Below are positions 1 to 32,646 of a DNA stretch of 32,646 nt, piece after piece. How positions within the stretch are numbered: position 1 is the stretch's first letter; every line of letters starts with the position of its first letter. A model generated the notes under the pieces. That model saw only the letters and a program-made list of their open reading frames with translations. It ran no database searches and was not told the DNA's origin. Source of the DNA: Oscillochloris sp. ZM17-4 (lineage in GTDB: Bacteria; Chloroflexota; Chloroflexia; Chloroflexales; Chloroflexaceae). A program made the position numbers and the translations under genes. The stretch spans positions 5,475 through 38,120 of the forward strand of contig NZ_JAIEWN010000051.1 in assembly GCF_019599295.1 (NCBI RefSeq). Direction: 5' to 3'.

Positions 1-49
1 GCAATCTGCAATCTGCAATCTGCAATCTGCAATCTGCAATCTGCAATCT
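1..49. repeat. Tandem heptamer array (GCAATCT)x7, single arm
   Basis: Seven exact head-to-tail copies of GCAATCT fill positions 1-49 and are cut by the window edge, so the true copy number is unknown. The array ends directly at the AAGGAG ribosome-binding site (50-55) of glmS. The same heptamer, in the same orientation relative to the gene, lies before serA and yghZ. Confidence 0.97.
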
Positions 50-63
50 AAGGAGCAAACCAT

Positions 64-1914
<1,851 letters not shown>

Positions 1915-1936
1915 TCGTAGCCACATCGGAGCAACA

Positions 1937-3142
1937 ATGTCAACACACACCACCGGCGCACCCGCGCAGGGCGCGATCCGCACGCTCGCCCTCGCCTGCG
2001 GCGTCTTCCTGGCCTCGGGCACGATGCTGGCGAGCGTGGGCCCGTGCCTGCCCTTCCTCGCCCAGCGCGCCGGGCAGGAGCTCGCGAGCCTGAGCTGGAT
2101 CTTCACCGCGTTCTCGGGCGGCGTGGTGGTGATGCAGGTCGGCTTCGGCCCGGCGGCCGACCGCATGGGGCTGCGCGGGGTGCTGGCGGCGGGCATGGCC
2201 CTGATGGGCGGCGGGATGCTGGGGCTGACCCTGGCGACGAGCCTGGCGGTGATGCTCGCCGCCGCCGGGGTCGCCGGGGTCGGCTTCGGCGGTGTCATCG
2301 CGGCGGGCAACGTGCTCGTGGCCCGCATGTTCGAGGCGCGCAGCGCGACGGCCCTGAACGGGGCGAACGTCTTCTTCGGGGTCGGCGCGATCATCGGCCC
2401 GGTGATCGTGGGCCAGGCCGGCGAGCGGCTGGGCCTGCCGCAGGCCGCGCTCTGGGCGGGCAGCGCCCTGATCCTGGCTCTGGCGCCGCTGGTGCTCTGG
2501 CTGGCCGGATCGCCTCCGGCGGGCGGGCATGGCGGGGCCGACGAGGCGGGCGGGCCCAAGATGGCCTCGCCGGTCTGGATGCTCGGGCTGCTGCTGCTGA
2601 TCTACACCGGCACCGAGGTGGGCTTCGGCGGCTGGGTGACGGTCTACATGCAGCGGAGCGCGGGCATGGCCCTGGCCGACGCGACCCTGATGGCATCGGC
2701 GTTCTGGCTGGCGCTCACCGGCGGGCGGGTGCTGGGGGCGGCCCTGGGGATGCAGGCCTCGGCGCGCGGGCTACTCCTGGCGGCCCTGGCCGGCCTGGCG
2801 GCCGGGGCGCTCATGCTGGCCCTGAGCGTGGGCGCGCCCGGCAGATCGCTGGCCGGCGTGCTGCTGCTGGGGCTGGCCTGCGGGCCGGTCTTCCCGACGG
2901 TGCTCGCGCTGATCACGACGGCGGCGCGGGGCGACAGCCGGGCGGCCGGGCTGGCCATCGGCCTCGGCAACAGCGGCGGCCTGGTGCTGCCGGCGCTCCT
3001 CGGGCTGCTGCTGGCGAGCTACGGCCCCCAGGCCATGATTAGCGTGGTGCTCGCATGCGCCCTGGCAATGCTCGCCACCGGCGCGGTGGCCCTGCGCGGC
3101 ACCGGCGGGGCGCCCAGGCCAGAGGCGACGCCTACCGCGTGA
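1937..3142 (+). CDS. MFS transporter, 12-TM type
   Basis: This is an inner-membrane secondary transporter of the major facilitator superfamily, 401 aa, with about twelve hydrophobic segments in two halves. The motif-A-like loop GPAADRMGLRG lies between TM2 and TM3, and the central loop (about 195-210) is Gly/Asp-rich. The substrate cannot be read from the sequence. The position 22 bp after glmS suggests co-transcription and perhaps a sugar or efflux role, but this is only context. The ATG has a GGAG-type site just upstream (around 1928-1932). The 3' end overlaps the convergent DedA gene by 11 bp, so the two genes have no room for a separate terminator. Confidence 0.9.
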   Translation: MSTHTTGAPAQGAIRTLALACGVFLASGTMLASVGPCLPFLAQRAGQELASLSWIFTAFSGGVVVMQVGFGPAADRMGLRGVLAAGMALMGGGMLGLTLATSLAVMLAAAGVAGVGFGGVIAAGNVLVARMFEARSATALNGANVFFGVGAIIGPVIVGQAGERLGLPQAALWAGSALILALAPLVLWLAGSPPAGGHGGADEAGGPKMASPVWMLGLLLLIYTGTEVGFGGWVTVYMQRSAGMALADATLMASAFWLALTGGRVLGAALGMQASARGLLLAALAGLAAGALMLALSVGAPGRSLAGVLLLGLACGPVFPTVLALITTAARGDSRAAGLAIGLGNSGGLVLPALLGLLLASYGPQAMISVVLACALAMLATGAVALRGTGGAPRPEATPTA

Positions 3143-3746
3143 AGAGATGATCGTGGGCCGCGCCCGCCCGCCGCCGCCAGCCGGCCCAGCCGACAGCGAT
3201 CAGGGCGGCCAGCGCGACAGCGCCGGCCGTCGCCCAGCCCACGCGGCCCAGCCACAGCTCAAGCAGCGGCAGCTGCCCCCCAAAGAGGAAGCCCAGCCCG
3301 CCGATCAGCGCGGCCCAGGAGATGGCCCCGAGGGCGTTGTAGCGCAGGAACTGGCCGTAGGGCATGTTGCCCGCGCCGGCCAGGAACGAGGCCATGACGC
3401 GCAGCAGCGCCACAAAGCGGCCGAGGAAGACCGCCTTCGGGCCGTGGCGCTGCATCATCGCCTGCGCCGACTCCAGCCGCGCCGCCGTCACGCCGAGCCG
3501 GGCGCCGTAGCGGGCGATCAGGGCCAGCCCGTAGCGCCGGCCGACCCCGTAGCCAAACATGCCGCCGGCGACAGCGGATAGCGCGGCCACCACAATCACC
3601 GCCCCGATCGGCAGCACATGCTGCGCCGCGGCGGCGGCCCCTATGAGCAGGACGGTCTCGCCGGGCAGCGGCAGCCCGAGGCTCTCGAAGAAGATCAAGC
3701 CGCCGATCGCAAAAAGACCGTAGTGGCTGATAAGCTGCTGGATCAT
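3132..3746 (-). CDS. DedA/SNARE-associated family membrane protein
   Basis: A 204-aa polytopic membrane protein of the DedA family, whose members act in membrane homeostasis and lipid-carrier flipping. The N-terminal family signature is present (FFESLGLPLPGETVLL, about residues 19-34). So is the conserved re-entrant region GRFVALLRVMASFLAGAGNM (about 108-127), with the basic residues typical of the family. A final TM (about 170-190) is followed by a basic tail. The ATG follows a GGAGCG site. It is downstream of and co-directional with serA; the 144-bp gap holds an 18-bp hairpin. The exact substrate is not predictable. Its stop overlaps the MFS gene. Confidence 0.92.
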   Translation of the reverse strand: MIQQLISHYGLFAIGGLIFFESLGLPLPGETVLLIGAAAAAQHVLPIGAVIVVAALSAVAGGMFGYGVGRRYGLALIARYGARLGVTAARLESAQAMMQRHGPKAVFLGRFVALLRVMASFLAGAGNMPYGQFLRYNALGAISWAALIGGLGFLFGGQLPLLELWLGRVGWATAGAVALAALIAVGWAGWRRRAGAAHDHLFTR

Positions 3747-3840
3747 GATGCGCTCCGATGATGCTGAGATGGCGAACCCAGCTATAGTCTACCGCGCCAG
3801 CCTAAAGCCAGGATGAGGACGGCAACACGCTCAACATGCA

Positions 3841-3879
3841 GAGAGAGGCCAGAAGGGCGGAGCCCTTCTGGCCTCTCTC
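3841..3879 (-). terminator. Perfect 18-bp hairpin with triloop after serA
   Basis: Positions 3841-3858 and 3862-3879 are perfectly complementary around a GGA loop. The hairpin starts 11 nt past the serA stop codon. No U-tract follows on the minus strand, so it is not a classical intrinsic terminator. It may end or process the serA transcript. Confidence 0.7.
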
Positions 3880-3890
3880 GTCCGAGGACT

Positions 3891-5468
3891 CTACAGCGTG
3901 ACGCTGTAGGCCTGGTCGATATCGTCGAGGGCGCGGATGTGCTCCAGCACATCGGGCGAGGCCTGCTCGTCGAGGGTCAGCACCATCATGGCGCTCTGGC
4001 GGGGCGACTGACGGCCCACGTACATCCCCGAGATGTTCACATCGTCCTCGCCGAGCAGCATGCCCACCCGGCCGATCATGCCCGGCCGGTCGCGGTGGTA
4101 GGTGATCAGCAGCGAGCCCTGGGGCACAAAGTCCACAAAGTAGCCGTCGGACTGGACAATGTGCGGCTCGCCGCGCAGCACCGTGCCACTGAAGGTGCGC
4201 AGCGCGTCGGCCGTCTGCACCTGGATGACCAGCAGTCCCGAGTAGTTCTCGGCGTCGGGGCTGGTGCGCTCGCTGATGCGCATGCCGCGGTCGCGGGCGA
4301 TCAGCGGCGCGTTCACCGGCGTGACTCGCTCGGAGCTGTTGGCCGAGAGCAGGCCCTGGAGCACGGCCAGCCGCACGGGCTGCGTGTCCACGTGGGACAG
4401 CTCGCCGCAGTACTCGATCTCGTAGCCGCGCACCGGCTCCTGCACCAGCTGCATGATCAGCGAGCCCATGCTGCGGGCCAGGCCGAGGTAGGGCTGGAGC
4501 ACGCTCCAGGCCTCGGGGGCCACGAAGGGCGCGTTCACCGCGTAGCGCGGGGTGGCCCCAGACAGGGCGGCCACCACGCCCTCGGCCACATCCGTCCCGG
4601 CCGAGGTCTGGGCCTCGGCGGTCGATGCGCCGATGTGGGGCACGGTGATAATCTTCGGGTGGCCGAGGAGCATGCTGTCGGCCGGGGGCGGCTCGACGTT
4701 GAACACATCCAGGGCGGCGCCGCCGAGCCGGCCCGCGTCGATCGCCTCGACCAGCGCGGCCTCATCGACGATCCCGCCGCGCGAGGCGTTGAGCAGGTAG
4801 GCGCCCGGCTTCATCTGAGCGATGCGCGCGGCGCTAAACAGGTTGCGGGTGCCGTCGGTCAGCGGCACGTGGATCGAGATCACATCGCTGCGCGCCGCCA
4901 GCTCGTCCATCGTCACCAGCTCCACGCCCATCTGCTCAGCCCGGTCGAAGGAGACCACCGGGTCGAAGGCGAGGACGGTCATCTCCATGGCGCGGGCGCG
5001 GTGGGCCACCTCCGAGCCGATCCGGCCCAGCCCGACTAGGCCAAGCGTCTTGCCGCGCACCTCCCAGCCGACGAACTTGGTGCGCTGCCACTTGCCGCCC
5101 TGGAGCGAGGCGTGGGCCTGCGGGATCTGGCGGGCCAGCCCGAGGATGAGGCCGATCGTCAGCTCGGCCACCGCCACGTTGTTGGAGGCCGGCGCGTTCA
5201 CCACGATGATGCCCCGGCGGGTGGCGGCGTCCACATCGATGTTGTCCACGCCGGTGCCGGCCCGGCCAACCACCCGCAGCTTCGCGCCGGCCTCGATAAC
5301 CTCGGCGGTGACCTTCGTGGCCGAGCGCACCACCAGGGCGTCGTACTCCCCGATCACGGCCAGCAGCCCGGCCTTGTCCAGGTCTAGCTTTACGTCAACC
5401 TGGGCCCCGCGGCCCAGCACGGCGACCCCCTCGTCGGCGATCTTCTCAGTGACAAGAATACGATCCAT
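3891..5468 (-). CDS. serA: D-3-phosphoglycerate dehydrogenase, long form
   Basis: This cytoplasmic enzyme oxidises 3-phosphoglycerate with NAD, the first step of serine synthesis. The 525-aa length marks the long form: substrate and Rossmann domains (1-310), an intervening ASB domain (about 315-445) and a C-terminal ACT domain (about 450-525). The NAD site is GLGRIG (146-151) with an acidic residue at D169. The catalytic residues R230 (NASRGG), E259 (NVEPPP) and H278 (PHIGAST) are all present. The ACT domain predicts serine feedback. Before the ATG is an AAGGGG site, and before that a composite heptamer array fills the gap to gmhA. The gene looks intact. Confidence 0.98.
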   Translation of the reverse strand: MDRILVTEKIADEGVAVLGRGAQVDVKLDLDKAGLLAVIGEYDALVVRSATKVTAEVIEAGAKLRVVGRAGTGVDNIDVDAATRRGIIVVNAPASNNVAVAELTIGLILGLARQIPQAHASLQGGKWQRTKFVGWEVRGKTLGLVGLGRIGSEVAHRARAMEMTVLAFDPVVSFDRAEQMGVELVTMDELAARSDVISIHVPLTDGTRNLFSAARIAQMKPGAYLLNASRGGIVDEAALVEAIDAGRLGGAALDVFNVEPPPADSMLLGHPKIITVPHIGASTAEAQTSAGTDVAEGVVAALSGATPRYAVNAPFVAPEAWSVLQPYLGLARSMGSLIMQLVQEPVRGYEIEYCGELSHVDTQPVRLAVLQGLLSANSSERVTPVNAPLIARDRGMRISERTSPDAENYSGLLVIQVQTADALRTFSGTVLRGEPHIVQSDGYFVDFVPQGSLLITYHRDRPGMIGRVGMLLGEDDVNISGMYVGRQSPRQSAMMVLTLDEQASPDVLEHIRALDDIDQAYSVTL

Positions 5469-5484
5469 AAGATTGCCCCTTGAA

Positions 5485-5568
5485 TTGCAGATTGCAGATT
5501 GCAGATTGCAGATTGCTGGTTGCTGATGCGCTGCGCCTCTACCCTGTGCCCTATCCGCTGTACCCTGG
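5485..5568. repeat. Composite heptamer array, in-phase decay from TTGCAGA to ACCCTGT type
   Basis: Read on the plus strand, four exact TTGCAGA units (5485-5512) are followed in strict 7-nt register by TTGCTGG, TTGCTGA, TGCGCTG, CGCCTCT, ACCCTGT, GCCCTAT, CCGCTGT and ACCCTGG (5513-5568). On the sense strand of serA the clean part reads GCAATCT and lies directly before its ribosome-binding site. The array fills almost the whole gap between the gmhA stop (5571) and the serA start. Confidence 0.85.
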
Positions 5569-5570
5569 CC

Positions 5571-6137
5571 TTACCCCACCACCCGCCCCTCAAGCTCCTC
5601 GCAGATCGCGTGGAGGATGAGCGTGTGAACCTCCTGGATGCGGGCGCTGCTCTCACTAGGCACGACCAGGGCGTGGTCGGCCAGCTCGCGGGCGGCCCCG
5701 CCACCCTTGCCAAGCATAGCGATGCTGGTTACGCCGAGGGCGCGGGCGGCGCGCAGGGCGGCCAGAATATTGGGCGAGCCGCCGCTGGTGCTGAAGAGCA
5801 CGAGCAGGTCCCCAGGGCGAGCCAGGGCCTCCAGCTGGCGGGCGAAGACCTGCTCGAACCCGAAGTCGTTGGCGATGCAGGTGATCGCGCCGACATCGGT
5901 GTTCAGGCAGACGGCGGGGAAGGGCCGGCGCGTGGCCCGGTAGCGGCCCACCAGCTCCTCCGCCAGGTGGATGGCGTCGGTGGCGCTGCCGCCATTCCCG
6001 CAGGTGAACAGGGTCCGCCCGGCGATCAGGGCGTCCGCCGCCAGGCGACAGATCGCGTCCGCCGCGTCGGCCTGGGCGGCGAAGGCATGGAAGACGGCGC
6101 GGCTCTCGTCGAGCTGGTCGCGAAAGAGCGTAGGCAT
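5571..6137 (-). CDS. gmhA: Sedoheptulose-7-phosphate isomerase (SIS domain)
   Basis: It converts sedoheptulose-7-phosphate to heptose-7-phosphate, the first step of ADP- or GDP-heptose synthesis for surface glycans. The product is 188 aa, close to the family's 190-195. The SIS fold shows GNGGSA (47-52), the active-site pair H57 and E61 in the AIHLAEELVGRYR segment, and the C-terminal QEVHTLILHAICEE helix with the conserved Gln and His. These match GmhA better than DiaA. The ATG at 6137 gives the usual N-terminus; a GTG at 6149 is possible. Neither has a clear Shine-Dalgarno site. It is upstream of serA in the same direction. No other heptose gene is in the window. Confidence 0.88.
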   Translation of the reverse strand: MPTLFRDQLDESRAVFHAFAAQADAADAICRLAADALIAGRTLFTCGNGGSATDAIHLAEELVGRYRATRRPFPAVCLNTDVGAITCIANDFGFEQVFARQLEALARPGDLLVLFSTSGGSPNILAALRAARALGVTSIAMLGKGGGAARELADHALVVPSESSARIQEVHTLILHAICEELEGRVVG

Positions 6138-6149
6138 CGTGGGCACCAC

Positions 6150-6274
6150 AAGGGGCGAAGCGCCCCGGCCGGCCCGGTGCGCCTCGCCCCTACATCATCG
6201 TCGGGCGAATGAGGCCGTATGATACCACTGTTCCCACCCACCGATGTTATTTGTGCCCAGCAGGCACATGCGGC
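6150..6274. other. Intergenic stretch upstream of gmhA
   Basis: No gene is supported here. A small inverted repeat, TGTGCC-CAGCA-GGCACA, lies at about 6251-6267. No convincing minus-strand promoter for gmhA was found. Open frames in this stretch continue into the hairpin and MITE and look non-coding. Confidence 0.5.
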
Positions 6275-6325
6275 ACTGATGGTGCTGCGGCGCGGCTACG
6301 CCGCGCCGCAGCACCATCAGTTTTT
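6275..6325 (+). terminator. 22-bp perfect hairpin with triloop plus T tract
   Basis: Positions 6275-6296 pair perfectly with 6300-6321 around a TAC loop, and TTTT (6322-6325) follows on the plus strand. The form is that of an intrinsic terminator reading rightward, but no plus-strand gene lies before it. It may instead block antisense transcription, or be one of the long triloop hairpins of this genome. The MITE copy at 6326 begins directly after the T run. Confidence 0.6.
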
Positions 6326-6532
6326 GTTAGCGCGAATAAGCGCTGGGTCAAGCCCCACCGGCTGGCGACTGACGTCGCGCCGGAGCGGCGCTGCGCGCCG
6401 GGCGTCGGCCTGCGCCGACGCTGGAACCGCCCGCGTCGGCGGGCGGTTGGCCGGAGGCCCCCGCGCTGCGACTTCAGTCGCGAGCGGGGCCACCGACGCT
6501 CCCAGGTTTACCCAGCGCGTATTCGCGCTAAC
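6326..6532. mobile_element. 207-bp MITE-like element, copy 1
   Basis: It is bounded by terminal inverted repeats of about 23 bp: GTTAGCGCGAATAAGCGCTG at the left and the inverse of GTTAGCGCGAATACGCGCTG at the right. The interior is very GC-rich with nested inverted repeats. It is about 97% identical (7 differences counted by eye) to the equally long copy at 12123-12329. The flanking 8-mers CAGTTTTT and CAATCTTT match at 6 of 8 positions and may be a decayed target-site duplication. It carries no credible ORF, so it must rely on a transposase in trans. Frames are open on both strands only because of base composition. Confidence 0.9.
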
Positions 6533-6541
6533 CAATCTTTT

Positions 6542-6591
6542 CCTGCCTTCCCCAATGGGCCAGCTTCGCTGGCCCATTGGGGCAAGACAGG
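6542..6591 (-). terminator. Long hairpin with triloop after the anti-sigma gene
   Basis: The core stem 6550-6564/6568-6582 is a perfect 15 bp around TTC. It extends outward to 6542 and 6591 with one bulge and one mismatch. It lies 22 nt past the stop of the anti-sigma gene. No U-tract follows on that strand. Confidence 0.65.
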
Positions 6592-6613
6592 ATGCATTTC
6601 CAGGGCGGCGCCC

Positions 6614-6880
6614 CTACGCGCGCTTCCAGTCGCGGAACAGCGCCAGCAGCTGGCCGCGCTCACCGGCGGCCAGCCGGTCGGCGTGGAGGCCGCCAGCAAG
6701 GCGGATGGTGAGGCGGATCTGCTCGACGTAGTCGTGGCAGGGCGGGCACATGTCCAGGTGGCGCATAAAGCGCGCCGCGTCCTCCGGCGCGAGCGCGCCC
6801 TCCAGGTAGTCGGTCACCGCCTCGACCAGCTCCTGGCAGGTCAGGTCGTCCGGCGTCGGGACGGGTGGCTGAGACGTCAT
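6614..6880 (-). CDS. Zinc-finger anti-sigma factor (ZAS type)
   Basis: An 88-aa soluble protein expected to bind and inhibit the ECF sigma factor encoded just upstream. The ZAS zinc motif is complete: H41-x3-C45-x2-C48 (HLDMCPPC) with an upstream C15 in a TCQEL helix. A short basic C-terminal helix ends in RDWKRA. There is no transmembrane segment, so it is a cytoplasmic anti-sigma that probably responds to thiol or zinc state. Its ATG overlaps the sigma stop in an ATGA junction, a sign of translational coupling. A longer upstream frame exists but runs antiparallel to the sigma gene's composition and is not the real start. Confidence 0.9.
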   Translation of the reverse strand: MTSQPPVPTPDDLTCQELVEAVTDYLEGALAPEDAARFMRHLDMCPPCHDYVEQIRLTIRLAGGLHADRLAAGERGQLLALFRDWKRA

Positions 6881-7545
6881 AGATATCCCTCCGACAGATA
6901 GCCGGCGAGCGCGCCGCGCACCTTCGAGCGGGCACGGTGGAGCAGCACGCGCTGGTTGGCCTCGCTGATGCCGAGGGCCTCGCAGACCTCGCCGGAGGCC
7001 CAGCCCTCGATGTCGCGCAGGGTGATCACGGCGCGCTGGGCGGGGGGCAGCGCGCTGATCGCATCGTCGATCTTCGCCCGGGTCTCCTGTGCCAGCAGCC
7101 GGCTCTCGGGCACCGCGTCCCAGCTCTGCGGGTGGCGGCTCCACCAGCCGGCGTACTCGTGGCCGGGCGGCAGGAACTGATCCGGGTCGACCGCCGGCTC
7201 GTCGCCCTCGGCGTCGGCGCGGGCCAGGTCGGCGAAGGTCACGCTGCGGCCCTCGCGCTGGCCCCTGGTGCGCGCCCGCTTGGTCAGGATGCTGTAGAGC
7301 CAAGTCTTCAGCGAGGAGCGCCCCTCGAACTGGCCGATGCCCTTCAGCACGCCCATCCACGTCTCCTGGACGACCTCCTCGGCGATGGCCCGGCTGGGGA
7401 CGTAGGCCTGGGCGAGCCGGACGAGCCGCGTGTGGTAGCGCTCGATCAGCACCACGAAGGCGGCCTCGTCGCCCCGCCGCAGCGCCGCGATCAGGCGCAG
7501 CTCGTCGCCTGCGCCATCCTCGGCAAAGCTAGGCTCTGTGGTCAT
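6877..7545 (-). CDS. ECF-type RNA polymerase sigma factor
   Basis: A 222-aa sigma-70-family factor with region 2 at about 24-95 (EVVQETWMGVLKGI; SLKTWLYSILTKRA) and region 4 at about 160-215 (LPPAQRAVITLRDIEGW; ALGISEANQRVLLHRARSK). The linker (about 100-150) is longer than in minimal ECFs and has a Pro/Tyr/Trp-rich stretch. It directs RNA polymerase to a stress regulon that cannot be named from sequence. It is coupled to the anti-sigma gene by an ATGA overlap. An extended -10 element lies about 67 nt upstream, and a G-rich heptamer array sits at the -35 position. Confidence 0.95.
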   Translation of the reverse strand: MTTEPSFAEDGAGDELRLIAALRRGDEAAFVVLIERYHTRLVRLAQAYVPSRAIAEEVVQETWMGVLKGIGQFEGRSSLKTWLYSILTKRARTRGQREGRSVTFADLARADAEGDEPAVDPDQFLPPGHEYAGWWSRHPQSWDAVPESRLLAQETRAKIDDAISALPPAQRAVITLRDIEGWASGEVCEALGISEANQRVLLHRARSKVRGALAGYLSEGYL

Positions 7546-7611
7546 GCGTCGCTCGCTCTGTGGCGCCGCGCGGTGCCGTAGGCGCAGCAGCCGGTGTTGG
7601 GTGGATGCTGC

Positions 7612-7620
7612 ATTGTACCA
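7612..7620 (-). promoter_or_regulatory. Extended -10 promoter element before the sigma gene
   Basis: The minus strand reads TGGTACAAT, an extended -10 (TG-N-TACAAT), about 67 nt before the sigma start codon. The same 11-mer GATGGTACAAT occurs on the minus strand at 16042-16052 before the 69-aa gene. The -35 position would fall inside the heptamer array. Confidence 0.5.
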
Positions 7621-7626
7621 TCACCT

Positions 7627-7664
7627 GGGGGTTGGGGGTTGGGGGTTGGGGGTTGGGGGTTGGG
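7627..7664. repeat. G-rich heptamer array (GGGGGTT)x5 + GGG
   Basis: Five exact GGGGGTT units plus GGG on the plus strand. The six G-runs separated by TT make a strong G-quadruplex candidate. Read toward the sigma gene it is (AACCCCC)n. In its alternative rotation, TTGGGGG, it fits the TTGNRKR frame shared by all arrays in the window. Confidence 0.95.
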
Positions 7665-7678
7665 CTAGCGTAAAGCGG

Positions 7679-7707
7679 GTAGAGACGCCCCGGCGGGGCG
7701 TCTCTAC
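7679..7707. repeat. 13-bp perfect hairpin with triloop
   Basis: GTAGAGACGCCCC (7679-7691) pairs perfectly with 7695-7707 around GGC. It lies in the gap between the TMEM175-like gene and the sigma gene, 72 nt past the TMEM175 stop. A GTAGAGACG stem of this type recalls short dispersed palindromes of cyanobacteria, but that is only a resemblance. Confidence 0.75.
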
Positions 7708-7778
7708 GGCTCTGGTGGGAGAGGGGCAGGGGGTCGGGCGGCGGCGCAGGCCGATGTCCGAACCGCAATGCCGTCACG

Positions 7779-8492
7779 TCATCGCGCGCGGCTGCCGCGC
7801 CGCTGATCGCTGGCAGTCTCCTTCTCGGCCGCGCCTGCCGCAGCGCTCGTGCGCCTGGCGCGGCCCTGGTCGCTCTGGGCGACAAAGGCCAGCGCGATCA
7901 GCGCCCAGGAGTACCGGGCCAGATCGCTGCTGAAGAAGGCCAGCGGGATCGAGAGCAGGAAGACCGCCGGCGTCGTCAGGTTGCGCAGCCAGGATGCCCG
8001 CAGCGCCCGGGTGGAGATCGGTGCGGCCAGCAGCCGCCCGCCCGCGCTGGCGTACCACCAGATCAGCGAGCTCACCAGCCCCGTCGCTGCCATCGTCGCC
8101 GCGTAGAAGATCGTCGCCATCGCGTTCCCCGCCTCGCCCAGCACCGTGGTCGGGAAAGGTATGAACGCAATACAGAGCAGCAGCAGCAAGTTCAGCGAGA
8201 GCAGGCGCCGGTCGTAGCGCACAATGTAGCGGAACATGCGGTGGTGGCCCAGCCAGAAGCTGCCGATCACCAGGAAGCTCACGCAGTAGCTCAGGTAGCG
8301 CGGCCACAGCTTCAGCAGGGCCGCCAGCAGCGCAGCGTTGTCGGCATACTCGCCCGCCGGCAGCCGGATCTCCAGGGCGAGCAGGGTGATTGCGATGGCC
8401 AACACCGCATCGCTAAAGAAGACCAGCCGCTCCAGCCCGGTGTGATCCTCCATCGCCGGCGTGCCGCCCCGGACATCAGTGTGCGTTGTCAT
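7779..8492 (-). CDS. TMEM175/DUF1211-family potassium channel-like protein
   Basis: A 237-aa membrane protein with about six transmembrane segments. The first carries the family signature, an Arg followed by FFSDAVLAIAITLLALEI and a Pro, that lines the pore in bacterial TMEM175 potassium channels. Later segments include YLSYCVSFLVIGSFWLGHHR, which holds the conserved W and HH of the second helix region. The C-terminal tail (about 205-237) is polar, Arg/Ala-rich and probably disordered. The start at 8492 has a GAGGAG site 7 nt upstream; the frame is open 17 codons further without a site. An 18-nt palindrome lies about 70 nt before the start. It is downstream of prfC. Confidence 0.88.
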   Translation of the reverse strand: MTTHTDVRGGTPAMEDHTGLERLVFFSDAVLAIAITLLALEIRLPAGEYADNAALLAALLKLWPRYLSYCVSFLVIGSFWLGHHRMFRYIVRYDRRLLSLNLLLLLCIAFIPFPTTVLGEAGNAMATIFYAATMAATGLVSSLIWWYASAGGRLLAAPISTRALRASWLRNLTTPAVFLLSIPLAFFSSDLARYSWALIALAFVAQSDQGRARRTSAAAGAAEKETASDQRRGSRAR

Positions 8493-8559
8493 CGCGACTC
8501 CTCTTATGCGAAGGCTTGCCTCATCGCTCTGAGTATCGCGCACACCTCAGCCCTGCCGC

Positions 8560-8577
8560 CTCTATCGTGCGATAGAG
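8560..8577. promoter_or_regulatory. 18-nt palindrome, candidate operator
   Basis: CTCTATCG-TG-CGATAGAG is a perfect inverted repeat with a 2-nt centre, better suited to a dimeric repressor than to an RNA hairpin. It lies in the prfC to TMEM175 gap, just upstream of where a -35 for the GATACT at 8532-8537 (minus) would be. The regulator is unknown. Confidence 0.4.
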
Positions 8578-8628
8578 CTCGGGATAGAGCCCCGCTGGAT
8601 AAGCCGCATGCCGAGGGGCGGATCGGCA

Positions 8629-10257
<1,629 letters not shown>

Positions 10258-10443
10258 AGAGTAGGTACGCTTTATCTAATCAGAAGAGCACACGTGTAGA
10301 AGGGCACACGTGATGATCGGTGTCGGCGCGTGCTCAGGGTGAATGCACCCATGAACAGGCGCAGTATACCGCATACGCATAGCGCGCCCGCAGGGTAGGT
10401 GCTGGCTTTTGGTTGTAGTAAACGCGGCCAAGTGTTGCGGTGG
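10258..10443. other. Intergenic stretch between prfC and the ISL3 scar
   Basis: No gene is supported. It contains the tandem 16-bp repeat described separately and a somewhat AT-richer stretch at 10360-10435. Frames entering it from the transposase remnant are out of context. Confidence 0.5.
10282..10313. promoter_or_regulatory. Two tandem 16-bp repeats with CACGTG cores upstream of prfC
   Basis: AGAAGAGCACACGTGT (10282-10297) and AGAAGGGCACACGTGA (10298-10313) are adjacent direct repeats differing at two positions. Each holds a palindromic CACGTG core. They lie 25-56 nt before the prfC start codon, where a promoter or operator would be expected. The binding factor is unknown. Confidence 0.45.
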
Positions 10444-10512
10444 CTACAGCCCGGCCCGGTCGAGCCTCTCGCGCAGGGCGCGCAGGGCGGCGGGGATGTA
10501 GGTGGCGCTCAT
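10444..10512 (-). pseudogene. Short gene fragment, HNH-endonuclease-like N-terminus
   Basis: A 22-codon frame, MSATYIPAALRALRERLDRAGL, ends in TAG. Its first residues resemble the start of stand-alone HNH endonucleases (a TYIPAALR type beginning before the CxxC motif), but the HNH core is absent. It abuts the cut 3' end of the ISL3 transposase remnant, so it may be debris from the same rearrangement. This is only a resemblance in a very short stretch; it could be chance. Confidence 0.2.
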
Positions 10513-10514
10513 TA

Positions 10515-11600
10515 CTCGCTCGCCCATACGCGGTTCGCTTGATTAGCTTGAGCCGGTTGATGTGCCCCTCGGTCAGACCGTTGGTCTCTTTGTACTTGAG
10601 TGCTCCCATCACTGCGTCCTTGTCGCGCACCCTCCGGTGAAGCCCTTCGCCCGTAGCTCACGCCAGAGTTGCCGACTATTCTGCTCCCCCGCTTGCCAAC
10701 GCTCTCGGAGATACGGTTCATACGGCGTGATACTCATACGTCGTGGCCGTGACGGTGGCCGTTCGGGAAAGCTTCCTGCCCGCAGCCAGAGCGCCACCGT
10801 CTGCCGTGTCAGCCCGACCCGCTGGGCAATCGCCTTCGGGCCGAGCCCCAAGCTCGCCAGCGCAATCACCTCCTCGTAGCGGGCAAGCCGGCGCTGTTCT
10901 GCTGGTGATCGTTGTGCTGGGCTGGTTTTGATGCTGGGCAGGGGGAGCGGATGAGGCAGAGGAGGTGGCTGTACTGCTTCGGTAGGTGGAGTCATCTGCT
11001 GAGCCCGCTCGTGATCGATGGCCTTGGCTGCCAGGCGTAAGCCCTGGTGGTTGCGCTGGATTACCCGTTCGCGTACCTCACCCGCGTTTTTGGCCAAATG
11101 GAAGCGATCCGCTACCTGGATAGCGTGCGGAGCGCCGATGCTGATCGCACGGCGGTAATCGGCCGAGCGATCACGAGTGACCAATTCAATACCTGGGTGG
11201 TTTTCTAACCAGGCTGCAGCAGTCTCGGCAGTTCGGTCGGGGAGGAGGTCACCCACAGTGTGACGCTCACCATCGGTGAGAATGGTGCCGAAGATCTGGC
11301 CTTTGCGAAAGGAAAAGTCATCGATGCCGAGCACGCGAGGTGGTGGAACGGTGGGAGAGGAAGCGGCATGAGCGCGTCGAAGCAGGGTGTCACCGCTCGC
11401 AGGCATCGCACTTCGAGCGCTCTGGCGAGCTCCAGCCTCACCACCAAATGCCAGAGCCAGGTCACGGAGCGTCTCATTACGAACTGGTAGCCCACCGCCC
11501 GCCGCGCCAGCGCCCGCCCTGACATCCAGCGCCTCAATCCTCGCGGCTCCGCGCCAGCCACGTACGCCGGCGATGTTTGATAGCGTGCGACCGGCGACGC
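10515..11600 (-). pseudogene. ISL3-family transposase remnant
   Basis: The DDE region of an ISL3 transposase is clear. It shows GIDDFSFRKGQIFGTILTD with the first Asp, then TAETAAAWLENHPGIELVTR, then IQVADRFHLAKNAGEVRERV with the second Asp. A helix-turn-helix follows (GLGPKAIAQRVGLTRQTVAL) with RERWQAGEQNSRQLWRELRA. At about 10637 the frame jumps directly to RDKDAVMGALKYKETNGLTE, which carries the third acidic residue, so roughly 130 residues seem deleted and the join is out of frame. The N-terminal zinc-finger part and the usual C-terminus after YGRAS are missing. No terminal repeats were found. It is a dead copy, and shares no ends with the 207-bp MITE. Confidence 0.85.
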
Positions 11601-11692
11601 CTGGCCCGCGCTGGGCCTGCCGCCGCTGCAACGCTGAGGTTGGCGCAACCGCGAAGTTCTGCCCCGGCTGCGGCGCGACCCTGGAGCTTTAG
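11573..11692 (+). pseudogene. C-terminal zinc-ribbon stump
   Basis: The last 27 or so codons read WACRRCNAEVGATAKFCPGC then GATLEL and stop: a C-x2-C ... C-x2-C zinc ribbon of the kind found at the end of SPFH, virion-core-like and similar bacterial proteins. The codons before it overlap the antisense of the ISL3 remnant, so the original N-terminus was probably lost when the element inserted. An ATG at 11573 exists but lacks a ribosome-binding site. It lies 81 bp before the DUF4352-like gene and may once have been its operon partner. Confidence 0.45.
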
Positions 11693-11773
11693 CCGCCTGC
11701 CGGGCGCATTTGCGCCTGGGCCTGTCCCTACACTGTGATCAGGAAACGTCTGCATCACAGAAAGGGACGACCG

Positions 11774-12618
11774 ATGTTCAAGAAGCTTGGCCTGGGCTGC
11801 CTGGGCCTGATCGGGGCGCTGTTCGTGCTGGGGGTGATCGGGGCCGCGCTGGGCGGCGGCCGCAGCCGTGAGGCCACCCTGGTGGCCACCGCCGCGCCAG
11901 CAGCCACCGAGGCGGGCCTTGTGGGCGAGGCGGTCGCGACCAACCCGGCGCCGACTGATGCGCCCGCTGCGATGGAGGCCCCGGCGGCGACGGCCACGCC
12001 AAGCGGGCCGCAGGTGTACACGGTCGGCGACGTGGTGCAGTTGGGCGATGTGGCCCTCGCCGTGCTCGGCTGGAGCAAGCCGGAGGGCACCCAGTTCGCC
12101 AAGCCCGAGGCGGGCAAGACTTGTTTGCGCGAATAAGTCCTGGGTCAAGCCCCACCGGCTGGCGACTGACGTCGCGCCGGAGCGGCGCTGCGCGCCGGGC
12201 GTCGGCCTTCGCCGACGCTGGAACCGCCCGCGTCGGCGGGCGGTTGGCCGGAGGCCCCCGCGCTGCGACGTCAGTCGCGAGCGGGGCCACCGACGCTCCC
12301 AGGTGTACCCAGCGCTTATTCGCGCTAACCAAGACTTTCATCGCCGTCGAGCTCCTAGTGCTCAACCAGGGCGCTCAGTCGGCCAACCTCTCCACCCTGG
12401 CCCAGATGAGCCTGAAGGACGGCGAGGGCCGGCGCTACACCATCGACCTGCTCGCCGCGATGGCCGTCGGCGGTGCGGCGCCCCAGGGCGAGCTCGCGCC
12501 AGGCGAGACCGTGCGCGGCCCGGTGGGCTTCCAGGTGCTGGCCGACGCCAGCGGGCTCTTGTTCATCTTCGACGGCGATATCTTCGGGGCGGGGAAGGTC
12601 TTCGTCCAGCTGCCGTAA
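11774..12618 (+). pseudogene. DUF4352-type secreted protein gene, interrupted by a MITE
   Basis: The N-terminus MFKKLGLGCLGLIGALFVLG (1-20) is a signal or anchor helix. An Ala/Thr/Pro-rich linker follows (about 35-80), then a beta-rich domain beginning YTVGDVVQLGDVALAVLGW. Translation hits a stop 4 codons into the inserted element. After the element the frame resumes as TFIAVELLVLNQGAQSANLS and ends FGAGKVFVQLP. Removing 215 bp (207-bp element plus one 8-bp duplication) restores GKTFIAVELLVLNQG, a typical DUF4352 core, and a protein of about 209 aa. The disruption looks recent, since both halves keep clean coding sequence. The start at 11774 has an AAAGGGA site. The function of DUF4352 domains is unknown; they are extracellular immunoglobulin-like folds. 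Confidence 0.88.
12123..12329. mobile_element. 207-bp MITE-like element, copy 2, with 8-bp target duplication
   Basis: The ends are GTTTGCGCGAATAAG at the left and CTTATTCGCGCTAAC at the right. It is flanked on both sides by CAAGACTT (12115-12122 and 12330-12337), an exact 8-bp target-site duplication. Inside, GCGACTGACGTCGC and GCGACGTCAGTCGC form a second, perfect inverted pair, so the element can fold almost end to end. Size and sequence match copy 1 at 6326-6532. It carries no transposase. Confidence 0.95.
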
Positions 12619-12624
12619 CGACGT

Positions 12625-12678
12625 GCGGAGATGGCGAGGCGGGCGGCATCGTGATGTCGCCCGCCTCGTCATCTCCGC
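12625..12678 (+). terminator. 21-bp hairpin after the DUF4352 gene
   Basis: Positions 12625-12645 pair with 12658-12678 with one mismatch; the 12-nt loop has an inner CATC/GATG pair. It begins 7 nt past the stop of the broken gene and ends just before the GGAG site of the next small ORF. There is no T-run. Confidence 0.7.
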
Positions 12679-12690
12679 AGGAGCGTGATG

Positions 12691-12921
12691 ATGATGGATA
12701 ACGCATCCCTATCCCGGCCCTCCACGGAGCGCCAGCGACTCATCGAGGGCTGGCTGCCGCTGGCACAGGAGGCCAACCAACGGTATGGCTGGGACCTGGA
12801 CGCCCCAGCGCTGGAATCTTTGATTATGAGCGCAGCAACAGCGCTGGAAAGAGCCGGGAGTACCGTAGCGTCGTATGCAATCCTCTGGTTCGCCTATCAG
12901 CGCCTGCGCCATGACGGGTGA
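12691..12921 (+). CDS. Small hypothetical protein
   Basis: A helical protein of about 76 aa that I do not recognise. It is rich in amphipathic segments (RQRLIEGWLPLAQEANQRYG; LESLIMSAATALERAG; ASYAILWFAYQRLRHDG) with many Trp and Tyr residues and no cysteine or membrane span. The start is one of four tandem codons (GTG 12685, ATG 12688, 12691, 12694); 12691 has the best spacing from GGAG at 12680-12683. Base composition is clearly less GC-rich than the flanks and continues so to 13020, suggesting foreign origin near the transposon scar. It could be a remnant of a larger accessory gene. Confidence 0.5.
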   Translation: MMDNASLSRPSTERQRLIEGWLPLAQEANQRYGWDLDAPALESLIMSAATALERAGSTVASYAILWFAYQRLRHDG

Positions 12922-13027
12922 CAGAGGCAACATCTGAACACCTTGTAACCATAGGGACAGGTAGTGATTTACTGCAAACGAAACCCCGCATCACTGAAGC
13001 CGAAAGTCAGCACCTACAACAAGCGCG

Positions 13028-14401
13028 CTACCCCCGCTTCGTCGCCGCCGAGATCCGCATCAGCAGGCCGATGATCAGGAAGTTGATCAGGACGGAGGAG
13101 CCGCCGTAGGAGATGAAGGGCAGGGTGATGCCGGTGAGCGGGATGAGCCGCAGGTTCCCGCCGATGATGATGATCGTCTGCACGGCGATGATCGTGGTCA
13201 GGCCGACGGCCAGCAGCTGCTCGAAGCCGCGGAAGCGCCCGGGGATGGAGAGGGCGATGTGGAAGCCGCGGAAGATCAGCAGCACGTAGGCGATCAGCAC
13301 GGCCAGCGTGCCGGCCAGGCCCATCTCCTCGCCGATCGCCGTGAAGATGAAGTCGGTGTGGATGGCCGGCACGATCGCCGGCACGCCCAGCCCCAGCCCC
13401 GCCCCGAAGATCTGCCCCGAGGCCAGGGCGTAGATCCCCTGCACGATCTGGTAGCCGTAGCCCTGCGCCACCGCCCACGGGTCCAGCCAGATCTCTACGC
13501 GCAGCGAGACCACCGGCAGGATCTGGTAGAGCGCGTAGGCCCCCACGCCGAAGGCCAGCACCGCCGCCAGCACGTACAGCGCCCGCCCCGTGGCCGTGTA
13601 GAGCATTGCCAGGAACACCCCGAACAGCAGCAGCGCCGCCCCCAGGTCGCGCTGGAAGACGATCGTCGCCATCGCCAGCCCCCACATGCCGATGATCGGC
13701 ACCAGGTACGGCAGCGGCGGCAGGGTCAGCGGGCCGAGCCGGTAGCCCGAGGAGACCACCTCGCGGTGCTCGTTCAGGTACGAGGCCATGAAGATCACCA
13801 GGATGATCTTTAGCAGCTCCGATGGCTGGAAGAGGAAGGCCCCGAAGTTAAACCAGACCTTCACCCCGCTGCCGTTCGGGTCCACGCCGAAGACGAAGGT
13901 GGCGAAGATCAGCAGCATGCCGGCGGCCAGCCAGATGTAGCGGTAGTGGTCGAGGACGTCGATCAGCGAGAGCCGCAGCCAGCGGATGCAGAGCTGGTCC
14001 CAGGGCACGAAGAGCATCAGGGCCAGCACGGCCACGCCGATCGTCACCCAGAGCGACTGCTTGGCGGCCACGCCGGCGTAAGTGTCGCCGTAGAGCGCCT
14101 GGAGGCTCGGGTCGAGCCGCGAGGTGAGCATCAGGCTGAGCCCGGCCAGCAGGGCCACCAGCGGCAGCAGCACCTGGTCGGCGTCGGGGCTGAGGAAGCT
14201 CAGGCCCACCGAGATGCCGATGAAGAGCAGCAGCGGCAGCGCCGAGGGCCAGAGGATGCTCAGCACCCCCGGCACGGTGGCCACAAACTCCCGCTGCTGC
14301 GTGGCCGCCACCACCAGCAGGTAGCCCGCCCCGAAGAAGAGCAGCACCGTGATCAGGAGCTGGAACTCGACCCCGCGAAATTGGCGCAGACGCTGGAGCA
14401 T
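13028..14401 (-). CDS. FtsW/RodA/SpoVE (SEDS) peptidoglycan glycosyltransferase
   Basis: A 457-aa polytopic membrane protein that polymerises lipid II in elongation or division. About ten TM segments are visible. SEDS landmarks are KVWFNFGAFLFQPSELLKI, HTDFIFTAIGEEMGLAGTL (the HTDFIF loop is where the catalytic Asp is usually placed) and the C-terminal LTGITLPFISYGGSSVL. I cannot decide between RodA and FtsW: no partner PBP is adjacent. The ATG at 14401 is chosen because the 20 codons further upstream are translated TTGAATG repeats. No Shine-Dalgarno site is present. It is downstream of the threonine ammonia-lyase gene, with a two-armed array filling the gap. Confidence 0.94.
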   Translation of the reverse strand: MLQRLRQFRGVEFQLLITVLLFFGAGYLLVVAATQQREFVATVPGVLSILWPSALPLLLFIGISVGLSFLSPDADQVLLPLVALLAGLSLMLTSRLDPSLQALYGDTYAGVAAKQSLWVTIGVAVLALMLFVPWDQLCIRWLRLSLIDVLDHYRYIWLAAGMLLIFATFVFGVDPNGSGVKVWFNFGAFLFQPSELLKIILVIFMASYLNEHREVVSSGYRLGPLTLPPLPYLVPIIGMWGLAMATIVFQRDLGAALLLFGVFLAMLYTATGRALYVLAAVLAFGVGAYALYQILPVVSLRVEIWLDPWAVAQGYGYQIVQGIYALASGQIFGAGLGLGVPAIVPAIHTDFIFTAIGEEMGLAGTLAVLIAYVLLIFRGFHIALSIPGRFRGFEQLLAVGLTTIIAVQTIIIIGGNLRLIPLTGITLPFISYGGSSVLINFLIIGLLMRISAATKRG

Positions 14402-14406
14402 AGTAG

Positions 14407-14470
14407 GAATGCTGAATGTTGAATGTTGAATGGTGAATGTCCGGCATTCACCATTCAACATTCAACATTT
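14407..14470. repeat. Two-armed heptamer array (GAATGTT type) with TCCGG loop
   Basis: The left arm (14407-14439) reads GAATGCT, GAATGTT twice, GAATGGT, GAATG. The loop is TCCGG. The right arm (14445-14470) reads CATTCAC, CATTCAA twice, CATTT. The variant unit GAATGGT in the left arm is mirrored by CATTCACCATTC in the right arm, so the pairing is kept where the repeat varies. It spans the gap between the ilvA stop and the SEDS start. Confidence 0.95.
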
Positions 14471-14474
14471 AAAA

Positions 14475-15704
14475 TTAAAACTCGGCCACGTCCCGCTGGC
14501 ACGTGTAGCCCGCCTCGGCCATGCGGGCGATCACCGCCTGGGCGTGATCCTCGCCGCGTATCTCCAGCACCAGCTCGACGCCGACCTTGGTGACGGGCAG
14601 GTGCCACTCGGCCCGCCGGTGGAAGACCTCGACGATGTTCGCGCCGGCGGCGGCCACCGTGCTGATCAGGCGGGCCAGGTTGCCCGGCCAGTCCTCGACG
14701 ATCGTGCGCAGCAGCAGGTAGCGACCCTGGTGAACCATGGCCGTCTGCAGCACCCGTGTCAGCAGGGTCGGGTCGATGTTCCCGCCGCACAGGATGGTCG
14801 CGGCCGTCTCGCCGGGGCGCAGCCCGACCTTGCCGGCCATCAGGGCGGCCACGCCGGCGGCCCCGGCGCCCTCCACCACCAGCCGGCTGTTCTGGAGCAC
14901 GTGGGCGATCGCCAGCACGATCTCGTCCTCCTCGACCGTCACCACGTCGTCCACGAGCTCGCGGATGATCGGCAGGGTCAGCTCGCCCGGCCGCTTGACG
15001 GCGATGCCGTCGGCGATGGTGTTGGCCGCGCTGGCGCTGACGGGCTGGCCGGCGCTGAGCGATGCGGGCACCGGCGCGCAGCCGGCGGCCTGCACGCCGA
15101 CGATCCGCACGTCGGGGCAGAGCGCCTTGATCGCGATGGCGATCCCGCCGATCAGGCCGCCGCCGCCGATCGGCACCACCAGCAGGTTGATCCCCGGCAG
15201 GGCCTCGGCCAGCTCCAGGCCGATCGTGCCCTGGCCCGCGATCACCCGCGGGTGGTCGAAGGCGTGCAGGTAGGTCAGCCCGCGCTCCTGCTGGAGCATG
15301 CGGGCGTGGGCCACGGCGTCGTCGAAGCTGGCCCCGTGCAGGATGACCTCGGCGCCCAGCCGGCGCGTGGCGACGACCTTGGTCAGCGGGGCGCGCTCGG
15401 GCATGACGATCACGGCCCTCACGCCGGTGAGCTGGGCGGCCATGGCCACGCCCTGGGCGTGGTTGCCCGCCGAGGGCGCGATCACCCCGCAGGCCCGCTC
15501 CTCGGCGCTCAGGTGCATGATCGTGTTGTAGGCCCCGCGGATCTTGAACGACCCGCTGTGCTGGGTGTTCTCGGCCTTGTACCAGATGGTGGCGCCCAGC
15601 TCGGATGAGAGGCGCGCGGCGGGCAGCAGCGGCGTGGCGATGATCATGTCGCGCAGGGTGCGCCGCGCCGCCTGGATGTCTGCGAGGGTGACGGGTAGGC
15701 TCAT
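14475..15704 (-). CDS. ilvA: Threonine ammonia-lyase with ACT domain
   Basis: This PLP enzyme deaminates threonine to 2-oxobutanoate (isoleucine precursor or threonine catabolism). The product is 409 aa, the short form. PLP Lys54 is in SGSFKIRGA, the phosphate loop is PIGGGGLIGG, and SAGNHAQGVA is the substrate loop. A single C-terminal ACT domain (about 330-409) begins YLLLRTIVEDWPGNLARLIS. The single ACT puts it between catabolic TdcB and long biosynthetic IlvA, so the symbol is tentative. ATG at 15704 or 15710; the extra upstream codons in the frame are heptamer repeats. Neither start has a Shine-Dalgarno site, and the array arm touches the 15710 codon. Confidence 0.94.
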   Translation of the reverse strand: MSLPVTLADIQAARRTLRDMIIATPLLPAARLSSELGATIWYKAENTQHSGSFKIRGAYNTIMHLSAEERACGVIAPSAGNHAQGVAMAAQLTGVRAVIVMPERAPLTKVVATRRLGAEVILHGASFDDAVAHARMLQQERGLTYLHAFDHPRVIAGQGTIGLELAEALPGINLLVVPIGGGGLIGGIAIAIKALCPDVRIVGVQAAGCAPVPASLSAGQPVSASAANTIADGIAVKRPGELTLPIIRELVDDVVTVEEDEIVLAIAHVLQNSRLVVEGAGAAGVAALMAGKVGLRPGETAATILCGGNIDPTLLTRVLQTAMVHQGRYLLLRTIVEDWPGNLARLISTVAAAGANIVEVFHRRAEWHLPVTKVGVELVLEIRGEDHAQAVIARMAEAGYTCQRDVAEF

Positions 15705-15710
15705 ATACAT

Positions 15711-15779
15711 AATGTTGAATGCTGAATGCTGAATGTTGAATGCCGACATTCAGCATTCAACATTCAGCATTTAACATTA
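15711..15779. repeat. Two-armed heptamer array (GAATGTT/GAATGCT) with CCGA loop
   Basis: The left arm is 15711-15742, the loop is CCGA (15743-15746), and the right arm is 15747-15779 with CATTCAG, CATTCAA, CATTCAG, CATTTAA, CATTAA. GAATG cores pair throughout; the 2-nt linkers pair fully or as wobble at most positions. The outermost right unit contains the stop codon of the 69-aa gene. Confidence 0.93.
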
Positions 15780-15986
15780 ATCCCCCAGCTCCTCGTGCAC
15801 GTTGGCCGCCTGGGAGGCCACCAGGCGGAATCGCCGGGCGCTGTCCTTGTCGCCCGCGCCCTCGGCCGCGCGCATCAGGATGCCGGCGGCGTACTGGAGC
15901 TGCCGCAGCTCCTCGCGTCGGCCCTCCAGCCGGTCCTGCGCGATCTCGCGCTCCATATGGGTGATGATCTGGTCGATGCTTAGCAT
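15777..15986 (-). CDS. Small helical hypothetical protein (69 aa)
   Basis: The ATG at 15986 has an excellent AAAGGAG site 5 nt upstream, which makes this a real gene. The 69-aa product is acidic-basic and fully helical (MLSIDQIITHMEREIAQDRL; EELRQLQYAAGILMRAAEG; SARRFRLVASQAANVHEELG), with no cysteine or membrane span. I do not recognise a family. It heads the ilvA-SEDS gene string. An extended -10 (TGGTACAAT) lies 56-64 nt upstream, with a 20-bp palindrome beyond it. The stop codon is shared with the heptamer array. Confidence 0.78.
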   Translation of the reverse strand: MLSIDQIITHMEREIAQDRLEGRREELRQLQYAAGILMRAAEGAGDKDSARRFRLVASQAANVHEELGD

Positions 15987-16041
15987 AGCTGCTCCTTTGT
16001 CGCTCGTGCGGGCGCTTCGTCGCGCCCCCCACGCTGCACGT

Positions 16042-16050
16042 ATTGTACCA
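16042..16050 (-). promoter_or_regulatory. Extended -10 promoter element before the 69-aa gene
   Basis: The minus strand reads TGGTACAAT, the same extended -10 as before the sigma gene at 7612-7620. It lies 56-64 nt before the start codon at 15986. The -35 region would be at about 16065-16070, weak, next to the palindrome at 16071. Confidence 0.5.
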
Positions 16051-16070
16051 TCTGCCGCGCCGCGTCTGTC

Positions 16071-16090
16071 GCAGATCGCATGCGATCTGC
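16071..16090. promoter_or_regulatory. 20-bp perfect palindrome in a divergent promoter region
   Basis: GCAGATCGCATGCGATCTGC is a perfect, gapless dyad. It lies between the minus-strand -10 at 16042-16050 and the plus-strand TATAAT at 16136-16141, a natural place for an operator controlling both the 69-aa/ilvA side and the NTPase side. The binding protein is unknown. Confidence 0.55.
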
Positions 16091-16135
16091 TCAGGAGCTG
16101 CAGGGGCTGCGTACCCGTTCTGGCCGGCGCTCTAG

Positions 16136-16141
16136 TATAAT
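16136..16141 (+). promoter_or_regulatory. -10 box TATAAT before the NTPase gene
   Basis: A perfect TATAAT lies 32 nt before the start codon at 16174, leaving a leader of about 26 nt. No good -35 is seen at the right spacing, so an activator or another contact may be needed. Confidence 0.5.
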
Positions 16142-16173
16142 GGGGCATCGCATGACTGCCAGAAGGATGCCCT

Positions 16174-18615
16174 ATGCCGGGAGAGACTCTGCTCAGCCAC
16201 TGCCAGGCACTGCGCGACGACCCGGAGTTTCAGCGCTGGGACACCAGCGACTACATTCCGATCAGCGCGGTCGAGGCTCCGGCCGGTCTGCCGTGGGGCG
16301 TCGTCCTCAGCCAGGCCGATGATGCCCCCCCCGCCGAGGACGCGGTCGCCGCCGCGCACGCCGCACTCTCCCAGGATGATCATCGCCTGCTCGCCATCCT
16401 CGGCCCGCCCTTCTCTGGGCAGACGAGCGCAATGCGCCGGCTGGCCTGGCAGCTCGCCGAGCGCCCCGCCCGGGGCGCCCCGATCTTTGTGGACCTGGCC
16501 CGCTACGCGGCGCAGCCTGCCGGCGGCCGGCGGCTGTGCCGCACTATCGCCGAGGCTGCCGGGGCCTATGTGCCGGCCCTCGCCCCAGCGATGGACGACC
16601 TGCTCTCCCAGTCCACGTCGCGGGGTGGGCCCGCCCTGATCGGAGCCCGGATCGTCTTTATCCTCGATGGCCTTGAGGGCGTCCAGCGCCAGCTGCGCGA
16701 CGGGCTCGCCAGCGAGCTGCGCGACCTTCTGGGCGACCCGCACATGGCCGCCCACCGATTTGTGCTCAGCTGTCGGTACGAGGATCTGCCGCCGGCGCTC
16801 TCCGCGCGCGCGCGGCTGCTGCTGCTCAAGTACCTCAGCGGGCGCGAGGTGCTGCGCTACCTGCGCGCCCGGCGGGGCAGCTCGGCCCAGGCTAACGCCC
16901 GCTTCGGCCAGATCCTCGATGCCCAGCTGCTCGACCTGGCCGCCCTGCCGCCCCTGCTCGCCGACATCCTCCAGCGCTTTGAGGACCGCCACAGCGGCGC
17001 CCTCACCCGCAATCAGCTGCTCCAGGACAGCCTTGAGTCCCAGATCGCCGGCCTGCCCGCCAACTTTCAGCGCGGCGACGTCGCCCGCCAGAGCCTGATC
17101 GCGCTGGCCTGGACGATAAGCTGGCAGCCCGATGAGGCCCTCGACATTAACCAGGTCTTCGCCATCCTCGGTGCGATCCGCCGCGAGCGCAGCTACAGCC
17201 TGGAGGATCTCTACGACCAGCTCTGCGCCGCAGGTATGCTCCACGACGTCGACCGGCGGCGGGCCACCTTCCGGCGCCCCGGACAGCGCGCCTACTGCGC
17301 CGCCCTGGCTCTGCTCCAGCGCGCGGATCTGGGCGAGGCGCTCGCCGATCTGCTGCCGCAGTGCGCCGTCGTCGATCGTCAGGCCCGCTGGGAGGCGGTG
17401 CTGATCGACATGTCTGGGATGCTCTCCGACCACACCCCGCTGCAGCGCATCGTCCAGGCCGCGCGCTCCACCAACAATGGGCTCTACATGGTGATGCTCG
17501 CCCGCTGCATCCAGGCCCTCCCCCGGGGCATGTTTGAGCAGCTCGCCCCGCGCGAGCGCGGCGCCCTGCTCGACGCCTGCGCCGCCTGGGCCGACCCCGC
17601 CCGCGAGCCGTCGGGATTGCGCCGCGCCCAGATCGCCGAGGCCCTCGGCTGTCTGCCCGATGCCACCAGCGTGCGCGCGCTGCTTCGCCTGGCCTGCGAG
17701 CGTATCCGACCGGCCATCTCCCGCCGGCTCGACTATGAGTACACCAGCGTCCGCCTCAGCGCCGCACTCGGCCTGCGCAACCTGATGCTCTTCCGCCCGC
17801 CCACCCACCCCGCCGGCGCCGCGCTGTGGCAGAACGTCGCCCCGGAGACGAAGGCCGCCCTGCTGGCCTGGGTGGCCGCCGGCGAGGGCGCCGAGGCCAG
17901 CTTGCGCATGGCGATCCAGGCCCCCAGCACGCCCCTGGAGGCGCGCATCATCGCCCTCATCGCCCTGGCGGATCTGGCGGCGGATGGCCACGACATGCTC
18001 TTCCTCATGCGCCAGATCACCGCGCCGCCGCCCCCCGGTCGCCCCGACGATGGGGAGGCGCTCATCCGCACCGCCGCCGACGCCCTCACCCTCTGCGACG
18101 CCCGCCGGGTCGCGGCCCTGATCGGCCACCTGCTGCGCCACCCGCCGCCCCTGAGCGACGCCGCCATCGGCCAGCTGATCTACCTCGCCGGCCGCGTGCG
18201 CGCCCACGACCCCGGCAGCCTGCGCTGGCTGGCGGGGCAGCTCGCCGACCACCCCGACCCGCTGATCAAGGCGAAGGCGCTGCGCTCGCTGGCCTGGATC
18301 GTCGGCGGCGCGCCGCCCATGGCTCTGGATGGCACGCCCCTCGGCCCGGCCCTGCTCGCCGTCGCCCGCCAGGTTGGGCGCGGCCAGCTTATCGACCTCG
18401 CCCTGCCGCCGCCGCTGTCCGGCCTCAGCCTCGCCGGCTGCGCCGCCGATGACCCTTGCGTTGTCTACCTGCGCCGCACCGCCCTGGAGTGTCTGCGCTG
18501 GCTCCCCGGCGACGCTGCATTCGCCGAGCTCGCCGCCGAGGCTGAGGCCTGGCCGATCGACCTGCGCCGCGCCCTCAGCCGCAGCGCGGCCCTGCGCGAT
18601 GGCGGGGCAAAGTAG
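16174..18615 (+). CDS. NACHT-like STAND NTPase with helical repeats, degenerate P-loop
   Basis: An 813-aa protein. The P-loop-like GPPFSGQTS (77-85) has Gln83 where the Walker A Lys should be. A Walker B-like IVFILDGLEGV (about 160-170) with D165, and a NACHT-style sensor strand RFVLSCRYEDLP (195-206), follow. A winged-helix-like part spans about 215-400. The rest (about 420-790) is Ala/Leu-rich paired helices that look like HEAT-type repeats. Only about 65 residues precede the NTPase, with no recognised effector domain. Such proteins often act as signal sensors or in defence, but no such partner is evident. The ATG at 16174 follows AAGGAT and a TATAAT. The downstream 106-aa gene is 43 bp away. 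It may be a non-hydrolysing NTPase relative. Confidence 0.7.
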   Translation: MPGETLLSHCQALRDDPEFQRWDTSDYIPISAVEAPAGLPWGVVLSQADDAPPAEDAVAAAHAALSQDDHRLLAILGPPFSGQTSAMRRLAWQLAERPARGAPIFVDLARYAAQPAGGRRLCRTIAEAAGAYVPALAPAMDDLLSQSTSRGGPALIGARIVFILDGLEGVQRQLRDGLASELRDLLGDPHMAAHRFVLSCRYEDLPPALSARARLLLLKYLSGREVLRYLRARRGSSAQANARFGQILDAQLLDLAALPPLLADILQRFEDRHSGALTRNQLLQDSLESQIAGLPANFQRGDVARQSLIALAWTISWQPDEALDINQVFAILGAIRRERSYSLEDLYDQLCAAGMLHDVDRRRATFRRPGQRAYCAALALLQRADLGEALADLLPQCAVVDRQARWEAVLIDMSGMLSDHTPLQRIVQAARSTNNGLYMVMLARCIQALPRGMFEQLAPRERGALLDACAAWADPAREPSGLRRAQIAEALGCLPDATSVRALLRLACERIRPAISRRLDYEYTSVRLSAALGLRNLMLFRPPTHPAGAALWQNVAPETKAALLAWVAAGEGAEASLRMAIQAPSTPLEARIIALIALADLAADGHDMLFLMRQITAPPPPGRPDDGEALIRTAADALTLCDARRVAALIGHLLRHPPPLSDAAIGQLIYLAGRVRAHDPGSLRWLAGQLADHPDPLIKAKALRSLAWIVGGAPPMALDGTPLGPALLAVARQVGRGQLIDLALPPPLSGLSLAGCAADDPCVVYLRRTALECLRWLPGDAAFAELAAEAEAWPIDLRRALSRSAALRDGGAK

Positions 18616-18658
18616 TGTACCATGCGGTATCGCCTCACACCTCTGCTGGGAGAGCCCT

Positions 18659-18979
18659 ATGGATACACCACAGACACAGATCACGGTCGCGCGCACGCTA
18701 GAGAGCGACATCGGCATCCGCGAGGTGCGGGTCTGGCTCGACGACGAGCTGATCGCCACGCTCAAAAACAAGCAGTCGGTGACGCGCGTCATCGCGCCGG
18801 GGCGGCACACGGTGCGCGCCCATAACACCCTGGTCGGCAAGAGCATCGACTTCGAGCTGGCCGAGGGCGAGCACGCCCGCTTCAGCACCTCGAACCGCAC
18901 CGGCTGCGCCAGCTCGCTGATCTTCCTGCTCGGCGCCGGGCCGATCTACCTCTCGCTCGACCGCGAGGAGAACGTCTGA
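18659..18979 (+). CDS. 106-aa beta-rich protein with a C-terminal hydrophobic segment
   Basis: The ATG at 18659 has a GGGAGAG site. Residues 8-80 look like a small beta-sandwich, similar in style to PEGA or carboxypeptidase-regulatory domains: VRVWLDDELIATLKNKQSV, then IAPGRHTVRAHNTLVGKSID, then FELAEGEHARFSTSNRTG. A hydrophobic stretch (about 84-100, SSLIFLLGAGPIYLSL) could insert in a membrane. There is no signal peptide. It probably shares a transcript with the NTPase upstream, but a functional link is not shown. A single-arm GCAATCT array lies downstream, before yghZ. Confidence 0.75.
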   Translation: MDTPQTQITVARTLESDIGIREVRVWLDDELIATLKNKQSVTRVIAPGRHTVRAHNTLVGKSIDFELAEGEHARFSTSNRTGCASSLIFLLGAGPIYLSLDREENV

Positions 18980-19003
18980 TGGATTGTAGCGTGTAGATTT
19001 GGC

Positions 19004-19037
19004 GCAATCTGCAATCTGCAATCTGCAATCTGCAATC
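19004..19037. repeat. Single-arm heptamer array (GCAATCT)x4.9
   Basis: Four exact GCAATCT copies plus GCAATC, followed by AATAAGGAG, the ribosome-binding site of yghZ. The layout matches the glmS leader: sense-strand GCAATCT, then AAGGAG, then ATG. Confidence 0.97.
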
Positions 19038-19052
19038 AATAAGGAGCACGAT

Positions 19053-20042
19053 ATGTATCAGGCTAGCGACACGCGCTACGGCGCGATGCCCTACAACCGC
19101 TGCGGGCGCAGCGGCCTCAAGCTGCCGGCCATCTCGCTGGGGCTGTGGCATAACTTCGGCGGCGTGGACCGCCGGGAGGACGCGCGGGCCATGCTGCGCC
19201 GCGCCTTCGATCTCGGCGTGACCCACTTCGACCTGGCGAATAACTACGGCCCGCCGCCCGGCTCGGCCGAGGAGACCTTCGGCCAGATCATGCGCGATGA
19301 CCTGCGGCCCTACCGCGACGAGCTGATCATCTCCAGCAAGGCCGGCTACGGCATGTGGCCCGGCCCCTACGGCGACTTCGGCTCGCGCAAGTACCTGGTC
19401 TCTAGCCTCGACCAGAGCCTGCGCCGCATGGGCCTGGACTATGTGGACATCTTCTACCACCACCGGCCCGACCCCGACACGCCGCTTGAGGAGACGATGG
19501 GCGCCCTCGATCAGATTGTGCGCAGCGGCAAGGCGCTCTACGCGGGCATCTCGAACTACCCCGCTGAGCTGACCCGGCAGGCGGCCGAGATCCTGCGCGG
19601 CCTGGGCACGCCCTGTCTCATCCACCAGCCGAGCTACAGCATGTTCAACCGATGGATCGAGGGCGGCCTGACCGACGCCCTGCGCGATGAGGGGATCGGC
19701 TGCATCGTCTTTTCGCCGCTGGCCCAGGGCCTGCTGAGCGATAAGTACCTGGCCGGCGTGCCCGAGGGCTCGCGGGCATCCAAGCCCCACGGCTTCCTGC
19801 GGCCCGCCCACATCACCGACGAGAAGATCGCCAAGGTGCGCCAGCTCAACGATCTGGCCCAGGCCCGCGGCCAGAGCCTGGCCCAGCTGGCCCTGGCCTG
19901 GACCCTGCGCGACCCGGTGGTCACATCGGCGCTGATCGGGGCCAGCCGGGTCGCGCAGGTTGACGACAGCGTGGCCGCCGCCGCCAACACGCAGTTCAGC
20001 GCCGAGGAGCTGGCGGCGATCGAGGCCATCCTGGCCGGGTGA
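19053..20042 (+). CDS. yghZ: Aldo/keto reductase, L-glyceraldehyde-3-phosphate reductase type
   Basis: A 329-aa NADPH-dependent reductase that follows E. coli YghZ (Gpr) closely in recalled sequence: SLGLWHNFGG, THFDLANNYGPPPGSAEE, YGMWPGPYGDFGSRKYL, LDYVDIFYHHRPD. The AKR tetrad is D60, Y65, K96 and H137. YghZ reduces L-glyceraldehyde-3-phosphate and methylglyoxal, a detoxifying role. The ATG at 19053 has an AAGGAG site; the 18 codons upstream in frame are heptamer repeats read as SAICNLQSAI and were excluded. The SDR gene follows after 11 bp, so the two form an operon. Confidence 0.93.
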   Translation: MYQASDTRYGAMPYNRCGRSGLKLPAISLGLWHNFGGVDRREDARAMLRRAFDLGVTHFDLANNYGPPPGSAEETFGQIMRDDLRPYRDELIISSKAGYGMWPGPYGDFGSRKYLVSSLDQSLRRMGLDYVDIFYHHRPDPDTPLEETMGALDQIVRSGKALYAGISNYPAELTRQAAEILRGLGTPCLIHQPSYSMFNRWIEGGLTDALRDEGIGCIVFSPLAQGLLSDKYLAGVPEGSRASKPHGFLRPAHITDEKIAKVRQLNDLAQARGQSLAQLALAWTLRDPVVTSALIGASRVAQVDDSVAAAANTQFSAEELAAIEAILAG

Positions 20043-20053
20043 GGAGCGCACTG

Positions 20054-20833
20054 ATGAACACACCCCTCGCCGGCCATGTCGCCTTCGTCAGCGGGGCGGG
20101 CACCGGGATCGGCTACGCGGTCTGCCGGAGCCTTGCGGATGCGGGCGCGCTGGTGGCGCTCAACGACATCGACCCGGACGCGGCCAGGGACGCGGCGGCG
20201 CGGCTGAACGAGGGGCGCGTGGCCGATGCGGTGCGCGCCTACCCCGGCGACATCGCCGACGTGGAGTGGGTGCGGGCGACGATTGATGAGGTCGGCGCGC
20301 GGCTCGGCGGCCCGCACATCTGCGTGGCAAACGCCGGGATCACCCGCTTCGGCTCCTTCCTCGACGATGAGCCCACCGGGTTCGACCGGCTGATGGCGGT
20401 GAACCTGCGCGGCACCTACTTTACCGCCCAGGCCGCCGCGCGGGCCATGATCGCCCAGAAGATCGCCGGGCGGATCATCCTGATGGCCTCGGTGACCGGC
20501 ATCCGCGTGGTGGGCGGCCTGGGCACCTACGGCATCTCTAAGGCCGGGATCATGGCCATGGCCCGCGCCCTAGCCGTCGAGCTCGGCCCCCGCGGCATCA
20601 CGGTCAACGCCGTCGCCCCTGGCGCCACCGTCACCGAGCGCACGCTCAGCGAGACGCCGCACTACGAGCGCGACTGGGGCGCGCTTATGCCCGCCGGCCG
20701 GGCCAACCAGGGCTCCGATATCGCCGCCGCCGTGCGCTTCCTGGCCTCGCCCGAGGCCGCCCAGATCACCGGGCAGACCCTGGTGGTGGACGGGGGCTGG
20801 TCGCTCTCCGGGCGGATGCCCGAGGGGTATTAA
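20054..20833 (+). CDS. Short-chain dehydrogenase/reductase
   Basis: A 259-aa NAD(P)-dependent SDR of the classical type. The cofactor motif is SGAGTGIG (13-20), NAG lies at 93-95, catalytic S146 is in LMASVTG, and the YGISK box gives Y159 and K163. The C-terminal ITGQTLVVDGGWSLSG is the usual tetramer/substrate end. The Asp residues in LNDIDPD after the second strand favour NAD over NADP. The substrate is unknown; a sugar or polyol is likely beside yghZ and the glycosidase cluster. The ATG at 20054 has GAGGAG overlapping the yghZ stop; a GTG at 20039 is in frame but less likely. Confidence 0.93.
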   Translation: MNTPLAGHVAFVSGAGTGIGYAVCRSLADAGALVALNDIDPDAARDAAARLNEGRVADAVRAYPGDIADVEWVRATIDEVGARLGGPHICVANAGITRFGSFLDDEPTGFDRLMAVNLRGTYFTAQAAARAMIAQKIAGRIILMASVTGIRVVGGLGTYGISKAGIMAMARALAVELGPRGITVNAVAPGATVTERTLSETPHYERDWGALMPAGRANQGSDIAAAVRFLASPEAAQITGQTLVVDGGWSLSGRMPEGY

Positions 20834-20834
20834 T

Positions 20835-20906
20835 AATGTTGAATGTTGAATGTTGAATGTTGAATGCAGCTACGCATTCAACATTCAACATTCAACATTC
20901 AACATT
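20835..20906. repeat. Two-armed heptamer array forming a perfect 32-bp hairpin
   Basis: The left arm (20835-20866) is AATGTT plus three GAATGTT and GAATG. The loop is CAGCTACG. The right arm (20875-20906) is four CATTCAA plus CATT. The two 32-nt arms are exact reverse complements. The array begins 1 nt after the SDR stop codon and ends 43 nt before the S9 peptidase start, which has its own AGGAGG site. Confidence 0.98.
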
Positions 20907-20949
20907 GGGTGCAACACCTGCGCGATCCTGACTATCCGAGGAGGCTCCC

Positions 20950-22839
20950 ATGCCCGAGCAGCCATTCGGCCTCTGGCCCAGCCCGATCACGCCGCGCGGG
21001 CTCGCCGGCGACCTGCGGATCTACGATGTCCAGTGGGACAGCGACGGCCGCCGCGTCGTCTGGCACGAGGGCCGCGGCGCGCGCGGCGTGCTGGTCTGCG
21101 CCGACGCGCGGGGCGGCGACGCCCCGCGCGACCTGACCCCCGGCGACCTCGCGGTGCGCGCCCGCGTCGGCTACGGCGGCGGCGACTTCTGCGTCGGCCA
21201 CGGGGCTGTCTTCTTCGCCGAGGGCGGCTCGGGCCGGATCTTCCGCCAGCCGATCGAGGGCGGCCCGGCCGCGCCCGTCACCCCGGCCTTCGGCCACGCC
21301 GCATCGCCCGCCCTCTCGCCCGACGGCCGCTGGCTGCTCTACGTCCACTCCGACGCCGGCGTGGACTGCCTGGCGATCTGCCCCGCCGACGGCGGCCAGT
21401 GGCCCCAGCGCCTCGTGACGGGCCACGACTTCTTTATGCAGCCGTGCTGGCACCCCGCCGGCGACCGGGTGGCCTTCGTGGCCTGGGACTTCCCGAACAT
21501 GCCGTGGGATGGCACTGGCCTCTATCTGGTCGAGCTCGATCTGGCCGGCGTGACCCCCGCGGCCCGGGAGGTGCGCCTGCTCGCCGGCGGCCCCGACACG
21601 GCGATCTTCCAGCCGGCGTTCTCGCCCGACGGCCGCACGCTAGCCTATGTGAGCGACGAGACTGGCTGGGGCCAGATCTACCTGCGCGACCTGGCCGACG
21701 GCGCGGTGAGGCAGCTCACCGATGTCGAGGCCGAGCACGCCCAGCCGGCCTGGGCCCAGGGCATGCGGACGTTCTGCTGGAGCCACGACAGCGCGCGGGT
21801 CTACCTCCTGCGCAACCGGGGCGGCGTGCGCCACGTGATGGTGCAGCCTGCCGCCGGCGGTCCGGCCCAGCCCCTCGGCGCCGGCGAGGGCTACACGTGG
21901 TTTGAGCAGCCCGCCGCCTCTCCCGCCGAGGATCGCCTCGCCGGCATCGCCTCCTCCAGTGTCATCCCGGCGCGGGTGGTGCTGGCCGACGGGGCGCGCA
22001 CCCACATCCTCCGACGCAGCTCGTCCGAGCTGGTTCCGGCCGCGCAGATGGCCGCCGCCCGCCCGGTGATCTGGCCCACGGCCGGCGGGGCCACGGCCCA
22101 CGGCCTGCTCTACCTGCCGCCGGGCTACACGCCGGGGCAGGATGGCCCGCGCCCGCCGGCGATCATACGCATCCACGGCGGGCCCACCGGCCAGGCCGAG
22201 GCGAGCTACAGCGCCGCCACCCAGTTCTTCGTCACCCGGGGCTACGCCGTGCTCGACGTGAACTACCGCGGCAGCACCGGCTACGGCCGGCCCTACATGC
22301 TCGCCCTGCGCGATAGCTGGGGTGTCTGCGATGTGGAGGACGCGGCGAGCGCGGCGCGCTACCTGGGCGAGTCGGGGGCGGCCGACCCGGGCCGGCTGGT
22401 GATCTACGGCGGCAGCGCCGGCGGATACACGGTGCTGGAGTCGCTCTGCCGCGCCCCGGGCACCTTCCGGGCCGGGATCTGCCTCTACGGCGTCGCGAAC
22501 CTGTTCACCCTGGCCGCCGACACCCACAAGTTCGAGGCCCGCTACCTCGACCTGATCGTCGGCCCGCTGCCCGAGACGGCCGACCGCTACCGCGATCGCT
22601 CGCCGATCTTCCACGCCGACCTGATCCGCGACCCGATCGCGGTCTTCCAGGGCGCCGAGGACAATGTGGTGCCGCCCGCGCAGGCCGAGGAGATCGTGGC
22701 CGCCCTGCGGCGGGGCGGCGTGCCGCACATCTACCAGCTCTACCCCGGTGAGGGCCACGGCTGGCGCCGGCCCGAGACGATCGAGGCGTTCTACACCTCG
22801 GTCGAGGCCTTCCTGCGGCAGCACGTACTCTTCGCGTAG
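20950..22839 (+). CDS. S9 family (prolyl oligopeptidase-like) peptidase
   Basis: A 629-aa two-domain serine peptidase, like acylaminoacyl peptidases or dipeptidyl peptidases of S9C. The N-terminal half (about 1-350) is a beta-propeller with TolB-like repeats (ASPALSPDGRWLLYVHSD; FQPAFSPDGRTLAYVSDE). The C-terminal alpha/beta hydrolase has the nucleophile Ser489 in GGSAGGY, Asp571 in GAEDNVVPP and His603 in GEGHGW, a complete triad. There is no signal peptide, so it is cytoplasmic. The AGGAGG site supports the start. It ends convergent to the mannosidase gene, 20 bp away, inside a shared hairpin. The substrate is not predictable beyond short peptides. Confidence 0.95.
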   Translation: MPEQPFGLWPSPITPRGLAGDLRIYDVQWDSDGRRVVWHEGRGARGVLVCADARGGDAPRDLTPGDLAVRARVGYGGGDFCVGHGAVFFAEGGSGRIFRQPIEGGPAAPVTPAFGHAASPALSPDGRWLLYVHSDAGVDCLAICPADGGQWPQRLVTGHDFFMQPCWHPAGDRVAFVAWDFPNMPWDGTGLYLVELDLAGVTPAAREVRLLAGGPDTAIFQPAFSPDGRTLAYVSDETGWGQIYLRDLADGAVRQLTDVEAEHAQPAWAQGMRTFCWSHDSARVYLLRNRGGVRHVMVQPAAGGPAQPLGAGEGYTWFEQPAASPAEDRLAGIASSSVIPARVVLADGARTHILRRSSSELVPAAQMAAARPVIWPTAGGATAHGLLYLPPGYTPGQDGPRPPAIIRIHGGPTGQAEASYSAATQFFVTRGYAVLDVNYRGSTGYGRPYMLALRDSWGVCDVEDAASAARYLGESGAADPGRLVIYGGSAGGYTVLESLCRAPGTFRAGICLYGVANLFTLAADTHKFEARYLDLIVGPLPETADRYRDRSPIFHADLIRDPIAVFQGAEDNVVPPAQAEEIVAALRRGGVPHIYQLYPGEGHGWRRPETIEAFYTSVEAFLRQHVLFA

Positions 22840-22865
22840 GGCCGCAGCACGCGGCGGCCCTACGC
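22834..22865. terminator. Bidirectional hairpin spanning two convergent stop codons
   Basis: GCGTAGGGCCGC (22834-22845) pairs perfectly with 22854-22865 (12 bp, 8-nt loop). The stem contains the TAG of the S9 peptidase on one arm and the TAG of the mannosidase on the other, so it can act on both transcripts. No U-tract is present. Confidence 0.65.
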
Positions 22866-25337
22866 CGTCCGCAGGCAGATCGCCGTCAGCGCGGCGCCCC
22901 CCAGGCCCGCCGCCGTCAGCTCCTGGGGGTCGCCGGGGAGCAGGTCGAGCATGTTGTCGCTCCACTCCACCCCGTCGCCCGCGTCCAGCCAGACCCCCTT
23001 GGCCGGCCGGTCGGCGCTGACCCGCAGGCGGTCATCGCCCAGCCGCTCCACCCGCAGCTCGGGGTCGCGCAGCTCCAGGTACTTCAGCGGCTCGGGCCAG
23101 AGCGCCGCCCGGGCCAGCGTCTCCCCGCCGCGCAGCAGCCGCGCCCCGATCACCTCGCCCGGCCCCACGGCGGGCAGGCCGCCCAGCTCGGTGGCCCGGT
23201 TCGGCCCCAGCTCGACGGATCGCCGGCCCAGCTCGCGCCGCGCGCCGCCCAGCGCGTAGGCCGTCAGCTCCAGCTCCGCCGCGACCGCCCCCAGGCCGCC
23301 GTTCACCGCCCAGATCTGCGCGCCGCCCTCGGTGTGGGCCATGTTCAGGCTCAGCGGGGCTAGCTGGCGGCGCAGGATGAAGTAGGCCGGCTTCGGGCGC
23401 AGCCGCCAGTCCACGATCGCCCAGCTCGTCACCGGCCAGCAGTCGTTGATCTGCCAGACCAGCGCGCCGCCGCAGTGCGCCCGGCCCGGCCCGCCCCAGC
23501 CCCGCCGGAATCCGGCGTAGGCGGCGGCCAGGGCCTCGGCCTGCATGAGCTGGCTGGCGTAGATGTAGCCCTCCATCTCGCCCGTCGCGCCCACCGTGTC
23601 GCTGATGTAGACGGCCAGCCGGCGCGGGCCGTCGGCGATGCCCTTGCCCACGTCGAAGGCCTTGTTGTGGAACTCGAAGCTGCGGCTGCCCGGCCGGCGC
23701 TCCTCGGGCGGGGCGAACTCCTCCACCGTGCGCATATGCGGGGCGGCCTGCATGCCGAACTCGCTCACGAAGCGCGCCGTGTACCTCGGGTAGTGCTGGT
23801 AGGGCGCCATCTGCCCGTGCCAGACATCCCAGCTGTGCCGGTCGCCCACCGTCTGGTCGGCGCTGCTGCTGCCGCCGTAGGGGCTGCCCGGCCAGTAGGG
23901 TCGGGCCGGGTCGAGCTGCGCGCAGACCTCGGGCAGCAGCTCCTCGTAGATCGCGCGGGCCGGGAAGGCGCTCGCGGCGAGGTTGCTGGTGACGCGCGCA
24001 TCGTACTTCCCGACCGACTCGGCGATCGCATAGTCCTCGTTGTTGCCACACCAGAGGGCCAGGCAGGCGTGGTGGCGCAGCCTTTTCACCTGGGCCTGGG
24101 CCTCGGCCCGCACGCTGGCCTGGAACTCCGGGTGGGCCGGGTACATCCCGCAGGCGAACATAAAGTCCTGCCAGACCAGGATGCCCCGCTCGTCGCAGGC
24201 CTGGTAGAAGGCCTCGTCCTCGTAGACCCCGCCGCCCCAGACTCGCAGCATCACCATGTTGGCCTTCGCCGCGAGATCGACCCAGGCCCGGTAGCGCTCG
24301 GGCGCGATCCGGTTGATCAGGCTATCGGCGGGGATCCAGTTGGCCCCGCCGCCGAAGATCGGCGTGCCGTTCACCTCGAAGCAGAAGCTGGTGCCCGGCG
24401 CGTCCTCCAGCGGCTCCTGCACCAGGCGCAGCCGGCGCAGGCCGAGCCGCAGCTCGCGTCGGTCGAGCGGCTCCCCCTCGCGCAGCAGGGTCGCCTCCAG
24501 GCGGTAGAGCGGCTGCGCGCCGTAGCCGTTCGGCCACCAGAGCTGCGGCTCCTCCAGGCGGAAGCTGTGGCTGGCCGCGCCGTCGGACACATCCACGCTG
24601 GCCTCATCCGCCAGCGCGCCGCCGGGGCTAATCAGGGCCAGGCGCACCCGCAGGCCCTCGGCGCCCTCCAGGGACACCGTCACCGGCAGATCGGCCGCCT
24701 CAAGGTCATCGGCCACCTCGGCCGGGCAGCGCAGCTCGGCGATGCGGGCCGCGCCCAGCTCCAGGCGCACCGGCCGCCAGGGGCCGGCGTCCATCAGGGT
24801 CGGCCCCCAGTCCCAGCCGTAGTGGTACTGGGCCTTGCGCACATAGAGCCGGCTGGCGTCGCCATTCCACAGGTGCAGCCGGCCGCGCTCGGCCTCGATC
24901 AGCTTGCCCCGGCGCATGGCCGACTCGAAGAGGATCCCCAGCTCGTTCTCGCCGGCGCGCAGCAGGCCTGAGACATCGACGCGGGCCGGGGCGAACATGT
25001 TGTCGCCGCTGTGTACCTGCCGGCCGTTCAGGATGACTGTGGCGAAGGTGTCGAGCCCGTCGAGGCAGAGTGCGCCCGGCCCGGCGGCCAGATCCTCATC
25101 GCTCAGCGCGAAGGCGCAGCGGAACAGCCAGTCGGCCTCGCCGACCCACTGGACATCAAGCTCGTTGGTTCCGAAAAATGGGTCGGGGATACGGCCGGCA
25201 GCCAGCAGGGCCGCGAAGACACCGCCGGGCACGGTGGCCGGCAGCCAGCCGTCGCCGTCGCCCAAATCGGCGGCGAGGGCGCGGCCAGCATCACGTCGCT
25301 TGAGCTGCCAGCCGGCGGTAAGGGTGATCTGATGCAT
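22860..25337 (-). CDS. Beta-mannosidase, glycoside hydrolase family 2
   Basis: An 825-aa enzyme that trims terminal beta-linked mannose from oligosaccharides. A sugar-binding jelly roll (1-190), Ig-like beta-sandwich (about 200-310), TIM barrel (about 320-620) and C-terminal Ig-like domains appear in the GH2 order. The acid/base E434 is in CGNNEDY and the nucleophile E526 in VSEFGMQ. DGLDTFATVILNG and YHYGWDWGP are typical of the mannosidase branch rather than beta-galactosidase. There is no signal peptide, so it acts inside the cell. ATG at 25337 is taken; the frame is open upstream but those codons overlap the ROK gene. It follows the ROK kinase gene in the same direction, suggesting mannoside use. 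Confidence 0.95.
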   Translation of the reverse strand: MHQITLTAGWQLKRRDAGRALAADLGDGDGWLPATVPGGVFAALLAAGRIPDPFFGTNELDVQWVGEADWLFRCAFALSDEDLAAGPGALCLDGLDTFATVILNGRQVHSGDNMFAPARVDVSGLLRAGENELGILFESAMRRGKLIEAERGRLHLWNGDASRLYVRKAQYHYGWDWGPTLMDAGPWRPVRLELGAARIAELRCPAEVADDLEAADLPVTVSLEGAEGLRVRLALISPGGALADEASVDVSDGAASHSFRLEEPQLWWPNGYGAQPLYRLEATLLREGEPLDRRELRLGLRRLRLVQEPLEDAPGTSFCFEVNGTPIFGGGANWIPADSLINRIAPERYRAWVDLAAKANMVMLRVWGGGVYEDEAFYQACDERGILVWQDFMFACGMYPAHPEFQASVRAEAQAQVKRLRHHACLALWCGNNEDYAIAESVGKYDARVTSNLAASAFPARAIYEELLPEVCAQLDPARPYWPGSPYGGSSSADQTVGDRHSWDVWHGQMAPYQHYPRYTARFVSEFGMQAAPHMRTVEEFAPPEERRPGSRSFEFHNKAFDVGKGIADGPRRLAVYISDTVGATGEMEGYIYASQLMQAEALAAAYAGFRRGWGGPGRAHCGGALVWQINDCWPVTSWAIVDWRLRPKPAYFILRRQLAPLSLNMAHTEGGAQIWAVNGGLGAVAAELELTAYALGGARRELGRRSVELGPNRATELGGLPAVGPGEVIGARLLRGGETLARAALWPEPLKYLELRDPELRVERLGDDRLRVSADRPAKGVWLDAGDGVEWSDNMLDLLPGDPQELTAAGLGGAALTAICLRTA

Positions 25338-25381
25338 GAGGTATGCTCTCCAGCTACTGTTGGGCACAGCGCGCTGCCATT

Positions 25382-25401
25382 GGGCGCAGCACGCTGCGCC
25401 C
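25382..25401. repeat. Short perfect hairpin after the ROK gene
   Basis: GGGCGCAGC-AC-GCTGCGCCC lies 10 nt past the ROK stop (25412, minus), before the mannosidase start at 25337. The 9-bp stem is of the same G/C type as the hairpin at 30362-30390. Confidence 0.6.
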
Positions 25402-25411
25402 GTACATCGTC

Positions 25412-26278
25412 CTAGAGGTCTGCCGCCGCGCCGAGCAGGGCGGCGTGGGCGCCGCGCTCGCCGGGCAGCGCGGGCACGGGCAGGGCCGCGCCCAGGGCGG
25501 GCAGGAAGTGCGCGCCAGCGCCGGCCAGCCCGCCGAGCACCAGCAGGGCCTCGGCGCGAAACTGGGCGACGTAGGGGGCGAGAAAGCGCCCCAGGTCGTC
25601 GCCGAAGGATGCGAACCCCGCCCGCATGGCCGCGTCGCCCCCGGCGGCCCGCCCGGCGGCCGCGCGGATGTCGTCTGCCCCCAGGCGGGCCTGGAGCCCG
25701 CGGATGGAGAACCAGTCGTCGGCCTGGGCACCCTGGAAGGGCTGGTCCCACAGCTCGCCGCCCACGGTCGCCTCCGGCCCGGCGCGCACGGCCCGGCCGT
25801 CGGCCACGAAGCAGGCCCCCAGCCCGGTGCCCAGGGTGACCCCGATCACCCGGCGGAAGGGCGTGCCCGCGCCGAAGCGGGCCTCGCCGACCACGGCGGC
25901 CTCGGCGTCGTTGCGGAAGGCGATAGGCGGTGCCGGGTCGGGCAGCGCGGCGCGCATGGCCGCGCCCACGTCCGCGCCGTAGAGCGCCGCGTACTTGTGG
26001 CGCATCAGGCTCACCCCGCGCCCGTAGTCGAAGGGGTTGGGGAAGGCCGCGCCCACCCCGCGCAGGGCGCGGCCCTCAAGCTCGGCCACGTGCCCCGCCA
26101 CGACCCTGTGGAACAGCGCGAGCAGCTCCTCGGCCGACGCCCCGCTGTCCACCGGCGTCTGGCGCACCGGCCCGACCACCGCCGGGGACGCGTCCACCAG
26201 CCCGCTCTTCACCGAGGTGCCGCCCACGTCCAGGGCAATGACGACGCCCGCTGGCAGTTTAAGGGGCGCTCGGCGCAT
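25412..26278 (-). CDS. ROK-family sugar kinase
   Basis: A 288-aa kinase of the ROK group (glucokinase or related). ATP-binding and phosphate motifs are ALDVGGTSVKSGLV (15-28) and VTLGTGLGACFV; the catalytic Asp is D124 in FRNDAEAA, and AEALLVLGGLAGAG is the adenosine motif. The zinc-binding CxCGxxGC motif of many ROK kinases is absent, so this is the zinc-free type. The ATG at 26278 has an AAAGGAGG site. Together with the adjacent beta-mannosidase it may phosphorylate released mannose or glucose. The gap before it (26279-26379) holds a short palindrome. Confidence 0.9.
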   Translation of the reverse strand: MRRAPLKLPAGVVIALDVGGTSVKSGLVDASPAVVGPVRQTPVDSGASAEELLALFHRVVAGHVAELEGRALRGVGAAFPNPFDYGRGVSLMRHKYAALYGADVGAAMRAALPDPAPPIAFRNDAEAAVVGEARFGAGTPFRRVIGVTLGTGLGACFVADGRAVRAGPEATVGGELWDQPFQGAQADDWFSIRGLQARLGADDIRAAAGRAAGGDAAMRAGFASFGDDLGRFLAPYVAQFRAEALLVLGGLAGAGAHFLPALGAALPVPALPGERGAHAALLGAAADL

Positions 26279-26324
26279 GGATGGGCCTCCTTTGGCCATG
26301 GGTGCTGCCCTGTCACGTCGATAG

Positions 26325-26336
26325 CCCCTATAGGGG
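26325..26336. promoter_or_regulatory. 12-bp palindrome upstream of the ROK gene
   Basis: CCCCTATAGGGG lies 47 nt before the ROK start codon, between the BatA/VWA stop and the ROK gene, with CTGTC and GACAG halves outside it. It may be an operator for the sugar genes. No promoter is clear. Confidence 0.35.
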
Positions 26337-26379
26337 ACAGAATGGCTGAGCCAGCATTGGTGCGCCCCGAATACAGCCC

Positions 26380-28299
26380 CTAGCGCGCCGCCGCCCGCCG
26401 CTGCCGCCAGCGCTGGCGCAGGTAGGCCAGGCCGTTGCGCTGGTAGACCAGCCACTCGACCACCAGGATGACCAGGGCGGCCAGGGCCAGCCAGCGCCAC
26501 AGCTCCTGACGCCCCTCGCGCTCGCGGCTGATCGTGCTCTGCGCCCCGCTGGTCTGCGGCACGGTCAGGTCGCGCTGCGCGGCGATCGTCGACTCCCTGG
26601 GCGAGAATAGGTTCACCGCGTAGCGGTGGCTCGCCACCACCGCGCCGTCGCGCAGCTCCTCCAGCGTGTAGACCCCCAGCGGGTCGGTGTCGACATAGAT
26701 CGCCTGTCCTTCGCGGATCTGCACGCCGCCGTCGCGCGAGCTGGACAGCGTGCCGTCCGGCCGCGTCACCCGCACCTCCGTCACGCTGGCGTCCACCTGG
26801 AGCGCCAGGGGCTGGCCGGGCAGCAGCTGTGAGGCCTCGGCGCCGCTGCCGGGGGCCAGGTAGCTCATCAGGTTGGAGAGCAGCAGCGGGAAGGCCACCT
26901 GCAGCGGCAGGTCGGAGTTGTGCAGGTCGAAGGCCAGCACCGCGACCCGCCGCCCGTCGCGCTCGCCCACCGCCAGCAGCGGCGCGCCGTCGCTGTCCAC
27001 CAGCACCCGCGCCCAGCTCCCCGGCACGATCCGCGCCGCCTTCAGCACGCTCACCTCGCTCAGGCTCACGTTGCGCAGGATGGGGTCGTCGCCGCCGATC
27101 GGGCGCAGGCTGGGGAACGCGATCTCGCCCGTCACCGAGAAGTAGTCGGTGCTGCTGATCGGCCCGATGAAGAGCAGATTGCCCGGCGGCAGGGTCGCCG
27201 GCGCCCGCCCGTCGATGATCGTCACCGGGATCTGGGTGGCTGTCTCGGTGAAGGTGCTTGTCCCGCTGATCGCCTTCGTCACCTGGATGCCGGGCAGCAG
27301 GGCGAGGCCGGTCTCTAGGAAGCGGTTGCCGGGGCTGATAAGACGCACGTTCAGCGCGTCGCCCAGGGTGCTCACGGCGTAGGCCCGGTCGTCGGCGGCC
27401 AGGGCGTCCGCGCCGTCCAGGCGCGCCTCGACCACCCGCACCTGGGGCGGGATCTCGGCCACGATGCTCTGGCCGCGGGCCGCGTCGGGCTCAAGGCTCA
27501 GGTTATAGGCGTTGAAGATCGCCCCGTCGAGGTAGATATCGAGGCGACGCGCGGCGGCGGACGCACCGTAGTTCGTCACCTGCACAAAGAGCGTCTGCGA
27601 GTTCTGGCCGGGCTGGAGCGAGATCGCGCTCACGGCCACATTCTCGGTGTCGCGGCCGATCGGGAAGTAGCTGACCCGGGCCGGCACGCGGATGTCGCCG
27701 GGGATGCTGACGTTGCCGTCGGAGATGATCGCGACCTCGCTGTCCTCCTCACGGGCGGCCAGGGCTGAGGCCAGGGTGAGCGGCTGTCCGAGGTCGCTGC
27801 CGCCGCCGTTGTCGAGCTGGATGTCGCCGATCGCCTGCCGCAGCTCGCGCCGGTCGCTGGTCGAGGCGGCGGGCACCTGCATGGTGCCGCCGGCGGCGAT
27901 GATCGTGGCCCGGCCGCCGTCGGGCAACTGGTCGATCAGCTGGGTGGCCTTGGCCTTAGCGGCCTCCAGCCGCGAGGTCGGCTCATCGGCGGCGCCCATG
28001 CTGGCCGAGTGGTCGAGGATGATGATCAGGTTGCGTCCGCTGATCCCCTGGGTCTGGAAGAAGGGCCGGGCCAGGGCCAGCACCAGCAGCAGCATGAGCA
28101 GGAGCTGGAGCAGTAGCAGCAGGCTGCGGCGCAGCTTCTGCCAGGGCGCGTTGGCCTCCACGTCGCGCACCATCTTCCGCCAGAGGAAGGTGGACGAGAC
28201 CGGGCGCTCCTCGCGGCGCAGCTTGAGCAGGTACATGGCCACGATGATCGGGCCGACGATCGCGGCGCCGAGCAGGGCCAGGGGCGAGATCAGGGACAT
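26380..28299 (-). CDS. BatA-like VWA-domain membrane protein
   Basis: A 639-aa protein. The N-terminal BatA region has two TMs (about 5-27 and 58-80) around a basic loop (FLWRKMVRDVEANAPWQKL). A VWA domain follows (about 90-265) whose MIDAS begins D96-x-S98-x-S100 (ILDHSASMG). A large beta-rich extracellular part comes next, then a C-terminal TM (about 610-630, WLALAALVILVVEWLV) and a basic tail. It is the last gene of the MoxR/DUF58 operon, where VWA proteins are thought to receive or display substrates of the MoxR ATPase. The ATG at 28299 has a GGAGG site; the frame upstream is heptamer repeats. The family's exact role is not settled. Confidence 0.88.
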   Translation of the reverse strand: MSLISPLALLGAAIVGPIIVAMYLLKLRREERPVSSTFLWRKMVRDVEANAPWQKLRRSLLLLLQLLLMLLLVLALARPFFQTQGISGRNLIIILDHSASMGAADEPTSRLEAAKAKATQLIDQLPDGGRATIIAAGGTMQVPAASTSDRRELRQAIGDIQLDNGGGSDLGQPLTLASALAAREEDSEVAIISDGNVSIPGDIRVPARVSYFPIGRDTENVAVSAISLQPGQNSQTLFVQVTNYGASAAARRLDIYLDGAIFNAYNLSLEPDAARGQSIVAEIPPQVRVVEARLDGADALAADDRAYAVSTLGDALNVRLISPGNRFLETGLALLPGIQVTKAISGTSTFTETATQIPVTIIDGRAPATLPPGNLLFIGPISSTDYFSVTGEIAFPSLRPIGGDDPILRNVSLSEVSVLKAARIVPGSWARVLVDSDGAPLLAVGERDGRRVAVLAFDLHNSDLPLQVAFPLLLSNLMSYLAPGSGAEASQLLPGQPLALQVDASVTEVRVTRPDGTLSSSRDGGVQIREGQAIYVDTDPLGVYTLEELRDGAVVASHRYAVNLFSPRESTIAAQRDLTVPQTSGAQSTISREREGRQELWRWLALAALVILVVEWLVYQRNGLAYLRQRWRQRRAAAR

Positions 28300-28312
28300 G
28301 TGCCCTCCGGGC

Positions 28313-28388
28313 AAATGTTGAATGTTGAATGTTGAATGTTGAGTGTCCGCATTCAGCATTCAACATTCAACATTTAACATTCAACATT
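28313..28388. repeat. Two-armed heptamer array with TCCG loop
   Basis: The left arm (28313-28345) is AAATGTT, three GAATGTT and GAGTG. The loop is TCCG. The right arm (28350-28388) is CATTCAG, CATTCAA twice, CATTTAA, CATTCAA, CATT. It fills the 87-nt gap between DUF58 (its stop codon lies in the last unit) and the BatA-like gene. Confidence 0.95.
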
Positions 28389-29271
28389 ATCTCAGCACGC
28401 CGCGCCTGCGCATCTGCGAGAGCACAAACTCATCGACGGGGACGGAGGTATCGACGGCCAGGTAGCTCATGCCGCGCCCGTTGCAGAAGCTCTCGATCTC
28501 CTCGCGCCAGCGCTCCAGGCCCTCGCGGTAGCGCTGGATCAGGCCGATGTCGGCGCTGATCTCCACCGGATCGCCGCCCTCCACATCCACCAGCGTAAAG
28601 TCGCCGTCGAGATCGGGGGCGATCTCCTGGGGCGCCAGGACGTGCATCACCGTCACCTCGAAGGGCCGCGACGAGAGCGCGCCGAGGGCCTCCTTCCAGC
28701 CGGGGTCGAGCAGGTCGGAGCAGAGCAGCAGCGGGCCGGGGGTGCGCGCCGTCTGCATGTAGGTTCGGCAGGACTTCGCCAGGTCGCCGCCCTTGCCGGG
28801 CGCGAGGCGCTGGAGGAAGCTGAACAGCGGGATGGCCCCGCGCTTGCCGCGCACGCTGGGCATGGGCACGGCCTGCGGCCCCGCGCCGAAGGCGCTCACG
28901 CTCACCCGGTCGAGGTTGCTCAGGGCGATGTAGCCGTAGGCGCCGGCCAGCCGCTTGGCATACTGCAGCTTGTTGGGCGCGCCCCAGTCCATGCTGGCGC
29001 TGGTGTCCACCAGCAGGTGGACGCTCAGCTCCTCCTCGGCCACGAACAGCTTCAGGTAGAAGCGCTCGGCGCGGGCGTAGAGGTTCCAGTCGATCTGGCG
29101 GATGTCATCGCCGCTCGTGTAGGGCCGGAAGTCGGCGAACTCCACCGACGAGCCGCGCCGCGGGCTGCGCCGCTCGCCCTGGATGTCGCCCGCCATCGCC
29201 CGCCGGGTGAGGATCGACAGATTGTCCAGCTTGCGGATGAATGATGATTCGAGGAGGGGTTCGGTGGTCAT
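28387..29271 (-). CDS. DUF58 domain protein
   Basis: A 294-aa soluble protein of the DUF58 family found beside MoxR ATPases. The core signature is FADFRPYTSGDDIRQIDWNL (about 46-65), followed by a VWA-like fold with a DxSxS segment (LLVDTSASMDWG). The N-terminal half also contains RRAMAGDIQGERRSPRRGSS, the basic stretch before the core. It likely cooperates with MoxR in folding or activating a membrane complex; the exact role in Chloroflexota is unknown. The ATG at 29271 has GAGGGCAT upstream. A 24-bp hairpin lies between it and MoxR. Confidence 0.92.
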   Translation of the reverse strand: MTTEPLLESSFIRKLDNLSILTRRAMAGDIQGERRSPRRGSSVEFADFRPYTSGDDIRQIDWNLYARAERFYLKLFVAEEELSVHLLVDTSASMDWGAPNKLQYAKRLAGAYGYIALSNLDRVSVSAFGAGPQAVPMPSVRGKRGAIPLFSFLQRLAPGKGGDLAKSCRTYMQTARTPGPLLLCSDLLDPGWKEALGALSSRPFEVTVMHVLAPQEIAPDLDGDFTLVDVEGGDPVEISADIGLIQRYREGLERWREEIESFCNGRGMSYLAVDTSVPVDEFVLSQMRRRGVLR

Positions 29272-29283
29272 ATGCCCTCGTAG

Positions 29284-29334
29284 GGCCGAAGCATCTGAGA
29301 TGCGCGCAAAGCGCGCATCTCAGATGCTTCGGCC
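29284..29334 (-). terminator. 24-bp perfect hairpin with AAA triloop after MoxR
   Basis: Positions 29284-29307 and 29311-29334 are exact complements around AAA. The stem starts immediately at the MoxR stop codon (29335) and ends 13 nt before the DUF58 start, so it fills the operon gap. No U-tract follows. It could protect the upstream message end or reduce read-through. This is the longest of the triloop hairpins. Confidence 0.75.
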
Positions 29335-30345
<1,011 letters not shown>

Positions 30346-30361
30346 CTATAGTCTCCTGTTG

Positions 30362-30390
30362 GGGCGCAGCAGCGCCGCGCTGCTGCGCCC
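30362..30390. repeat. 13-bp perfect hairpin with triloop before MoxR
   Basis: GGGCGCAGCAGCG (30362-30374) pairs with 30378-30390 around CCG. It lies 4 nt past the stop of the coiled-coil gene and 16 nt before the MoxR start. Confidence 0.7.
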
Positions 30391-30394
30391 TCAC

Positions 30395-31962
30395 TTACTG
30401 GCTCGCTCCCGGCTCCAGCTGCGAGAAGTAGCGCCGCACAAAGTCCTTCAGGTGCGGCGGGATGTAGCCGCGGTCGAGGGCCTCGCTGGCCGCCCGCGAG
30501 TACTCGGGGTAGATCTGCTCGTAGGGCACCACCGAGGGGTTGCTGGCCCCTGGCAGGTTGCTCTGGCCCTGCTGGGTCTGGCTCTGGCCTCCCTGCCCCT
30601 GCTGGCCCTGCACGAAGTCGGGGTTGCCCGTCTGCCCGGAGGGCTTGAAGGGCTGGTAGACCATGCCCGAGCTGCCGCTGCCCTGGCCCTGCTGTCCCGC
30701 CGGGCGGTTCGGGTCGACGTTGCTGCCATTGTTGCTCTGGCCCTGGCCAAGGTTCGGCGCGTTGCTGCCGCCGCCGCCCTGCTGGCCCTGCTGGCCCTGC
30801 TGGCCCTGCTGGCCCTGGCCTGCTGCGCCCCTTCACCGGCCTGGGCGATCTGCTCGCGCGCGCTCTGCATCTGCGAGAGCGACTGCTGGGTCGCCTGCTG
30901 GTTCGCCAGATCCTGCTGGGCCTGCTGTGTGTTCTGCGCGGCCTGCTGGAGCTGCTGGGCCGCCTGCTGGGGGTCGCCGCTGCGCAGCGCGCTGGCCGCG
31001 TTCGCAAGACTCTGGGCCGTCTGCTGGTCGCTGCCAGACATCTGGGCGGCCTGCTGGGCGAGCTGGTCGGCCAGCTGCTGGCGCTGCTCCTCGGACATCT
31101 GGGCGATCTGGTCGGCGAGCTGCTGAAGATCCTGCGCGGCCTGGTTCAGGTCGGGGCGCTGGCTCGGCTGACGCCCGGAGAGCGCCTCGAGGTTCCGCGC
31201 CATCTGCTCAAGGGCCGCGCGTCGCGAGTCGGCGCTCGGGTCGAGCTGCTGCTGGAGCCGGGCCTCGGCGGCCGAGAGGTCGGCCAGGGCGTCCTGCTTC
31301 TCGCCGGGGTTGCGGCGCAGGCTCTCGCGCAGGGCGTCGAGCTCCTTCTGGAGCTGCTCAAGGTCGGCCGGGCTCAGGTCGGCGTTCCTGGCCAGCTCCT
31401 GCTCAAGCTGCGTGATCTGCTGCTCGGCCTGGACGAGCGCCTCCTGCACCGCCTGCCGCTGGGCGATCACCGCGTCCTGCGGGTTGGGGATAACCAGCAG
31501 CGCGATGCCGAAGGCCAGGGGCGCGAGGCTCCACAGCAGCCAGGTGCGGTCGAAGCGCAGCGGCAGCTGGCCGGCCTTCAGGGCGCGGGCGATCATGCCG
31601 GCGTCCTCCTGCTGGCGCTCGCTGAGTGCGTCGTGGGCCTCCCGCTGGTGCAGCTCGAACGCCGTGGAGAGGCGCTCGCGCAGGTCGAGCAGGATATCGA
31701 CCCGCTGGGCCACCCGCCGGGGCGGCAGGGGCTTCAGCAGGGCGTAGCCCAGGACGGCCAGCAGCCAGATCAGCAGCGGCGCGAGCGCCCACAGCCGCAG
31801 GCTCACGATCGGCACGAAGCGGCCGGCCAGCGCGATCAGCGCAAACCCGGCCGCCCCCGCCCAGAGCGTCCTGCTGGCGAAGAGAAGCGTATCGCTGAGC
31901 CGCAGCCGCAGGCCAAGCGGGCCGAGCTGCTTCTTGACGGTGTCGTAGGAGGAGAGGGTCAT
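30395..31962 (-). CDS. Coiled-coil membrane protein of the MoxR operon, with an apparent frameshift
   Basis: Restored length is about 522 aa. Three TM segments lie in the first 165 residues (LWAGAAGFALIALAG; LWALAPLLIWLLAVLGYALL; LLWSLAPLAFGIALLVIP). A long Gln/Ala-rich coiled coil follows (about 165-375), then a Gly/Gln-rich linker and a conserved end (YEQIYPEYSRAASEALDRGY; HLKDFVRRYFSQLEPGASQ). The frame breaks near 30828-30831, where the minus strand has GGGG: one extra G would join the coiled coil to the GQGQQGQQG linker. Without it the protein runs on as Arg/Ala/Ser-rich junk to 30448. It is probably a sequencing or homopolymer indel, but could be real. The style resembles DUF4175-type proteins of MoxR clusters. 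ATG 31962 follows AAAGGTAG. Confidence 0.82.
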
Positions 31963-31975
31963 GGGCTACCTTTGT

Positions 31976-32115
31976 AGTGTTGAGTGTTGAGTGTTGAGTG
32001 CCTCAGAGGCGGAGCAGGCAGCACCTTGTCGGTGTCTACACTGCTTATTGTCAAGACGTAGCGCTTAGCCGTAGGGTTCCATAACTCAACACTCAACACT
32101 CAACACTCAACACTC
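31976..32115. repeat. Two-armed heptamer array (TTGAGTG) with an 84-nt loop
   Basis: The left arm (31976-32000) is AGTG plus three TTGAGTG. The right arm (32085-32115) is CTCAA, three CACTCAA and CACTC. The arms are 84 nt apart, unlike the short loops of other arrays. The loop reads TTGACA on the minus strand at 32050-32055, a possible -35 for the operon, without a good -10. Confidence 0.93.
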
Positions 32116-32116
32116 C

Positions 32117-32539
32117 TCACTGCTCCTTCCGCCACACGTGCTTCTCGACGACCTGGCGGGCCAGGCTGCCGTGCTCCCAGACCTCGACGACGCGCTGGCT
32201 GACGATCGTGACCGTGTTGCGCACGAGGTCGGCGTCGGGCCTGATGATCGCTGCGGCCTGCTGCGGGGCGGGGATCACGGCGGGCAGACGGGCGGCCTCG
32301 GCGCGGCGGCGCAGCCAGGCCACGCCGGCCTCGGCGGCCACGGTGGCCAGCCCCACCGCCAGCGCCGTGCCGACCTGCTTGACCTGGGCGACCGGCAGCC
32401 GCTGGCCGGCGATCATGATCGATAGAGGCTGCTCTGCGCGGGCCAGGGCGTCCTGCTGGAGGGGGCCGCCGCACGCGCCGCAGTAGCGGTTGTCGAGGGG
32501 GTTGCCGTGCTGACACGCCGGGCAGATTCGCTCAACCAT
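32117..32539 (-). CDS. Zinc-ribbon protein heading the MoxR operon
   Basis: A 140-aa protein. The N-terminal zinc ribbon has C6-x2-C9 (ICPACQ) and C20-x2-C23 (YCGACGG). A hydrophobic Ala/Val/Gly segment follows at about 55-75 (VGTALAVGLATVAAEAGVAW), possibly a membrane helix, then a polar C-terminal part (TVTIVSQRVVEVWEHGSLAR). It has no enzyme motif. The ATG at 32539 has a GAGGAG site; upstream codons are not used because the promoter (32578-32607) puts the start of transcription near 32571. It probably acts with the following MoxR, DUF58 and VWA genes. Confidence 0.85.
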   Translation of the reverse strand: MVERICPACQHGNPLDNRYCGACGGPLQQDALARAEQPLSIMIAGQRLPVAQVKQVGTALAVGLATVAAEAGVAWLRRRAEAARLPAVIPAPQQAAAIIRPDADLVRNTVTIVSQRVVEVWEHGSLARQVVEKHVWRKEQ

Positions 32540-32577
32540 CGGGGGGCTCCTCGTGGGTAGGGTGACACGGTGCATGA

Positions 32578-32607
32578 AGTATAACATTGCGCAGAATCGG
32601 GTGTCAA
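32578..32607 (-). promoter_or_regulatory. Sigma-70-type promoter of the MoxR operon
   Basis: On the minus strand, TTGACA (32602-32607) is followed by a 17-nt spacer and TTATAC (32579-32584); TATACT at 18 nt is an alternative. Transcription would start about 30 nt before the ATG at 32539. This is the best promoter in the window. Confidence 0.8.
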
Positions 32608-32646
32608 TGTCAGTTCGCCGCCTCTCAGGCAGGGCTGTTGCAACGT

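Follow-up and report, generated by a model that had tools for sequence, protein, structure and literature searches.

A probable ISKra4-type MITE with a putatively exchangeable hairpin cassette in Oscillochloris sp. ZM17-4

Within the p-MULT superfamily, which includes ISKra4, the pertinent sections of the published description put inverted repeats at 18-39 bp and direct repeats at 8 or 9 bp (PMC3942029). Bacterial MITEs, as portrayed in the relevant portions of a review, are short and non-coding, with inverted ends, a target duplication, many copies and a strong fold (PMC10969869). The element described here has all of these MITE properties. It lies in a 32,646-nucleotide stretch of Oscillochloris sp. 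ZM17-4 DNA, the whole of which we call the window, and is present there in two copies (Table 1). With a probability of about 85%, we read copy 2 as a non-autonomous transposable element (MITE) moved in trans by an ISKra4-like transposase and carrying an exchangeable hairpin interior.

Table 1. Coordinates of features in the window, and insertion sequences (ISs) of other genomes that have the same ends.
Feature	Location	Strand	Size or remark	Genome
MITE copy 2	12123..12329	+	207 bp	
Left target-site duplication CAAGACTT	12115..12122	+		
Right target-site duplication CAAGACTT	12330..12337	+		
Left terminal inverted repeat (ISKra4-like IS ends)	12123..12145	+		
Right terminal inverted repeat	12307..12329	-		
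Hairpin core, common to elements with other ends	12151..12282	+	six short hairpins; nhmmer	
DUF4352 gene, N-terminal part	11774..12136	+	stop TAA 12134-12136 in the element's left end	
DUF4352 gene, C-terminal part	12331..12618	+	PF11611 positions 35-121 of 122	
MITE copy 1	6326..6532	+	207 bp, no target duplication	
Hairpin core of copy 1	6354..6485	+		
Other interspersed hairpin repeat immediately left of copy 1	6250..6325	+		
Seven-base tandem repeats	1-40, 5484-5523, 14401-14480, 15704-15780, 19004-19037, 20828-20908, 28307-28397			
Full-length IS with MITE ends	L115		1629 bp	G003
Full-length IS with MITE ends	L118		1667 bp	
Full-length IS with MITE ends	L186		1632 bp	G033
Full-length IS with MITE ends	L187		1628 bp	G004
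Full-length IS with MITE ends	L188		1621 bp	G012

Copy 2 holds no transposase gene between its 23-bp inverted ends, which we designate class A. The 8-bp duplication that the sequence-only reading had reported is indeed exact on both sides; in a 400-kb sample of the same genome, an exact 8-bp repeat at this spacing is present at 33 of 397,943 positions. The end motif GTTWGCGCGAATA occurs four times in the window against 0.35 expected, and the interior folds far more strongly than shuffled sequence (z -9.2). The two copies, previously put at about 97% identity, differ at 7 of 207 positions.

That the element splits a DUF4352 gene is well supported by alignment, as the two parts, compared separately with an uninterrupted homologue (L225, genome G017), meet in adjacent columns with the residues KT common to both. 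The N-terminal part (11774-12121) ends in GKT, its frame running on to the TAA within the element, and has no Pfam match of its own up to E 10; the C-terminal part begins KTFIAVELL and matches PF11611 (DUF4352) at E 1.7e-14. With its duplication the insertion amounts to 215 bp, which shifts the reading frame. Uninterrupted homologues of the kind proposed as a check on the split do exist, but they are distant, at 41-45% identity, and none is found in five congeners. Matches to the C-terminal part occur in 4 of 31 genomes, the source genome included, and in the congeners the surrounding region (10300-13027) has repeats and short stretches in common but no long DNA counterpart. Given that distance and the absence from the five congeners in which an orthologue was sought, no allele of this particular gene lacking the insertion was seen. 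The MITE reading is upheld by the gene halves aligning end to end with the uninterrupted homologue, by the exact duplication and by the many copies found genome-wide.

Counting copies and duplications across the source genome, a 6.69-Mb draft in 182 contigs, gave at least 53 BLAST matches to the element (40 of 346 first-look candidates were scored), 12 of which cover about 200 bp or more. A 15-base end motif, allowing one mismatch, occurs 99 times, compared with three times for its reversed control. Duplications were checked in 17 rows. Setting aside two rows with a missing end and one cut short by the edge of its contig, 14 copies are testable, with an exact duplication in four (L001, L002, L008 and L018), a match at 7 of 8 bases in one and no duplication in nine, copy 1 among them. 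Nine MITE-sized elements with class A ends in other genomes comprise five with exact duplications, two with 7 of 8 bases and two with none. Taken together, ten exact duplications (nine from MITEs, one from an IS) always have A at position 2, and A or T makes up 79% of their bases, in a window with 70% G+C. One copy, at L018 1301-1647, is 347 bp long with an exact duplication, AACGGTTT, and its core seems to hold another inverted-end element (ACGCTTGGTGTGAGATC...).

In a wider survey, the element has matches at E 0.001 in 24 of 61 genomes, mainly to the core only or the ends only. The named contigs picked up by an exact-end scan belong to Oscillochloris MAGs, to Chloroflexales ZM16-3 and to other Chloroflexi, with two Caldilineaceae contigs as outliers. 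Two loci of a Caldilineaceae MAG (L219 and L220) have exact class A ends around a different hairpin interior, and the L220 duplication matches at 7 of 8 bases; horizontal spread is a possible source of these ends. A search of plasmids with the element returned one 38-bp match only, in a Streptomyces record, and a search of phages returned none.

Copy 1 is a different case. Its flanks, CAGTTTTT and CAATCTTT, show no duplication, and in a comparison with the congener ZM16-3 the window is colinear with contig C91 over 3851-6235 and with contig C95 over 6606-7621. As its flanks lie on different ZM16-3 contigs, copy 1 marks a breakpoint, which could reflect either recombination of one copy with another or a join made in assembly. 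The earlier claim that the pair shows recent activity therefore leans on copy 2 and does not extend to copy 1. Of the hairpin repeat immediately to the left of copy 1, 74 bp are 97% identical to the left flank of a copy on contig C161, and the repeat has several matches in genome G003. Elsewhere in the window, seven-base tandem repeats (GCAATCT, TGAATGT) form large inverted repeats, several of them right at gene starts.

Solitary ends are frequent in the source genome, some at N gaps or contig ends and others leading into unrelated DNA. In one-ended copies such as L034, L035, L040, L041, L048, L049, L056 and L057, the intact outer end adjoins AT-rich DNA, and the opposite side is broken at variable points, near base 35 in L035, L040 and L058. 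Deletion or assembly may account for these copies. There is a real chance, although we lean against it, that the assembly, and not biology, produced copy 1 and the one-ended copies through joins at a hard-to-sequence repeat, in keeping with the several element ends that fall at 100-N gaps or contig ends and with the two-contig placement of the copy 1 flanks. However, many one-ended copies pass into other DNA without any N, and rearrangement between copies would give the same picture.

The sequence-only reading regarded the mobilising transposase as unknown. It can now be predicted with good confidence, from comparative sequence data, to be an ISKra4-like (Mutator-type, p-MULT) enzyme, as the same ends of about 23 bp surround such genes in five relatives. 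A related transposase is found at E 0.001 or better in 18 of 61 genomes, the source genome included. Six genomes have near-complete genes with an identity of roughly 50% or higher, and in five of the six the MITE's ends lie on both sides, which makes these ISs autonomous elements with shared ends; the sixth locus (L185) runs off its contig. MITE copies match the IS ends at 27 of the first 28 bases, and the inverted ends common to both measure 23-27 bp. Among the five ISs, a single one shows an exact 8-bp duplication, another shows a 9-bp duplication with one mismatch and three have none, so that inverted and direct repeats alike fall within the p-MULT ranges. Other, partial near-relatives have one end or no end, and six distant ISKra4-like homologues (27-32% identity) have no flanking pair, although two of the six contain a 3-mismatch match to the end within the gene. 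The search for ends flanking a full transposase thus succeeded in relatives, but the source genome yielded fragments only and no intact gene was seen there. One solitary end in that genome sits directly 3' of the C-terminus of an ISKra4-like fragment, and an IS110-type gene adjoins this fragment, overlapping its upstream part.

The best family model for the transposases is NF033572 (ISKra4; E 3e-30 and 1e-30), followed by ISLre2; as the scores of 105.7 and 107.2 bits fall below the model's cut-off of 205, we use the label ISKra4-like. No transposase family in Pfam was matched by these proteins. The N-terminal stretch of about 80 codons is offset by +1 in frame in L115, L186, L187 and L188 (4 of 4), and L118 has a single frame; in L115 and L187 the frame break adjoins a T/C homopolymer run. 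A programmed frameshift or slippage is possible in these four ISs. For the MITE itself, an ISKra4-like transposase would be supplied in trans, from a copy since lost, decayed or unassembled, and would cut the MITE's ends and insert it.

Nearer at hand is an ISL3-type transposase fragment with an HTH_23 tail (window 10609-11631, minus strand). ISL3 elements make 8-bp target duplications, so both proximity and duplication length would suit a model in which this adjoining gene moves the element with the GTTAGCGCGAATA ends. We nevertheless rejected it as very improbable, since the gene covers just positions 1-107 of the 240 in PF01610, under half the domain, and in five genomes the genes lying between these ends are ISKra4-like, not ISL3.

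The core of about 130 bp also recurs in elements whose ends are of at least four other types, here called B (CAGGGCATGTGCAACGTC), C (GGGTG...CTTGCA), D (CATATCTTTACCCACATCT) and E (GGTGCAGGCATGAATTGTCAGG). A 400-kb sample of contig C1 contains six core loci, one of class A, three of B and two of C, which extrapolates to about 100 core loci per genome. In a non-random set of 85 loci drawn from BLAST hits (two loci were fetched twice, and one duplicate row was removed), the loci with both ends recognised number 12 for class A, 16 for B, two for C, three for D and four for E; a single end was recognised in 26 and none in 21, and some class labels depend on one recognisable end. Duplication lengths differ as well, those for C, E and shifted B borders being read by eye from the flanks: 8 bp for class A; 10 bp for class B (exact at the set borders in L131 and L241, after small shifts in others, with no duplication in most class B rows); 9 bp for class C (2 of 2); and 9 bp for class E (3 of 4, the borders being off by one base). 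Class D shows none in three loci. Conversely, class A ends enclose unrelated interiors in other genomes, where nine class A elements lack any core match even with the threshold relaxed to E 10. Among 20 class B or D loci selected on the basis of their ends, 16 likewise lack one. No full-length IS with ends of type B or D was found among the matches listed; the class B ends we take to resemble those of the ISAs1 family. Two arrangements may be recorded here. First, in L111 (G001, contig C551) the core lies between a left end of class D and a right end of class B, possibly as a hybrid element. Second, several class D elements (L268-L278, in G001, G003, G004 and G005) lie within the loop of CCCCAGCCCCCTCTCCC-type hairpins, which also form the interior of class B elements, giving palindromes nested in palindromes.

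A tree of 69 cores (132 columns, IQ-TREE) carried end labels assigned by hand, with weak spots at L111 (mixed D/B), L244 (uncertain) and L016, L020, L233 and L242 (one recognised end). The 17 class A cores on this tree need three changes of end type, at least two of them forced by starred branches: L233, a class A core from ZM16-3, is sister to the class B core L242 of the source genome (100/95), and the remaining class A cores group with the class B core L020 (94/87). A single clade of class A cores was rejected (AU p 0.0008), for a group chosen after the first tree; gene conversion is a possible source of error in the 132 columns of palindromic sequence used.

The core's structure was assessed in 34 diverse sequences. 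The sequence-only reading had described the interior as nested palindromes; strong folding is borne out, but the covarying structure is a row of six short hairpins, not one nested palindrome. Along this chain 97.7% of cells pair, 10 of 33 pairs have changed on both sides, and double-changed cells number 49, a value that no shuffle out of 500 reached (9.7, sd 2.4); compensatory changes are present in all six hairpins. The number of pair types is not raised over shuffles (467 of 500 as high). A long-range stem joining the outer arms, with double changes at two pairs and four cells, was set aside as the main fold for its weak covariation. These compensatory changes, together with the distribution of the core across the order, could suggest that the core is a structured RNA or DNA element of the host, maintained by selection, with transposon ends as incidental vehicles. 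We think this quite improbable, as five loci gave only two chance-level Rfam matches and gene conversion can preserve pairing in palindromes; either selection or such conversion can have kept the pairing of the core.

How ends and interiors came to be combined is less certain. Most likely they would be swapped at the hairpins, through template switching or recombination, and such exchange would let one hairpin cassette travel under several transposases. The core might instead be mobile in its own right, inserting into other MITEs or hairpin loops, a notion to which the 21 of 85 core loci without recognised ends (two fetched twice), the coreless elements with B and D ends (16 of 20 loci) and the element held within the 347-bp copy all lend something. 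We judge it unlikely, given that the core borders show no duplication or terminal structure of their own and that element length is nearly constant in classes A and B. Returning to exchange between ends, a bolder and somewhat doubtful extension is that a self-contained hairpin cassette parasitises several unrelated transposases by swapping terminal repeats, being copied between MITE shells during replication or repair, so that the folded core and not the transposon family is the persisting unit.

Our analysis assigns a probable mobiliser to an abundant MITE family of the Chloroflexales and shows that ends and interiors combine independently. If the cassette idea is true, MITE families defined by ends and those defined by interiors record different histories, and it may be a folded DNA core that persists. 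In the open-licence literature we found nothing on this element, on MITEs of Chloroflexales or on exchange of core and ends, and CGACTGAAGTCG appeared only in a plant-virus paper.

Among described systems, the ISKra4 group (p-MULT 4) is alike in that its repeat ranges fit and its model, NF033572, is closest to the transposase, and the corresponding sections of its description mention no MITE of the group (PMC3942029). It differs in that here the scores lie under the curated cut-off and about 80 N-terminal codons stand in another frame in four of five ISs. Some ISKra4/p-MULT members insert upstream of sigma-A promoters. The flanks here are T-rich and often beside hairpins. Compared with MITEs in general, one interior under several end types is unusual, and the relevant portions of the review mention neither ISKra4 nor Chloroflex, nor mosaic, chimeric or shared-core MITEs (PMC10969869). 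TIMEs, the Tn3-derived mosaic elements, are likewise non-autonomous with a replaceable core, but in the account given in the sections concerned they combine a single kind of end with varied cores or genes (PMC4133298), whereas here a single hairpin core has varied ends and duplication lengths. REP/BIME and GTAG repeats, as outlined in part of their source, are similarly palindromic, interspersed and often extragenic, some lying within other palindromes, although they measure 20-40 bp (PMC3733652), in contrast to six hairpins over about 130 bp within the inverted ends of a DDE-type transposon. The element is best read as an ISKra4-type MITE whose hairpin cassette is probably exchangeable, and thus as a variant within a known kind of element.

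Follow-up and report, generated by a model that had tools for sequence, protein, structure and literature searches.

Why should a variant unit in one arm of a repeat array have its exact complement in the other arm? The question is raised by a two-armed array of heptamers at positions 14,407 to 14,470 of the window (the whole stretch of 32,646 nucleotides that was analysed), which lies on contig C130 of a 6.69-Mb genome, G000, that is 98.6 % complete. On the plus strand the left arm (14,407 to 14,439) reads GAATGCT, GAATGTT, GAATGTT, GAATGGT and GAATG, its five GAATG cores spaced by 7 and the GGT variant adjoining the loop. The 5-nt loop TCCGG (14,440 to 14,444, no strand assigned) is followed by the right arm (plus strand, 14,445 to 14,470), which reads CATTC, ACCATTC, AACATTC and AACATTT and is the reverse complement of the left arm, GGT/ACC included. 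Five GAATG cores stand against four CATTC-type cores across TCCGG, and the linkers, counted outwards from the loop, are GT, TT, TT and CT on the left and, when reverse-complemented, GT, TT and TT on the right. Folded on the minus strand, the array forms 25 bp of stem without a mismatch around a 5-nt loop (-37.5 kcal/mol, z -9.5). A preliminary description of this DNA had stated that the GAATGGT unit beside the loop has its exact complement in the other arm, and this was confirmed, GGT facing ACC within 25 perfect pairs. The TCCGG loop recurs in arrays elsewhere (L005:16158, L119:10070 and L161:8979). A search of the window against Rfam gave no match to any described RNA family.

This array occupies the interval from the stop of a PLP-dependent enzyme gene to the start of an FtsW/RodA gene, two genes that lie on the minus strand. 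The FtsW/RodA/SpoVE gene (PF01098, 13,028 to 14,401) is directly downstream in transcription order. The PLP-dependent enzyme gene (PF00291, threonine ammonia-lyase-like by our own reading, 14,475 to 15,703) lies between this array and a second one at 15,710 to 15,779, and its protein is 94 % identical to that of Chloroflexales bacterium ZM16-3 and 86 % identical to that of Candidatus Oscillochloris fontis. The second array (loop CCGA, no strand assigned, z -8.2) fills the gap upstream of the PLP-enzyme gene and is half mirrored, with linkers TT, CT, CT, TT against CT, TT, CT, TT; the partial mirroring with swapped linkers noted earlier for this array, then placed at 15,711, was found again, positions 3 and 4 mirroring each other and positions 1 and 2 being swapped. 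Its orthologue in ZM16-3 has an identical loop. The PLP-enzyme gene probably starts near 15,703, the called frame running into the array at 15,710. The arrays at 15,710 to 15,749 and 28,313 to 28,366 are free of stop codons in a reading frame (peptides MLNVEC and FNIQHSTFN), and because three units make 21 nt, gene starts are easily extended into such arrays. Two further two-armed arrays, likewise without assigned strand, were found at 20,834 to 20,907 (loop CAGCTACG, all units TT) and at 28,313 to 28,389 (loop TTGAGTGTCCG, a single CT unit beside the loop on the right arm only).

Heptamers are common in this DNA. Exact tandem repeats of at least 20 bases in 433 kb comprised 73 of period 7, 13 of periods 8 to 11 and none of periods 4 to 6, and those of period 7 belong to several families (GAATGTT, ACAGGGG, GCAATCT, AACCCCC and AACACTC), so that the exact tandem repeats of the genome are almost only of period 7, regardless of their letters. 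One cited suggestion is that a polymerase grips a stretch of 7 nt (PMC4679880). Within the window, GCAATCT repeats occur at 1 to 49, 5,484 to 5,527 and 19,004 to 19,037, a TGGGGGT repeat at 7,626 to 7,664, and an AGTGTTG repeat at 31,976 to 32,000 together with 32,084 to 32,115. Among two-armed GAATGTT arrays in 1.22 Mb, the GAATG arm came first in 39 of 39 and a CATTC-first order in none. The two-armed array at L005:4677-4859 shows a strong one-sided expansion: its left arm has 20 units and its right arm only a few, and the left arm of its G005 counterpart has about three. At 10,282 to 10,312 of the window are two near-copies of AGAAGAGCACACGTGT, 3 mismatches away from a common sequencing-adapter stretch (0.08 matches expected by chance), which may be a trace of the assembly or of an adapter, or an accident.

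Two-armed GAATGNT arrays with loops of up to 12 nt were found in 5 of 400 Chloroflexota genomes, with 90 pattern matches per strand in G000, 48 in G005, 13 in G196 and 3 each in G001 and G003, a multi-unit array matching the pattern more than once. These counts indicate that the unit is common in the two sister species and scarce in other genomes. G005, the second of these, belongs to the same genus as G000, has flanks about 89 % identical to it, is also rich in arrays, and is probably ZM16-3 or close to ZM16-3. The arrays listed for G196, a member of another family of the Chloroflexota (contigs C35, C238, C283 and C345), are uniform, with GAATGAT on both arms, the same GAATG core and another linker.

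The mirroring could be a coincidence, with common CT units happening to fall opposite each other in arms of shared composition. The preliminary description had proposed looking for covariation of unit variants across many two-armed arrays, and units at equal distance from the loop were compared in 73 two-armed GAATGTT arrays from 1.56 Mb of G000 and 0.70 Mb of G005 (the whole census covers about 1.6 Mb and 0.7 to 0.96 Mb, respectively). The covariation was found. In the 37 arrays with loops of at most 6 nt, 24 variant units were mirrored against 8.15 expected when arms were swapped between arrays (p<1e-4), and against 17.7 expected when the order was shuffled within an arm (p=0.003); leaving out the arrays of the window itself, the short-loop count was 22 against 7.3. 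About a third of the mirrored variants (8.2 of 24) is therefore what coincidence alone would supply, and most of this expectation comes from CT, the commonest variant (about 21 % of units), so that a single mirrored CT proves nothing and a mirrored GT (about 5 % of units), as at 14,407, carries weight. Rare variants, neither TT nor CT, were mirrored 10 times against 0.62 expected. Short-loop GAATGTT arrays thus show changes that match, in register, the complement of the other arm, and for them chance is refuted; as a general account of the mirroring it is extremely improbable.

The mirroring is not general. In the short-loop GAATGTT arrays themselves 38 of 62 variant positions are unmirrored; with loops of at least 7 nt mirrored units were not significantly above chance, and a lag-tolerant test allowing a shift of one unit gave 5 against 2.9 expected (p=0.10), so that long loops may have a weak effect. 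In the GCAATCT family the 11 short-loop arrays had 15 variant positions, of which 1 was mirrored against 1.6 expected, and here chance is the preferred account; the other heptamer families had too few arrays for the test. The lack of mirroring in the GCAATCT family means that copying between arms is not evident in all heptamer palindromes, or happens too seldom to be visible in that family.

Another account holds that each array was born symmetric by one fold-back insertion and was never copied again, the mirrored variants being remnants of that event, gradually lost through mutation and slippage. The slot upstream of the PLP-enzyme gene is in keeping with such births. It was without a strong hairpin in O. 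fontis and in three other genera (G008, G009 and G013), the two genes overlapping as ATGA in O. fontis, and in G000 and ZM16-3 it contains a palindromic insertion without evident target duplication, which in ZM16-3 fits between GGGGG and ATGAG with no duplication needed. Many unrelated perfect hairpins at shared slots agree with it as well, and some of the mirroring signal is explained by symmetric birth with later decay. Orthologous arrays with the same loop and species-specific states on both arms are contrary to it. In L212:4402 of G000 and L156:14458 of G005, which have a common CGCG loop, G000 carries TTGCATG as the third unit of each arm and G005 carries TTGAATA there, again on each arm, a difference of two double changes within one unit. 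In L089:16951 and L159:8047, which have a near-identical long loop, the right arm has AG in both species and the left-arm mirror AG is present only in G000 (the register was read by eye, counting a partial unit inside the loop). Orthologous same-loop arrays thus have changed both arms in concert, and birth without later copying is doubtful as the whole explanation. The pairs L002/L190 and L219/L203 have changes on one arm only, from which it follows that the process would be intermittent.

Loops have also been turned around between the species. At oC95t0 37767 the loop is GCGAAGC in one species and GATTCGC in the other, with 25 of 26 pairs unchanged; at oC95t40000 16962 it is TTC against GAA, together with 3 double changes; and in the array L106:4817 against L168 it is TCA against TGA. 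Two or three such inversions are convincing, and eleven homologous loops have the same orientation. An automatic call of a further inversion at oC1t200000 7091 was dropped, as the two hairpins there are not homologous. The hairpin at oC106t80000 20356 has undergone three or four A-T/G-C double changes and is left with zero mismatches.

The GAATGTT arrays form a single sequence type in a wider class of intergenic hairpins found at gene 3' ends. Genes were called with a simple home-made codon-usage caller, which gave 1,927 of them over 2.29 Mb (86 % coding), and a strong inverted repeat was defined by a score of at least 14 with ungapped stem detection. In G000, strong inverted repeats were present in 44 to 46 % of tandem gaps longer than 60 nt, in 50 to 72 % of convergent gaps of at least 20 nt and in about 18 % of divergent gaps longer than 60 nt; shuffled gaps gave 0 of 300, against 104 in the same real gaps. 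In tandem gaps the hairpins begin at a median of 5 nt past the stop codon. Perfect stems made up 230 of 324 non-heptamer hairpins with a score of at least 16. A U-tract (at least 6 T in the next 10 nt) followed none of the 89 heptamer hairpins and 6 of the other 230, so the set shares the 3'-end position of classical intrinsic terminators and mostly lacks their U-tract.

This position is an argument for selection on RNA pairing, in which a transcript hairpin (a terminator, 3'-end stabiliser or processing site) would fix compensatory mutations so that variants mirror. Hairpins lie near gene 3' ends (tandem about 45 %, convergent 50 to 72 %, divergent about 18 %), their slots are conserved while the sequences are replaced, and the stem at 14,407 is perfect over 25 bp. 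The mismatches that remain in stems tell against it. RNA selection should favour G.U, and among 390 tandem-gap hairpins oriented by their genes the transcript strand had 278 G.U and 291 A.C, with no preference for G.U. Loops are not oriented to the transcript either: in non-heptamer hairpins the triloops GC(GAA)GC and GC(TTC)GC were found 25 and 21 times on the transcript strand. The oligonucleotide d(GCGAAGC) forms a DNA mini-hairpin of unusual stability, and together with the strand symmetry of GAA and TTC this points to DNA. The inverted loops, the several base pairs changed together without surviving intermediates, and the rarity of a U-tract weigh on the same side, and selected RNA pairing is an unlikely cause of the mirroring. 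DNA cruciforms may have been selected, rather than arms copied, and such selection would likewise give equal G.T and A.C mismatches. Between the two causes offered in the preliminary description, selected pairing and fold-back copying, the concerted arm changes and inverted loops speak for copying, and the equality of G.U and A.C speaks against pairing selected in RNA. Taken together, the changes between orthologues, the inverted loops, the equal mismatches and the symmetric triloops favour fold-back copying.

More surprising than the mirroring is that hairpins keep their position while their sequence is replaced. Gaps of G000 were mapped to G005 through both flanks, in essence a comparison of one main species pair. 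For orthologous tandem gaps, a hairpin was present in both species in 57, in G000 only in 31, in G005 only in 9 and in neither in 97 (OR 19.8, p=3e-17); 35 of the 57 shared slots had no 9-mer in common, and when only such unrelated pairs were counted the association persisted (OR 12.2, p=1e-10). Many G005 regions had been chosen for holding arrays; contig C1, which was taken whole, gave OR 11.2 (p=2e-7), or OR 14 (p=6e-7) without any GAATG array. Convergent gaps showed the same tendency, which was not significant because few convergent gaps lack a hairpin. Flank identity was 89.0 % for replaced and 89.1 % for kept hairpins. The replacements were of one heptamer by another (GAATGTT and GAAGGCT, GAATGTT and CAAAATG), between a heptamer array and a plain stem, and between plain stems. 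Orthologous gaps in which a GAATGTT palindrome corresponds to another heptamer (GAAGGCT, CAAAATG) or to an unrelated stem include L012:13563/L194:3829, L220:8265/L165:8924, L123:931/L161 and L212:8269/L156:9641. The slot between the PLP-enzyme gene and ftsW holds the GAATGTT array in G000. In ZM16-3 it is occupied by another array, rich in GAATGCT, and in O. fontis and in G008, which belongs to another genus, by stems of unrelated sequence, one of 16 bp in O. fontis and one with 25-nt arms and a GTA loop in G008; no strong hairpin was found there in G013. A hairpin family of G000 (for example L113:2152, L116:19215, L019:6588 and L011:11147) has a constant outer stem, GTAGGGCCGAAGCATT, and an inner stem that differs in each copy and is perfectly paired; the inner part looks rewritten yet still palindromic.

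Dispersed families with common ends and loops, such as the repeated TCCGG and the largest cluster of 81 hairpins, in which GTAGGG...CCCTAC ends are common, would be expected if array and loop spread as a unit like a REP element, through a Y1 (RAYT) transposase or similar, with the mirrored variants copied along. However, no Y1_Tnp (PF01797) gene was found in the 98.6 %-complete G000, although G002 to G005 have matches; each rare mirrored pattern occurs at one locus only; and clustering of 353 hairpins from the sampled sequence left 115 singletons, the largest clusters having 81, 47 and 24 members. Such mobility is very unlikely to explain the mirroring. Loss of the hairpin nuclease SbcCD was considered as a reason why palindromes survive and was rejected, since sbcD was present in 6 of 6 genomes tested.

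We return to fold-back copying. The feature at 14,407 is an intergenic palindrome of head-to-tail heptamers able to form a hairpin, probably kept symmetric by template switching, the hairpin itself probably being kept by selection at gene 3' ends; this reading is drawn from comparison of sequences and is held with moderate confidence. A replicating single strand would fold into a hairpin, and the 3' end of the growing strand would copy the opposite arm (intra-palindrome template switching, or quasipalindrome correction), so that one arm is replaced by the other's complement. Point mutation and slippage of entire heptamers would then wear away the symmetry until copying next occurred. Since hairpins of unrelated sequence occupy these slots in related species, selection would keep the hairpin rather than its sequence, in a role like that of a terminator or at the mRNA 3' end. 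We infer both template switching as the agent and the 3'-end role as the reason why slots persist. More tentatively, these Chloroflexales may possess fixed hairpin slots at gene 3' ends in which a hairpin is required and its sequence is free, while a replication-based process repeatedly writes new perfect palindromes, as heptamer arrays or unique stems, and re-perfects old ones; mutation would then supply the symmetry and selection only the position.

Template switching is known to be able to form hairpins, to preserve them and to invert their loops (PMC8794818, PMC8604942), and quasipalindrome mutations are described in Escherichia coli (PMC7202029). The arrays resemble these cases (PMC8794818, PMC8604942, PMC7202029) in that one arm appears rewritten to the complement of the other with several bases changed at once, in the inverted loops and in the short stable loops; they differ in being inferred from natural variation in tandem-repeat palindromes, whereas the known cases come mainly from E. 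coli reporters, yeast and rRNA or microRNA genes. The P6b stem-loop of the trnL intron of Nostoc and Calothrix also has two paired arms of 7-nt repeats, in which the heptamer class (Class I TDNGATT, Class II NNTGAGT) is swapped in place and the stem-loop kept (PMC4476775). That is a single intron position in cyanobacteria, whereas arrays of the 14,407 type are at many intergenic sites between protein genes, not in a trnL group I intron, and non-repeat hairpins also act as replacements. Heptameric repeats at many loci are known from Xanthomonas and Nostoc (PMC4692102), Beggiatoaceae (PMC4679880) and, as (GATAGRA)n satellites, Chloroflexus aurantiacus (PMC6749651), and are mostly intergenic in the first two reports; in the parts of these sources consulted they are described as direct repeats, with G-quadruplex or regulatory ideas or as satellites, and not as two-armed palindromes with mirrored variants. 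GTAG-tagged REP elements (PMC3733652) are likewise short intergenic palindromes, and many members of the largest hairpin cluster start with GTAG or GTAA. The GAATGTT arrays differ in having no GTAG tag at the foot, where their ends are typically TAATGTT...AACATTA, and in the lack of any RAYT-type gene found in G000. As strong hairpins downstream of stop codons they are like terminators without a U-tract, classes of which have been described in a study that omitted the Chloroflexi for want of RNA-seq data (PMC8355165); termination by the hairpins described here is putative.

If this reading is true, copying of DNA can yield compensatory-looking covariation in bacterial hairpins, which need not then mean selection on RNA, and this would bear on the use of covariation to claim RNA structure. 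These Chloroflexales, whose genomes contain scores of arrays where those of close relatives contain few or none, would also offer a natural system for measuring template switching and the turnover of hairpins at gene ends.
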